DNA from: Pseudomonas taetrolens
GTDB lineage: Bacteria; Pseudomonadota; Gammaproteobacteria; Pseudomonadales; Pseudomonadaceae
DNA: 64,000 nucleotides
Reading direction: 5' to 3'
Assembly: GCF_900475285.1 (NCBI RefSeq)
Contig: NZ_LS483370.1
Location: 3,672,001 to 3,736,000, forward strand
Shown here piece after piece: positions 1 through 64,000 of the stretch. The notes below the pieces were generated by a model, which was given only the letters and a program-made list of their open reading frames with translations, was not told where the DNA came from and did no database searches. The translations under genes were made by a program, and so were the position numbers. The first letter of the stretch is position 1; each line of letters starts with the position of its first letter.

Positions 1-1
1 C

Positions 2-244
2 AGCGGGCAGGCCGTACTGGATGCGGCCCTGCTGGGGGTTGGCTTGTGTCAGCTCCCGGACTATTACGTACTGGAACATCTGAAGAGCGGAGCGCTGGTG
101 TCGTTGCTCGATGCCCACCAGCCGCCGAACACCGCAGTCTGGGCCCTGTATCCACAACAACGGCACCTGTCACCAAAAGTCAGAAAGCTGGTGGATTATC
201 TGAAGGAAGGATTGGCCAAGCGGGAGGAGTATGCCTCTTCATAG
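2..244 (+). CDS. LysR-family transcriptional regulator, C-terminal end (partial)
   Basis: The reading frame is open from the window edge and stops at 242-244. The roughly 80 visible residues resemble the end of a LysR effector-binding domain: a GQAVLDAALLGVGLCQLPDY segment, an LxxGxLV-type strand, then a terminal helix with RKLVDYLKEGL. The DNA-binding N-terminus lies outside the window. In Pseudomonas a LysR gene commonly sits next to ispD and is often divergent from adhC/fghA, which fits this position, though I cannot see those neighbours. It converges on ispD with a REP-like element between. The target genes and effector cannot be told. Confidence 0.75.
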   Translation, partial: SGQAVLDAALLGVGLCQLPDYYVLEHLKSGALVSLLDAHQPPNTAVWALYPQQRHLSPKVRKLVDYLKEGLAKREEYASS

Positions 245-300
245 CCCCTGCCGCAGACTGCGATAAGGGCCGGAGGGCTCGCCGCCTTCGGCAGCGGCTA
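242..300. repeat. REP-like inverted repeat between LysR gene and ispD
   Basis: The left arm (about 242-262, TAGCCCCTGCCGCAGACTGCG) pairs imperfectly with the right arm (about 281-300), which ends in CTTCGGCAGCGGCTA. The same core, TAGCCGCTGC, recurs in at least four other gaps of this window. It lies just after the LysR stop and before the ispD stop, so it could also help terminate convergent transcripts. Confidence 0.6.
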
Positions 301-323
301 CAGGTGTGTATGGCGTCGCTTGC

Positions 324-1028
324 TCAGCGATTAGCCCAGCGCATACGCAGCCACTCAAGGTCTTCAGGACGGGTGACCTTGATATTGTCTGAACGGCCTT
401 CAATCAGACGCGGTGCCTGACCAGACCACTCCATCGCCGACGACTCGTCCGTAATGACTGCATCCGCCACCAGGCTATCCGCCAGGGCACGATGCAATGC
501 CCCCAGACGGAACATCTGCGGTGTATAGGCCTGCCAGATGAGACTGCGATCAATGGTCTCCGCAACACGGCCATTTTTACCCATGCGTTTCAGGGTGTCT
601 CGCGCCGGTACCGCCAACAATCCCCCTACCGGGTCGTCAGCCAACTCACTGAGCAGTTTATCCAGATCCTCACGCGACAAATTAGGCCGGGCCGCATCGT
701 GCACCAGCACCCAGTCTTCATCGCTGGCGCCTTGGGCATGCAGGTGCAACAAGGCATTGAGCACCGAATCTGCACGCTCACGCCCACCGTCAACCCGGGC
801 GATGCGCGGATCAGTTGCACACTGCAAGGATGGCCAGAAGGGATCATCGGAAGCGATACTGACCACTAGCCCCTTGAGGCCTGGGTGATCGAGAAAACAG
901 CCAAGACTGTGTTCGAGAATACTGCGCCCGCCCAATTGCAAATACTGTTTGGGACGGTCTGCGGCCATACGGGCACCCACACCCGCGGCAGGAATCACGG
1001 CCCAAAAGGCCGTAGAGAAATGACTCAT
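324..1028 (-). CDS. ispD: 2-C-methyl-D-erythritol 4-phosphate cytidylyltransferase
   Basis: IspD couples CTP to methylerythritol 4-phosphate in the MEP isoprenoid pathway, whose earlier step (dxr) is also in this window. The 234-residue length is normal. The CTP-binding signature PAAGVGAR is at residues 13-20 with the following Lys (PKQY, about 27), and VHDAARP, which contributes to the metal and nucleotide site, is near residue 110. The ATG overlaps the ftsB stop by four bases, so the two are probably translationally coupled. ftsB-ispD linkage is conserved in gammaproteobacteria. Nothing unusual was seen. Confidence 0.96.
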   Translation of the reverse strand: MSHFSTAFWAVIPAAGVGARMAADRPKQYLQLGGRSILEHSLGCFLDHPGLKGLVVSIASDDPFWPSLQCATDPRIARVDGGRERADSVLNALLHLHAQGASDEDWVLVHDAARPNLSREDLDKLLSELADDPVGGLLAVPARDTLKRMGKNGRVAETIDRSLIWQAYTPQMFRLGALHRALADSLVADAVITDESSAMEWSGQAPRLIEGRSDNIKVTRPEDLEWLRMRWANR

Positions 1029-1303
1029 TGGGCCAACTGGTAGAGGGTTTCACCCTCCTTGACCATACCCAACTCATGGCGAGCACGTTCTTCAACGGTC
1101 TCCATGCCTTTTTTCAACTCAAGCACTTCCGCATCCATCACCCGGTTACGCTCAAGCAAAACCTTGTTTTCAGCTCGCTGATCGGCGATTTGCTGAGTCA
1201 GATCGGTAATCTGCGCCAAACTGCCATTCCCCACCCACAGGCGATACTGTAGGCCAGCCAGCAGCAAGAGCAAGATAAGGAACAACCAATTGGGACTGCG
1301 CAT
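1025..1303 (-). CDS. ftsB: cell division protein FtsB
   Basis: FtsB is a small bitopic inner-membrane protein that joins FtsL and FtsQ in the divisome. The 92-residue product has a short cytoplasmic start, one hydrophobic segment at about residues 5-20 rich in Leu, then a periplasmic coiled coil (ITDLTQQIADQRAENKVLL and onward), and ends in the GMVKEGE-type tail found in the family. It starts at ATG 1301-1303 and overlaps ispD by four bases. It lies downstream of eno, its usual partner, after a gap of about 230 bp that holds a long inverted repeat. Confidence 0.93.
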   Translation of the reverse strand: MRSPNWLFLILLLLLAGLQYRLWVGNGSLAQITDLTQQIADQRAENKVLLERNRVMDAEVLELKKGMETVEERARHELGMVKEGETLYQLAQ

Positions 1304-1372
1304 CGAATATCAGGTATCCAGTGAAAAGACAGCCATGCCGACAAACGTAAACAACCTGCGGGACAAAACCAA

Positions 1373-1432
1373 GGGCCTGTTGATGTTTCGTTGCGGGCTA
1401 TCGTCGCAGCCACACTAAAACATCAACAGCCC
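1373..1432. repeat. long inverted repeat downstream of eno
   Basis: GGGCCTGTTGATGTTT at 1373-1388 pairs with AAACATCAACAGCCC at 1418-1432: 15 paired bases with one bulged C, around a 29-base interior. It lies between the eno stop and the ftsB start and could fold in eno read-through RNA. No T-run follows on the minus strand, so it is not a classical intrinsic terminator. It could be a processing hairpin or a repeat-family member. Confidence 0.6.
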
Positions 1433-1531
1433 ATGAGGTCCATGCTTGTACCGAGGCATCAGATTAATGCCAAAAGACTCGCGGCGGCGAATCATTCTGA
1501 CATGACCTGCTGTCTTTTAACCAAGCAGTAC

Positions 1532-2974
<1,443 letters not shown>

Positions 2975-3186
2975 TTACGCGGTTTCTATTGCAGGAAAAC
3001 TCTTAACCAACTCGTCCAGGCCAGAAAAGCCGGCAACTGGAAAATGTCGCAGACTTCGACGTCCACGACTGCCAGGGCAGGTCGTGGACGTCATTACAGA
3101 AGCCTGCCAGATGCCTTGCACATCTACATGCCCTCTACGAGGCCGGAGCCACGGCAAGCGCTGACAGATGAGCGGTTGGCTTCTGC
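2975..3186 (-). pseudogene. kdsA: kdsA remnant (KDO-8-phosphate synthase), degraded
   Basis: Intact KdsA (about 281 residues) condenses arabinose 5-phosphate with PEP to make KDO 8-phosphate for LPS. Pseudomonas normally carries it between pyrG and eno. Here only about 210 bp remain. Reading the minus strand from 3183, one recognises EANRSSVSACRGSGLVEGM (family: KANRSSVTSYRGPGLEEGM) and then an in-frame TAG. After small deletions comes VEVCDIFQLPAFL (family: AEVCDIIQLPAFL). This joins, in another frame, LDELVKSFPAIETA and a TAA at 2975-2977, which is the normal C-terminus. About 60 N-terminal codons and about 150 internal codons are gone. The remnant starts immediately after the pyrG stop codon. 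Family comparison is from memory of the Pseudomonas protein. Confidence 0.88.
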
Positions 3187-5090
<1,904 letters not shown>

Positions 5091-6407
5091 TCAGCTCAAA
5101 CCTTGATCGCTCGAAGTTGGCATCCATTGTAATTGCCAGCGCCCACAGGGGCCGGAGTCCAGTCTTTCGAGGTTTGCCACCGCCAATAACTGCTCATTAC
5201 GATAAAGAAGCGGCAATCTGCCACGGGCAAACAACGGCACGCCCCGCTCGTTCAGCAAGCGTTTCAGGTCGCGATGACCGCGCCCCGCCAATTCCATGAC
5301 CTCTCCTCCCTGACGATAGCCCACCTGCAAAGGGCCATGCGGAATATCTCCCACAAGACGCAACTGCCCGTTATCCGGCAGCGTCAGCGGCAGATCGGGC
5401 TGATTCCAGCACAAGGGCGCATCCGGCGCACGCAACCAGTTGCCCGACAACCACCAGATCCGCCCGCCGGCCCGATGCAACTCTCCGTCGGCGAGCCCCC
5501 ATACGGGCTGAGCATCATCGCGGGCATCGCGTAAGGCGTCCCACCCAGCCCAATGATCGGTATCAGGCAATTGGCCGAACGCCGTCAGCCAGTGACGCAA
5601 GGCATTGCGTTGACGTGCCGGCGAGAGACTTACGAGGGGCGCGAACGCCAGAGAGGGCAGTTCCAGCCAGCTAAACTCGCTGGCGCCGCCTGCGTGGCGC
5701 AGATCCTGCCGGGCCAACTCCTCGAGCAACCCTTGAGCCTCGGCACAATGGGCTGCGCTGCGAGCAATGCTGGCAGCAGCCTGCGGCCAGCGTCGGGTCA
5801 GGAGCGGAACGACCTCGTGGCGCAAGTAATTGCGCGAGAAGCGTGTATGGGTATTCGATGGATCTTCAATCCAGCTTAAATTGTGCTCGTGAGCGTAGGC
5901 CTCCAGCTGCGCCCGGGACACATCCAGCAAAGGCCTGAACAAGTGCCCTCCGCCCAGAGGACGCTGACGCGGCATGGCAGCCAGCCCGCTCACCCCGGCG
6001 CCACGCAACAAACGAAAAAGCAGGGTTTCAGCCTGATCATCGCGATGTTGTCCGGTAAGCAGTACGGCCTGCGCGCCTGTTGCCGCTGTAAAGGCCTGAT
6101 AGCGCGCATCCCGCGCAGCACGCTCAAGGCTTGCGCCAACCTGCACCTGCACGCGCACCACCTGCAAAGGCACGTTCAGCGCGTCACACAACACCTGGCA
6201 ATGACTCGGCCACGCATCAGCTTCCGCCTGGAGACCATGATGAACATGGACAGCGGTCAAGGGGGGCAATGAGTGGGTTTGACGCAATTGAGCGAGAAGG
6301 TGCAGCAAGACCGTCGAATCGAGGCCGCCGGAGAACGCAACGAGCCAGGCCTTGGCGTTGCGCCAGGGCATCAAGGCTTCTAGAAGTACTGTCGATAGAC
6401 TGGACAT
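5091..6407 (-). CDS. tilS: tRNA(Ile)-lysidine synthase
   Basis: TilS converts C34 of the CAU-anticodon tRNA-Ile to lysidine so that it reads AUA. It is essential. The 438-residue product starts at ATG 6405-6407 (a GTG lies one codon earlier). The PP-loop ATPase motif SGGLDS is at residues 26-31, followed by the HVHHGL motif. The C-terminal part includes the TilS substrate-binding and C-terminal domains (RHRDLKRLLNERGVP and the EQLLAVANL region). It lies between pyrG and accA as in other Pseudomonas. Confidence 0.94.
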   Translation of the reverse strand: MSSLSTVLLEALMPWRNAKAWLVAFSGGLDSTVLLHLLAQLRQTHSLPPLTAVHVHHGLQAEADAWPSHCQVLCDALNVPLQVVRVQVQVGASLERAARDARYQAFTAATGAQAVLLTGQHRDDQAETLLFRLLRGAGVSGLAAMPRQRPLGGGHLFRPLLDVSRAQLEAYAHEHNLSWIEDPSNTHTRFSRNYLRHEVVPLLTRRWPQAAASIARSAAHCAEAQGLLEELARQDLRHAGGASEFSWLELPSLAFAPLVSLSPARQRNALRHWLTAFGQLPDTDHWAGWDALRDARDDAQPVWGLADGELHRAGGRIWWLSGNWLRAPDAPLCWNQPDLPLTLPDNGQLRLVGDIPHGPLQVGYRQGGEVMELAGRGHRDLKRLLNERGVPLFARGRLPLLYRNEQLLAVANLERLDSGPCGRWQLQWMPTSSDQGLS

Positions 6408-6450
6408 CACACCGCCCTGCGGAAAAATCCCGGCAGCATCAAAAGCCCCT

Positions 6451-6541
6451 CCCCGGCCCCCCTCGCAGAGAGGAGCCCGACCGCACGCGGACTCAACATC
6501 TCCGCAAACCGGTCGCCTCTCCGTCGAGGAGAGGGCTGGGG
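6451..6541. repeat. imperfect inverted repeat between tilS and accA
   Basis: The left arm (about 6451-6482, CCCCGGCCCCCCTCGCAGAG and on) pairs imperfectly with the right arm (about 6511-6541, containing CTCTCCGTCGAGGAGAGGGC). The CTCTCC/GGAGAGGG core resembles the palindrome after csdE at 36141-36164. It lies just downstream of the accA stop on the minus strand and may act as a terminator or mRNA 3'-end hairpin. Confidence 0.5.
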
Positions 6542-6557
6542 CAAGGACTTGTCTTAA

Positions 6558-7505
6558 TCAGAGACCGTAACTCATCAGGCGGTCATAACGACGCTTGAGC
6601 AACGCTTCGTGATCAAGTTTCTTCAGCATGTCCAGCTGTGCAATCAGGTCGCCGCGGATGGTCGCGGAGGCTGCTGCCGGGTCACGGTGCGCGCCACCCA
6701 ACGGTTCGCCGATCACTTTATCGACAATACCCAGGCCTTTCAGGCGCTCAGCGGTAATACCCATCGCTTCAGCAGCGTCCGGCGCCTTGTCGGCAGTCTT
6801 CCACAGAATGGAAGCACAACCTTCGGGCGAAATGACCGCGTAAGTCGAGTACTGCAGCATGTTCAGCTGATCACACACGCCGATGGCCAGTGCACCGCCG
6901 GAGCCGCCTTCACCGATAACAGTGGCGATAATCGGTGTTTTCAAACGCGACATGACACGCAGGTTCCAGGCAATGGCTTCGCTCTGGTTGCGTTCTTCGG
7001 CATCGATACCCGGGTAAGCGCCCGGAGTGTCGATAAAGGTCAGGATCGGCATTTTGAAGCGCTCAGCCATTTCCATCAGACGGCAAGCCTTACGGTAGCC
7101 TTCAGGACGTGGCATGCCGAAGTTACGGCGTACCTTCTCGCGGACTTCACGCCCCTTCTGATGACCAATCACCATCACTGGCTGATCGTCCAGACGTGCA
7201 ATACCGCCAACAATCGCGGCATCATCAGAGAAGTGGCGGTCGCCATGCAGCTCATCGAACTCGGTAAAGATGTGATCGATGTAGTCGAGGGTATATGGAC
7301 GGCGTGGGTGACGGGCCAGACGGGCAATCTGCCAGCTGGTCAACTTGCCGAAAATATCTTCAGTCAGCGTTTTGCTTTTGTCTTGCAGACGAGAGATTTC
7401 ATCGCTGATGTTCAGCGAATTGTCATTACCAACCAAGCGCAACTCTTCGATTTTGGCTTGCAGGTCAGCAATCGGCTGTTCGAAATCAAGAAAATTCGGG
7501 TTCAT
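6558..7505 (-). CDS. accA: acetyl-CoA carboxylase carboxyltransferase subunit alpha
   Basis: AccA pairs with AccD to transfer the carboxyl group from biotin carrier to acetyl-CoA, the first committed step of fatty acid synthesis. The start is placed at ATG 7503-7505 ([22 protein letters not shown]), which is the family N-terminus and gives the normal 315 residues; the longer frame adds an unrelated 25 residues. The carboxyltransferase core is intact, with [27 protein letters not shown] and the [11 protein letters not shown] region. It lies downstream of dnaE. Confidence 0.97.
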
Positions 7506-7689
7506 AAGCATCCGTCTTGGGTCGGCGGCAAAGCATGCCAGAAGGTTTAAAATCCAGCATTTACTGGCATTTCTAACCAAACTGGGGCAGCCGGTTGATC
7601 TGTATCGCGCCTACCTTAAGGGACAGGCGCGCTCAGGTCGAGATTAAAAATTCAGGTCGAGGTCAGGACGCGTCTTTCGCCCCTGACCG

Positions 7690-10600
7690 TCAACGGTATT
7701 GGAGGAAGACGTTGTCTCGCCCAAACTGGTCACGCAAGGCTTGAATCAAGCTGTCTGCCGGATCAACTCGCCAGGTCTCGCCAAACTGCAACGTAGCCCT
7801 TGCTCCTTCTCCGGTGTACTCCATCGTGATCGGGCAGGCTCCGCGATGCTGCTTGAACAAGTCGCCCAATACGCGCAATTGATCACCTTTAAGCGCGGAA
7901 TGAACCACTTTCAAACGCAAACTCTCGGCCAGGCTCGTACGCGCTTCTTCCATGCTCATCACGCGTTTGACCCGCAGGCGCAGGCCGCCGGAAAAGTCGT
8001 CATTACTGACCTCGCCCTCGACCACCACCATTGCATCTGTCTGTAACAAGGATTGCGCCGAATGGAAGGCTTCAGCAAACAACGAAGCTTCAATCCGCCC
8101 CGAACGATCGTCAAGGGTGATGAAACCCATCTTGTCGCCTTTCTTGTTCTTCATCACGCGCAGGGCGATGATCATGCCGGCAACGGTCTGGGTGTCCCGG
8201 GCCGGCTTCAGGTCGATGATGCGCTGACGGGCGAAACGGCGAATTTCACCTTCGTATTCGTCGATCGGATGACCGGTCAAGTATAGGCCCAAGGTGTCTT
8301 TTTCGCCTTTCAGGCGTTCCTTGAGTGTCAGTTCCTTGGCTTTGCGATGGTTGCCATAAACGTCGGAGTCTTCTTCGACGAACAGGCCACCAAAGAGGTC
8401 GGCATGACCGCTGTCATGGGTACGGGCTGTCTGCTCTGCGGCCTTGATCGCCTCTTCCATCGCGGCCAGCAGGATCGCACGGTTCTGATCGATACTGGCC
8501 TGGTAGGCTTTGGGCTCATCATGAAAACAAGGGCCCAGACGGTCCAGTGCGCCACTGCGAATCAAACCGTCGAGCGTGCGCTTGTTGATTCGCTTGAGGT
8601 CTACCCGGGCACAGAAGTCGAACAGATCCTTGAAAGGACCGTCCTGGCGCGCTTCGGTGATTGCCTCGACCGGACCCTCCCCCACACCCTTGATGGCACC
8701 CAGACCATAAATGATCCGGCCTTCATCGTTTACCGTGAACTTGTACTCCGAGGCGTTCACGTCGGGCGCATCAAGGCGCAACTTCATCGTGCGCACTTCT
8801 TCGATCAAGGTCACGACCTTGTCGGTGTTGTGCATATCTGCCGAGAGTACCGCGGCCATGAACGGCGCAGGGTAATGCGTCTTCAGCCACGCGGTCTGGT
8901 ACGACACCAGGCCGTAAGCAGCGGAGTGAGATTTGTTAAAACCATAACCGGCGAATTTTTCCACCAGGTCAAAAATGTTACCCGCCAGGTCGGCATCAAT
9001 GTTGTTGTTCGCACACCCCTCAATGAAACCACCGCGCTGCTTGGCCATCTCCTCGGGTTTTTTCTTGCCCATGGCACGTCGCAGCATGTCAGCGCCGCCG
9101 AGGGTGTAACCGGCCATCACCTGCGCGATCTGCATCACCTGTTCCTGGTACAGGATGATGCCGTATGTCGGTGCCAGAACAGGCTTGAGACCTTCGTACT
9201 GGTAGTCGGAGTGCGGGTATGCCAATTCGGCACGCCCGTGCTTGCGGTTGATAAAGTCATCAACCATGCCTGACTGCAGTGGGCCCGGACGGAACAGGGC
9301 CACCAGTGCAATCAAGTCTTCCAGACAGTCGGGCTTGAGCTTTTTGATCAGCTCTTTCATACCCCGGGATTCAAGCTGGAACACCGCCGTGGTTTCGGCT
9401 TTTTGCAGCAGCTGATAAGTCGGCTTGTCGTCGAGAGGAATGAACGCGATGTCCAGCGGCGGCTCATCCACCTTGGCCCGTTCGCGATTGATGGTCTTGA
9501 GCGCCCAATCGATAATGGTCAGCGTACGCAAGCCGAGGAAGTCGAACTTCACCAGCCCCGCCGACTCAACATCATCCTTGTCGAACTGGGTGACAAGGCC
9601 ACCGCCCTCTTCATCGCAGTAGATCGGTGAAAAGTCTGTCAGCTTGGTGGGAGCGATAACCACACCACCGGCGTGCTTGCCGACGTTACGCACCACGCCT
9701 TCAAGCTTGCGCGCCATTTCCCAGATTTCGGCCGCTTCTTCATCGACCTTAATGAAGTCGCGCAGGATTTCTTCCTGCTCGTAGGCTTTTTCCAGGGTCA
9801 TGCCGACTTCAAAAGGAATCATCTTCGACAGACGATCAGCCAGGCCATAGGACTTGCCCTGCACCCGCGCTACGTCGCGGATTACCGCTTTGGCGGCCAT
9901 CGAACCGAAGGTGATGATCTGGCTGACCGCATTGCGGCCATACTTTTCGGCCACGTACTCAATAACCCGGTCACGACCATCCATGCAGAAGTCGACGTCG
10001 AAGTCGGGCATCGATACCCGTTCAGGGTTAAGGAAACGTTCGAAAAGGAGATCGTATTCCAGTGGATCAAGGTCAGTAATCTTCTGAACATACGCCACCA
10101 GCGACCCGGCACCCGACCCTCGACCCGGGCCAACTGGCACGCCGTTACTCTTGGCCCACTGGATAAAGTCCATCACGATCAGGAAGTAACCGGGGAAGCC
10201 CATCTGGATAATGATATCCAGCTCGAAATTCAGCCGGTCTACATACACCTGACGCTTGGAGTCGTAGTCCTCGGTGGTGTCTCTGGGCAGGAGAACGCTC
10301 AGGCGCTCTTCCAGACCGTCAAAGGACACCTTGCGGAAATACTCATCGATGGTCATGCCATCGGGAATCGGGAAGTTGGGCAAAAAGTGAGTGCCCAGCT
10401 TGACGTCAATATTGCAGCGCTTGGCAATTTCAACCGAGTTTTCCAGCGCCTCAGGCAAGTCACTGAACAGTTCGGCCATTTCTTCGGCGCTTTTCAGGTA
10501 CTGCTGGTCACTGTAGTTCTTGGAGCGACGCGGGTCATCAAGCGCACGGCCCTCACCAATGCAAACACGGGTCTCGTGAGCTTCGAAATCCTGCTGGCGA

Positions 10601-11211
10601 AGGAAGCGCACATCATTGGTCGCCACCAGAGGCGCACCGACTTTTTCAGCCAGTGCGACCGCAGCGTGCAAATGCTCTTCATCATTGGGACGCTTGGTAC
10701 GCTGAACCTCCAGATAAAAGCGATCCGGGAATACCGTCATCCACTCGCGAGCCAGGGTTTCAGCCTCTTCGGTGTTACCGCTTATCAGCGCAACACCGAT
10801 TTCACCCTCCTTGGCTGCCGAGAGCATGATCAAACCTTCAGCAGCCTCAGCCACCCATTCGCGCTCAATGATCACCTGCCCATTGCGCTGCCCGTCGATA
10901 AAACCACGGGAAATCAGCTCGGTCAGGTTACGGTAACCCGCACCGTTCATCGCCAGCAGACTGATGCGACTGACCGCGTTTTCCGGATCCTTGTTCGACA
11001 ACCACAGATCAGCACCACAAATCGGCTTGATCCCGCCGCCCATGGCTGCTTTGTAGAATTTGACCAGAGAACACATGTTGTTCTGATCGGTCACCGCGAC
11101 GGCAGGCATGTTCATGCCTGCCAGGGTTTTGATCAGCGGTTTGATCCGCACCAGGCCATCGACCAGGGAGTATTCAGTGTGCAGGCGCAGATGAACGAAT
11201 GAAGCCGGCAT
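7690..11211 (-). CDS. dnaE: DNA polymerase III subunit alpha
   Basis: DnaE is the replicative polymerase catalytic subunit. The 1173-residue length is normal. Domain order: PHP domain at the N-terminus ([17 protein letters not shown]), polymerase palm with catalytic aspartates in [14 protein letters not shown] and in [11 protein letters not shown], the fingers and tandem helix-hairpin-helix region ([14 protein letters not shown]), and a C-terminal OB fold ([20 protein letters not shown]) followed by the tau-binding end. The ATG at 11209-11211 has a GATC-rich upstream region and a weak ribosome site. It follows rnhB after a hairpin terminator, so it may have its own promoter in the 78-bp gap. 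Confidence 0.98.
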
Positions 11212-11243
11212 GGTGATCCTGTCTATAAGCTTTGAGAAACAAC

Positions 11244-11267
11244 AAGGCCCGGATTGTACCGGGCCTT
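11244..11267 (-). terminator. hairpin downstream of rnhB
   Basis: AAGGCCCGG at 11244-11252 pairs perfectly with CCGGGCCTT at 11259-11267 around a 6-base loop. On the minus strand the sequence after it is GTTGTTTC, a weak T-rich tract. It would partly separate the lpx-rnhB operon from dnaE. Confidence 0.65.
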
Positions 11268-11289
11268 GGCAAAAACATCAGCCTCGCGG

Positions 11290-11922
11290 CTAAACCTCGA
11301 CGAGTGCTTCGCGCGCTTCGTACGCGCGACGAACCGGACCAAATGAACGCCGGTGAATCGGTGTTGGCCCCAGGCGATCAAGCGCTTCGAGGTGTACGGG
11401 AGTCGGGTAGCCCTTGTGGCCGCCAATCCCGTAGCCTGGGTATTGCTCCTCGAACGCGGCCATTTCACGGTCACGACTGACTTTGGCCAGAATCGATGCT
11501 GCAGCAATCGCTGGCACCTTACTGTCACCTTTGACAACAGCTTCAGCTGGCATTGACAGTTTGGGGCAACGATTACCATCGATCATGGCCAGTTTCGGAG
11601 TGATGCTCAACCCTTCGACAGCGCGCTGCATGGCCAGCATGGTGGCATGCAGGATATTCAGCTCATCGATCTCTTCGACTTCCGCCCGGGCAATGCACCA
11701 ACTCAAGGCTTTTTCGCAAATCTCGTCATACAGCCGTTCACGACGAGCCTCGGTGAGTTTTTTCGAGTCATTCAGGCCGGCAATCGGTCGATTGGGATCA
11801 AGAATGACTGCAGCCGTCACCACAGCGCCGCACAAAGGGCCCCGCCCGACTTCATCCACGCCGGCAACCAGGTCTTCGACCAGGTTGAAGTCCAAACCGA
11901 TTTGCATAGTCACTTTACTCAT
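11290..11922 (-). CDS. rnhB: ribonuclease HII
   Basis: RnhB cuts RNA in RNA-DNA hybrids and removes single ribonucleotides. The 210-residue product has the acidic motif [12 protein letters not shown], a second Asp in the IDGNRCP region, and [21 protein letters not shown], all family signatures. The start codon at 11920-11922 overlaps the lpxB stop as ATGA, so coupling to lpxB is likely; an internal ATG five codons later is an alternative start. Confidence 0.95.
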
Positions 11923-13049
11923 CAGGATTTTGCGATCAGGCCCAGCACTGCATCGGCCGCCTGATTCGAGGCGTCGAGACGCAATGTGCGATGGATCTCA
12001 TCAAAGCCCCGGGTCTGCTCCTCGCCACCGTCCAGCAAAGGCAGCAGCGTTTGAGCCAGCGCCTCGGGCGTAGCGGCATCCTGCAAGAGTTCAGGCACCA
12101 ACAGCCGCTGGGCAAGCAAGTTGGGCAACGACACGTAAGGGCTTTTGACCAGACGCTTGAGAATCCAGTACGTGAGTGGCGCCAAGCGATAAGCCACCAC
12201 CATCGGGCGCTTGTACAACAGCGCCTCGAGGGTCGCAGTTCCGGACGCAATCAACACCGCATTACAGGCAGCCAAAGCCAGATGCGAGCGACCATCAAGC
12301 AAGGTCAGCGGCAAATCACGACCTGCGAGCAGTTGCTCGATCTGTGCACGACGCGCCGCACTGGCACACGGCAATACAAAGCGGACATCTGGCCGTGCAT
12401 CACGTATTTTTTGCGCCGCATCGAGAAACAGCCCACCGAGCTTGCCAACTTCTCCGCCACGACTGCCAGGCATCAGGGCGACCAATGGCCCTGCAGGCAG
12501 CCCCAGTTCGGAACGTGCCGCGTCCCTGTCAGCCTCAAGTGGAATCGCATCGGCCAGCGAGTGACCCACGAAACGTACAGGCACGCCCTTCTCTTCGTAA
12601 AACCTGGCCTCGAAGGGGAACAACGTCAGCATCAAATCGCAGCCTTCGCGAATTTTCAGCACACGCTTCTGACGCCACGCCCACACGGACGGGCTGACGT
12701 AGTGCACGGTCTTGATCCCTGCACGACGCAATTGAAGTTCAATATTGAGGGTGAAGTCAGGGGCATCGATCCCGATAAACACATCGGGTTTCTGCTCGAT
12801 CAGGCTTTTCACCAACTGCTTGCGACGCTTGAGCAGCTCACGCAAACGACCGAGCACCTCGACCAGTCCCATGACCGACAAACGCTCCATCGGGAAGCTG
12901 GAGCGCATGCCCTCAGCTTCCATCAACGGACCGCCTACACCGATAAACTCGATATCCGAATGTCGAGCCTTGAGCGCACGCATCAACCCCGAACCCAGAA
13001 TGTCGCCTGAAGCTTCTCCAGCCACCAGCGCAATACGCAATCTAGCCAT
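11922..13049 (-). CDS. lpxB: lipid-A-disaccharide synthase
   Basis: LpxB joins UDP-2,3-diacylglucosamine and lipid X into the lipid A disaccharide at the inner membrane. The 375 residues match the family: N-terminal [46 protein letters not shown], the [15 protein letters not shown] segment and the [15 protein letters not shown] nucleotide-sugar site. It is part of the fabZ-lpxA-lpxB-rnhB run, two bases after lpxA and overlapping rnhB. Confidence 0.97.
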
Positions 13050-13051
13050 GA

Positions 13052-13828
13052 CTAGCGCGTAATGCCGCGGGTGGAAGACTTAATAGACTCAACGAACGTT
13101 GCGACTTCCGGAAATTGCGCTGCGGGCTCGGCCAGCTCGGCAAGTGCCTGTTCGACTGTCAGCCCCTGGCGGTAAACCACTTTATAGGCCCGACGCAGTG
13201 CATGAATCGCATCTTCACTGAATCCACGTCGGCGCATGCCTTCGAAGTTCATGCTGCGGGCCTGGGCAGGACTGCCGAACACGGTCACAAACGCCGGAAC
13301 GTCCTTGCCGATGGCCGTCCCCATGCCCGAAAAGCTGTGGGCACCAATATGGCAAAACTGATGAACCAGCGTGAAACCGGACAGGATCGCCCAGTCCCCC
13401 ATATGCACATGGCCCGCCAACGCAGCGTTGTTAACCAGAATGCAATGGTTGCCAATGACACTGTCATGCCCGATATGGGCATAGGCCATGACCAGATTGT
13501 GATCACCCAGTGTCGTTTCGGCACGATCCTGGATCGTCCCGCGATGGATGGTGACGCCTTCGCGAATAACGTTGTGATCACCGATCACCAGGCGAGTTTC
13601 TTCGCCTTTGTACTTGAGATCAGGCGTGTCCTCGCCTACCGAGGAAAACTGGTAGATGCGATTGTGCTTACCGATCCTGGTCGGGCCCTTGAGAATCACA
13701 TGCGGCCCAATCACTGTCCCCTCGCCGATTTCCACACCAGCGCCGATGATCGACCAAGGGCCGACCTCGACGTCGTCGGCCAAAATGGCCGTCGGATCGA
13801 TGATTGCGCGAGGGTCAATCAAACTCAT
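13052..13828 (-). CDS. lpxA: UDP-N-acetylglucosamine acyltransferase
   Basis: LpxA adds a 3-hydroxyacyl chain from ACP to UDP-GlcNAc, the first lipid A step. The start is set at ATG 13826-13828 ([20 protein letters not shown]), giving 258 residues and an ATGA overlap with the fabZ stop. Left-handed beta-helix hexapeptide repeats fill the first about 190 residues. The catalytic His is in the [16 protein letters not shown] segment (about 120-130). The C-terminal helical domain contains [19 protein letters not shown]. Confidence 0.97.
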
Positions 13829-14265
13829 AGCTTGCGTTCCGCACAGATAATTTCTGCCGAGCATACAGGTTTGCCATCAACCGAAGCCTGGCACTCGAAT
13901 TTCCAGATAGAACGCTTGCAGCTCAGGAACTTGGCTTCAAGGATCAACTGATCACCCGGCAACACAGGCTGACGGAAACGCAATTTGTCGGAACCGACGA
14001 AATAATAGAGGGTGCCGTCAGCCGGTTTTACGTCCAGCATCTTGAAACCGAGAATGCCAGCTGCCTGAGCCATTGCCTCAATGATCAGTACGCCAGGCAT
14101 GATCGGATGCGCCGGGAAGTGACCATTGAAGAAAGGTTCGTTGATGCTGACATTCTTGTAGGCACGAATGCGCTTGTTCTCGACATCCAGATCCACCACT
14201 CGGTCCACCAGCAGGAACGGGTAACGGTGGGGCAGATATTCGCGAATCTCGTTGATGTCCATCAT
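13825..14265 (-). CDS. fabZ: 3-hydroxyacyl-[acyl-carrier-protein] dehydratase FabZ
   Basis: FabZ dehydrates 3-hydroxyacyl-ACP in fatty acid elongation and competes with LpxA/LpxD for 3-hydroxyacyl-ACP, which explains its place among the lpx genes. The 146-residue hot-dog protein has [13 protein letters not shown], the catalytic His in [10 protein letters not shown] and catalytic Glu in [10 protein letters not shown]. Its stop overlaps lpxA by four bases, and a 141-bp gap separates it from lpxD upstream. Confidence 0.97.
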
Positions 14266-14406
14266 TTCGTGGGGAAGCCTGTAATAAAGATTGGGCGCGC
14301 GCGACTAAGGCGCGCTCCTCTAGCAAATCAAGGAAGCAAACCAGTGGCTGTGCACTCTTGATATGGAAATTGCATTAGCCTTTTGAAGAAGCTTTAACGT
14401 CAGGGG

Positions 14407-15429
14407 TCACTTCCCAACGTGCTTTTCCAAATGTTTCAACCGCCTTGCGATATCGTCCAGCTGGCGAATACGCGCTGCACTTTTGCGCCACTCGGCTGCC
14501 GGCTGCATCGCAGTACCGGAAGAATAAGCACCCGGCTCGGTTATCGAGTGAGTGACCATGGTCATACCGGTCAGGAAAACGTTGTCACAAATTTCGATGT
14601 GACCCACCAATCCCACCCCCCCGGCCAACATGCAGTGCTTGCCGATTTTGGTACTGCCGGAAATCCCGACACAGGCCGCCATCGCTGTATGGTCACCTAC
14701 CTGCACGTTATGGGCAATCTGGATCTGATTATCCAGTTTGACGCCATTGCCGATCATCGTATCGGCCAAAGCACCGCGGTCGATGGCGGTATTGACGCCA
14801 ATTTCGACATCATCACCGATGGTCACGCCACCGATCTGCGCGATCTTTTGCCAGATACCTTTTTCGTTGGCAAAGCCAAAGCCTTCACCGCCGAGCACTG
14901 CGCCCGACTGAATCACCACCCGCTTGCCGATGCGAACATCGTGATAAAGCGTCACACGCGGCGCCAACCAGCCACCCTCACCGATCTCGCAACGCGCCCC
15001 GATAAAGCAGTGGGGACCAACTGTAACGCCGGCTGCGACTCGAGCACCGCTTTCGATCACCGCAAACGCACCGATGCTCGCCATGGGGTCAACCAGGGCG
15101 TCAGCAGCAATCACCGCTGTTGGATGCACGCCAGCTGCAGCTTTGGGCTTGGGATCGAACAAATGGGAAATGCGCGCATAAGCCAGATAGGGATCAGGCA
15201 CCACCAGCGCATCACCGACATAGTCCTCAGCATCAGCCGGCTTGAGCAATACAGCCCCTGCATGGCAGTCGACGAGGAATTTTCGGTATTGAGGGTTCGC
15301 CAGAAAGCTCAACTGAGCTGGGCCAGCCTCTTGTAAAGTGGCTAGCCCAGTGATTTCTCTCTCCGCAGAGCCACGCAATGTGGCCCCAAGGAACTCGGCC
15401 AATTGGCCGAGTTTAATAGTCGCAGTCAT
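14407..15429 (-). CDS. lpxD: UDP-3-O-(3-hydroxyacyl)glucosamine N-acyltransferase
   Basis: LpxD adds the second 3-hydroxyacyl chain in lipid A synthesis. The 340-residue protein has an N-terminal uridine-binding domain (about 1-100, with [12 protein letters not shown]), a long hexapeptide left-handed beta-helix (about 105-300), the catalytic His in [13 protein letters not shown] and a C-terminal helix ([18 protein letters not shown]). The start at 15427-15429 is two bases after the skp stop, so it is in the bamA-skp-lpxD operon. Confidence 0.97.
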
Positions 15430-15431
15430 AA

Positions 15432-15935
15432 TTACTTCAGCTGATTCATGCGCTCGATAACCTGGCGAGTGATGTCGTACTGAGGCTTGACATCAATCAC
15501 AGCACCACGCTCGAACACCAGGTCAAAGGCGCCTTTCTTGATGACTGCTTCAACAGCGCTGTCCAGTTTCGGCTTCAGCTGTTTCAGCATTTCACGGTCA
15601 GCAACGGCTTTGGCTTCGTTCAGTTCCTTGGACTGGAACTGGAAGTCGCGGGCCTTTTGCTTGAATTCAAGCTCCAGACGCTCGCGCTCGCCCTGCTGCA
15701 TTTTATCGCCACCCTTGACCAGACGGTCCTGAATGCCTTTTGCACTGCTTTCCAGGCTTTTCAGCTTGGTCAGTTGAGGACCGAATTTCTTCTCGGCATC
15801 CACTGCGTAGCGCTTGGCTGCATCAGATTCAAGCAGCGCCATTTGATAGTTCAGCACTGCAATTTTCATCTCGGCGAAAGCCGGAGTCGCTACCAAAACC
15901 GTAGCCAGGAGAACCAATTGAGTCAACTTACGCAC
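15432..15935 (-). CDS. skp: periplasmic chaperone Skp/OmpH
   Basis: Skp holds unfolded outer-membrane proteins in the periplasm on their way to BamA, encoded directly upstream. The 167-residue product starts with a Sec signal peptide ([21 protein letters not shown], cleavage after residue 21), then the OmpH core [22 protein letters not shown] and a long charged coiled coil (about 40-130) that forms the tentacle arms. Length and order with bamA and lpxD are standard. Confidence 0.95.
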
Positions 15936-15980
15936 GATGCACTCCTAAAAAATCCGTTGTCTGTATCTTAAGTCAGGCTT

Positions 15981-18329
15981 TTAGAAAGTCTGGCCGAGGG
16001 AGAATTGGAACACTTGGGTATCAGCATCGTCCGGTTTCTTGACCGGCATGGCCAGGCTGAAACTCAACGGGCCAAGCGCAGTCACCCATGTCACGCCAAC
16101 ACCGACAGAGCTGGCCATGTTGCTGAAACTGATATCGCAATCTTTGGTTTCACCTTTGCAGTTGGTGTCGAACACGTTACCCACATCCCAGAACACGGAA
16201 GTACGCAGGGAACGCTGGTCTTTTACGAACGGCATCGGGAACAGGACTTCAACACCACCCTGGATCTGAACGTTACCACCAAATGGCAGCGGATCTTGAT
16301 CAGGGTCAGCAACGGTACCCGGGTATTTGCCCGAACTTGGCGTGCTGCGCGGACCCAGGGAGCTGTCCTTGAAGCCACGTACCGAGTTGAAACCACCGGC
16401 ATAATAGTTCTCGTAGAACGGCAGGCCCGAAGTCGAACCGTAACCATCACCATAGCCCAGTTCTGTGTGTAGACGCATGGTGTAGGTGTCGGTCAACGGC
16501 TGGAACAGCTGTGCACGATAATCCAGTTTGTAGAACTGCAGGTCACTGCCCGGGATCGTCGTCTCAAGCACCAGACTTTGCGAGCTGCCACGGGTCGGCA
16601 ACACGCCTTTGTTCAGCGTTGACTCGGACCAGCCGACCGACGCCTTGAAGTTCAGGTACTTGTCGCCTTCCTGGTTAACGAAATCAAAGATCTCGTCAAC
16701 GGTGTAGGTCCCGGTCTTGATTTCGTCCTGCTGCACGGTCAGGCCGTAGGTCAGGCGCGAGGTATCACTGATCGGGTAGCCCATGCTGATGCCGGCACCC
16801 AGACTGTCAACCGCATAGCTTGCCACGTCGACATCAAGGTCATCGTAGTCAGTGGTACGGTAGAACGCGTTGTAACCCAGGCTCACGCCATCGGCGGTCC
16901 AGTACGGGTCAACATAGCTGAAGTTGTAGCGGCTCTGGTATTCACTGCGGGTCAAGCCGATGCTGACCTTGTTACCGGTACCCAGGAAGTTGTTCTGAGT
17001 AATCGAACCACCCAGAATAAGACCGGCGCTCTGGGCAAAACCGACGCTTGCGGTGATCGAACCCGACGCTTGCTCTTCAACAGCGTAGTTAACGTCAACC
17101 TGATCATCAGTACCCGGCACCGCTGGCGTCTCTACGTTGACTTCCTTGAAGAAGCCCAGACGTTCAAGGCGCACCTTGGACTGGTCAATCAGGTAAGTCG
17201 ACGCCCAGCCACCTTCCATCTGGCGCATTTCGCGACGCAGCACTTCGTCTTCCGACTTGGTGTTGCCGCGATAGTTGATGCGGTTCACGTAAGCACGCTT
17301 GCCCGGATCGACCACAAACGTGATGGCCACGGTGTGATCTTCAGGGTTTGGCTGAGGTACACCGTTGACGTTGGCGAAGGTATAGCCTTCGTTGCCCAGG
17401 CGGCGGGTAATCAATTCAGAGGTGGTGGTCATCAGCTTGCGCGAGAACACTTGACCTGGCTGAACCAGCAATAGCGATTTGATCTGGTCTTCCGGAACCT
17501 TGAGGTCACCGCTCAGTTTCACTTCGCCGACATTGAATTTTTCGCCTTCGTTCACGTTCACCGTGATGTAGACGTTTTTCTTGTCAGGGGTGATCGATAC
17601 CTGGGTCGAGGCTATATCCATGTTGATATAGCCGCGATCGAGGTAATAGGAGCGCAGACGCTCAAGGTCACCCGACAGTTTTTCACGCGCATACTTGTCG
17701 TCGTTCTTGAAGAACGACAACCAGTTGGTGGTTTTCAGCTCGAACAGGTCGACCAGGTCGTCTTCAGGAAAGACCGTGTTGCCCACCACATTGATGTGCT
17801 GGATGGCGGCCACGGTGCCTTCATTGATATTCACCTTCAACGCAACGCGGTTGCGGGGCTCGGATACCACTTCGGTATCGACCGTCGCCGAGTAGCGGCC
17901 CTGGGCAACATACTGGCGTTGCAGTTCGTTGCGCACACCCTCCAAAGTCGCGCGCTGGAAGATTTCACCTTCAGCCAGGCCCGACTGTTTCAGACCTTTC
18001 ATCAGGTCATCAGTGGAGATTGCCTTGTTACCGTCAATGGTGATGCTGGAGACGGAAGGACGCTCGACAACCGTAATGACGAGCACATCGCCATCACGAC
18101 CCAGTTGGATATCCTGAAAGAACCCGGTTTTGAACAACGCTCGAGTGGACTCCACCAAACGGCGGTCATCCGCTACCTCACCCACGTTCAGCGGTAACGC
18201 ACCAAACACGCTGCCGGCGGAAACCCGCTGGAGCCCGTTGACACGGATATCAGAGATAGTGAAGGACTCGGCGTGAACTTCGGCGATCATCAGTACGGCG
18301 AGAACCGCAGTTAGCAGCAGACGTTTCAT
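15981..18329 (-). CDS. bamA: outer membrane protein assembly factor BamA
   Basis: BamA is the central, essential component that folds beta-barrel proteins into the outer membrane. The start at ATG 18327-18329 gives 782 residues with a signal peptide ending at VHA (residue 20); an upstream in-frame start would only add nine residues before the signal. Five POTRA repeats occupy about 21-420 (SDIRVNGLQRVSAGSVF, then repeated GNKAIS-, GNTVFPEDD- and GNTKSEDEVLRRE-type units). A 16-strand barrel follows, with the conserved RGF motif in SVRGFKDSS. It ends in a C-terminal Phe (SLGQTF), as outer-membrane barrels do. Confidence 0.97.
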   Translation of the reverse strand: MKRLLLTAVLAVLMIAEVHAESFTISDIRVNGLQRVSAGSVFGALPLNVGEVADDRRLVESTRALFKTGFFQDIQLGRDGDVLVITVVERPSVSSITIDGNKAISTDDLMKGLKQSGLAEGEIFQRATLEGVRNELQRQYVAQGRYSATVDTEVVSEPRNRVALKVNINEGTVAAIQHINVVGNTVFPEDDLVDLFELKTTNWLSFFKNDDKYAREKLSGDLERLRSYYLDRGYINMDIASTQVSITPDKKNVYITVNVNEGEKFNVGEVKLSGDLKVPEDQIKSLLLVQPGQVFSRKLMTTTSELITRRLGNEGYTFANVNGVPQPNPEDHTVAITFVVDPGKRAYVNRINYRGNTKSEDEVLRREMRQMEGGWASTYLIDQSKVRLERLGFFKEVNVETPAVPGTDDQVDVNYAVEEQASGSITASVGFAQSAGLILGGSITQNNFLGTGNKVSIGLTRSEYQSRYNFSYVDPYWTADGVSLGYNAFYRTTDYDDLDVDVASYAVDSLGAGISMGYPISDTSRLTYGLTVQQDEIKTGTYTVDEIFDFVNQEGDKYLNFKASVGWSESTLNKGVLPTRGSSQSLVLETTIPGSDLQFYKLDYRAQLFQPLTDTYTMRLHTELGYGDGYGSTSGLPFYENYYAGGFNSVRGFKDSSLGPRSTPSSGKYPGTVADPDQDPLPFGGNVQIQGGVEVLFPMPFVKDQRSLRTSVFWDVGNVFDTNCKGETKDCDISFSNMASSVGVGVTWVTALGPLSFSLAMPVKKPDDADTQVFQFSLGQTF

Positions 18330-18404
18330 GAAGTCCTTTCTTATTCCAACTGGCAATAAACAAACTGCCGCAAAATGCGGCAGATTCGCAATTCAGCGAA
18401 GCGT

Positions 18405-19757
18405 CTACAGACGACCCAGATCGTTGACCAGGGCAAGTAACATCACCCCGACCACCAAACTGATACCAATCTGCATTCCCCAACCCTGTACCCGGTCCGA
18501 CAAGGGGCGACCACGCACCCACTCAATCAGATAAAACAACAAATGCCCCCCATCCAGTACTGGTATGGGCAACAAGTTCAGAACCCCCAGGCTTATGCTC
18601 AGATAAGCCAGAAAATTCAGGAAATCCGCAACACCCGACTGGGCAGAAGCGCCCGCCACTTTAGCAATGGTTATCGGTCCACTCAAGTTTTTTACCGAGA
18701 GCTCGCCGAACAACATTTTCTTGAGTGAGTCGAGGGTCAGTACACTCATCGTCCAAGTGCGTCTGGCCCCTTCGCCGATTGCCGCAATCGGGCCAAAACT
18801 CACTTCGCGAACCATCGCTGGTGGCCAGTCGACACCTTTGACGCCGGCACCCAAATAGCCTGTTGCCGCCTTGCCCTCACCCCGAACAGCCAGCGTGACA
18901 GGAATATCGACAACCGCACCCTCGCGCTCGACGCGCAGTACAACACGCGCGCCCGGGCGCACACGAACCCAGTCCACAACCTGCTGCCAGTCTCCGATCG
19001 GTTGATCGTTCATTGCCAACAGCTTGTCACCCGACTTGAGCCCTGCTGCCTGAGCCGGCCCCTTTGAATCGAACTCTGCCAGAACGGCAGGCAGCTCCGG
19101 CCGCCACGGACGAATCCCCAGGGAAGTGATCGGGTCCGGCTCATCGGCGCCTTTCAGCCAGTCTTTCAATACCAACTGATGCGAGGCCTCGGAGCTAGAG
19201 CCCGGCTCACGCACCAACACCTGGATAGAACCCGTTTCACCCAGACGGCGAACCAGTTGCAGGTTGACGCCTGACCAGCCCGTCGTTGCCTCACCATCAA
19301 TGGCAACGATTTCCTGCCCTGCAACCAGCCCCGCTTGCGCTGCCAGGCTACCGCTTTCGACTGCACCGATGACAGGCCGCACCTGCTGGCTGCCCATCAT
19401 TGCCAGCACCCAGAAAAACACCATCGCCAGCATGAAGTTGGCAATAGGTCCCGCCGCGACAATAGCAATGCGCTGACCAACCGTTTTGCGGTTGAACGAT
19501 TGATCGAGCTGGTGGGCCGGCACCTCACCTTCGCGCTCATCCAGCATTTTTACGTAGCCGCCCAACGGAATGGCAGCGATTACAAACTCGGTGCCCTTAC
19601 GATCATGCCAGCGCAGCAAAGGTGTGCCAAAGCCCACGGAGAAGCGCAGAACCTTGACGCCGCAACGGCGCGCCACCCAAAAGTGGCCGAATTCATGAAA
19701 AGTGACCAGCACACCCAATGCGACCAGGGTGCCAACAATCATATAGAGCGCACTCAT
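18405..19757 (-). CDS. rseP: site-2 protease RseP (sigma factor regulator)
   Basis: RseP cuts the transmembrane anti-sigma factor (MucA in Pseudomonas, RseA in E. coli) after the site-1 cut, releasing AlgU/sigma-E. The zinc site HEFGH is at residues 21-25 in the first membrane helix. Two PDZ domains follow in the periplasm (about 110-300; GAVESGSLAAQAGL and FDSKGPAQAAGLKSGD). The second metal motif NLLPIPVLDGGHLL is near residue 395. The 450-residue length is normal. It lies between dxr and bamA, as in other gammaproteobacteria. Confidence 0.96.
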   Translation of the reverse strand: MSALYMIVGTLVALGVLVTFHEFGHFWVARRCGVKVLRFSVGFGTPLLRWHDRKGTEFVIAAIPLGGYVKMLDEREGEVPAHQLDQSFNRKTVGQRIAIVAAGPIANFMLAMVFFWVLAMMGSQQVRPVIGAVESGSLAAQAGLVAGQEIVAIDGEATTGWSGVNLQLVRRLGETGSIQVLVREPGSSSEASHQLVLKDWLKGADEPDPITSLGIRPWRPELPAVLAEFDSKGPAQAAGLKSGDKLLAMNDQPIGDWQQVVDWVRVRPGARVVLRVEREGAVVDIPVTLAVRGEGKAATGYLGAGVKGVDWPPAMVREVSFGPIAAIGEGARRTWTMSVLTLDSLKKMLFGELSVKNLSGPITIAKVAGASAQSGVADFLNFLAYLSISLGVLNLLPIPVLDGGHLLFYLIEWVRGRPLSDRVQGWGMQIGISLVVGVMLLALVNDLGRL

Positions 19758-19801
19758 CTACTTTCTCCGCGGTCCTGTCCGGTTTCGGCAAGCATCACTT
19801 A

Positions 19802-20989
19802 TCAGCCGTTACGACTCAACCACTGTTCAGCCAGGACTCTTGCCCGGGCATCAGCGGCAAACACCGCCTCCAGTTCATCGACCGCAGTCACAGGCTCGGT
19901 ATTGAGGACATCTTCAATCACACAAGCGATCTGCGGATAACGGATACGACCCTCGAGAAAAGCGGCCACCGCCACTTCATTGGCCGCATTCAGCATCGCC
20001 GGGGCGCTGTTACCTGCCATGGCGGCCTCACGAGCCAAGCGCAGGCACGGGAAGCGCTGCTCATCAGGGCGCTGAAAGTCCAGACGGGCAACAGCAAACA
20101 GATCCAGTGGCGCGACACCCGAGTCAATACGCTCAGGCCAGGCCAGGGCATTTGAGATCGGCGTCCGCATATCCGGATTTCCGAGCTGGGCCAGCACCGA
20201 GCCATCGATATAATCGACCAGAGAGTGAATCACGCTTTGCGGATGAATGACCACTTCAACCTGATCCGGCCGAGCATCGAACAGCCAGCAGGCTTCAATC
20301 ATCTCCAGCCCTTTGTTCATCATGCTGGCCGAGTCTACGGATATCTTGCGCCCCATCGACCAGTTGGGATGAGCGCACGCCTGGTCCGGCGTAACGTTTT
20401 CAAGCTCTGCCAGCGGGGTTTCGCGAAAGGGTCCGCCCGAAGCCGTCAGCAAAATACGACGAACACCCACCGGCGCCAGGCCGCGAGCGAAATCCTGCGG
20501 CAAGCACTGGAAGATCGCGTTGTGCTCACTGTCGATGGGCAGCAGGACCGAACCGCTGCGACGAACGGCCTGCATAAACAGTGCCCCCGTCATCACCAGC
20601 GCTTCTTTATTGGCCAGCAGGATTTTCTTGCCAGCACTCACCGCGGCCAGCGTTGGCCGCAAGCCTGCCGCACCGACGATGGCCGCCATGACCGCGTCGA
20701 CTTCAGAGGACGACGAGATCTGGCACAAGCCCTCCTCGCCCACCAGCACTTCGGTGCTGAGCCCGGCAGCGCGCAAGCCCGCCTGCAACTGGCGCGCAGC
20801 ACGCTCATCCGGCACTACCGCGACCCGCGGCCTGTGCAGCACGCACAGTGCCAGCAACTCAGCGATGCGGCTGTAACCACTCAAACCAAACACCTGATAG
20901 CGGTCAGGGTGACGCGCTATAACATCCAGGGTGCTCAGGCCTATCGAGCCCGTAGCCCCCAGAACGGTAATCTGCTGTGGTCGGCTCAT
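19802..20989 (-). CDS. dxr: 1-deoxy-D-xylulose 5-phosphate reductoisomerase
   Basis: Dxr (IspC) makes methylerythritol 4-phosphate from DXP with NADPH, two steps before IspD, also in this window. The start is set at ATG 20987-20989 ([17 protein letters not shown]), where it overlaps the cdsA stop as ATGA; this gives 395 residues. The NADPH motif GATGSIG, the substrate/metal motif [16 protein letters not shown] and the loop [18 protein letters not shown] are all present. Confidence 0.97.
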
Positions 20990-21792
20990 GATGCTGCCAT
21001 CCACAGCAACACGGCAAATACCGGAATCGCTGCAGTCAAACTGTCGATGCGATCCAGCACACCACCATGCCCGGGCAGCAGGTTACTGCTGTCTTTGATA
21101 CCGGACTGGCGCTTGAACATGCTTTCTGTGAGGTCACCCACCACCGAAATCAAAACGACAACGGCAGCGCCCACCAGCGCTGCGAACATTTCAGAAGCAC
21201 TCCAGCCACGCACCACGCCAACGACAGCGGTGATCAGCAGGCTTAGCAGCAACCCGCCAAACACACCTTCCCAGCTCTTGCCGGGGCTGACCTTGGGCGC
21301 GAGCTTGCGCTTGCCAAATTTGCGTCCTGAAAAATAAGCACCGATATCTGCGCCCCACACCAGAACCATCACGGCCATGATCAGCCAGTTGCCCAAAGGC
21401 ATGGACTTGATCAATACCAGTCCTTGCCAGGCCGGCAGCAGGATCAACAGGCCTATCACCAGCCTGGCTGCAGCATTTGACCAGTGTACGGCCGACCGCG
21501 GAAAGGTCAGCACCAGAAAAGTAGCGACCGCCCACCAGACTACGGCAGCGCCCAACACCCAAGGCGCCAGACCAGGCACCAGATACATGACAAACAGCGC
21601 CAAGGCCACCAGCGCCGCAAAAAGCACACGGGCCGGCTGAGCATCAAAACCCGCCAGACGCGCCCACTCCCAGGCACCAAGGGTGACGACCAGGCCGATA
21701 AACAGCGCAAAGCCTCCACCCTCAAGCAGGAAAAAACCGCATAAGGCAATTGGCAGCAATATAAGTGCCGTGATGATTCTTTGTTTAAGCAT
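20986..21792 (-). CDS. cdsA: phosphatidate cytidylyltransferase
   Basis: CdsA makes CDP-diacylglycerol, the precursor of all phospholipids, from phosphatidate and CTP in the inner membrane. The 268-residue product is strongly hydrophobic with about seven or eight membrane segments. The family signature near the C-terminus ([19 protein letters not shown], then [13 protein letters not shown]) is intact. Its ATG overlaps the uppS stop by one base (TAATG), and its stop overlaps dxr. Confidence 0.96.
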
Positions 21793-22547
21793 TAAACCCG
21801 GGCTCCAGCCTCAACCTGCTCGCTCGTTTTACCGAAACGGCGCTGGCGAGAAGCGAAATCAGCCAATGCATTACGCATGGCTTCGTGTTTGAAGTCCGGC
21901 CAGAACAGGTCGGAGAAGTACAATTCGGAGTAGGCCAGCTGCCACAGCAAGAAATTGCTGATGCGATGCTCGCCACCTGTGCGAATACACAGATCAGGTA
22001 AAGGCAGGTCCCCCGTCACCAGACAGGTTTGCAGCAGATCAGGCGTGATGTCTTCAGGCTGCAAATGTCCAGCCTGCACCTCTCGCGCCAGACGCTGGGC
22101 CGCTTGAGCTATATCCCACTGGCCGCCGTAGTTAGCGGCGATCTGCAGCACGAAACGGCCAGGCCCGGCCGTCATGGCCTCCGCTTCGCGCATCGCCTTT
22201 TGCAAGTCGGGATGAAAGCGCGAGCGGTCACCAATGATCCGCAGGCTGATGTTGTTGTCATCGAGACGCTTGGTCTCACGACGCAAGGCCACGAAGAACA
22301 AGTCCATCAAGGCACTGACTTCGGCCTCGGGACGCTGCCAGTTCTCACTGGAAAACGCGAACAAGGTGAGCACCTCGACCTTGGCCTTGGCGCACACTTC
22401 AATCACGGCACGAACCGCATCCACACCCGCCTTATGCCCTGCAACACCTGGCATAAAGCGTTTTTTCGCCCAGCGATTATTACCGTCCATGATGATCGCG
22501 ACGTGGCGCGGTACCGATGTTGGCTCAGCCTGCTTGGTCTTTTCCAT
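21792..22547 (-). CDS. uppS: undecaprenyl diphosphate synthase (isoprenyl transferase)
   Basis: UppS extends farnesyl diphosphate with IPP into the C55 carrier used for peptidoglycan and O-antigen. The 251-residue cis-prenyltransferase has the catalytic motif HVAIIMDGNNRWAKKR at about 15-30, FSSENWQRP, and the C-terminal RTGGEHRISNFLLWQ and ELYFSDLFWPDF segments. It is followed by cdsA with a one-base overlap, consistent with coupled expression. Confidence 0.97.
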   Translation of the reverse strand: MEKTKQAEPTSVPRHVAIIMDGNNRWAKKRFMPGVAGHKAGVDAVRAVIEVCAKAKVEVLTLFAFSSENWQRPEAEVSALMDLFFVALRRETKRLDDNNISLRIIGDRSRFHPDLQKAMREAEAMTAGPGRFVLQIAANYGGQWDIAQAAQRLAREVQAGHLQPEDITPDLLQTCLVTGDLPLPDLCIRTGGEHRISNFLLWQLAYSELYFSDLFWPDFKHEAMRNALADFASRQRRFGKTSEQVEAGARV

Positions 22548-22562
22548 AAAACGCCCTGACCC

Positions 22563-23120
22563 TTATACGGCCATCAGGTCCGCTTCTTTCTGCTTGGTGG
22601 CAACTTCGATTTCAGCCACAGCCTTGTCGGTCAGCTTCTGAACATCATCAGCCGCACGACGTTCTTCGTCTTCGCTGATTTCCTTTTCTTTGACCAGGTC
22701 TTTCAACTGGCTCAATGCGTCGCGACGGATGTTGCGCACGGCAATCCGGCAGTCTTCTGCAGCGTCACGTGCCTGCTTGGCGAACACCTTACGGGTTTCT
22801 TCAGTCAGGGCCGGCATGGAGATCAGCAGCAATTCGCCCAGGTTGGTCGGATTGAGGTTCAGGCCGGCACTCTGGATGGCCTTGTCGACGGCCGCGAGCA
22901 TGTTGCGCTCGAACGCCACGACTTGCAGCGTGCGGGAGTCCTTGACGGTCACGTTGGCAACCTGGCTGATCGGGGTGTCGGCGCCGTAGTAAGGCACCAT
23001 CACGCTCCCCAGAATGCTCGGGTGAGCCTTGCCGGTACGAATCTGGCCAAATGCATGGGCCAGAGACTCCAGCGACTTTTTCATGCGCTCTTGAGCGTCT
23101 TTTTTGATTTCGTTGATCAT
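22563..23120 (-). CDS. frr: ribosome recycling factor
   Basis: RRF, with EF-G, splits post-termination ribosomes. The 185-residue length is exact for the family, and motifs such as [26 protein letters not shown] and [10 protein letters not shown] are present. Its ATG at 23118-23120 overlaps the pyrH stop by four bases, and uppS follows 15 bases after its stop, so pyrH-frr-uppS-cdsA-dxr appears to be one transcript. Confidence 0.97.
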
Positions 23121-23860
23121 TGTTGACCTTCCTCGATCAGAGTGCCTTCAGCGCCGCCATGGACAATATTAAGCAGGGCGCCCGGCTTGTTCATATTAAA
23201 TACACGCAATGGCATTTTATGGTCACGGCACAAGCAAATAGCCGTCAGGTCCATTACGCCCAGTTTGCGATCCAGTACTTCATCGTAAGTCAGATGATCG
23301 AACTTCTCGGCATGCGGGTCTTTGAATGGATCAGCGGTATATACGCCGTCTACCTTGGTCGCCTTAAGCACCACATCAGCATCGATTTCAATGGCACGCA
23401 AACAGGCGGCAGAGTCCGTAGTGAAGAATGGATTACCAGTGCCTGCTGCGAAGATCACCACGTCCTTGGCATTCAAGTGACGCATGGCCTTGCGACGATC
23501 GTAATGATCGGTCACACCCACCATGGAAATCGCCGACATAACGATGGCAGAGATATTCGCACGTTCCAGCGCGTCGCGCATGGCCAGGGCGTTCATCACG
23601 GTTGCCAGCATCCCCATATGGTCGCCGGTGACACGATCCATCCCTGCCGCGCTCAACGCTGCGCCACGGAACAGGTTGCCCCCGCCGATCACCAACCCTA
23701 CCTGAACGCCGATACCGACCAACTGGCCAACTTCCAGTGCCATGCGATCAAGGACCTTCGGGTCGATCCCGAACTCTTCAGAGCCCATCAGGGCTTCGCC
23801 GCTTAGCTTGAGTAGAATGCGTTTATAGCGAGCTTGATAACCACTGCCCTGCTGAGCCAT
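23117..23860 (-). CDS. pyrH: UMP kinase
   Basis: PyrH phosphorylates UMP to UDP, feeding CTP synthase and UDP-sugar pathways used by the lpx genes nearby. The start is placed at ATG 23858-23860 ([24 protein letters not shown]) with a GAGAG ribosome site, giving 247 residues; the frame extends upstream but without family similarity. The glycine-rich GGGNLFRG site, [15 protein letters not shown] and [16 protein letters not shown] are present. Confidence 0.97.
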
Positions 23861-24009
23861 TGCGAATCTCTCCTGCCGCGTTTTATAAATAATCTGTGCG
23901 AGGTCATTTTCAACCGCGCTTACTCTAGCTGGCACTGCACAGCAGCACCATCGGAACACGATTTTGCCATCCGGTTCCGCGGGAAAGGTAAAAGCCCCTC
24001 CCATTTGAA

Positions 24010-24041
24010 AAGAGGCTGCGCGCGTGAGCGGGCAGCCTCTT
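24010..24041 (-). terminator. intrinsic terminator after tsf
   Basis: AAGAGGCTGC at 24010-24019 and GCAGCCTCTT at 24032-24041 form a 10-bp perfect stem. On the minus strand the stem runs into TTTTC, a typical intrinsic terminator at the end of rpsB-tsf and before pyrH. Confidence 0.8.
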
Positions 24042-24064
24042 CGGGTCGACAGTTGTAAACCGTC

Positions 24065-24934
24065 TTACTTCTGGCTTGCAGCCACTTGAGCAGCAACTTC
24101 TGCAGCGAAGTCATCAACTGGCTTCTCGATGCCGTCGCCTACTTTGAAGTAGGTGAAGGAAACGATTTCAGCGCCGGCTTTCTTGGCCAGGTCGCCGACT
24201 TTAACTTCCGGGTTCTTAACGAAAGCTTGTTCAACCAGGCTGGCTTCGGCGAGGAACTTGCTGATACGACCAGCAACCATTTTCTCTACGATTTCAGCAG
24301 GCTTGCCTTTGATCTTGTCTTCGTTGAGGCTGATGAACACGGCTTTTTCGCGCTCGATAGCTTCAGCGGAAACTTCGCTAGGCAGCAGGAACTCTGGGTT
24401 GCTTGCCGCTACGTGCATGGCGATGTCTTTGGCCAGCTCGGCGTCACCGCCGTTCAGCGAAACAACAACACCGATTTTGTTGCCGTGCAGGTAAGCGTTT
24501 ACAACGTCACCTTCAACACGCACCAGACGGCGAATGTTCACGTTCTCGCCAACTTTGGCAACCAGCGCTTCACGAGCAGGCTCTTGAGCGGCGATCAGCG
24601 GAGCTGCGTCGGTCAGTTTGTCTGCGAACGCTTTTTCAACGCTGTCGTTTACGAAGTTTTTGAAGTCATCTTGCAGAGCCAGGAAGTCGGTTTGCGAGTT
24701 GACTTCAAGGATGACGGCAGCTTTGCCATCTTCCGAAACCTTAACTGCGATAGCGCCTTCAGCAGCAACGTTGCCTGCTTTTTTGGCAGCCTTGATGGCG
24801 CCCGAAGCACGCATGTCATCAATGGCTTTTTCGATGTCGCCGCCAGCCTTGGTCAAGGCTTTCTTGCAATCCATCATGCCTTCGCCGGTACGCTCACGCA
24901 GTTCTTTAACCAACGCTGCAGTAATCTCTGCCAT
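24065..24934 (-). CDS. tsf: elongation factor Ts
   Basis: EF-Ts is the nucleotide exchange factor of EF-Tu. The start is placed at ATG 24932-24934 (MAEITAALVKELRERTGEGM), preceded by AAGAGGAA; this gives 289 residues. The conserved RERTGEGMMDCKKAL, the SQTDFLA contact motif with EF-Tu and the C-terminal coiled-coil and core-domain residues are present. It lies 205 bp downstream of rpsB with a hairpin between, the usual rpsB-tsf operon. Confidence 0.97.
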   Translation of the reverse strand: MAEITAALVKELRERTGEGMMDCKKALTKAGGDIEKAIDDMRASGAIKAAKKAGNVAAEGAIAVKVSEDGKAAVILEVNSQTDFLALQDDFKNFVNDSVEKAFADKLTDAAPLIAAQEPAREALVAKVGENVNIRRLVRVEGDVVNAYLHGNKIGVVVSLNGGDAELAKDIAMHVAASNPEFLLPSEVSAEAIEREKAVFISLNEDKIKGKPAEIVEKMVAGRISKFLAEASLVEQAFVKNPEVKVGDLAKKAGAEIVSFTYFKVGDGIEKPVDDFAAEVAAQVAASQK

Positions 24935-25081
24935 TTCAAAATTCCTCTTGGATAGGTTTTCAACCATTCCACCCGAGCGAACGGGCGTTCAATTCGTGTG
25001 AAGCCCACCTCGATTGCACCTGCAAACCGCGACTGGATACAGCAACAGCAAGTACAGGGCCAACAAATGGATTTCGAGGTG

Positions 25082-25110
25082 GCAAAAAGGGGGCCAAGCC
25101 CCCTTTTTGC
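25082..25110 (-). terminator. strong hairpin between rpsB and tsf
   Basis: GCAAAAAGGGGGC at 25082-25094 and GCCCCCTTTTTGC at 25098-25110 form a 13-bp perfect stem with a 3-base loop. The T-tract is inside the stem, so it could terminate in either direction. It would make tsf expression depend on read-through or on a second promoter. Confidence 0.8.
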
Positions 25111-25139
25111 GTACTGAGTAAACGCTAGGCGTTAATTAC

Positions 25140-25883
25140 TCAGCCTTCAACTACCGCTGCAGCTGGAGCTTCTTCGACGAAAACGTCGGTGCCGCCAGCA
25201 ACATGGTTACGGCCTTTGATCACAGCATCAGCCATCGCACCCATGTACAGCTGGATAGCGCGGATTGCGTCATCGTTACCCGGGATGATGTAGTCAACAC
25301 CTTCTGGGCTGCTGTTGGTATCGACAACGCCGATTACCGGGATGCCCAACTTGTTAGCTTCGGTGATCGCGATACGCTCGTGGTCAACGTCGATAACGAA
25401 CAGAGCGTCTGGCAGACCGCCCATGTCCTTGATACCACCCAGGCTACGATCCAGCTTTTCCAGGTCGCGAGTGCGCATCAGCGCCTCTTTCTTGGTCAGC
25501 TTGGCGAAAGTACCGTCTTCTGCCTGCACTTCAAGGTCACGCAGACGCTTGATGGAAGCACGGATGGTTTTGAAGTTGGTGAGCATGCCGCCCAACCAGC
25601 GGTGATCCACGTACGGCGAACCGCAACGTGCTGCTTCTTCAGCAACGATCTTGCCAGCCGAACGCTTGGTGCCAACGAACAGGATCTTGTTTTTGCCCTG
25701 GGCCAGACGCTCTACGAAAGTCAGAGCTTCGTTGAACATTGGCAGGGTTTTTTCAAGGTTGATGATGTGAATCTTGTTACGCGCGCCAAAGATGTATTTA
25801 CCCATCTTCGGGTTCCAGTAACGGGTTTGGTGACCGAAGTGCACACCGGCCTTCAGCATATCGCGCATGTTGACTTGGGACAT
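25140..25883 (-). CDS. rpsB: 30S ribosomal protein S2
   Basis: S2 binds late to the 30S subunit and helps hold S1. The 247-residue protein has the family start [27 protein letters not shown], the [18 protein letters not shown] region and the [33 protein letters not shown] segment. It is divergent from map across about 380 bp and upstream of tsf. An mRNA leader of about 130 bases would fit S2 autoregulation, known in enterobacteria but not shown here. Confidence 0.98.
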
Positions 25884-26262
25884 GATAGTTCCTTAATAAG
25901 TCGGGTTAGGCCTCCACGTATCCCAATGACCAACCAGCAGCTTCGAGCTGAAGGCACCCAGGTCATCGTGTCGACACGTGTGTGGGTTTGAGCTCAGCGG
26001 GCTATACCCGGAAAGCGGCGCATTTTATACCACAAGATGCGCTAAAAACGAAACACAGATTCTGTGTTTATTCCATGCCCTTTTGCGCAAGGCTTGGAAT
26101 AGGGCCAGAATGCCCCATTCTATTAAGAGAAGCGATGGCGAGAGGCTCATGATTCAGGCCGACCGTCTGTTAGAATCGCATTTTTATGGCGGTGCGCAGG
26201 CCAGAGCCTTGCCTCGCACCCGCAACCCTGATGATGAGCGCTACCGCGCGAAGAGAGCCCGA
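25884..26262. promoter_or_regulatory. divergent rpsB/map intergenic region
   Basis: This 379-bp gap has no supportable gene. It must carry the promoters for rpsB (minus) and map (plus). On the rpsB side there is a TATAAA -10-like hexamer at 26024-26029, leaving a leader of about 130 bases with several short complementary segments. A palindrome AAACACAG/CTGTGTTT with a 3-base centre sits at 26051-26069, just upstream of that promoter, and could be a protein-binding site. Confidence 0.5.
26024..26029 (-). promoter_or_regulatory. candidate rpsB -10 box (TATAAA)
   Basis: On the minus strand TATAAAATGCG lies about 140 bases before the rpsB start. The -35 is poor (TTTCGT at an 18-base spacing), as is common for ribosomal promoters with activator or UP-element help. 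The assignment is by eye only. Confidence 0.4.
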
Positions 26263-27045
26263 ATGACCGTCACCCTCAAAACGCCCGAGGACATCGCAAA
26301 AATGCGTATCGCCGGCAAACTGGCCGCCGAAGTCCTGGAAATGATCGCCGAACACGTCAAGCCTGGCGTTACCACCGAGGCACTGGACCGCATCTGTCAC
26401 GACTACATCGTCAATGTGCAGCAAGCCATTCCTGCCCCGCTCAACTACAAAGGTTTTCCGAAGTCGATCTGCACCTCGATCAACCACGTGGTTTGCCACG
26501 GCATCCCGTGTGACAAGCCGCTGCGCGACGGCGACACCCTGAACATCGATGTCACGGTCATCAAGGATGGCTACCACGGTGACACCAGCCGCATGTTCCA
26601 TGTGGGCACAGTACCGGTATGGGCCGAGCGCCTGTCGAAAGTGACCCAGGAATGCATGTACAAGGCCATCGAACTGGTCAAGCCAGGCTGCCGCCTGGGC
26701 GATATCGGCGAAGTGATCCAGAAGCACGCCGAAAAGAACGGTTTTTCGGTAGTTCGCGAGTTCTGCGGACACGGCATCGGCAAGGTATTCCATGAAGAGC
26801 CGCAGATCCTGCACTACGGCCGCGCGGGCACCGGTATGGAGCTGAAAGCGGGCATGACCTTCACCATCGAGCCGATGATCAATCAGGGCAAGGCCGACAC
26901 CAAGGTACTGGGCGATGGCTGGACCGCCATTACCAAGGACCGCAAACTGTCCGCTCAGTGGGAGCACACCCTATTGGTGACCGAGACCGGCTACGAGATA
27001 TTCACCCTGCGCAGCGATGACACCATCGCGCGCATGTCGGCCTGA
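26263..27045 (+). CDS. map: type I methionine aminopeptidase
   Basis: Map removes the initiator methionine from nascent proteins. The start is taken at ATG 26263 (MTVTLKTPEDIAKMRIAGKLAAEVLEM), with a purine-rich AAGAGAG site upstream, giving 260 residues; the frame is open further upstream but shows no family similarity there. The five metal ligands of the pita-bread fold are visible: Asp in NIDVTVIKDGYHGD (two Asp), His in CGHGIG, Glu in TIEPMI and Glu in WEHTLLV. It is followed by glnD after 56 bp. Confidence 0.97.
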   Translation: MTVTLKTPEDIAKMRIAGKLAAEVLEMIAEHVKPGVTTEALDRICHDYIVNVQQAIPAPLNYKGFPKSICTSINHVVCHGIPCDKPLRDGDTLNIDVTVIKDGYHGDTSRMFHVGTVPVWAERLSKVTQECMYKAIELVKPGCRLGDIGEVIQKHAEKNGFSVVREFCGHGIGKVFHEEPQILHYGRAGTGMELKAGMTFTIEPMINQGKADTKVLGDGWTAITKDRKLSAQWEHTLLVTETGYEIFTLRSDDTIARMSA

Positions 27046-27101
27046 TCCCTCTATAGATATTTTCTATAAACAAAAGCAATCGCCCCAAGGAAAGCCAATC
27101 G

Positions 27102-29804
27102 ATGCCGCAGGTGGATCCCGAACTTTTTGACCGCGGCCAGTTCCAGGCCGAACTGGCATTAAAGGCAAGTCCCATTGCCGCTTTCAAAAAGGTGATCCGC
27201 CAGGCGCGCGAGGTGCTCGACCAGCGCTTTCGCGCTGGTCGCGATATTCGCCGCCTGATTGAAGACCGCGCCTGGTTTGTCGACAACATCCTGCAACAGG
27301 CGTGGGACCAGTTCAACTGGTGCAACCAGGCCGATATCGCCCTGGTTGCTGTCGGTGGCTATGGCCGGGGCGAATTGCACCCCTACTCTGATATCGACCT
27401 GCTGATCCTGCTGGACAAGGCCGATCACGAGCTATTCCGCGACTCCATCGAACGTTTCCTGACGCTGCTCTGGGACATTGGCCTGGAAGTGGGTCAAAGC
27501 GTGCGCTCGGTGGATGAATGCGCCGAGCAAGCCCGCGCCGATCTGACCATCATCACCAACCTGATGGAAAGCCGTACAGTTGCCGGCCCGGAGCGCTTGC
27601 GCCAACGCATGCTGGACGTCACCAGCACGGCACACATGTGGCCCAGCAAGGACTTCTTCCTGGCCAAGCGCGCCGAACAAAAAGCCCGCCACCACAAGTA
27701 CAACGACACCGAGTACAACCTGGAACCCAACGTCAAGGGTTCGCCCGGCGGCTTACGCGACATCCAGACCATCTTGTGGGTAGCCCGTCGCCAGTACGGC
27801 ACGCTGAATCTGCGCGCACTGGCGGGCGAAGGCTTCCTGGTCGAAAGCGAGCACGCCCTGCTCGCGTCCTCGCAAGAGTTCCTGTGGAAGGTCCGCTACG
27901 CCCTGCACATGCTTGCCGGGCGCGCTGAGGATCGCCTGCTGTTTGACCATCAACGCAGCATTGCCGAACTGCTCGGCTTTACCGGCGAAGACACCAAACA
28001 GACCATCGAAAACTTCATGCAGCAGTACTACCGGGTGGTCATGAGCATTGCTCAGCTCAGCGACCTGATCATCCAGCACTTCGAAGAAGTCATTCTGGCG
28101 CCGGAGGACGAGGCGCCACCCGTACCGCTGAATTCACGCTTTCAGCTGCACGATGGCTATATCGAGGCCACCAGCGATCATGTGTTCAAGCGCACCCCGT
28201 TTGCCATGCTCGAGATCTTCCTGCTGATGGCCCAGCACCCCGAAATCAAGGGCGTGCGCGCCGACACCATTCGCTTGCTGCGCGAACATCGCTACCTGAT
28301 CGACGACGACTTCCGTAACGACATTCGCAATACCAGCCTGTTTATCGAGCTGTTCAAATGCAAGATCGGCATTCATCGCAACCTGCGCCGAATGAACCGT
28401 TACGGCATCCTTGGCCGCTACCTGCCTGAATTCGGCTTTATCGTCGGGCAAATGCAGCACGATCTGTTTCATATTTATACCGTCGATGCACACACACTGA
28501 ACCTGATCAAGCACCTGCGAAAGCTGCAATACACCCAGACATCCGAGAAATTCCCGCTGGCCACCAAGCTGATGGCCAAGCTGCCAAAACCTGAGCTGAT
28601 CTATCTCGCCGGGCTGTACCACGACATCGGCAAGGGGCGCCACGGCGACCACTCAGAGATTGGCGCAATCGATGCCGAAGCCTTCTGCATTCGCCATCAT
28701 CTGCCGCAGTGGGATACCCGCCTGATTGTCTGGCTGGTACAAAACCACCTGGTCATGTCGACGACTGCCCAGCGCAAGGATCTGTCGGACCCGCAAGTCA
28801 TCCATGACTTCGCCCAGACCGTGGTCGATGAGACCCGTCTCGATTATCTTTATGTGCTGACGGTCGCCGATATCAACGCCACCAACCCGACACTGTGGAA
28901 TTCATGGCGTGCCAGCCTGTTGCGCCAGCTCTACACCGAGACCAAGCGCGCCCTGCGCCGCGGCCTGGAAAACCCGGTGGATCGCGAAGAACAAATCCGC
29001 CAGACCCAAAGCGCAGCGCTGGATATCCTGGTGCGCGGCGGCAACGACCCGGATGACGTCGAACAACTTTGGTCGCAACTGGGTGACGACTACTTCCTGC
29101 GTCATACCGCCGGCGACGTGGCCTGGCACACCGATGCCATCCTGCAGCAGCCTGTAGAGGGTGGCCCGCTGGTATTGATCAAGGAAACCACCCAGCGCGA
29201 ATTCGAGGGCGGCACCCAGATCTTCATTTATGCGCCTGACCAACACGACTTTTTCGCCGTGACCGTGGCCGCCATGGACCAGCTCAACCTGAACATTCAT
29301 GATGCCCGCATCATCACGTCCAGCAGCCAGTTCACCCTCGATACCTACATCGTGCTCGACAACGACGGCGATTCGATCGGCAATAACCCTGTGCGCATCG
29401 AGAAGATCCGTAAAGGCCTGACCGAAGCCCTGCGCAATCCGGATGATTACCCGAACATCATCCAGCGCCGGGTACCACGCCAGCTCAAGCATTTTGCCTT
29501 CGCCCCCCAAGTGACAATTCACAACGATGCCCAGCGCCCAGTCACCGTCCTCGAGCTCAGCGCCCCTGACCGCCCGGGCCTGCTGGCGCGCATCGGAATG
29601 ATTTTCCTGGAGTTCGATCTGTCGCTGCAAAATGCCAAGATCGCAACACTGGGCGAGCGCGTAGAAGACGTATTCTTCATAACCGACGCAAACAACCAGC
29701 CGCTGTCTGACCCTCAACTGTGCATGCGCTTGCAGGAAGCCATCGTCGAGCATCTGACCGTCCACCAAGACTCAACCACCGAACCCTGGCGCCTGAGCAT
29801 CTAA
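27102..29804 (+). CDS. glnD: bifunctional uridylyltransferase/uridylyl-removing enzyme GlnD
   Basis: GlnD adds or removes UMP on PII proteins in response to glutamine and so controls glutamine synthetase and NtrB/NtrC. The 900 residues contain the nucleotidyltransferase motif [17 protein letters not shown] from residue 85, the PII-UTase central region, an HD domain (His507-Asp508 in [14 protein letters not shown]) for UMP removal, and two C-terminal ACT domains (about 705-790 and 815-895, the second starting [19 protein letters not shown]). ATG 27102 is preceded by AAGGAAAG. Confidence 0.97.
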
Positions 29805-29830
29805 CCGCCGCCGAGTGAGACCCGCACCCG

Positions 29831-31030
29831 ATGAATAACGCTCTAAAACAGCTACAGCCTTATCCGTTCGAAAAACTGCGCGCCCTGCTTGGCAGCGTAC
29901 AGCCCAACGCCGGCAAGCGTCCGATTGCGCTGTCGATCGGCGAACCCAAGCACCGCTCCCCGGCGTTCGTGGCCAAGGCCCTGGCCGACAACCTCGACCA
30001 GATGGCGGTCTATCCGACCACTCTTGGCATTGCAGGCTTGCGCGAAGCCATTGCCGGCTGGGCCGAACGCCGTTTTGACGTCCCCAAGGGCTGGCTGGAC
30101 CCGGCACGTTCGATTTTGCCGGTCAACGGTACCCGTGAAGCCCTGTTCGCCTTCACCCAAACCGTAGTCAATCGAGGCGAAGACGCGCTGGTGATCAGCC
30201 CGAACCCGTTTTATCAGATCTACGAAGGTGCGGCCTTCCTTGCCGGGGCCAAGCCGCATTACTTGCCATGCCTGGCAGAACACGGCTTCAACCCGGACTT
30301 CGATGCGGTTTCGGCCGAGACCTGGAAGCGCTGCCAGATCCTGTTCCTCTGCTCACCTGGCAACCCGACAGGCGCCCTGATCCCGCTCGACACCCTGAAA
30401 AAGCTGATCGCACTGGCTGACGAACACGACTTCGTAATTGCCGCCGACGAATGCTACAGCGAGCTGTATTTCGATGAGCAAACGCCGCCGGTCGGCCTGC
30501 TGAGCGCCTGCGTTGCCCTGGGGCGCCAGGACTTCAAGCGCTGCGTGGTGTTCCACAGCCTCTCCAAGCGTTCAAACTTGCCAGGCCTGCGTTCGGGTTT
30601 CGTGGCGGGTGATGCCGAGATCCTCAAGGCCTTCCTGCTGTACCGCACCTATCACGGTTGCGCCATGCCGGTTCAAACCCAGCTGGCGAGCATTGCAGCC
30701 TGGAGCGACGAAGCGCACGTACGTGAAAACCGCGACCTGTACCGCGAGAAGTTCGATGCAGTGCTGGCGATTCTGGCACCGGTACTCGACGTTCAACGCC
30801 CGGATGGCGGTTTTTATCTGTGGCCAAGGGTTGAAGGAGATGATGCTGCCTTCTGTCGCGACCTGTTTGTCGAAGAGCACGTCACCGTAGTGCCGGGTTC
30901 CTACCTGTCCCGCGAGGTCGATGGTTTCAACCCCGGGGCCGGACGCGTGCGCATGGCTCTGGTAGCGCCACTGGAAGAATGCGTTGAAGCCGCCGAACGG
31001 ATTCGCGACTTTATTCAGCGTCGCCGCTAA
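29831..31030 (+). CDS. dapC: succinyldiaminopimelate transaminase
   Basis: DapC is the PLP-dependent transaminase that makes N-succinyl-L,L-diaminopimelate in the succinylase route to lysine and meso-DAP. The 399-residue class I/II aminotransferase has SIGEPKHRSPAFV near the N-terminus, the SPGNPTG motif, the PLP contacts AADECYSELYFDE and the Schiff-base Lys in FHSLSKRSNLPGLRSGF. It follows glnD by 26 bp. dapD and dapE, which act before and after it, are 2.4 and 9 kb away, so the functional assignment is well supported by context. Confidence 0.93.
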   Translation: MNNALKQLQPYPFEKLRALLGSVQPNAGKRPIALSIGEPKHRSPAFVAKALADNLDQMAVYPTTLGIAGLREAIAGWAERRFDVPKGWLDPARSILPVNGTREALFAFTQTVVNRGEDALVISPNPFYQIYEGAAFLAGAKPHYLPCLAEHGFNPDFDAVSAETWKRCQILFLCSPGNPTGALIPLDTLKKLIALADEHDFVIAADECYSELYFDEQTPPVGLLSACVALGRQDFKRCVVFHSLSKRSNLPGLRSGFVAGDAEILKAFLLYRTYHGCAMPVQTQLASIAAWSDEAHVRENRDLYREKFDAVLAILAPVLDVQRPDGGFYLWPRVEGDDAAFCRDLFVEEHVTVVPGSYLSREVDGFNPGAGRVRMALVAPLEECVEAAERIRDFIQRRR

Positions 31031-31047
31031 ACGCCGCCTCATCAGGC

Positions 31048-31100
31048 AACCGCTGCCGCAAGTTCGCTGCGCGCCCCCTGCGCAGCCTTCGGCAGCGGTT
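31048..31100. repeat. REP-like inverted repeat after dapC
   Basis: AACCGCTGCCGCAAGTTCGC at 31048-31067 pairs with an arm ending TTCGGCAGCGGTT at about 31088-31100. It belongs to the same family as the elements at 242, 42377 and 61527. It lies between the convergent dapC and antiporter genes. Confidence 0.6.
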
Positions 31101-31145
31101 ACAGAATCACCCAGCATCCGCAGTAGCAGAACACAGGGGGCGCTG

Positions 31146-32792
31146 CTATTTACCCGCTCCCAGGTTTGCCTCGCTTAAATCCAGGTCGCGCAGAATCTCG
31201 CTCAGCACTTCATCGCCGATCTCGTGATGCCGACGCAGGCTGTACAGTTCCAGTCGCTGGGCCCGCAGTGCCTTGAGGCGCAGGCGGTTTTCCAGGTGGT
31301 TCATCTGCGACGCCAGCGCTTGTGCTTCGGCCGAGCCGTTGAAAACATCCAGCTGATGCCGGTATTCGGACATGATCCGCGCCTTCATCTCTGCCGCCAA
31401 TGCCGATTGCGCTGCATCCTGGGCAACTTGCGGCTCGGTCACGTCTTCAACTTCCAATGCATGGATCGCAGCCTCGGCCGTGCGCCGCCAGGCTTCGCGG
31501 ACCTCGTTGCGCATAGCATCGTCCGGGCTCTTTGTAATGCCGCGCAACAGTAACGGCAACGCAATACAGGCCGATACCAGCGACAACAGAATCACACCCG
31601 CGGCAATGAAGATCAGCAAATCCCGCTCCGGAAAATCCACGCCCTTGCTGATCAGCAACGGCACCGACATCACACCGGCCAGAGTCACGGCCCCGCGTAC
31701 TCCACCAACCGTCAACAACCAGCAGGAGCGTGCGGTCGGCACCATCGTCAGCGCACCCTTGCCGCGCCAGCGGCGCAGCAGCCCGGACAGCCGCCAGATG
31801 CTTTGCACCCAGATAAAACGCAGCGCCAGCAACACCAGGAAGATCACCACCACATCCAGGCAGCGATACATCAAGGTGAGCCACAACGTAGTTTCATGAC
31901 TGACCACCGCTTTGATGATGTTTGGCAGCTGTAAGCCCAACAGCAAGAAAATAAGACCGTTGAAGGCAAACTCCAACAATCCCCACACACTGCGGTTAAG
32001 CAAACGGGTACTGGTCTGGCGCGGCAACAGATCAAGCCAGCTCTGCATCATGCCCGCTGCCACCGCAGACAAAATGCCCGATGCACCCAGGCGTTCAGCC
32101 AGTACATAAGCGGCGAATGGCAACAGCAACATGAACACCACATGGGTGGCCGGGTCATCCCAGCCGCGGCCGATCATCCAGGCACGCATGCGCCCCACCA
32201 GCCAGCTCAGCGCCACCCCGATCGCCAGCCCGCCGCATGCCACCAGTACAAACGTCAGGCTGGCGTTGGCCAACGAGAAGACTCCGGTCACCGCTGCCGC
32301 CAGTGCGAACTTGAAGGTCACCAGACCCGACGCGTCGTTCATCAAGGCTTCGCCCTGAAGCATATGCATCAACGGGGCCGGCAGGCGATTTTGCGAAATG
32401 GCCGACACCGCCACGGCATCGGTCGGAGATAAAACCGCAGCCAGCGCGAACGCCACCGGCAGAGGGATGGACGGCAAGAGCCAATGAATGAAGTAGCCGG
32501 CCCCCACCACGGTAAACAGCACCAGCCCTACCGCCAGGGTCAAAATTGGCCCGCGCAAGCGCCAGAACTCTCGTTTGGGCATGCGCCAGCCATCCGAAAA
32601 CAACAGCGGCGGCAAGAACAGAAACAGGAACAGCTCAGGGTCCAGTGCAACGTGCAGACCCAGGGTCGGCCAGGCCAGCAGTGCGCCAGCTGCAATCTGT
32701 ACCAAAGGCAAAGGCAAAGGAATCAAGCGCCCTAACAAGCGTGAGACGCCCACCAGCATCAGCATGATAAGGACGGTATAAGCGGTTTGCAT
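31146..32792 (-). CDS. Na+/H+ antiporter, CPA1 family
   Basis: The protein has about 12 hydrophobic membrane segments in the first 420 residues, then a cytoplasmic tail of about 120 residues rich in Ala, Glu and Arg that looks helical. Motifs of the sodium/proton exchanger family are seen: FLPPLLFSDGWRMPKREF in the early helices, AVLSPTDAVAVSAI (the ion-binding TDxV region) and LMNDASGLVTFKFA. The start is set at ATG 32790-32792 (MQTAYTVLIML); a TTG seven codons upstream is less likely. It should exchange cytoplasmic cations for protons, but the true ion cannot be told. A homologue lies after dapC in other Pseudomonas. Confidence 0.88.
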   Translation of the reverse strand: MQTAYTVLIMLMLVGVSRLLGRLIPLPLPLVQIAAGALLAWPTLGLHVALDPELFLFLFLPPLLFSDGWRMPKREFWRLRGPILTLAVGLVLFTVVGAGYFIHWLLPSIPLPVAFALAAVLSPTDAVAVSAISQNRLPAPLMHMLQGEALMNDASGLVTFKFALAAAVTGVFSLANASLTFVLVACGGLAIGVALSWLVGRMRAWMIGRGWDDPATHVVFMLLLPFAAYVLAERLGASGILSAVAAGMMQSWLDLLPRQTSTRLLNRSVWGLLEFAFNGLIFLLLGLQLPNIIKAVVSHETTLWLTLMYRCLDVVVIFLVLLALRFIWVQSIWRLSGLLRRWRGKGALTMVPTARSCWLLTVGGVRGAVTLAGVMSVPLLISKGVDFPERDLLIFIAAGVILLSLVSACIALPLLLRGITKSPDDAMRNEVREAWRRTAEAAIHALEVEDVTEPQVAQDAAQSALAAEMKARIMSEYRHQLDVFNGSAEAQALASQMNHLENRLRLKALRAQRLELYSLRRHHEIGDEVLSEILRDLDLSEANLGAGK

Positions 32793-33021
32793 ATAAGCGG
32801 GATTCCTGAACAATCAACTTTAAAATAAACATAAGCAGTTACAGTTTTTCATGGACTGCATAATAACCTTTAAGCGCATAAGTCGAGCCTGAACAAAAGT
32901 AGCAGTGCGACGACATGTCACAAGAGCATGCCAAGCTTGCAGCTAGCCACGCCCTGACGCGCTGCTCATGGCATAATCCGCGATCGACTGTTCAACGCAT
33001 ATCCAAAGGAGGGGCAATTCA

Positions 33022-33384
33022 GTGACCGATTCGAGCAAGACGTTGCACCTTTTCGGCATCAAAGCCTGCGACACCATGAAAAAAGCTCGCACCTGGCTCG
33101 ATGAACATGCAGTGCGCCATGATTTCCATGACTACAAGACCAGTGGCATTGATCGCGATCATCTGACCCAATGGTGCAATGAGCACGGTTGGCAAGTGGT
33201 GCTCAATCGGGCCGGAACAACCTTTCGCAAACTCGACGACGAACGCAAAGCCGATCTCGACCAGGCGAAAGCCATTGAACTGATGCTCGCCCAACCCTCG
33301 ATGATCAAGCGCCCCGTGCTGGATCTCGGTGACAAAACCCTGATTGGCTTCAAGCCAGATCTTTATGCGGCGGCCCTTCTTTAA
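33022..33384 (+). CDS. ArsC/Spx-family protein (YffB-like)
   Basis: This is a 120-residue thioredoxin-fold protein of the ArsC/Spx superfamily. It has the single N-terminal Cys16 in FGIKACDTMKKARTWLDEH, typical of YffB proteins, rather than the CX2C pair of Spx. The start is GTG 33022, chosen because a strong AAAGGAGGGG ribosome site lies eight bases upstream. It sits 47 bp before dapD. The function of YffB is not settled; it has been linked to glutathione-dependent thiol chemistry. Arsenate reduction should not be assumed. Confidence 0.85.
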   Translation: MTDSSKTLHLFGIKACDTMKKARTWLDEHAVRHDFHDYKTSGIDRDHLTQWCNEHGWQVVLNRAGTTFRKLDDERKADLDQAKAIELMLAQPSMIKRPVLDLGDKTLIGFKPDLYAAALL

Positions 33385-33431
33385 GCCCGAGAGCTGAAGC
33401 TCGCCCATTTATTTTTGTAAGAGGTAATTGC

Positions 33432-34466
33432 ATGTCTACTACCCTGTTCAGCGCAGCCTTCGGTGTCGGCACCCAGAACCGTCAAGGTGCATGGCTGGAA
33501 GTGTTTTACGCCCAACCGTTGATCAACCCGTCGGCCGAGCTGATCGAAGCCATTGCGCCTATCCTGGGCTACACCGGCGGCAATCAGGCAATCACCTTCA
33601 CTACCGCACAAGCGGCACAAATGGCTGAAATCGCAAAAGCCTTTGACGCCACTCAAGCTGCGCTGCTGACGCGTCTTGCCGAAAGCCACAAGCCGCTGGT
33701 CGCCACGTTGCTGGCTGAAGATGCCGCCCTGACCTCGACACCCGAGGCTTACCTCAAGCTGCACCTGCTGTCCCATCGCCTGGTCAAGCCTCACGGCCTG
33801 AGCCTTGCCGGTGTATTCCCGCTGTTGCCTAACGTGGCCTGGACCAGCCAGGGCGCCATCGATCTGGGCGAGCTGGCCGAGCGTCAACTCGAAGCCCGCC
33901 TGCGTGGCGAACTGCTGGAAGTGTTCTCGGTCGACAAGTTCCCGAAAATGACCGACTACGTGGTTCCGGCCGGTGTACGCATCGCTGACAGCGCACGTAT
34001 TCGCCTGGGCGCCTACATCGGCGAAGGCACCACCGTCATGCACGAAGGTTTCGTCAACTTCAACGCCGGCACCGAAGGTCCGGGCATGATCGAAGGCCGC
34101 GTATCCGCGGGCGTATTCGTGGGCAAGGGTTCCGACCTGGGCGGCGGTTGCTCGACCATGGGCACCCTGTCGGGCGGCGGCAACATCGTGATCAAGGTCG
34201 GCGAAGGCTGCCTGATCGGCGCCAACGCCGGCATTGGTATCCCGCTGGGCGATCGCAATACCGTTGAGTCCGGCCTGTATGTAACGGCCGGTACCAAAGT
34301 GGCCCTGCTGGACGAAAACAACCAGTTGGTCAAAGTTGTCAAAGCCCGTGACCTGGCCGGACAACCCGACTTGCTGTTCCGTCGCAACTCGGAAACCGGC
34401 GCTGTGGAATGCAAAACCCACAAGTCGGCCATCGAATTGAACGAAGCACTGCACGCTCACAACTAA
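33432..34466 (+). CDS. dapD: 2,3,4,5-tetrahydropyridine-2,6-dicarboxylate N-succinyltransferase
   Basis: DapD succinylates tetrahydrodipicolinate in lysine/DAP synthesis, just before DapC. The 344-residue protein is the long type found in Pseudomonas. It has an N-terminal alpha/beta part of about 170 residues and a left-handed beta-helix, with VVPAGVRIADSARIRLGAYIGEG followed by GGGCSTMGTLSGGGN and GANAGIGIPLGDRNTVE. ATG 33432 is preceded by AAGAGGTAA. It forms a probable operon with the YffB-like gene and csdA. Confidence 0.94.
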   Translation: MSTTLFSAAFGVGTQNRQGAWLEVFYAQPLINPSAELIEAIAPILGYTGGNQAITFTTAQAAQMAEIAKAFDATQAALLTRLAESHKPLVATLLAEDAALTSTPEAYLKLHLLSHRLVKPHGLSLAGVFPLLPNVAWTSQGAIDLGELAERQLEARLRGELLEVFSVDKFPKMTDYVVPAGVRIADSARIRLGAYIGEGTTVMHEGFVNFNAGTEGPGMIEGRVSAGVFVGKGSDLGGGCSTMGTLSGGGNIVIKVGEGCLIGANAGIGIPLGDRNTVESGLYVTAGTKVALLDENNQLVKVVKARDLAGQPDLLFRRNSETGAVECKTHKSAIELNEALHAHN

Positions 34467-34524
34467 GCGTTTATCTGCCACTGCCGGGACCAGCTTCTGG
34501 TCCCGTCATCAGAGCCCGGACCCC

Positions 34525-35730
34525 ATGCTTCTGCCTTCTCCCTGGCGCGCTGACTTCCCTGCCATCGCTGCCTTGCAACGTCAGGACCAGACTTATCTGG
34601 ACAACGCTGCAACCACGCAAAAACCCCAAGCCCTGCTCGACGCACTGACGCACTACTACGCCAGCGGCGCCGCCAATGTGCACCGAGCCCAACATTTGCC
34701 GGGCGCTCATGCGACCCAGGCGTTTGAAAACACCCGCCATAAAGTGAAGCACTGGATCAATGCCGGCGACAGCGGGCAGATTATCTTCACCCACGGTGCC
34801 ACCTCGGCACTGAACCTTCTGGCCTATGGGCTGGAACACCAATTCAAAGTGGGCGACGAGATTGTCATCAGCGCCCTAGAACACCACGCCAACCTCCTGC
34901 CGTGGCAACAACTGGCCCTGCGTAAAGGCTTGACGCTGGTGGTACTGCCCCTGGATGCCGACGGCGTGATCGATCTCGACGCAGCGGCACAGCTGATCAC
35001 TCCTCGCACCCGCTTGCTGGCCGTCAGCCAACTGTCCAACGTCCTCGGCGTATGGCAGCCGCTGCCTGCCCTGCTGGCCCTGGCCAAGGCGCAGAACGCG
35101 CTGACGGTCGTCGACGGTGCCCAGGGCATCGTGCACGGGCGCCATGACGTACAGGCGCTGGGTTGCGACTTTTACGTATTCTCCAGCCACAAGCTGTATG
35201 GCCCCGACGGGCTTGGCGTGCTGTTTGGCCGCCATCCAGCTCTGGCCCGCCTGCAGCATTGGCAGTTCGGTGGTGAAATGGTGCAGGACGCTGATTACCA
35301 CCACGCAACCTTTCGCCCTGCTCCGCTGGGCTTCGAGGCCGGTACTCCGCCGATAGCCAGCGTTATCGGACTGGGGGCGACCCTCAGTTATCTGGCAACC
35401 CTTGATCAGGCCGCAATTGAAGCTCACGAAGCCGCACTGCACGGGTATCTGGTCGACGGGTTAAAACAACGCCAGGGCGTTCGCCTGCTGGGCTCGCCAC
35501 AGCTGGCGCTGGTCAGCTTTGTGGTCGAGGGCGTGCATAACGCCGATCTGGCGCACCTGCTGACCGAACAAGGGATTGCCGTACGCGCCGGGCACCACTG
35601 CGCAATGCCACTGCTCAAAGGTTTTGGCCTCGCAGGCGCGATCCGCGTATCGCTGGCGCTGTACAACGATTCTGAAGATCTGGAGCGTTTCTTCGATGCG
35701 CTTGATCAGGCACTGGAGTTGCTGCAATGA
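34525..35730 (+). CDS. csdA: cysteine desulfurase CsdA (SufS-type)
   Basis: CsdA takes sulfur from cysteine with PLP and passes it to CsdE, encoded next. The 401-residue class V aminotransferase has NAATTQKP near the start, the PLP-Lys in VFSSHKLYGPDGLGVLFG and the persulfide Cys in VRAGHHCAMPLL, a SufS/CsdA-type active loop. The stop overlaps the csdE ATG by four bases. The neighbour tcdA supports the Csd rather than the Suf assignment. Confidence 0.92.
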   Translation: MLLPSPWRADFPAIAALQRQDQTYLDNAATTQKPQALLDALTHYYASGAANVHRAQHLPGAHATQAFENTRHKVKHWINAGDSGQIIFTHGATSALNLLAYGLEHQFKVGDEIVISALEHHANLLPWQQLALRKGLTLVVLPLDADGVIDLDAAAQLITPRTRLLAVSQLSNVLGVWQPLPALLALAKAQNALTVVDGAQGIVHGRHDVQALGCDFYVFSSHKLYGPDGLGVLFGRHPALARLQHWQFGGEMVQDADYHHATFRPAPLGFEAGTPPIASVIGLGATLSYLATLDQAAIEAHEAALHGYLVDGLKQRQGVRLLGSPQLALVSFVVEGVHNADLAHLLTEQGIAVRAGHHCAMPLLKGFGLAGAIRVSLALYNDSEDLERFFDALDQALELLQ

Positions 35731-36134
35731 CCTTGCCCCAGGAAGCCCAGGCCGCACTCGAAAGCTTTGAACACTGCTCTGGTTGGGAGCAACGTGCCCG
35801 GCTGCTGATGCAATGGGGACAACGCCTGCCCGAGTTGAGCGACGCCGACAAAACCGAAGCCACTCGCGTGCAGGGTTGTGAGAGTCAGGTGTGGTTGGTG
35901 GGTGAGCTAAAGGATGGTCACTGGCAATTCGCTGCCAGCAGCGATGCGCGATTGATCCGGGGCTTGATCGCATTGCTGCTGGCACGGGTCAATGGCTTGA
36001 GCACCGAACAACTGCAGCAGGTCGACGTGCCCGACTGGTTCAACCAACTGGGCCTCAGCCGCCAACTTTCACCCTCGCGCAGCAACGGGCTGAATGCCGT
36101 GCTGCAGCGGATGCGGGAATTGGCGCTCGCCTAA
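35727..36134 (+). CDS. csdE: sulfur acceptor protein CsdE (SufE family)
   Basis: This is a small SufE-fold protein of 135 residues that accepts sulfur from CsdA. The conserved acceptor Cys51 is in RVQGCESQVWL. The ATG overlaps the csdA stop, so stoichiometric expression is likely. It converges with tcdA (CsdL), and in E. coli the CsdA-CsdE pair is functionally linked with CsdL/TcdA. Confidence 0.92.
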   Translation: MTLPQEAQAALESFEHCSGWEQRARLLMQWGQRLPELSDADKTEATRVQGCESQVWLVGELKDGHWQFAASSDARLIRGLIALLLARVNGLSTEQLQQVDVPDWFNQLGLSRQLSPSRSNGLNAVLQRMRELALA

Positions 36135-36139
36135 CCCCC

Positions 36140-36973
36140 TCAACCCTCTCCCGGGAGAGGGTTGTGTTTTGGTTTAACCCGCTCCGAAGGCCGCCGCACG
36201 CCAGCCACGATCTTGTCCACCGCCTTGGTGGCCGCGACCATGCCAAAGGTGGCCGTCACCATCATCACCGCGCCAAACCCGCTGGCGCAGTCCAGCTTCA
36301 CGCCATCGCCAACAAAGCTTTTCTGCAGGCAAATACTGCCATCCGGCTTGGGGTAGCGCAGTTGCTCAGTGGAGAACACGCACGGCACGCTGTAATGACG
36401 TGTCACGGTGCGTGAAAACCCGTAGTCGCGACGCAGGGTCGAACGCACCTTCGAGGCCAATGGATCGTTGAAAGTGCGGTTCAGATCGCAGACCTGAATC
36501 AGCGTCGGATCGATTTGCCCGCCCGCGCCGCCCGTGGTGATGATCTGAATCTTGCGGCGCTTGCACCAGGCGATCAGTGCAGCCTTGGCATTGACGCTGT
36601 CAATGCAGTCGATCACACAATCTATGTTCGGGGTGATGTACTCGGCCATGGTTTCACGGGTGACGAAATCAGCCACTTCGTGGACAACACAGTCCGGATT
36701 GATCTGGCGCAGACGCTCAGCCATCACCGCTACCTTGTCCCGACCAATGGTCGTACTCAAGGCGTGCAGCTGGCGATTGCTGTTGCTGACGCAGACATCG
36801 TCGAGGTCAAACAACGAAATCTCGCCCACACCGCAGCGGGCAATGGCTTCTGCCGCCCACGACCCCACACCGCCCACGCCGACGATAGCGACGTGCGCGG
36901 CACGCAGCCGTTCCAGGCCTTCCAAGCCATATAACCGGGCTACGCCGGCAAACCGTGGATCTTCTGTACTCAT
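36140..36973 (-). CDS. tcdA: tRNA threonylcarbamoyladenosine dehydratase
   Basis: TcdA (CsdL) is an E1-like, ATP-dependent enzyme that cyclises t6A37 of tRNA to ct6A. The start is placed at ATG 36971-36973 (MSTEDPRFAGVARLYGLEGLERL), giving 277 residues. The ThiF/UBA nucleotide motif IVGVGGVGSWAAEAIARCGVG, the R-N-R-Q-type segment NSNRQLHAL and the CIDSVNAKAALI region are visible. The last dozen residues run through the palindrome shared with the csdE 3' end. It depends on t6A made by the TsaBCDE system; tsaB is in this window. Confidence 0.94.
   Translation of the reverse strand: MSTEDPRFAGVARLYGLEGLERLRAAHVAIVGVGGVGSWAAEAIARCGVGEISLFDLDDVCVSNSNRQLHALSTTIGRDKVAVMAERLRQINPDCVVHEVADFVTRETMAEYITPNIDCVIDCIDSVNAKAALIAWCKRRKIQIITTGGAGGQIDPTLIQVCDLNRTFNDPLASKVRSTLRRDYGFSRTVTRHYSVPCVFSTEQLRYPKPDGSICLQKSFVGDGVKLDCASGFGAVMMVTATFGMVAATKAVDKIVAGVRRPSERVKPKHNPLPGEG
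36141..36164. terminator. perfect 24-base palindrome between csdE and tcdA
   Basis: CAACCCTCTCCCGGGAGAGGGTTG reads the same on both strands. It is followed by TGTTTTGG on the plus strand. It lies at the end of csdE and inside the last codons of tcdA, and could act as a bidirectional transcript end. Confidence 0.65.
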
Positions 36974-36999
36974 GACCAACACCCCAAAAACCGGCGCGC

Positions 37000-37005
37000 A
37001 TTATA
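37000..37005 (-). promoter_or_regulatory. candidate tcdA -10 box (TATAAT)
   Basis: On the minus strand TCTATAATGCGCG lies 27-32 bases before the tcdA ATG, a perfect -10 hexamer. No good -35 is seen at a 16-18 spacing, so the call rests on the -10 alone. Confidence 0.45.
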
Positions 37006-37244
37006 GAGGCGTGACGTGTCGTTTAGTATCTTTCCTGCGGTTCATGCGACCAAGCCTGCTTTAATACTCTATTGAGCAGCCTGACAAGCCTCCCAAGAAA
37101 CAAACAAGAACATCAGCGAGCGGGGCACACGCATCCGGCGCCTCCCCTCCGCTGTACGGTACGTCAGATCGCAGTGTAGGATGCGCGCCGTCTGGCAACT
37201 GCCGACCGACCTTCGTTCCACTCCCTTTGGAACCCGAAATAGTT

Positions 37245-39836
37245 ATGTCATCGCGTAAATTTGGACTCAACCTGGTGGTGGTACTGGCCATCGCCGCACT
37301 CTTTACCGGATTCTGGGCGCTCATCAATCGCCCGGTCTCGGCGCCTGACTGGCCCGATCAAATCTCCGGCTTTTCGTACTCGCCCTTCCAGCAAGGTCAG
37401 TACCCGCAGAAAGATCAGTTTCCGTCCGACGACGAAATGCGTCGTGATCTGGAAATTCTGAGCAAACTGACGGACAACATTCGGACCTATTCGGTCGACG
37501 GCACGCTCGGTGATATCCCCAAGCTGGCGGAAGAGTTCGGTCTGCGGGTCACCCTGGGGATCTGGATCAGCCCGGACCAGGAACGCAATGAGCGCGAAAT
37601 TCAAAAAGCCATCGAACTGGCCAATAACTCGCGCAGCATCGTGCGGGTCGTGGTGGGCAACGAAGCCCTGTTCCGTGAAGAAATCACCCCTGAAGAGCTG
37701 ATCGTGCTGCTGGATCGTGTCCGGGCTGCGGTCAAGGTGCCGGTGACTACCTCCGAGCAATGGCACATATGGGAAAAATACCCGCAACTGGCCAGCCACG
37801 TTGACCTGATTGCCGCGCACATCCTGCCCTATTGGGAATTTATCCCCATGGACCAGGCTGGCGAGTTTGTACTCGATCGCGCCCGTGACCTGAAAAAAAT
37901 ATTCCCGAAAAAACCGCTGCTGCTCTCGGAGGTTGGCTGGCCGAGCAACGGTCGCATGCGCGGTGGCGCCGATGCCACGCCGGCCGATCAGGCGGTCTAC
38001 CTGCGCACGCTGGTCAATACCCTGAACCGCCGTGGCTATAACTACTTTGTGATCGAGGCGTTCGACCAGCCGTGGAAAGCCAGTGACGAAGGTTCTGTGG
38101 GCGCCTATTGGGGCGTTTACAACGCTGCGCGCCAGCAAAAGTTCAACTTCGAAGGCCCGGTCGTCGCGATTCCCCAATGGCGCGTACTGGCGATCGGCTC
38201 TGTGGTGCTGGCCTTGTTGTCGCTAGCCCTGCTGCTGATCGATGGTTCGGCGCTGCGCCAGCGCGGCCGTACATTCTTGACCTTCACCGCCTTCCTGTGT
38301 GGTTCGGTGCTGGTGTGGATCGGTTACGACTACAGCCAGCAGTACAGCACGTGGTTCAGTCTGACCGTGGGCTTCTTGCTCGGACTGGGCGCACTCGGGG
38401 TGTTTATTGTGCTGCTCACCGAAGCACACGAACTCGCTGAAGCGGTGTGGATTCGCAAGCGACGCCGTGAGTTCCTGCCGGTAGAGAGCGATGATGCCTA
38501 CCGACCGAAAGTGTCCATTCATGTGCCTTGCTACAACGAGCCGCCCGAGATGGTCAAACAGACCCTCAATGCCCTCGCCAACCTCGATTACCCGGACTTT
38601 GAGGTGTTGCTGATCGACAACAACACCAAGGATCCGGCCGTCTGGGAGCCGGTGCGCGACTACTGCGCCACCCTCGGCCCACGCTTCAAGTTCTTCCACG
38701 TCGCGCCGCTGGCAGGCTTCAAGGGCGGGGCTTTGAATTACCTGATCCCGCACACCGCGCCGGATGCCGAAGTGATTGCCGTCATCGATTCTGATTACTG
38801 CGTTGATCCCAACTGGCTCAAGCACATGGTGCCGCACTTCGCCGATCCAAAAATCGCCATCGTGCAATCGCCCCAGGACTACCGCGACCAAAGCGAGAGC
38901 ACCTTTAAGAAGCTCTGCTACTCAGAATACAAAGGCTTTTTCCATATTGGCATGGTGACCCGCAACGACCGCGACGCGATCATTCAGCACGGCACGATGA
39001 CCATGACCCGGCGTTCGGTGCTTGAAGAGCTTGGCTGGGCAGACTGGTGCATCTGTGAAGATGCCGAGCTGGGCCTGCGCGTGTTCGAAAAAGGCTACTC
39101 CGCAGCTTATTCCCACAATAGCTACGGCAAAGGACTGATGCCCGACACCTTTATCGACTTCAAAAAGCAGCGCTTCCGCTGGGCCTATGGTGCGATCCAG
39201 ATCATCAAGCGGCACACCTCCAGCTTGCTGCGCGGCAAAGATACTCACTTGACCCGTGGTCAGCGTTATCACTTCCTCGCAGGCTGGCTGCCATGGGTGG
39301 CCGACGGCATGAATATCTTCTTCACCGTGGGTGCCCTGCTGTGGTCGGCAGCGATGATCATTGTGCCAACCCGGGTTGATCCGCCGTTGCTGATTTTCGC
39401 CATCCCGCCCCTGGCGCTGTTTGTGTTCAAGGTCGGCAAGATCATCTTCCTGTACCGTCGCGCCGTCGGGGTTGACCTCAAGGACGCGTTTGCAGCGGCA
39501 CTGGCTGGCCTCGCGTTGTCTCACACCATCGCCAAAGCGGTGCTTTACGGATTCTTCACCTCCAGCATTCCGTTCTTCCGCACCCCTAAAAACGCCGACA
39601 ATCACGGTTTTTGGGTCGCCCTTTCGGAAGCCCGAGAAGAAGTGTTCATCATGCTGCTGCTCTGGGGCGCAGCGCTCGGAATCTTCTTTGTCCAGGGTTT
39701 GCCGAGCAACGACATGCGTTTCTGGGTAGTCATGCTGCTGGTGCAATCGTTGCCGTATCTGGCAGCGTTGATCATGGCTTTCATGTCTTCGTTACCCAAG
39801 CCGGTCGAAGCCACTGAACCGCAACCGGCTGCATAA
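37245..39836 (+). CDS. ndvB: NdvB-like beta-glucan enzyme: GH17 domain fused to GT2 glycosyltransferase
   Basis: This 863-residue membrane protein has an N-terminal membrane segment (about 8-28) and a GH17-type periplasmic domain (about 40-310) with acid/base Glu140 in VGNEAL and nucleophile Glu229 in LSEVGWPS. Two membrane helices follow (about 315-395), then a processive GT2 domain with DSD at 515-517, CEDAE (604-608) and the QRFRW motif at 642-646, then more membrane helices. NdvB of P. aeruginosa makes glucose polymers (cyclic beta-1,3-glucans) linked to biofilm antibiotic tolerance, and its GH17 part can transglycosylate. The ATG at 37245 is preferred over an upstream TTG. It precedes dapE after a terminator. 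Confidence 0.88.
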   Translation: MSSRKFGLNLVVVLAIAALFTGFWALINRPVSAPDWPDQISGFSYSPFQQGQYPQKDQFPSDDEMRRDLEILSKLTDNIRTYSVDGTLGDIPKLAEEFGLRVTLGIWISPDQERNEREIQKAIELANNSRSIVRVVVGNEALFREEITPEELIVLLDRVRAAVKVPVTTSEQWHIWEKYPQLASHVDLIAAHILPYWEFIPMDQAGEFVLDRARDLKKIFPKKPLLLSEVGWPSNGRMRGGADATPADQAVYLRTLVNTLNRRGYNYFVIEAFDQPWKASDEGSVGAYWGVYNAARQQKFNFEGPVVAIPQWRVLAIGSVVLALLSLALLLIDGSALRQRGRTFLTFTAFLCGSVLVWIGYDYSQQYSTWFSLTVGFLLGLGALGVFIVLLTEAHELAEAVWIRKRRREFLPVESDDAYRPKVSIHVPCYNEPPEMVKQTLNALANLDYPDFEVLLIDNNTKDPAVWEPVRDYCATLGPRFKFFHVAPLAGFKGGALNYLIPHTAPDAEVIAVIDSDYCVDPNWLKHMVPHFADPKIAIVQSPQDYRDQSESTFKKLCYSEYKGFFHIGMVTRNDRDAIIQHGTMTMTRRSVLEELGWADWCICEDAELGLRVFEKGYSAAYSHNSYGKGLMPDTFIDFKKQRFRWAYGAIQIIKRHTSSLLRGKDTHLTRGQRYHFLAGWLPWVADGMNIFFTVGALLWSAAMIIVPTRVDPPLLIFAIPPLALFVFKVGKIIFLYRRAVGVDLKDAFAAALAGLALSHTIAKAVLYGFFTSSIPFFRTPKNADNHGFWVALSEAREEVFIMLLLWGAALGIFFVQGLPSNDMRFWVVMLLVQSLPYLAALIMAFMSSLPKPVEATEPQPAA

Positions 39837-39852
39837 ATTGACTGCAACCACT

Positions 39853-39878
39853 AAACGGCGGCCTCTGGCCGCCGTTTT
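39853..39878 (+). terminator. intrinsic terminator after ndvB
   Basis: AAACGGCGGCC and GGCCGCCGTTT form an 11-bp stem around TCT, followed by a T-tract (TTTTGCTTT). It separates ndvB from dapE. Confidence 0.85.
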
Positions 39879-39943
39879 GCTTTAAGATATCCGCCCTTTT
39901 GTGCCTGCCCGCCCCGCACATGACCCGCTTCGGAGTTCACACC

Positions 39944-41095
39944 ATGACGGCCCACGCCGACCTCTCGCCGACCCTGCAACTTGCCTGTGATCTGATCCGT
40001 CGCCCTTCCGTGACGCCAATCGACGCCGATTGCCAGAAGCTGATGATGCAGCGCCTGGGCGATGCCGGCTTCAAGCTTGAGCCGATGCGCATCGAAGACG
40101 TGGACAACTTCTGGGCCACTCACGGCAAACACGACGGTCCGGTGCTGTGCTTTGCCGGCCACACGGACGTGGTGCCTACCGGCCCGGTCCAGGCCTGGCA
40201 GAACGACCCGTTCGACGCGCTGATCGATGAGCACGGCATGCTCTGCGGCCGTGGTGCCGCTGATATGAAAGGCAGCCTGGCGGCGATGCTGGTCGCGGCT
40301 GAGCGCTTTGTCAGTGATTACCCGGACCATAAGGGTTCGGTCGCATTTCTGATCACCAGCGATGAAGAAGGCCCGGCCCATCATGGCACCAAGGCCGTGG
40401 TCGAGCGTTTTGCAGCCCGCAACGAGCGGCTGGACTGGTGCATTGTCGGCGAGCCGTCGAGCACGACGCTGGTCGGCGACGTGGTGAAAAACGGCCGTCG
40501 CGGCTCCCTCGGCGCCAAACTCACCGTTCGTGGTGTGCAAGGGCACGTGGCCTACCCGCATCTGGCCAAAAACCCGATCCACCTGGCGGCTCCGGCCCTG
40601 AGTGAACTGGCCGCCGAGCATTGGGACAACGGCAACGCCTTCTTCCCGCCGACCAGCTTCCAGATTTCCAACCTCAACTCGGGTACCGGCGCGACCAACG
40701 TGATCCCCGGTGATCTGGTGGCCGTGTTCAACTTCCGGTTCTCCACCGAATCCACTGTTGAAGGCCTGCAACAGCGCGTGGCTGACATCCTCGACAAGCA
40801 CGGCCTCGACTGGCACATCGAGTGGGCGTTGTCCGGTCTGCCGTTTCTGACCGAGCCGGGCGCTCTGCTGGACGCCGTATCGTCGAGCATCAAGCAGGTC
40901 ACAGGTCGCGAAACCAAGGCCTCCACCAGCGGCGGCACCTCAGACGGGCGCTTTATCGCAACCCTGGGGACTCAAGTGGTCGAGCTGGGGCCGGTCAATG
41001 CGACCATTCACCAGGTCAACGAGCGGGTACTGGCCAGCGATCTCGATGTACTGACCGAAATCTACTACCAAACCCTGATCAAGTTGCTCGCCTGA
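39944..41095 (+). CDS. dapE: succinyl-diaminopimelate desuccinylase
   Basis: DapE hydrolyses N-succinyl-L,L-DAP, the step after DapC. The start is set at ATG 39944 ([25 protein letters not shown]), giving 383 residues. The M20 dizinc site is complete: His in [12 protein letters not shown], bridging Asp in [13 protein letters not shown], the Glu pair in SDEEGPA and the Glu in VGEPSS, plus the dimerisation domain (about 180-295). Its stop overlaps rlmA as TGATG. Confidence 0.96.
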
Positions 41096-41904
41096 TGCTC
41101 GCCTGTCCTATCTGTTCCGAGCCGCTCAGCGCTGTCGACAACGGCGTGGCATGCCCGGCCGGGCATCGTTTTGACCGCGCCCGCCAGGGTTATCTGAACC
41201 TGTTGCCGGTGCAGCATAAAAACAGCCGCGACCCTGGCGATAACCAGGCCATGGTCGAGGCTCGCCGCGACTTTCTCAATGCCGGTCATTACGCGCCGGT
41301 GGCCAGGCGCCTGGCAGAGCTGGCTGCAGAGCGCGCCCCGCAACGCTGGCTCGACATCGGTTGCGGCGAGGGTTACTACACCGCACAAATCGCCGAAGCC
41401 CTGCCCTCGGCTGACGGTTATGCCCTGGATATCTCCCGCGAGGCGGTCAAGCGCGCCTGCAAGCGCAATCCGCAGTTGACCTGGTTGATCGCCAGCATGG
41501 CTCGCGTGCCATTGGCCGATGCCAGCTGCCAGTTCCTGGCCAGCGTATTCAGCCCGCTCGACTGGCTCGAAGCCAAACGCTTGCTCAGCCCCGGCGGCGG
41601 CTTGATGCGCGTTGGGCCGACACGGGGCCACTTGATGGAATTGCGCGAGCGGCTGTACGACGAAGTTCGCGATTACGCCGACGACAAGCATCTGGCGCTG
41701 GTGCCGGAAGGCATGCAGTTGCAACACAGCGAAATACTGGAGTTCAAACTGCACTTGAGCGAACCCCAGGATCGCGCCAACCTGCTGGCCATGACGCCCC
41801 ACGGCTGGCGCGCCAGTGCCGAGCGTCGGGCGCAGGTCATCGAGCACCCTGAGCCTTTAGTGGTCAGCGTTTCGATGCGCTACGATTACTTCGTTCTTCA
41901 ATAA
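41095..41904 (+). CDS. rlmA: 23S rRNA (guanine-745/748-N1)-methyltransferase family protein (RlmA)
   Basis: This is a 269-residue SAM methyltransferase. It opens with a zinc-binding motif (Cys4, Cys7, Cys20, His24 in MLACPICSE and CPAGHRFDRARQGYLNLL), followed by LDIGCGEGYYT for SAM and SPLDWLEAKRLLSPGGGLMRV. This is the RlmA architecture, which methylates G745 of 23S rRNA in Gram-negatives. ATG 41095 overlaps the dapE stop, so the genes are coupled. Confidence 0.9.
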   Translation: MLACPICSEPLSAVDNGVACPAGHRFDRARQGYLNLLPVQHKNSRDPGDNQAMVEARRDFLNAGHYAPVARRLAELAAERAPQRWLDIGCGEGYYTAQIAEALPSADGYALDISREAVKRACKRNPQLTWLIASMARVPLADASCQFLASVFSPLDWLEAKRLLSPGGGLMRVGPTRGHLMELRERLYDEVRDYADDKHLALVPEGMQLQHSEILEFKLHLSEPQDRANLLAMTPHGWRASAERRAQVIEHPEPLVVSVSMRYDYFVLQ

Positions 41905-41984
41905 TCAACTTTACGGCCAAAGGCTCACACCTTTGGCCCGATTAATCCGCGAATGGATTTTTCAGACCCGCAGTGAGGACATCC

Positions 41985-42365
41985 ATGCGCCAACCCGATA
42001 TCGAGATTTACCTGAAAGAAGCCAAGGCGGGTCATGAACACGTCGTTACATGGCTTAGCGAAGCCTTGGGCACCTGCACCCCTTGGGTGAAGAAGGGCCA
42101 GGTGTGGAAATGCACCGCTGGCGATGTACCTGTGACCTGGATGCCAAATGCCGTCGGCAAATGGAACAGCCTGTTTCTGGACAGCGACAAAACACCTTGG
42201 GACGACGACATCGCCTGCGCTCAGGCCGCCTTCAAAGCGCTGAACGTCGAAGTGCGTTGCGCACCGGGTACGTGGGAAGAAGAGCAAGGCGAGGCCGATG
42301 CCGACCGCTGGATTCGCATCAGCGAAGACGGTCAGGAAGAAATCACCTGGAAAACCGGCGCCTGA
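41985..42365 (+). CDS. conserved hypothetical protein, 126 residues
   Basis: This is a soluble, acidic, Trp-rich protein starting MRQPDIEIYLKEAKAGHEHVVTWLSEALG. ATG 41985 has a GAGGA site eight bases upstream; a GTG four codons earlier is possible. It has no signal peptide or membrane segment. Trp residues recur in CTPWVKKGQVWKCTAGDVPVTW and GTWEEEQ, WIRISEDGQEEITW. I do not recognise a characterised family. It stands alone between rlmA and a REP-like element. Confidence 0.75.
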   Translation: MRQPDIEIYLKEAKAGHEHVVTWLSEALGTCTPWVKKGQVWKCTAGDVPVTWMPNAVGKWNSLFLDSDKTPWDDDIACAQAAFKALNVEVRCAPGTWEEEQGEADADRWIRISEDGQEEITWKTGA

Positions 42366-42376
42366 TGCAAGGCATG

Positions 42377-42470
42377 TAGCCGCTGCCGCAAGCTGCGATA
42401 AGGGCCCTCCTTCACTTTCAAGAAAGGCAGGGTTCGCTGCGCAACCCTTCGCAGCCTGTGGCAGCGGCTA
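42377..42470. repeat. REP-like paired element
   Basis: The left arm TAGCCGCTGCCGCAAGCTGCG starts at 42377; the right arm ends GCAGCCTGTGGCAGCGGCTA at 42470, inverted, with about 50 bases between that include their own short hairpin. It is the same family as the elements at 242, 31048 and 61527, and lies between the convergent 126-residue gene and the cold-shock gene. Confidence 0.65.
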
Positions 42471-42482
42471 CATGGTCTGTAT

Positions 42483-42692
42483 TTACAGCCCCACGACATC
42501 CTCGGCCTGCAACCCCTTGTCACCCGTGACCTGGGTGTATTCAACCTGCTGGCCTTCAGCCAGGGTGCGATGACCTTCACCGCGAATGGCGCGGTAATGC
42601 ACAAACACATCCCTGCCTTCTTCACACTGAATGAAACCGTAGCCTTTGGCGTCGTTGAACCACTTCACACTGCCTGTTACGCGCGTTGTCAT
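42483..42692 (-). CDS. cold-shock domain protein (CspA family)
   Basis: This is a 69-residue single OB-fold protein: [28 protein letters not shown] contains the RNA-binding motifs RNP1 (KGYGFIQ) and RNP2 (DVFVHY), followed by the usual EGQQVEYTQ and GLQAEDV ends. It should bind single-stranded RNA or DNA and act as an RNA chaperone. AAAGGGGG precedes the ATG. A promoter about 115-140 bases upstream leaves a long 5' leader as in cspA genes. Which of the several Pseudomonas csp paralogues it is cannot be decided. Confidence 0.93.
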
Positions 42693-42807
42693 GAATCATT
42701 TCCCCCTTTTTATTATTGAACGGGCTCGCTTATTGGCCCTTTAAGGTCTTTCGCTCTAACCTGACGTTTCAGAACATGTCTTACATAGTCTGGCGAAAGA
42801 GTCCCCG

Positions 42808-42835
42808 AGTATAAGTCAGCCCCAAAAACACTCAA
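42808..42835 (-). promoter_or_regulatory. candidate promoter of the cold-shock gene
   Basis: On the minus strand TTGAGT (42830-42835) and TATACT (42808-42813) are 16 bases apart. Transcription would start near 42800, giving a leader of about 110 bases before the ATG, similar to the long leaders of cold-induced csp genes. Confidence 0.5.
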
Positions 42836-42933
42836 TCAATATTAGTTCGCCGCTTTTTTGCCGATTTTCCGGAGATACTGCACACTACGGGCTCGAGTAA
42901 ACACTCGTTTTAATCCACTAACGCAGAAGCCGT

Positions 42934-45441
42934 ATGACCCGCTCCCCATTTCGTCGCCTTGTGTTTGGCGCCCTGCGTCGCTTGCTGTACCTGTGGGTGC
43001 GCTCTGAGACGATCAATCAATCGTCCTTGAGCCTGAACCTGGATCGAAGCCGACCTGTGTTCTACGTCCTGCAATCGCCCTCCATGACCGAACTGGCCGT
43101 GATTGACGCCGAGTGCACCAAGGTCGGCCTGCCCCGCCCCGTGCTTCCGGTATCGGTAGGGGACATGATCGAACCTGCCGCCTTTTTCTACCTGACTCCC
43201 GAACCCGACTGGCTTGGCCGTCAGGACAAGCGCGGCGCACCGCCGACCTTGACCCGACTGGTAGACCGGCTGGCCAGCAACCCGGGTGAAGATGCACAGA
43301 TCATCCCGGTCAGCGTATTTTGGGGGCAGTCTCCCGACAGCGAATCCAGCCCCTGGAAGTTGTTGTTTGCCGACAGCTGGGCGGTCACCGGGCGTTTGCG
43401 TCGCTTGCTGCGCATTTTGATTCTGGGACGCAAGACCCGGGTGCAGTTTTCGGCCCCGATCCATTTACGCGAGCTGCTTGATCACAACAAAGGCCACGAA
43501 CGCACCGTGCGCATGGCTCAGCGTATTTTGCGGGTGCACTTCCGCAACCTGAAAACAGCTGTCATCGGCCCCGACCTCTCGCACCGTCGTAACCTGGTCA
43601 AAGGGCTGGTCAAGGAGCCCGCAGTTCGCCAGGCGATCCTCGATGAAGCCGAGCGCGAGAACATCTCGCCCGAAAAAGCCAAGGCTCAGGCGCTGCGCTA
43701 TGCCAATGAAATTGCCTCGGACTACACCTACACTGCCATCCGTTTTTTTGAAGTGGTGTTGAGCTGGTTCTGGAACAAGATTTACGACGGGGTCAAGGTC
43801 AACCATGTCGAAGGCGTACAAAACGTTGCCCAGGGTCACGAGATCATCTACGTCCCCTGCCACCGCAGCCATATCGATTACCTGCTGCTGTCCTACCTGC
43901 TGTTTCGCAATGGCCTGACGCCACCGCACGTCGCTGCGGGGATCAACCTCAACATGCCGCTCATAGGCCGCCTGCTGCGTCGCGGCGGCGCCTTTTTCAT
44001 GCGCCGTACCTTCAAGGGCAACCCGCTGTACACCTCGGTGTTCAATGAGTACATGCATACCCTGTTCAGCAAAGGCTTCCCGGTGGAGTACTTCGTCGAA
44101 GGCGGCCGCTCGCGCACCGGGCGCATGTTGCAACCCAAAACCGGGATGCTGGCCATCACCTTGCGCAGCTTCTTGCGCTCATCGCGCATGCCCATCGTCT
44201 TTGTGCCGGTCTACATCGGTTATGAGCGTGTACTCGAAGGGCGCACCTACCTCGGCGAGCTGCGCGGAGCGAACAAGAAAAAAGAATCCATTTTCGATAT
44301 TTTCAAAGTCATCGGTGCACTCAAGCAGCGCTTTGGCCAGGTCGCAGTGAACTTTGGAGAGCCGATCAAACTCGCCGAATTCCTCGACCAGGAACAGCCC
44401 GACTGGCGTCAGCAGCCACTGGCTCCGCTGTACCGTCCCGAGTGGCTGACCGCCACAACCAATCGCCTGGCTGAGAAAGTTGCCCAGCACCTGAACGAAG
44501 CGGCTGCGATCAACCCGGTCAATCTGGTCGCGCTGGCGCTGTTGTCGACCAGCAAGCTGGCTCTGGACGATCGGGCCATGGCCCGCGTGCTGGATCTGTA
44601 TCTGGCCTTGTTACGCCGTGTGCCTTACTCGCCCCATACCACCTTGCCGGAAGGCGACGGGCGAGCACTGATCGAGTACGTGAAGGGCATGGACCTGCTC
44701 TCCGAGCAAAGTGATGCGCTGGGCAAGATCCTGTATCTGGATGAACAGAACGCCGTTTTGATGACCTATTACCGCAATAACGTACTGCACATTTTTGCGT
44801 TACCTGCATTGCTGGCCAGCTTCTTCCAGAGCGCCTCGCGCATGACCCGCGAACAAATCCTGCGCTACACCCACGCGCTCTACCCTTACCTGCAATCGGA
44901 ACTGTTCATCCGCTGGTCACAGGAGGAGCTGGACGGCGTGGTCGACCAATGGCTTGAGGCCTTTGTCGAACAAGGTTTGTTGCGCGTCGAGAATGAGGTG
45001 TACCTGCGCCCGGCACCCAGCTCGCGGCACTTTGTATTGCTGACGCTGCTGTCGAAGAGCATCGCGCAAACCCTGCAACGCTTCTACATGGCCACTTCGT
45101 TGCTGCTCAACAGCGGGCAGGACACGTTAAGCGCCGAAGAGCTGGAAGACCTGTGCACCATGATGGCCCAGCGCCTGTCGATCCTGCATGGGCTCAATGC
45201 GCCTGAGTTCTTCGACAAGAGCCTGTTCCGCCACTTTATCCAGACGCTGCTTGAACAAGGCGTGTTGCGCCGGGATGCCAACGGCAAGTTGAGCTACAAC
45301 GAAGTGCTGGGCGAGCTGGCCGAAGGTGTGGCCAAACGCGTGCTGCCGGCCGAGATTCGTTTGTCGATCCGTCAGGTGGCCCTGCACCGCAGTGAAGACG
45401 CGGCAGACCAAACCCCGCTCTCGCTGGAGAAAACACCCTAA
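42934..45441 (+). CDS. plsB: glycerol-3-phosphate 1-O-acyltransferase
   Basis: PlsB acylates sn-glycerol 3-phosphate at the inner membrane, the first step of phospholipid synthesis. The 835-residue length fits. The catalytic HX4D motif is HRSHID starting at His310. Further acyltransferase blocks are present: [29 protein letters not shown] and the [11 protein letters not shown] segment. It starts at ATG 42934. CdsA, which uses the downstream product phosphatidate, is also in the window. Confidence 0.96.
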
Positions 45442-45450
45442 CTCAGTACG

Positions 45451-45480
45451 CACGTCCGCCGGATGTATCTGGCGGACGTG
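45451..45480 (+). terminator. hairpin after plsB
   Basis: CACGTCCGCC and GGCGGACGTG form a perfect 10-bp stem with a 10-base loop nine bases after the plsB stop. There is no T-run, so it may be a 3'-end stabiliser rather than an intrinsic terminator. Confidence 0.5.
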
Positions 45481-45528
45481 CCGATCCACTCATCGCATTG
45501 CTTTGATGCGAGCCTTACGGAGTCTTCT

Positions 45529-45927
45529 ATGAAAAAAGTCCTTCTACTCAGCCTGACCACTCTGCTCGGAGCCTGCAGTGCGATGACCTCCACCCCGCAA
45601 GCGACCCTCGACGGCGAAGTGTTTTACCTGCAGCGGATCGCCCTGCCCCCTACCGCTACGCTGGAAGTGAGTTTGCAGGATGTGTCGCTGGCTGATGCTC
45701 CGGCTGTGACCCTGGCCAAGCAAAGCGGGCAAATCAAGGGGCAGGTGCCGTTGCCGTTTCACCTGACCTATGACCCTGCCGAGGTAAAGCCCGGGCACAC
45801 CTACGCAGTGAGTGCACGGATCGAACAGGACGGGAAATTGCTGTTTGTGACCACCGAGCGCAACACAGTTGATCTCGATGCAAAGTACCTGCGCCCCCTG
45901 CAGATACGAGTCGACCAGGTTCGGTAA
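45529..45927 (+). CDS. YbaY-family outer-membrane lipoprotein
   Basis: The 132-residue product starts with a lipoprotein signal peptide (MKKVLLLSLTTLLGAC, lipidated Cys16), followed by one compact beta-rich domain (EVFYLQRIALPPTATLEVSLQDVS, then GQVPLPFHLTYDPAEVKPGHTYAVSARIEQDGKLLFVTT). This is the type III secretion lipo chaperone/YbaY (META-like) family. The start is ATG 45529 with an ACGGAG site. Its exact role is unknown; it may fold in the periplasm on the outer membrane. Confidence 0.85.
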   Translation: MKKVLLLSLTTLLGACSAMTSTPQATLDGEVFYLQRIALPPTATLEVSLQDVSLADAPAVTLAKQSGQIKGQVPLPFHLTYDPAEVKPGHTYAVSARIEQDGKLLFVTTERNTVDLDAKYLRPLQIRVDQVR

Positions 45928-45933
45928 TGTAAT

Positions 45934-45985
45934 CCCGGGCAGCATTCAGTTTCCCCTCCCGCCAGGAGAGGAAACTGAACCCGGG
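45934..45985. terminator. bidirectional hairpin between lipoprotein gene and mexK
   Basis: CCCGGG at 45934-45939 and at 45980-45985 bracket an inverted repeat TTCAGTTTCC/GGAAACTGAA, with a short CCTCCCGCCAGGAGAGG core. It lies between two convergent genes and would serve both. Confidence 0.65.
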
Positions 45986-45988
45986 TGA

Positions 45989-48900
45989 TTAAACCTTCTT
46001 CACCTTGAACCACGCCGCGTACAGCGCCGGCAAGAACAGCAGGGTCAGAGCGGTCGCCACAATCAACCCGCCCATGATGGCGACGGCCATCGGCCCGAAA
46101 AACACACTGCGTGACAGCGGGATCATCGCCAGCACCGCCGCCAGCGCGGTCAGCACGATCGGGCGGAAGCGTCGAACGGTCGCCTCGATAATTGCCTGCC
46201 AGGGGGCCAGCCCTGCCGCTTTGTCCTGCTCGATCTGATCCACCAGGATCACCGAGTTGCGCATGATCATCCCGGACAAGGCAATGGTGCCCAGCATGGC
46301 CACAAAGCCAAAGGGTTGACCGAACACCAGCAAGAACAGCGTGACACCGATCAAGCCCAGCGGTGCGGTCAAAAACACCATCGCCATGCGCGAGAAACTG
46401 CGCAACTGCACCATCAACAGAGTCAGTACCACCACGATAAACAGCGGCACTCCGGCCTTGACCGAGTCTTGCCCACGCGCTGAGTCCTCTACGGTCCCCC
46501 CCACATCCAGCAGATAACCTTCGGGCAATTCGGCCCGCACCCCTTCGAGTGTCGGCAGAATCTGTTGCACCAGAGTGGCCGGTTGGTCCTTGCCATAAAT
46601 ATCGGCGCGCACCGTCACGTTGGGCAGGCGATCGCGGTGCCAGATGATGCCTTCTTCAAAGCCATATTCCAGTGTCGCAATCTGCGACAGGGCTACGCTT
46701 TGACCATGATCGGTCGGCACCGCAAGACTCGGCAGCCGTGCCAGTTCGGTGCGCTCACGCGGCGTGCCACGCAACAGGATTTCAATCAGTTCGTTGTCTT
46801 CGCGATACTGGCTGACCGTGGACCCCAGCAAGGTGCCCTGCAGAAAGCGCGAAAGGTTCGCCGTGCTCACACCCAAGGCCCGCGCACGGTCCTGATCGAT
46901 GTTGAGGTACACCACTTTGCTCGGCTCTTCCCAGTCAAGGTGCACGTTCACCACGTGAGGGTTTTCCCGTACCTTGGCTGCCACCTTGCGGGCCAGCGCC
47001 CGTACTTCGTCGATGTGCTCGCCGGTGACCCGGAACTGCACCGGATAGCCTACGGGCGGACCGTTTTCCAGGCGTGTCACCCGTGAACGAATCGTCGGAA
47101 ATTGCTGGTTAAGGGTTTCAATCAGCCAGGTGCGCAGATTTTCGCGATCCTCGATGGTCTTGGCCAGCACCACAAACTGGGCAAAGCTGGCGGCCGGCAA
47201 TTGCTGGTCCAGCGGCAAGTAATAACGCGGTGAGCCGGTTCCGGCATAGGCCACATAATTGACGATACCCGGATGATCCTTGAGCAACCCCTCAAGCCGT
47301 TTGACCTGCTCAGTGGTGTTGCTCAGCGAAGCGCCTTCCGCCAATTTCAAATCGACCATCAACTCCAGACGGCTCGATGCCGGGAAGAACTGTTGCGGGA
47401 CAAACTTGAACAGCACCACCGATCCCAAGAACAGCAGCACCGTCAGCGCAATCACGGTTTTACGCCGGCGCACGCACCATTCCACCAGTCGCCGTACTCG
47501 CTGATAGAACGGTGTGGCGTACGGGTCAGGAACACCCGACGCCGTACCGTGCCGGGCAGCATGTTTTTTCGCCAGATCAGGCAACAGCAAGGCCCCCAGA
47601 TACGGCACAAACAGCACCGCTGCGACCCACGACGCCAGCAAGGCAATGGTGACCACCTGAAATATGGAGCGGGTGTACTCACCCGTGCTCGACTGGGCCA
47701 TGGCAATCGGCAGAAAGCCCGCCGCCGTGATCAAGGTACCGGTGAGCATCGGGAATGCGGTGCTGGTCCAGGCAAAGCTCGCGGCCTTGAGCCGGTCGTA
47801 GCCCTGCTCCATTTTGATCGCCATCATTTCCACGGCGATGATGGCATCGTCCACCAACAAGCCTAACGCCAGTACCAGCGCGCCCAGCGAGATTTTGTGC
47901 AGGCCGATCCCCAGGTAATGCATGGCGGCAAAGGTCATCGCCAGCACCAGCGGAATGGTCAATGCCACCACCATGCCGGTACGTACCCCAAGCGAGAAAA
48001 AACTCACCAGCAGTACAATCACCAGCGCCTCTACCAACACCGTCACAAACTCACCGACGCTGGTTTTCACCGCGGCGGGCTGATCCGACACCTTGCTTAA
48101 TTGCATGCCGGCCGGGAGGTTCTTTTGCAGGCGGGCAAACTCGCCTTCCAGTGCCTTGCCCAACACCAGAATGTCGCCGCCGTCTTTCATGGCCACCGCC
48201 AGGCCAATGGCGTCCTGGCCCATAAAGCGCATGCGCGGCTCGGGGGGATCATTAAAGCCGCGACGCACATCCGCCACATCGCGGATACGGAACGTGCGCT
48301 CGTCTACTCGAATCGGAAAGTTTTCAATTTCTTCGACCGTTTTGAAGTGGCCGCTGACCCGCAACTGCACACGCTCGGTCGGGGTTTCAAAGAAACCTGC
48401 GGTAGAGACCGCGTTCTGTTCTTCCAGCGCTTTCTGAACCGCTTCCAGCGGCAATCCCAGGGTCGCGAGCTTGAGATTGGACAGTTCGATCCAGACTTTT
48501 TCGTCTTGCAGGCCCAGCAGTTCGACCTTGCCGACATCCTTGACCCGCTGCAGCTGGATCTGGATGCGGTCAGCGTAGTCTTTGAGCACTGCGTAGTCGT
48601 AGCCCTCACCACTCAGGCTGTAGATATTGCCAAAGGTGGTGCCGAACTCGTCGTTGAAAAACGGTCCTTGGACCCCCGCGGGCAATGTATGCCGAATGTC
48701 GCTGATTTTTTTGCGCACCTGATACCACAGTTCCGGCACCTCCCCGGAGTGCATCGAGTCACGGGCCATGAAGGTCACCATCGACTCACCCGGACGCGAA
48801 TAGGACACGATGCGTTCGTATTCGCCCGTCTCCATCAGCTTTTTCTCGATGCGCTCAGTGACCTGGCGCGAGACTTCCTCAGCCGTGGCACCCGGCCACA

Positions 48901-49054
48901 AGGTTCGGATCACCATGGCCTTGAAGGTGAACGGTGGATCTTCGCTTTGCCCCAGCTTGGTATAGGAAAGCCCGCCGACAATCGCCAGCAACAGCATCAG
49001 GAACAGTACGATCTGGCGATTGCGCAACGCCCAGGCAGAAAGGTTAAAACCCAT
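45989..49054 (-). CDS. mexK: RND efflux permease, MexK-like
   Basis: This is an inner-membrane proton-driven exporter of 1021 residues with the RND layout: a first helix (QIVLFLMLLLAIVGG), a large periplasmic loop, helices 2-6 with LGLLVDDAIIAVEMM (the TM4 Asp pair), a second periplasmic loop and helices 7-12. The start is ATG 49052-49054, eight bases after AAGGAG; a GTG three codons earlier is less likely. It follows mexJ with the mexJ stop just upstream. The family call and symbol rest on similarity in layout and on the plsB-mexK-mexJ-mexL-rsmJ order of P. aeruginosa. Substrates in this strain are unknown. Confidence 0.85.
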   Translation of the reverse strand: MGFNLSAWALRNRQIVLFLMLLLAIVGGLSYTKLGQSEDPPFTFKAMVIRTLWPGATAEEVSRQVTERIEKKLMETGEYERIVSYSRPGESMVTFMARDSMHSGEVPELWYQVRKKISDIRHTLPAGVQGPFFNDEFGTTFGNIYSLSGEGYDYAVLKDYADRIQIQLQRVKDVGKVELLGLQDEKVWIELSNLKLATLGLPLEAVQKALEEQNAVSTAGFFETPTERVQLRVSGHFKTVEEIENFPIRVDERTFRIRDVADVRRGFNDPPEPRMRFMGQDAIGLAVAMKDGGDILVLGKALEGEFARLQKNLPAGMQLSKVSDQPAAVKTSVGEFVTVLVEALVIVLLVSFFSLGVRTGMVVALTIPLVLAMTFAAMHYLGIGLHKISLGALVLALGLLVDDAIIAVEMMAIKMEQGYDRLKAASFAWTSTAFPMLTGTLITAAGFLPIAMAQSSTGEYTRSIFQVVTIALLASWVAAVLFVPYLGALLLPDLAKKHAARHGTASGVPDPYATPFYQRVRRLVEWCVRRRKTVIALTVLLFLGSVVLFKFVPQQFFPASSRLELMVDLKLAEGASLSNTTEQVKRLEGLLKDHPGIVNYVAYAGTGSPRYYLPLDQQLPAASFAQFVVLAKTIEDRENLRTWLIETLNQQFPTIRSRVTRLENGPPVGYPVQFRVTGEHIDEVRALARKVAAKVRENPHVVNVHLDWEEPSKVVYLNIDQDRARALGVSTANLSRFLQGTLLGSTVSQYREDNELIEILLRGTPRERTELARLPSLAVPTDHGQSVALSQIATLEYGFEEGIIWHRDRLPNVTVRADIYGKDQPATLVQQILPTLEGVRAELPEGYLLDVGGTVEDSARGQDSVKAGVPLFIVVVLTLLMVQLRSFSRMAMVFLTAPLGLIGVTLFLLVFGQPFGFVAMLGTIALSGMIMRNSVILVDQIEQDKAAGLAPWQAIIEATVRRFRPIVLTALAAVLAMIPLSRSVFFGPMAVAIMGGLIVATALTLLFLPALYAAWFKVKKV

Positions 49055-49059
49055 CGGGA

Positions 49060-50160
49060 TCACTCCTTCGCCGCAACGTTGATCGTGCGGTTGGAACGGT
49101 CGACCGGTCGCACCTCCTGCCCCGCATGCAGTACATGAACGCCCGCCGCAACGATCCAGTCATCAGCCTTGAGACCTTCCAGCACCGGCACGCTTTTCTC
49201 GCCAAAAGGGCCAATCCGTACCGGCACTTGCTCAAGCGTGTTGCCAGCGCTGACGCGCCAGACATAGGGCGCACCGTTTTCCGCACCCAAGGCCGACAGC
49301 GGCACGGTCAAGGCGCTGGCTGCGTCGTTCTGGATAAACACCCGGGCACTTTGACCCAGCTCGGCAGGCACTTTACCTGCGGTGAAGGCGATTCGAGCAG
49401 CGAACGTCCGCGACTTTGGATCGGCAGAAGGCGACAGCTCACGAATCCGTCCGCTGAAGCGCTGATCAGGCTGCGACCACAGCTCGACTGATACCGGCAG
49501 GCCAATCCTGAAGCGGCTGAACGAGTGCTCCGGCAGACTGATCAACACCTCACGCTCACCATCAGCCGCCAGGGTGAACACGGTTTGCCCTGCGGACACG
49601 ACTTGCCCAACGTCCACCTGACGCTGGGCTATCACGCCATCCTGAGGGGCGCGCAATACCGCATAGCTTGCCTGATTGCTTGCCACATCCTGTTCGGCCT
49701 TGAGCTGCTTTAACTTGGCCTCGCCTGCCCGGTAGAGATTTTCAGCATTATCGAACTGCGAACGGCTGACCATCTGCCGATCAAGCAGGATTTTGTAACG
49801 GTCACGCTCAGTCCGCACCAGGGTCAGGTTGGCCTGCCCTGCGGCAACCTGGGCGCGGATTGCGTCCAGTTGCAGGCGCACGTCTTGTGGGTCCAGCTCG
49901 GCCAGAGGTTGATTGGCCTTGACCCGCTCCCCCTCGTCGACCAGACGCCGGGTAACTTTGCCGCCAATACGAAACGCCAGTTGCGGGTCGAAACGCGCCC
50001 GCACTTCACCGGGATAGCTTTGGCTCGCCAGTGCCGAAGGCTGTGGCTGCACCACCATCGCCGGACTGATGCTGGTGTGGACGGGCTCTTCATGCCCGCA
50101 TGCAGACAACAGTAAAGCCAGACAGACAGGCACAGCGCGGGGCAAGGCATGGCGCAACAT
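49060..50160 (-). CDS. mexJ: RND efflux membrane-fusion protein, MexJ-like
   Basis: This is a periplasmic adaptor lipoprotein of 366 residues: signal peptide with lipobox LSAC (Cys21), a barrel-sandwich half (QSYPGEVRARFDPQLAFRIGGKVTRRLVDEGE), a helical hairpin (about 95-165), the second half (LRAPQDGVIAQRQVDVGQVVSAGQTVF), then beta-barrel and membrane-proximal domains. It joins MexK to an outer-membrane channel, and none is encoded here. MexJK is known to recruit OprM or OpmH made elsewhere. It is divergent from mexL. Confidence 0.87.
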   Translation of the reverse strand: MLRHALPRAVPVCLALLLSACGHEEPVHTSISPAMVVQPQPSALASQSYPGEVRARFDPQLAFRIGGKVTRRLVDEGERVKANQPLAELDPQDVRLQLDAIRAQVAAGQANLTLVRTERDRYKILLDRQMVSRSQFDNAENLYRAGEAKLKQLKAEQDVASNQASYAVLRAPQDGVIAQRQVDVGQVVSAGQTVFTLAADGEREVLISLPEHSFSRFRIGLPVSVELWSQPDQRFSGRIRELSPSADPKSRTFAARIAFTAGKVPAELGQSARVFIQNDAASALTVPLSALGAENGAPYVWRVSAGNTLEQVPVRIGPFGEKSVPVLEGLKADDWIVAAGVHVLHAGQEVRPVDRSNRTINVAAKE

Positions 50161-50250
50161 GGTGACGACCTTTCGCTAATGAGGCTTGGAATATTTATAC
50201 TGGCCGGCATGTTATTAATACTAAACTCACCAGTCCAGTAATAAACGGAA
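50161..50250. promoter_or_regulatory. mexJ/mexL divergent operator-promoter region
   Basis: This 90-bp AT-rich gap lies between the divergent genes. It has an inverted repeat TTTATACTGG (50194-50203) and CCAGTAATAAA (50235-50245), and an inner palindrome TATTAATA. TTGGAA (50186-50191) and TGTTAT (50210-50215) could be the mexL promoter, and TATAAAT on the minus strand over the left arm could be the mexJ -10. A TetR repressor would bind here to control both directions. Confidence 0.55.
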
Positions 50251-50886
50251 ATGTCTGATCAACCTTTAATCCCCAATGCTCCCGGTCGCCCCAAAGACAT
50301 GGCAAAACGCCAGGCGATACTTGATGCCGCCAAAACCCTGTTTTTGAGCAAGGGCTACGCCAACACCAGCATGGATGCGGTTGCAGGATTGGCGGGCGTG
50401 TCAAAACTGACGGTCTACAGCCACTTCAACGACAAGGAAGCACTGTTTTCGTCGGCGGTGATGGCCACCTGTGAAAGCCAACTGCCCGGGCTGCTGTTTT
50501 CACTGCCGGCGGACCAGCCCATCGAAGACGTTTTACTGAGAATCGCCCGGGGCTTTCATGCACTCATCAACAGCGAAGAATCACTGAACCTGCATCGGCT
50601 GATGGTGGCTTTTGGCAGTCAGGACCCTAAGCTTTCGCAGATTTTCTTTGAAGCGGGACCCGAGCGGGTGGTGCGGGAGATGGAGCAACTGCTGAGAAAG
50701 ATTGATCTGAGCAGCGCCCTGCAGATTGAAGATCCGCACTACGCAGCCGAACACTTCTTTTGCATGCTCAAGGGCGCGCCTAATTTTCGTCTGCTGTATG
50801 GCTGTGGCGAACGGCTGAACAGTGAAGACAGCGAAGCCCATGTACAGGAAGTGGTGCAGGTCTTTATGCGGGCGTATCGCCCATAG
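50251..50886 (+). CDS. mexL: TetR-family repressor, MexL-like
   Basis: This is a 211-residue TetR regulator. The N-terminal helix-turn-helix is MAKRQAILDAAKTLFLSKGY through MDAVAGLAGVSKLTVYSHFNDKEALF (about 15-70), followed by a helical ligand domain. Divergence from mexJK and gene order match MexL, which represses mexJK and itself. The inducer is unknown. It converges with rsmJ over a strong hairpin. Confidence 0.87.
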   Translation: MSDQPLIPNAPGRPKDMAKRQAILDAAKTLFLSKGYANTSMDAVAGLAGVSKLTVYSHFNDKEALFSSAVMATCESQLPGLLFSLPADQPIEDVLLRIARGFHALINSEESLNLHRLMVAFGSQDPKLSQIFFEAGPERVVREMEQLLRKIDLSSALQIEDPHYAAEHFFCMLKGAPNFRLLYGCGERLNSEDSEAHVQEVVQVFMRAYRP

Positions 50887-50893
50887 CCTGCGT

Positions 50894-50915
50894 AGGCGCG
50901 AACTTGCTCGCGCCT
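50894..50915. terminator. hairpin between mexL and rsmJ
   Basis: AGGCGCGA at 50894-50901 and TCGCGCCT at 50908-50915 form an 8-bp stem with a 6-base loop, followed by GCCGGTTGGC, a second small hairpin. The AGGCGCGAACTTGCTCGCG core is like a common Pseudomonas repeat found between convergent genes. Confidence 0.6.
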
Positions 50916-50931
50916 GCCGGTTGGCGCAGGC

Positions 50932-51714
50932 CTAGGGCTTCAAGGCTTTCTTCGGGTAAATGTCGTAACGGCTCGACTTGCCTTCGAGCCCGTGGCTCGG
51001 CTTGGGCCCTGCAATACACGGGGCCTTGCGCGGACGTTTGACCACCACGCGGTGGGTGGCCAGCGCCAGCGCAGCTTCAAGCAAGGCCGGCGCGTCATTG
51101 TCATCGCCCACCAGGGGCCGGAACACGCGCATTTCCTTCTTCACCAGGGCAGTTTTCTCACGATGCGGGAACATCGGGTCAAGGTAGATCACCTGTGGCG
51201 GCTCGCCTTCCCAATGACGCATCACCTCGATCGAATTGCCTTTAAGCAAGTGCATGCGCAACACAATAGGCGCCACGTGCGGATCATTCAGGCCACGGGC
51301 CAGGCCGTCTTCCAGCAATGCGGCGATCAACGGCTGACGCTCGACCAGGCTCATCTCGCAGCCCAGGCTCGCCAGCACAAACGCGTCCTTGCCCAGCCCT
51401 GCTGTTGCGTCCAGTACCCGCGGGCGCACGCCTTGTTGAATGCCAACAGCCTTGGCAATCATTTGCCCGCTGCCGCCACCATACAAGCGCCGGTGAGCCG
51501 CGCCACCCTCGACAAAATCCACTCGCACCGGGCCAGGTGCATCCGGGCCCAACTGTTGCAACTGCACACCCTGGGCAGACACCTGCAATGCGAACTCGGC
51601 GTCTGCCACGTCCAGAGGCAAGCCCAGGCGCTCAGCCCATTGCTCGGCCAAGGCCTGGTAAGCCTCGTCCAACGCCTCGACCTTGATACGACAGCCTGCT
51701 GCTTGCTCAATCAT
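50932..51714 (-). CDS. rsmJ: 16S rRNA (guanine1516-N2)-methyltransferase
   Basis: RsmJ methylates G1516 of 16S rRNA. The 260-residue protein has the SAM motif [19 protein letters not shown] (about 100-118), the neighbouring [13 protein letters not shown], and the catalytic [21 protein letters not shown]. These match the family. It begins at ATG 51712-51714 in an AT-rich intergenic region and lies next to mexL as in P. aeruginosa. Confidence 0.93.
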
Positions 51715-51806
51715 CTAAAACACGCTCAAAAATTTAATGATCGGCAAAGGCTGCCGATAAATGAAATATCCGGCATTTTGCCAGAGCTGGGCGCCAACCG
51801 AGAGCT

Positions 51807-52427
51807 ATGTCAGACATTCATTCCACATCCCTGGGCTTTATTGCGCCGATTGGCGACTTTGGCCGGCACAATTCGCAAGTCACGGGCAGCGTTAATCACC
51901 TGTGGCGAGACTTGTACGCCCGGGCATTGACCGAGCAGCCCGGGAATGAAACGTTCGCGCATCTGCACGCCGAACTATCGACAGACGATGAGACGGTGGA
52001 ACCACAAGGTGGCCATCAGCTGCTAAGCACCCTCACCACCCAACGTCATTGCGAGATTCTGGACACCGAACTGCGCCCGCCTGAAGCGTTGTTTCTGCCC
52101 ATTGCCGAATTTGAAACAGACTTGCTGCCGCCGCCAGCCCAGCCCTTCCCGCCTGAAATCATTGCCGAGCAACAACAGCTGCAGGACTACAACACCAGTT
52201 GGGTGCGCCCGCTGGTAATGGCACAAGGGCACCCGCCACCGGAGCCAGGTCCGGCATCGGAACCCCGGGCGCTGCATCTGCCGATTGCTGAATTTGAACT
52301 GGAGTTGCTCGACAAGCCCGCCGTGCCCTTCGACGCACTGGCGCTGGTCGAACAGCAACGGGCAATGGACTTCGACCTGAACTGGGCAAGGCCGCTGATC
52401 GTCAATAACCTGCGTCTCGCCGCTTAA
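51807..52427 (+). CDS. hypothetical protein with a duplicated 48-residue unit
   Basis: This 206-residue soluble protein has no signal peptide. The C-terminal half is a tandem pair: residues 91-138 and 152-199, each starting with LxLPIAEFExxLL, then a Pro/Phe linker, EQQ and a W(V/A)RPL end. The first about 90 residues (LGFIAPIGDFGRHNSQVTGSV) look distinct. A Pro-rich linker (139-151) joins the units. It converges with the DUF72 gene, overlapping it by four bases. I do not recognise a function; it may be a scaffold or small-ligand protein. Confidence 0.75.
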   Translation: MSDIHSTSLGFIAPIGDFGRHNSQVTGSVNHLWRDLYARALTEQPGNETFAHLHAELSTDDETVEPQGGHQLLSTLTTQRHCEILDTELRPPEALFLPIAEFETDLLPPPAQPFPPEIIAEQQQLQDYNTSWVRPLVMAQGHPPPEPGPASEPRALHLPIAEFELELLDKPAVPFDALALVEQQRAMDFDLNWARPLIVNNLRLAA

Positions 52428-53293
52428 AGCAGCCCCAATTGCTCGGTGGTCTGGGCCTGATATAGCTCGGGCAAAACGGGCAGGCCCGGCAACCGCTCAC
52501 TCAACTGCTGATGAAAACGCCGCGCCAGTTCGGGTGCCCGATGGTTGTCGGGTGTGTGCAAAAACACGTAGGGCGTGCGCCCCTCTTCGATCCAGCCCGC
52601 GACTTTTTCGATCCAGGGCCGCAAATAGGTGTCATTGGCTTCCAGCTCGGGCCGGCCAATAAAGCGCACTTGCGGAAATGCGGTGAAGGCGGCCGGACGC
52701 GGCGGAACCTTCGGTTTTTTCGATTGCGCGTGGAGCACCGCCGGGTCGGTTGACGTGCAGCTGAACAAGGCCCGTGGATCGAGGCAAATGCGCTCGACCC
52801 CGCGATCCATCAACACACGATTGAGCAACCGTTCGGCATCCCCCTTGGCGAAGAAGTCGGGGTGGCGGACTTCGACCGCCAACGGTCGCTGCAGCGTGTC
52901 TATGAAGCTCACCAGCTCGGCCAGGCGCTGAGGCCCGAAGCTTGCCGGGAGTTGCAGCCACAGAGGGGCGACACGCGCTCCCAGGGGCTGCAACAGCTGC
53001 ACAAAGTCTTCTGCGGCCTGGGCCTGCTCGCGTAAATCACCGCCATGGCTGATATCGCGGGCAAACTTGGCGGTAAACCTGAAATGCTCGGGCATGCTCT
53101 GTGCCCAACGCTCAACCGTGCTCGCTGCGGGTCGGGCATAGAACGTGGTATTGCCCTCGACGGCGTTGAACACTTGCGCATAGAGCCCGAGAAACTCGGT
53201 GGTCCGTGCGTTCTGCGGGTACAAGCCCTCGCGCCAGGCGTTTTCACTCCAGGACGGACAACCCAGGTAATAAGGGAGAGGTGAATCAGTCAT
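52424..53293 (-). CDS. DUF72 domain-containing protein (YecE-like)
   Basis: This is a 289-residue TIM-barrel protein of the YecE family: GCPSWSENAWREGLYP at the start, AQVFNAVEGNTTFYARP, FRFTAKFARDISH, LGARVAPLWLQLPASFGPQRL, RPLAVEVRHPDFF and VFLHTPDNHRAPELARRF. The family is widespread but its reaction is not established. The start is at ATG 53291-53293, four bases from the 98-residue gene upstream. Confidence 0.88.
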   Translation of the reverse strand: MTDSPLPYYLGCPSWSENAWREGLYPQNARTTEFLGLYAQVFNAVEGNTTFYARPAASTVERWAQSMPEHFRFTAKFARDISHGGDLREQAQAAEDFVQLLQPLGARVAPLWLQLPASFGPQRLAELVSFIDTLQRPLAVEVRHPDFFAKGDAERLLNRVLMDRGVERICLDPRALFSCTSTDPAVLHAQSKKPKVPPRPAAFTAFPQVRFIGRPELEANDTYLRPWIEKVAGWIEEGRTPYVFLHTPDNHRAPELARRFHQQLSERLPGLPVLPELYQAQTTEQLGLL

Positions 53294-53296
53294 GGC

Positions 53297-53593
53297 TCAA
53301 ATGTACAGGTCCAGGCTCAACACCTCTACGTCCCAATCGACGAAACCCGCAGTCGTGAGGTAGCTGGTCAGCGCGTTGGCCACGTTTCTGTTCATGGCAC
53401 GCTGGAAGATCATGTCTTGCTGACGAACCGGCAACGGGCTGATGCGTTCTGGCGACGTGCGTGCCGTGGCAGAGCCGGGAGCCTGCTCGAACACAAGGTC
53501 ATTGTCCTCCACCGAGTCATCGATCAGCGCCGAGTCTTTACGCGGCTTGCGCTTGATGGGGTAGGACTGTGAGGAAAAGCCGTCTATACGCAT
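53297..53593 (-). CDS. conserved hypothetical protein, 98 residues
   Basis: This is a small soluble protein: a basic/Ser-rich start (MRIDGFSSQSYPIKRKPRKDS), an acidic stretch (SALIDDSVEDNDLVFE), then a probably helical segment (QQDMIFQRAMNRNVANALTSYLTT) and a C-terminal strand. It has no signal peptide. It is followed by the DUF72 gene after three bases, so the two may be co-transcribed. The function is unknown. Confidence 0.7.
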   Translation of the reverse strand: MRIDGFSSQSYPIKRKPRKDSALIDDSVEDNDLVFEQAPGSATARTSPERISPLPVRQQDMIFQRAMNRNVANALTSYLTTAGFVDWDVEVLSLDLYI

Positions 53594-53623
53594 GACTGCA
53601 GGCTCGTGGGCGATAAAAGCAAG

Positions 53624-53711
53624 TGTAGCCGCTGGCGAAGGTAACCCGGTAATTCACCGAAATTTACGCCTGACCCCAGCACAAGTTTCGTAGCCGCTGC
53701 AGAAGGCTGCG
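53624..53711. repeat. two REP-like half-sites between the 98-residue gene and tsaB
   Basis: TAGCCGCTGGCGAAGG starts at 53624 and TAGCCGCTGCAGAAGGCTGCG at 53691, both in the same orientation and matching the left arm of the other elements. They fill most of a 123-bp gap, just after the tsaB stop on the minus strand. Confidence 0.55.
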
Positions 53712-53716
53712 TCCAA

Positions 53717-54393
53717 TCAAGGGCGGGCTTTGGGTGTGGCGACCTTGTCCCGCAGGTACACCGGCTGTGCCAGATCCGCCGCAATAGCTTCGCCGCGTGC
53801 CCAGGCAAAGCGCGCCAGGGTCAGCAAATCTTCGGCATGGGGCAACATGCCGGCGTCTTGCGCATACGGTTTCACACTCAAGCGCTCTGCGTAGCCCCAG
53901 CCGGTGCCAGCACCGAACCAGTCACCGCTGGCACCGTCGGGCAAACCTGCCGCCTCGGGCGCCAAGACAGCCTCGCCCCCACCAGGCACATCTCGCCCGC
54001 CTGTTCGCGGTAGCAGCCCCAATACACTTCGTCCATGCGTGCATCGATGGCTGAGGCCACCTGAGTGGCCCCATGCTCGCGATGGGCGCGCTGGGCCAGC
54101 ACAGCCAGGTTCGAAATCGGCAGCACCGGGCGGTCCAGTGCAAAGGCCAGGCCTTGCACCACACCGATGGCAATCCGCACACCGGTAAAGGCGCCTGGCC
54201 CGCGACCGAAGGCAATGGCCTCGACAGCCGACAACTCGACACCCGCCTCGGCCAGCAGATCCTTGATCATTGGCAACAGCTTTTGCGCGTGCAGGCGCGG
54301 GATTACCTCGTAGTGGCTCGTGACCTTGCCGTCATGCAGCAGGGCAACAGAGCAAGCTTCAGTCGCGGTATCCAGGGCCAGCAAGGTGCTCAT
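53717..54393 (-). pseudogene. tsaB: tsaB (tRNA t6A synthesis protein), interrupted by a one-base frameshift
   Basis: TsaB works with TsaC, TsaD and TsaE to put threonylcarbamoyl on A37 of ANN-reading tRNAs, and is essential in E. coli. The start at ATG 54391-54393 (MSTLLALDTATEACSVALLHDG) and the core RGPGAFTGVRIAIGVVQGLA are normal. After GEMCLVG (near 53980) the frame leaves the family sequence; the continuation EAVLAPEAAGLPDGA through YLRDKVATPKARP is in the next frame, ending at 53717. Adding one G to the G5 run at 53976-53980 (CCCCC on the plus strand) restores 225 residues, a normal TsaB length. The lesion may be a sequencing error or a real mutation. Confidence 0.88.
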
Positions 54394-54488
54394 CAGTGTT
54401 CCCGTCAGAATCAAAAGTGGAAAAAGTGCAGCAGTATAAACAACAACAGCCCGCAAGCGGGCTGTTGTAACAGAGCAAAACCGACTTA

Positions 54489-55160
<672 letters not shown>

Positions 55161-55423
55161 TTAAATGACAACAGACTCGCCTCTTTGGGCCAATCTCAAA
55201 ATCGGATTATGGCCGCCCAAACGGCCAAGGGCTGATCAAGATACACAGCCCGCCGACCCCACACAAGCCGGCAAAAGTCTGAATAATCACCTGTAAACCG
55301 GCCTGTGCGGCCGGGTGTCACAGGTCCCTACCGTACTGAAATGTGTCGCGCCCGCACAGAGGTCGGCATGAAATCTGCACCTTCTCCTGGCCCCCTGGCG
55401 CGACCGATTGCCCGTCTTATGCC

Positions 55424-58054
55424 TTAGCCAGTGTTGCGCAGGCCTGCCGCAATCCCGGCCACAGTCACCAGCAACGCTTGTTCCAGAGGGCTGTCCTGAG
55501 TCGCTTGCTGGCGCCGGGAACGCGCCAGGAGCTCCGCTTGCAATAGATGAAGAGGATCAAGGTAAGTATTGCGCAACCGGATGAACTCCAGGGTATCGGG
55601 GCTGTGCGCCATCAGTTGCGACTGCCCGGTCAAGCCCAGCACCACCGCACACGCCTGCGACAATAAGTCGCGCAGATGCACGCCCAGTGGCAGCAGTTCG
55701 GGAGCCACCAAACGCTCATCGTAGAGTCTGGCGATGTCGACGTCGGCCTTGGCCAGCACCATCTCCAGCATGTCGATTCGGGTACGGAAAAACGGCCACT
55801 GTTCACGCATCTGCGCCAGCATCTGGCCTTCCCCTCGCTCCAGTGCGTTGTTCAACGCCGTTTCCCAGCCAAGCCAGGCAGGCAGCATCAGGCGAGTCTG
55901 GGTCCAGCCAAAAATCCACGGGATCGCCCGCAGGCTTTCAATCCCGCCCGCCCGGCGTTTGGCCGGGCGGCTGCCCAGCGGCAAGCGGCCCAGTTCCTGC
56001 TCCGGTGTGGACTGACGGAAATACTCCACGAATTGTGGGTTATCACGCACTACCGCACGGTAAGCCTTGACCCCGTCATCAGCCAGTTCGTCCATCAGCA
56101 CCCGCCAGCCCGGCTCAGGCAAAGGCGGTGGCAACAAGGTGGCTTCGAGTACGGCAGCCAGATACAGGTTGAGGTTTTGCTCGGCGATATCCGGTAGGCC
56201 AAATTTGAAGCGAATCATCTCGCCCTGTTCCGTCGTGCGGAAGCGCCCTGCTACCGATCCCGGAGGCTGCGACAGGATCGCCGCGTGGGCCGGGCCACCG
56301 CCGCGGCCGACCGTGCCACCACGGCCGTGGAACAACAACAGTTCGACCTCTTGCTCACGGCAGATATTGACCAGGGTTTCCTGGGCCCGGTACTGGGCCC
56401 AGGCCGCTGCCGTCGTGCCCGCATCCTTGGCGGAATCGGAGTAGCCGATCATGACCTCCTGCGGGCCATGCAAGCGTGCTCGGTACCCCGGCAACAGCAG
56501 CAAGCGTTCGATCACCGGCCCCGCCTGATCGAGGTCAGCCAGGGTTTCAAACAGCGGGACTACGCGCATTGGACGCTCAAGCCCGGCCTCTTTAAGCAGC
56601 AACTGCACCGCCAGCACATCCGAGGCTGCACCCGCCATGGAGATCACATACGAGCCCAGCGACGCCCCCGGCGCAGCCGCTACTTCACGGCAGGTGGCCA
56701 GAACTTCGGCAGTGTCGGCAGCCGGTTTGAAGTAGCCCGGCAACAAGGGTCGGCGGTTGGCCAGTTCACGGGTGAGAAAGGTCAGCCTCGCCTCTTCGTC
56801 CCACTCCTCATAGCGACCCAGTCCCAGATAATCGGTGATCTCAGTCATGGCCGAGGTATGCCGCGCCGCGTCCTGACGCACGTCCAGCCGCACCAGGAAC
56901 AGCCCGAAGGTCACCGCCCGGCGCAAGCAATCCAGCAACGGCCCCTCGGCAATCACCCCCATGCCGCAGGCATGCAATGACTCATAGCACAGCTGCAATG
57001 GCGCCAGCAGGTCGCGATTGTCCTGCAGTACGTCGTCGGGCGCCGCCCGGGGACTGTTCAAGGCACTATGCGCCCAGTTGCGAGTCGCTCGCAGACGCTC
57101 ACGCAATTGCTTGAGCACGGCACGATACGGCTCAGAATGCTCCCCCGCCACCGCAAGCAACGCCGGTGTGGCCTGCTGCATCGACAAGTCAGCGGCCAGT
57201 TTATCGATATCACGCAGGTATAAATCGGCGGCCATCCAGCGCGCCAGAAGCAGGACTTCACGGGTGACAGGGGCCGTCACATTCGGGTTGCCGTCGCGGT
57301 CGCCGCCCATCCAGGATGCAAAGCGAATGGGGGCGGCCTCGAGCGGCAAATGCAAACCTGTGGCAGCGTGCAGCGCCTGATCGGCCTTGCGCAACATGTG
57401 CGGTACTGCCTGCCAGAGCGAATGCTCAATGACGGCAAATCCCCATTTGGCTTCATCCACCGGTGTGGGGCGTGTGCGGCGGATTTCTTCGGTGTGCCAC
57501 GCTTCAGCGATCAACCGCTGCAGGCGTTGTTCAATTTGGGATTTTTCGGCTAGGGTCAGGTCACGGTGGTCCTGCGCAGCCAGTTGCTCGGCGATCGCAT
57601 CGTACTTTTGAATCAATGTACGGCGGGTCACTTCAGTGGGGTGCGCAGTCAACACCAGTTCAATATCGAGACGGCTGATTTGTCGCGCCAGCGATTCGGC
57701 GTCGTGCCCTTCGGCCAGCAGCCGCGTCAGCAGCGTGGGCAATACCAGCGCTTCAAAGGGCTCCGGCTGCTGGTCATCACGCCGGTGAATCAATTGATAC
57801 TGCTCGGCGATATTGGCCAGGTTCAAAAACTGGTTGAAAGCCCGTGCCACCGGCAACACTTCATCATCGCTGAGCGCATCCAGAATCGCGCTCAATTCCT
57901 CGCCCGTTGTCCCCCGCCGGTCGTCTTTGGCCCCTTGGCGGATACGCTCGATCTTGGCGAGAAAGGCTTCGCCGTATTGGTCACGAATGGTATTACCCAA
58001 CAGCTCACCCAGCAGGTGAACATCATCGCGCAAGCGTGCATCAATATCGGTCAT
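55424..58054 (-). CDS. ppc: phosphoenolpyruvate carboxylase
   Basis: Ppc carboxylates PEP to oxaloacetate, replenishing the TCA cycle from the PEP that enolase makes. The start is set at ATG 58052-58054 ([20 protein letters not shown]), giving 876 residues. The catalytic [13 protein letters not shown] motif, [14 protein letters not shown], the glycine-rich [14 protein letters not shown] loop and the family C-terminal LRNTG are present. It lies upstream of adk, divergent from a small gene at 58251. Confidence 0.97.
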
Positions 58055-58250
58055 TAGCGTTTCCTCCAGTCGTTTGGGGATGGCTCGTGCCCCAAGCATG
58101 CGTTGCAACCCCTGCGCCTGACAAGGGAACACAGAAACTGCGCTCGCCCCGGGTGGAACCGTCTACGCTCAAACAGGTAAAACACGCGCAGTTCGTACCG
58201 AATCCTGCGACCCACCGACGCCTGTTCTGGCGGCGTCCAGCGAGATAAAC

Positions 58251-58595
58251 ATGAAAATACGTGAGCTCGCGCAACACTGGGAACAAACTGCCAAAGGCCG
58301 TTTGCTCGACACCGGCTATGTGGTTCGCCTGGATGTGGAAACCGCAGCCCGGCTCGCGGCGTTGTCCGAGATGTACCCCAAGCGGCACCCCGAGGAGCTG
58401 CTCGGCGAACTGATAGGGTCGGCCCTTGAAGAGCTTGAAGCGAGCTTCCCTTACATCAAGGGTACGCAGGTGGTTACAACGGATGAAGAAGGCAATCCTC
58501 TGTACGAAGACGTCGGACAAACACCCCGTTTCCTGGCCCTTTCCCGTCAGTATTTACATGATTTGACGGCCCAGGACGATAAGCCCAAGCAGTGA
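58251..58595 (+). CDS. conserved protein, 114 residues, unknown function
   Basis: This is a soluble helical protein: MKIRELAQHWEQTAKGRLLDTGYVVRLDVETAARLAAL, then MYPKRHPEELLGELIGSALEELEASFPYIKGT and a C-terminal EDVGQTPRFLALSRQYLHDL. Homologues sit next to ppc in Pseudomonas and are sometimes labelled as pilin assembly related, a label I would not rely on. ATG 58251 follows a GATAAA-rich stretch with a weak ribosome site. Confidence 0.8.
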   Translation: MKIRELAQHWEQTAKGRLLDTGYVVRLDVETAARLAALSEMYPKRHPEELLGELIGSALEELEASFPYIKGTQVVTTDEEGNPLYEDVGQTPRFLALSRQYLHDLTAQDDKPKQ

Positions 58596-58738
58596 ATTGC
58601 ACCACTTCCGGCCTATGAATAATCCAATGGCTGGTGCCAGCACGCGATTTCCTCACGCTACGCCCTGCCTTGTCCGCAGGGCAATCGACTGACTGATCGG
58701 TCACGTCTGCGCCTAGGCAATCTGCCATCTTTATTTTT

Positions 58739-58766
58739 GAACTATTCAAAAAACGCTCGGGTCACA
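58739..58766 (+). promoter_or_regulatory. possible AlgU (sigma-22)-type promoter
   Basis: GAACTA (58739-58744), a 17-base spacer and TCACA (58762-58766) resemble the AlgU consensus GAACTT-N16/17-TCTGA, about 110 bases upstream of the lipoprotein gene. The -35 matches in five of six bases; the -10 is weak. P. aeruginosa lptF is described as AlgU controlled, which is why I looked here. Confidence 0.35.
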
Positions 58767-58878
58767 CCCAATAACCATCACTGCTGGAGCCTGCAGTAAC
58801 GCTTTGGCGTGACGTCTCAGGCAAACCTGACTGATGCCACGGTCGTGATGGAATTTGCTGTATTTCAGGAGTTACCTA

Positions 58879-59292
58879 ATGGAGTTGAAAACCATGATGA
58901 CCCGTACTGTCAAAACCACCTCACCTCGCCTGCGCGGGCTAAAACTGGCTGCGCTGGCACTCGGTACCAGCTTCGTTTTGGCCGGCTGTGCTGGCAACCC
59001 ACCTTCGGAGCAGTACGCGGTTACTCAATCGGCAGTGAATAACGCCGTGAGCGCTGGCGGCACTGAATTCGCCCCTGTTGAAATGAAGTCGGCTCAAGAC
59101 AAGCTGAAACAAGCGGAACTGGCCATGCACGACAAAAAGTACGACGAAGCCCGTCGTCTGTCCGAGCAAGCCGAGTGGGACGCCCGTTTGGCAGAACGCA
59201 AAGCCCAGGCTGCCAAGGCCCAAAAGGCTGTTGAGGATGCGCAGAAAGCCGTACAGGAATTGCGTCAGGAAGGCATGCGTAGCGTGAAATAA
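58879..59292 (+). CDS. DUF4398 lipoprotein
   Basis: The start is set at ATG 58879, seven bases after CAGGAG; other in-frame starts at 58894/58897 would also keep the signal. The 137-residue product has a lipoprotein signal with lipobox LAGC (Cys37). A DUF4398 helical domain follows (YAVTQSAVNNAVSAGGTEFAPVEMKSAQDKLKQAELAMHDKKYDEARRLSEQAEWDARLAERKAQ), rich in Ala, Lys and Glu and probably a coiled coil. The DUF4398-OmpA neighbour 64 bp downstream starts with a similar domain, so the two probably act together in the envelope. Confidence 0.88.
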   Translation: MELKTMMTRTVKTTSPRLRGLKLAALALGTSFVLAGCAGNPPSEQYAVTQSAVNNAVSAGGTEFAPVEMKSAQDKLKQAELAMHDKKYDEARRLSEQAEWDARLAERKAQAAKAQKAVEDAQKAVQELRQEGMRSVK

Positions 59293-59356
59293 ACGCTCCC
59301 CCTTCTGACCGCTTCTGGCGACACCGCATTCCTAATCGATAGAAAGGACACATATT

Positions 59357-60136
59357 ATGCGCAACCAAGTACTGATCCCTGCCCTGTTGGCTCTGAGCGT
59401 TGGCCTGGCGGCTTGCTCATCGACGCCGAACCCTAACCTGGAAAATGCCAAGACCAATTTCTCGGCTCTGCAGAGCAACCCGGAAGCCACCAAGGTGGCT
59501 GCACTGGAAACCAAGGACGCCAGTGAATGGCTGGATAAAGCTGAAAAGGCTTACCTGAATAAAGAAGATGAATCCAAAGTTGATCAGTTAGCTTATCTGA
59601 CCAACCAGCGTGTTGAAGTGGCCAAGCAAACCATTGCTTTGCGCACTGCTGAAGCCAATCTGAAGAACTCGGCAGCGTCCCGTGCCCAGGCATTGCTCGA
59701 TGCACGCGACGCCCAGATCAAGCAACTGCAAGGCATGAACGCCAAGCAGACCGAACGCGGCACACTGGTAACATTCGGCGATGTGCTGTTCCAGTTCGGC
59801 CGCTCCGACCTGCAACCCAACGGCATGCGCAACATCAACACCCTGGCTGATTACCTGGTCCAGAACCCTGACCGCAAGGTGATCGTTGAGGGTTACACCG
59901 ACAGCGTCGGCTCAGCTTCATTCAACCAGACGCTGTCTGAGCGTCGTGCGGCATCAGTGCGTAATGCACTGGTTCGCAAAGGCGTCGACCCTACCCGTAT
60001 CGTGGTTCAGGGTTATGGCAAGGAATACCCGGTTGCCAGCAACGCCACCGACTCGGGCCGCGCCCAAAACCGTCGCGTTGAGGTGACCATCTCCAACGAC
60101 AACCAACCTGTAGCACCGCGCTCATCGATGCAGTAA
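59357..60136 (+). CDS. lptF: DUF4398-OmpA fusion lipoprotein (LptF-like)
   Basis: The 259-residue lipoprotein has lipobox LAAC (Cys20), an N-terminal DUF4398-type coiled coil (about 25-135, with KDASEWLDKAEKAYLNKEDESKVDQLAYL), then a C-terminal OmpA peptidoglycan-binding domain (about 145-250) with FQFGRSDLQPNGMRNI, EGYTDSVGSASFNQTLSERRAASVRNALV and the NRRVEVTI end. P. aeruginosa LptF has the same layout and place. ATG 59357 follows GAAAGGAC. It ends before a strong terminator. Confidence 0.88.
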   Translation: MRNQVLIPALLALSVGLAACSSTPNPNLENAKTNFSALQSNPEATKVAALETKDASEWLDKAEKAYLNKEDESKVDQLAYLTNQRVEVAKQTIALRTAEANLKNSAASRAQALLDARDAQIKQLQGMNAKQTERGTLVTFGDVLFQFGRSDLQPNGMRNINTLADYLVQNPDRKVIVEGYTDSVGSASFNQTLSERRAASVRNALVRKGVDPTRIVVQGYGKEYPVASNATDSGRAQNRRVEVTISNDNQPVAPRSSMQ

Positions 60137-60153
60137 GCCGATAAGCGTTAACT

Positions 60154-60189
60154 AAAAAGCCCCGCCTGAGTGATCAGGCGGGGCTTTTT
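60154..60189 (+). terminator. intrinsic terminator after lptF
   Basis: AAAAAGCCCCGCCTGA and TCAGGCGGGGCTTTTT form a perfect 16-bp stem with a 4-base loop, with the T-tract at the end. It is also symmetrical enough to serve the convergent gene at 60248. Confidence 0.92.
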
Positions 60190-60247
60190 GCTTGAGCGTG
60201 AATATCCTTTGCCGCGACAGCCTCGCGCTGACAGGATCCAGCAGGCG

Positions 60248-60574
60248 TTACTGTTCCAGCTTCGGTGTTTCCTGGCCCATGCAACGTACTGCTTGTTTTT
60301 TGTTGTTCACCAGTACACCGGTCAGGCCTTTTTGCTCGGTGTCGAACAGCACGACGATGCCATCAATGCACTGGGCCACTTCGTTGGCAGGTTTCAGCGA
60401 AACCTTGTAATCCTCGCCGGGAATGGTCTTGAGCATGGTGAAATCGTTAAGCAACAGCGCATCTTCGGGCTTGGCAAAGTGCAGGTAGCCGTAATACCAC
60501 AGGCAACCCACGGTGCCGAGGATGGTACAAATGCCCGTGATGATCAGCGGGATGGCGTTACGTTCTTCACTCAT
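60248..60574 (-). CDS. hypothetical membrane-anchored protein, 108 residues
   Basis: One hydrophobic segment (about residues 8-28, with PLIITGICTILGTVGCLWYYGYL) is followed by a soluble domain with GEDYKVSLKPANEVAQCIDGIVVLFDTEQKGLTGVLVNNKKQAVRC; two Cys in this part could form a disulfide. The start codon overlaps the alpha/beta hydrolase stop by four bases, so the genes are probably coupled. The function is unknown. Confidence 0.75.
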   Translation of the reverse strand: MSEERNAIPLIITGICTILGTVGCLWYYGYLHFAKPEDALLLNDFTMLKTIPGEDYKVSLKPANEVAQCIDGIVVLFDTEQKGLTGVLVNNKKQAVRCMGQETPKLEQ

Positions 60575-61500
60575 GGTCGGTTCTCGGGTTCAACATCAGG
60601 ATTAAAGTGGGTCGTGACATTCGGGCCGTCAGGGTAGTTGGCGATCTCGCCCAGGCGTCGCACGCCGTTGAAATGTTCCGGGTCATCCAGGTAACGCAGC
60701 ATCACCTGGCGCCAGACAGGGTCGGCAAATGTCTGGACGTGCCCACCGCGCGTCAGTTGCAGCACTTTGGGCGGCGGCGCTGCCTGGTACAGGCGGATGC
60801 CATTGGACAGCGGCACAATCGGGTCGTCCAGGCTGTGGAACACCAGCATCGGCACATCGGCCATACCGGGCATCGCATTAACCGCACTGTCGGCATCGGG
60901 TACCAGCCAGGACAACGGTACCTGCAACGGCCAGGTCAGCCAGGACGTGCTCAAGGCAAATTGCCCCACCTCGCGATAGCTTGCCGGAACGCCGTCGAGC
61001 ACCATGGCTTTGAGCCGCGCCTTTTGCGCCGGGTGTTCGCTCAAGTAATGAACCCCCACGGCTCCTCCCAGACTTTGCCCCAGCACAATCAGCGGCAGGC
61101 CCTGGACCTGCGGTTGATCCTGCAACCAGTCAAAGGCAGCGGCAATATCCAGATAAACGCCCGGCAGGCTCGGGGAGCCCTGCGACAGTCCATAGCCCCG
61201 GTAATCGAACATCAGCACTTGGTACCCCTGTTCAGGCAGCCAGGCAGTCGCCCCCAAGTGGTAAGCCAGGTTGCCACCGTTGCCATGCAGATGCAGCACC
61301 GTGCCTTTGAGCGGCACGCCTTTTTTGGCCGGCAGCCACCAGCCGTGCAAGCGCGTACCGTCGGCAGCCGTCAATGCGACATCACGGTACTCCAGCCCCG
61401 CCGCCGTCGGCGTGATTGGCTGGCCTTTCTCGGGATAGAACAGCAACGAACTGCATCCGCCAAGGGCCAGCAGCAGACAGAGTGCAGCCAGGATTTTCAT
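60571..61500 (-). CDS. alpha/beta hydrolase lipoprotein
   Basis: This is a 309-residue lipoprotein (lipobox LGGC, Cys16) with an alpha/beta-hydrolase fold: an oxyanion-region motif VLHLHGNGGNLAYH, the nucleophile elbow VLGQSLGGAVG, a probable acid Asp in LVFHSLDDPIVP and a His in RGGHVQTF. It is similar to the bacterial serine-aminopeptidase/BAAT-like family. The substrate is unknown. The downstream small membrane gene overlaps it. Confidence 0.85.
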   Translation of the reverse strand: MKILAALCLLLALGGCSSLLFYPEKGQPITPTAAGLEYRDVALTAADGTRLHGWWLPAKKGVPLKGTVLHLHGNGGNLAYHLGATAWLPEQGYQVLMFDYRGYGLSQGSPSLPGVYLDIAAAFDWLQDQPQVQGLPLIVLGQSLGGAVGVHYLSEHPAQKARLKAMVLDGVPASYREVGQFALSTSWLTWPLQVPLSWLVPDADSAVNAMPGMADVPMLVFHSLDDPIVPLSNGIRLYQAAPPPKVLQLTRGGHVQTFADPVWRQVMLRYLDDPEHFNGVRRLGEIANYPDGPNVTTHFNPDVEPENRP

Positions 61501-61526
61501 CGAATGAGGTACCTGAAACAGTTAGG

Positions 61527-61606
61527 TAGCCGCTGCTGACAGCGAAAGGTCCGCAGGATTCAGAGAGGGTCACTGCGCTACTCGTCACCGTCTGCAGCAG
61601 CGGCTA
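61527..61606. repeat. REP-like paired element
   Basis: TAGCCGCTGCTGACAGCG at 61527-61544 and CGTCTGCAGCAGCGGCTA at 61589-61606 are inverted. They lie between the alpha/beta hydrolase start and the QEGLA-protein stop, so here the element sits upstream of a gene rather than in a convergent gap. Confidence 0.6.
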
Positions 61607-61621
61607 CAGGGCTGGGCATGT

Positions 61622-62899
61622 TTACAAAATGTTCGAGTAGTCCGCTTCGATCCGGTCCAGGCTCAAATGATTGAGGAAGTTGGAGAAGCACATCCAGGCG
61701 GCCAGGGCATTCATGTCACGGAACTGCTCGGGCAGGTATTTGGGCGCGACAACCAGTCCTTCATCAACCAGCTGGCGCAGGGTACGCATGTCTTCCAGCG
61801 TAGTTTTGCCACAGAACAGCAACGGCACTTGTTCCAGCTTGCCTTTGCGCACGGCCAGCTGAATATAGTTGTAAACCATGATGAAGCCCTTGAGATAGGA
61901 CAAGTCTTTGGTAAACGGCAAGCCATTGGGCACCGATCCACGAAAAACCCGGCTCGCGTTGCCATAGCTTTCCGGCATCTCGAAGCCCTGCTCACGGAAA
62001 AACTCATACACCTGCATAAAATCCGCGCCCTCTTCCACCATGTGGATGGCACGGGTGCGATTGGTCAACTTGCGCAGGCGGCTCGGATAGGACGCGAAGG
62101 TGATGATCTCCATCAAAATCGCCAGGCCTTCCTGGGTGACGGTCGACGATGGCGGCCCCTTGGACAGGAAGGTACAGATCGGCTGATTTTGCCCGTTGAG
62201 CGTCGTGCCCACGTGTACCAGCCCCTCGTGGACTTCCAGCGCCCGCACGTCTCGATGGTTGAACATGGCATCGGTGCGGATCTTGATGTAGTCGGCACCC
62301 GCTGCCGCGTCCGCGACAATACCGTCCGACTCGAACACCCTGATGGTTTCTTCGGCCTCGCCAAATACCTTGTTCAAGCGGCTTTGCAGCAAGCTGACCG
62401 CATCTTTGGCGGTCAGGGTCTTGGCTTCGTCCTTGAGATCGCCACGCCCGTCGATATTGTCCAGGTAATCGGACATCATCAGCCCCAGATCGGCCAGCGT
62501 CGGATCACCCGCATGGAAGGCATCCGATGCCGCACCATACAGTTCCTGGGAGATCAGCCCGAAATCTTCGGTGCCACGCGCTTCCAGCATGCGCACCACC
62601 ATCCGGTATTCTTTGCACATGCGGCGCATGATCTGCCCGACCGGGTTGAACTGGCCCAGTTGACGCGTGATATCACGCTCGATGTTCTGGAACTCCAGCT
62701 TCACCGCACCCGAATCAAAGGCCAGCGGACGCCCCAGATAGTAATCACGTGTAACCGCAGGCATTTCCTTGCCCTTGGCCTTGAGAAAGCCCTGCCGGAT
62801 GCTGTCATCCCATTTCACCGCATCCAGCACGCGGATCGGTGTCTGGGCCTGCACGATACGGTCTGACAACATGCGGATCGTGCGTTGGTAATCGTCCAC
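61622..62899 (-). CDS. QEGLA-motif (DUF1704) protein, putative tyrosine carboxypeptidase-like metallopeptidase
   Basis: The 425-residue soluble protein has the family motif QEGLA at residues 256-260 and an upstream HEGLVH (224-229), an HExxxH zinc signature. In the related animal MATCAP enzymes, HExxxH and the Glu of the later EEGLA-type motif bind zinc and remove C-terminal tyrosine from tubulin. Here H224, E225, H229 and E257 are in the same order. NCBI-style annotation is flavohemoglobin expression-modulating QEGLA motif protein. The bacterial substrate is not known. It starts at 62899 and is 33 bp from a lipoprotein gene. Confidence 0.82.
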   Translation of the reverse strand: MDDYQRTIRMLSDRIVQAQTPIRVLDAVKWDDSIRQGFLKAKGKEMPAVTRDYYLGRPLAFDSGAVKLEFQNIERDITRQLGQFNPVGQIMRRMCKEYRMVVRMLEARGTEDFGLISQELYGAASDAFHAGDPTLADLGLMMSDYLDNIDGRGDLKDEAKTLTAKDAVSLLQSRLNKVFGEAEETIRVFESDGIVADAAAGADYIKIRTDAMFNHRDVRALEVHEGLVHVGTTLNGQNQPICTFLSKGPPSSTVTQEGLAILMEIITFASYPSRLRKLTNRTRAIHMVEEGADFMQVYEFFREQGFEMPESYGNASRVFRGSVPNGLPFTKDLSYLKGFIMVYNYIQLAVRKGKLEQVPLLFCGKTTLEDMRTLRQLVDEGLVVAPKYLPEQFRDMNALAAWMCFSNFLNHLSLDRIEADYSNIL

Positions 62900-62932
62900 C
62901 CGGTGCTCCTTGAATAGGCGTGAAAAGCAGTG

Positions 62933-63481
62933 CTACTGGGTCACGCGCTGATAGCGGGCAACTTCAACAAATACATCGGAGTTGGCCGGGTCATCCAGAT
63001 AGGCAAAAACCCCGGTCGCCGGGCTGTTGACCACCACTGTGCTGCCATCACCGGTTTCAACCACGTCACCGCTCAAGTTCGACTGGGCGATGGCTTGCTT
63101 GATTTGTTCGAGGTCCAGCTCGTAGATCACCAGCTCGTTTTTATCGGTCAGTTCAAAACCGGCCAACACATAATTGCCGCCCTTGCTGGCAGGAACTTGC
63201 GCCGACGCATACCAGCGGATGCCGTGACGGGTCACGGTAAATGGATGGGCTTCACGTTCTTTGGGCTTGGCCTTAGGGTAGCTCACGGCGGTGTAGCGGT
63301 TTTTTCCATCCGAGCGGATGATCAGATTTTGGGCTTCGCCCCAGGCATCCTTGCTGCTCCAGGTACCCAGCAAGCCTTTCGGGGCAGCCTGGGTCTCCGG
63401 CAAGGGCTCAGTGAATGTCACCAGGCAGCCGTTCAACAGCAACATGGCCAGAGCCATGATCATTACGCGCCAAGCTTTCAT
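62933..63481 (-). CDS. hypothetical lipoprotein
   Basis: The start is set at ATG 63479-63481 (MKAWRVMIMALAMLLLNGC), giving 182 residues with lipidated Cys19. The mature part is beta-rich: LLGTWSSKDAWGEAQNLIIRSDGKNRYTAVSY, HGIRWYASAQVPASKGGNYVLAGFELTDKNELVIYEL, and a C-terminal domain. It is probably co-transcribed with the QEGLA gene and preceded by a TetR gene. The function is unknown; such folds often act as small envelope factors. Confidence 0.8.
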   Translation of the reverse strand: MKAWRVMIMALAMLLLNGCLVTFTEPLPETQAAPKGLLGTWSSKDAWGEAQNLIIRSDGKNRYTAVSYPKAKPKEREAHPFTVTRHGIRWYASAQVPASKGGNYVLAGFELTDKNELVIYELDLEQIKQAIAQSNLSGDVVETGDGSTVVVNSPATGVFAYLDDPANSDVFVEVARYQRVTQ

Positions 63482-63494
63482 GCCTGCATCCTTC

Positions 63495-64000
63495 TTATAG
63501 AGCGGCCAGCACCAAGTGCATGTAGCGCGTAAGAATACCCAGCCGGTCGTCATCCGCCACCGATTGCGCGCCATTAAGTAAGCCCTGATATTCCATCCGA
63601 CCGATTATCGCCGTCAAGACATTGGCATCCTGCTGCGGTTGTTTGGAACCCAGCACCTGAAATATCTGACACGCACCCTGCCATAAAATTTGCTCATGGG
63701 AACGGACTAATACAGCCAGCCGCGGATTATGCAGCGCCGCCTGATGGAAAGCCTGCTCAGCCATCAGGTGTTCACGGCGCGTGAGCAACTGATGTTGCAC
63801 ATAGTCCGCGGCCATATGCGCGATTTCATCGGCCAGCAGTCCGCGCGATCCAGCACTGCCATCACCATAGGCCACCAGCTCTCGCAGCTTGCCCTCGGTA
63901 TTGAGCCATAACTTGGCCATGAACGCGGCGCTGCGTTCGACGTACTGGGCAAACGTGTCATTGAGCAGGTCATCGATGTCTTTGAAGTAATAGGTGGTTG
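63495..64000 (-). CDS. TetR-family regulator, C-terminal part (partial)
   Basis: The frame is open to the window edge. It begins TTYYFKDIDDLLNDTFAQYVERSAAFM, the end of the TetR helix-turn-helix (usually TTYYYFKxKxEL) and first core helix, then a ligand-binding helical domain to the stop at 63495. The DNA-recognition helices are outside the window. It ends 13 bp before the lipoprotein start, so it may be in the same operon, or regulate it. Confidence 0.75.
   Translation of the reverse strand, partial: TTYYFKDIDDLLNDTFAQYVERSAAFMAKLWLNTEGKLRELVAYGDGSAGSRGLLADEIAHMAADYVQHQLLTRREHLMAEQAFHQAALHNPRLAVLVRSHEQILWQGACQIFQVLGSKQPQQDANVLTAIIGRMEYQGLLNGAQSVADDDRLGILTRYMHLVLAAL

Follow-up and report, generated by a model that had tools for sequence, protein, structure and literature searches.

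The gene kdsA encodes KdsA, a homotetramer that performs an early step in the synthesis of KDO, an outer-membrane sugar. In E. coli, group 2 capsule loci carry kpsF and kpsU, which are paralogs of KDO genes, and the housekeeping copies stay. In xenologous (horizontal) displacement, a foreign homologue takes over a housekeeping role, and the resident gene decays in its old place. Both situations resemble that of Pseudomonas taetrolens, which we analysed starting from a stretch of 64,000 nucleotides (hereafter, the window). As in the E. coli group 2 loci, KDO genes are duplicated in a kps locus; in contrast, the housekeeping kdsA is gone, and the Pseudomonas cluster holds a kdsB-kdsC fusion. Unlike other displacements, this one recurs within one genus, its newcomer is part of an accessory capsule cluster, and in 17 of 33 carriers that newcomer was found without the capsule-type kdsB-kdsC. 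Based on genome comparisons, the ancestral kdsA has very probably decayed after being displaced by a foreign copy from a capsule cluster, which would now supply KDO-8-P. A limited search of the literature returned no account of such a kdsA displacement, and we make no claim that it is unpublished.

The pyrG-eno interval of P. taetrolens

A preliminary description of this DNA had read a decayed kdsA in an interval of 365 bp between pyrG and eno. We measured the same 365 bp from the pyrG stop to the eno start (window 2822-3186), versus 940-1100 bp in 31 relatives that have only the native gene (25 of them within 989-1031 bp). Three KdsA blocks translated from the minus strand are colinear with native KdsA (Table 1). 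The alignment to native kdsA showed that about 60 N-terminal codons and, internally, about 440 nt (about 147 codons) are lost, which agrees with the 60 and 150 codons first estimated. The reading frame is disabled by a TAG between blocks 1 and 2, by indels and by the large deletion.

Table 1. Features of the pyrG-eno region in the window
Feature	Position	Strand	Basis or remark
pyrG (CTP synthase), intact, upstream neighbour of the remnant	3187..4818	-	ORF list
kdsA remnant block 1, NRSSVSACRGSGLVEGM, then in-frame TAG; about 60 codons missing ahead of the block	3127..3177	-	
kdsA remnant, disrupted stretch: stop, several small deletions, one insertion	3067..3126	-	Alignment
Near-perfect 35-nt palindrome within the remnant	3058..3092	-	By eye and folding prediction
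kdsA remnant block 2, VDVEVCDIFQLPAFL	3022..3066	-	
Junction left by the internal loss of about 440 nt (PAFL beside LDELV, frame changed)	3019..3022	-	Alignment
kdsA remnant block 3, LDELVKSFPAIETA*, including the original stop	2975..3019	-	
Last 8 kdsA codons, stop and CGGTAAAGTACCGC; kept in most kdsA-loss lineages	2949..3001	-	Putative eno-control function
eno (enolase), intact, downstream neighbour of the remnant	1532..2821	-	

Using nhmmer against native kdsA, we detected the N-side piece (E 2.7e-23) and the 3′ end with the eno leader (E 8.2e-39), for which the best blastn matches in relatives were 73% (E 4.0e-21) and 79% (E 5.3e-38) identical, respectively. When the first 166 nt were dinucleotide-shuffled 500 times, no shuffle reached 0 bits, versus 69.5 bits for the real sequence; together, the shuffles and the E-values exclude that the residual matches are due to chance, which had been named as a possible refutation. 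No match to window 2701-3500 was found in E. coli genomes.

At codon positions 1, 2 and 3, the remnant shows 12, 12 and 15 mismatches to the native kdsA of relative G005 (of 70, 69 and 67 sites, respectively). At the same columns, living copies vary more at position 3, with 4, 2 and 16 mismatches in G006, 2, 0 and 16 in G034, and 14, 4 and 27 in G012, the most distant living control. The contrast in the remnant (24 changes at positions 1 and 2, and 15 at position 3) had the same direction against all eight living controls, with p < 0.05 against four of them (G006, G034, G004 and G009) and p values of 0.08-0.16 against G010, G024, G012 and G001. With synteny to pyrG and eno, homology beyond chance, a disabled frame and relaxed codon-position constraint, the 2975-3177 region is the ancestral kdsA of Pseudomonas at its syntenic place, now a pseudogene.

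The remaining kdsA and its capsule cluster

The P. taetrolens genome is a single contig of 4,843,871 bases (completeness 100, contamination 0.48). The second kdsA copy that the preliminary description had called for does exist: with all seven candidates scored, the sole kdsA match in the genome was C1:2744272-2745045, above the family cut-off and free of stops. It belongs to a full-length gene (G000:C1:2744224-2745069; L031:9225-10070), whose product scores above the curated cut-offs for KDO-8-phosphate synthase (NF009109 and TIGR01362; 554.7 bits for the equivalog NF009109, cut-off 457) and matches KDO-8-P synthases in the PDB (best E 5.9e-141, 1o60). It differs from the native Pseudomonas KdsA, to which it is 70-73% identical among the matches listed, in belonging to a foreign subclade.

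The neighbours of this gene, whose inspection had been proposed, form an ABC-transporter capsule cluster. Upstream lie an ABC-2 permease, an ABC ATPase, a Wzz-domain protein and a Poly_export protein (L321), followed by proteins resembling glycerol-phosphate cytidylyltransferase and TarF, both below cut-offs, and then by kdsA, the kdsB-kdsC fusion, kpsF and two Capsule_synth proteins (KpsC- and KpsS-like; L031). The names KpsM, KpsT, KpsE, KpsD and KpsC were given to the cluster proteins by resemblance. The Pfam families ABC2_membrane, ABC_tran, Wzz (25.9 bits, cut-off 25.5), Poly_export and Capsule_synth (twice) are found together, and the locus thus combines an ABC exporter, export proteins and KpsC/KpsS-type proteins, as in ABC-transporter-dependent capsule loci. 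The KpsS-like protein scored 283 bits with NF050054, below its cut-off of 600, and the KpsC-like protein had no NCBIfam match.

Among the native KDO genes of the genome, kdsA alone is gone. Native kdsB (C1:1257148-1257873) and kdsD (C1:3872398-3873207) are intact, and a HAD phosphatase of the kdsC type, named from its position and resemblance, adjoins kdsD (L255:2340-2867). P. taetrolens therefore has two copies each of kdsB, kdsC and kdsD, and one of kdsA. Compared with P. paraversuta, the acquired kdsA has a dN of 0.015 and a dS of 0.27, which indicates that it is under purifying selection; the values for eno are 0.010 and 0.45. The lower dS of the acquired gene relative to eno (L031:9225-10070 and L058:6001-6819) may reflect later gene exchange.

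We propose that an ancestor gained an ABC-transporter-type capsule cluster together with its own kdsA, kdsB-kdsC fusion and kpsF. Because a second KdsA enzyme was then present, the native kdsA would have become dispensable and would subsequently have decayed through a stop, indels and deletions. The capsule-locus kdsA, now the sole KDO-8-P synthase gene found, should feed both capsule and LPS, and kdsB, kdsC and kdsD are still natively encoded as well. An accessory surface-polysaccharide cluster thus seems to be the sole source of one step of LPS synthesis, in a clear and recurrent case. Under this proposal, the capsule-locus kdsA should be essential in these species, and the case cautions against taking kdsA to be the syntenic gene.

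Ancestry of the acquired kdsA

We searched for the acquired protein in 398 genomes of the genus with up to six candidates scored per genome, so that copies may have been missed (G235 shows one, and its twin G448 shows two). Twenty-one genomes carry it, with 88-100% identity and best E-values of 7.0e-170 or below. In 374 genomes the best E-value ranges from 2.4e-132 to 7.0e-124, with at most 73% identity among the matches listed. No kdsA match was found in three of the 398 (G154, G350 and G386; 88, 91 and 77% complete, in 140-790 contigs). Outside the genus, the nearest sequences by identity come from Janthinobacterium (85-87%) and other Burkholderiales, among the best 80 of 191 matches.

In a KdsA tree of 132 rows, obtained by a quick search and with many weak forks, the capsule-type KdsA of Pseudomonas forms one group (SH-aLRT 99) nested among mainly beta-proteobacterial and Solimonas sequences (97), and native Pseudomonas KdsA is separate (100). 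The related kdsA occurs alongside kps-like genes in loci of Acidovorax, Achromobacter, Cupriavidus and Lampropedia, and near pyrG and eno in four Solimonas loci. Within the DNA examined, most Janthinobacterium loci have neither kps-like genes nor pyrG or eno beside it.

Recurrent loss of native kdsA

The pyrG-eno interval was measured in 42 loci, comprising 37 distinct carriers of the acquired gene plus repeats and controls. The carriers are 30 named ones, taken as the best matches of the acquired protein (best 80 of 191 matches), and G000, G003, G317, G294, G328, G086 and G335 (G217 repeats G419, and G296 repeats G447). Native kdsA is lost in 28 of the 37 (195-365 bp) and kept in nine (1001-1077 bp), fractions that, for the named carriers, are not prevalences, because these were selected as best matches of the acquired protein. 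Those nine, holding both types, bear out the earlier suggestion that some Pseudomonas have two kdsA copies, enabling one to decay. Among the 21 carriers from the 398 genomes, G294 and G296 keep the native gene; the other 19 have it deleted, as measured directly in seven (G000, G003, G086, G217, G317, G328 and G335) and through a named record with matching coordinates in 12. The nearest named kin in the same state as P. taetrolens is P. paraversuta, with 328 bp and other lesions. The interval is intact in all 34 native-only genomes measured (the 31 relatives plus G005, G012 and G034) out of the 374 of the native class.

The newcomer thus lies outside the resident clade, two-copy genomes exist, and, among the measured intervals, loss of the resident gene is seen only in carriers. 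The foreign clade, the deletion of the native gene in carriers and the retention of native kdsB together point to xenologous displacement by the capsule-cluster kdsA.

On a pyrG-eno tree of 71 rows, a single clade of losses is rejected (p-AU 1.4e-57). Fitch parsimony gives five changes in either direction. If only losses are allowed, the full tree needs at least 12, and the minimum falls to eight at branch filters of 80/50, seven at 90/80, four at 95/80 and two on the strictest filters (98/90 and 100/95). Additionally, P. kielensis and G317 retain a different inner kdsA piece than P. taetrolens, which is in favour of separate deletions. As to the species range, another of the proposed checks, the genomes with the loss do not form one clade, and the kdsA swap appears to have occurred repeatedly in Pseudomonas. 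The foreign origin of the second copy, the recurrence of the loss and its restriction to kdsA among the native KDO genes of the genome go beyond the preliminary description, as does the finding, described next, that about half of the carriers tested show the acquired kdsA without capsule-type kdsB-kdsC.

Two genomes, G426 and G448, have two kdsA each although the native gene is lost. In P. ceruminis (G426), a second, lower-scoring kdsA (C3:107279-108052; 357.7 bits) accompanies the copy near pyrF. Genomes G221, G256 and G381 show two or three kdsA matches, with a best E-value of the native class.

Acquired kdsA without the capsule-type kdsB-kdsC

Native kdsB was present in all 33 carriers in which we searched for kdsB, and native-class kdsD in all 11 genomes tested, nine of them carriers. 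A second, capsule-type kdsB (kdsB-kdsC) was found in 16 of the 33; the other 17 showed native kdsB only, where not found differs from proven absence because many of these genomes are drafts. Native kdsA is lost, and the acquired kdsA retained, in 17 of these 17. With capsule-type kdsB, the native kdsA is lost in eight and kept in eight, which brings the losses to 25 of 33. The survival of capsule genes elsewhere in the genomes was gauged by kdsB alone, plus kpsF in G331, which has one kdsB and one kpsF.

Ten of the 30 named loci have kdsA flanked by a curA-like oxidoreductase gene on one side and pyrF on the other. No kdsB-kdsC or kpsF was found within the DNA examined of L065, L066, L068, L069, L071-L073, L077, L080 and L082. 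The pyrF gene is also near kdsA-kdsBC-kpsF in L074, L083 and L085, and P. vlassakiae has two capsule-type kdsA (L087:3540-9198), one by pyrF and the second with kpsF 3.6 kb further on, a possible intermediate of cluster decay. The pyrF-flanked arrangement fits a cluster that decayed while its kdsA could not be lost. Nevertheless, the loss is not clean everywhere; L075 (Pseudomonas sp. CM27) is without kdsB-kdsC, yet kpsM-T-E-D-like genes lie beside its kdsA.

From these distributions, a displacement followed by lock-in of the acquired kdsA is probable. More tentatively, the process may be a one-way ratchet, in which the acquired kdsA becomes unlosable once the native gene is gone, even when the capsule itself is lost, and in which the one-sided outcome reflects incompatible KdsA enzymes; we regard this extension as possible but somewhat doubtful. 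If it holds, an orphan capsule-type kdsA would be the fossil of a past capsule.

The palindrome and the eno leader

The palindrome of the remnant is predicted to fold into a strong hairpin (-39.6 kcal/mol for 71 nt, z -7.18). At its position, the native kdsA of G005 has an imperfect inverted repeat alone. The palindrome looks like the product of a templated quasi-palindrome mutation.

In most genomes that lost kdsA, the deletions spare the last eight kdsA codons and the eno leader, although these codons are no longer coding. Among the 28 such genomes, which are related and hence not independent, AGTTTTCCGACGGTAGAAACC is kept with at most four changes of 21 in 23, and GGTAAAGTAC is exact in 23; the clearest exceptions to both are G421 and G317. 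The 2949-3001 region may possibly be a control element of eno that overlaps kdsA. Neither a promoter (sigma-70 consensus scan of window 2700-3300) nor an Rfam match (2600-3400) was detected; we have therefore left the candidate element unnamed. Terminator-like sites in 2700-3300 number three, versus 0.8 expected.

Alternative explanations

The loss could be a technical artefact if an assembly or sequencing error had collapsed an intact kdsA, and the evidence here is the assembly itself. The lesions are many and scattered, however, on one contig of a genome with the completeness and contamination given above, and 27 other distinct genomes, including P. paraversuta with its different lesions, have a shortened interval. 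As the preliminary description had already argued from the pattern of lesions, an artefact is hardly credible. Alternatively, the native kdsA could have been relocated into the capsule cluster rather than displaced, as the finding of just one kdsA in the genome might suggest. Against this, the capsule-locus protein shares 88-97% identity with capsule-type copies elsewhere in the genus and is closer to those of Janthinobacterium than to native KdsA among the matches listed, both types occur together in nine of the 37 distinct carriers, and the tree places them in separate clades. The clade and the identity to native KdsA mark the gene as foreign rather than as a moved native copy, and relocation is very improbable. 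Another reading is that the remnant was kept for a new job, with the hairpin as the pyrG 3′ end or with a regulator of eno. The predicted hairpin and the retention of 2949-3001 in most lineages with the loss would suit such a role. Nevertheless, P. paraversuta is without the palindrome and has kept little of the rest, 17 of the 28 genomes with the loss manage with 195-200 bp, and the Rfam search was negative; we consider a new role unlikely.

Loss of the native copy may additionally have been favoured rather than neutral, either because two different KdsA subunits interfere or because the acquired KdsA performs or is expressed better; lineages would then settle on the acquired kdsA and retain native kdsB. 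The one-sided direction is in line with selection: in the 33 carriers, it is native kdsA that is frequently lost and native kdsB that is always found, capsule-type kdsB-kdsC is often not found, and native-class kdsD persists. However, both kdsA genes are kept in nine of the 37 carriers, the argument is one of genomic comparison, and genomes without the acquired kdsA, among them lineages that lost it and kept the native gene, are invisible to a sampling that started from the acquired protein. A selected loss is thus a reasonable possibility, to which we give rather less than even weight. The one-copy and two-copy species allow testing why one kdsA wins.

Individual records

The eno of Pseudomonas sp. 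CM27 (G436 C479:20321-21819) appears as two matches that overlap in the model, perhaps owing to an assembly fault. The record L069, "Pantoea sp. Ap-967" (G430), groups among Pseudomonas in the pyrG-eno tree, and its label looks wrong; G155, its twin, is classed in the same genus as P. taetrolens.
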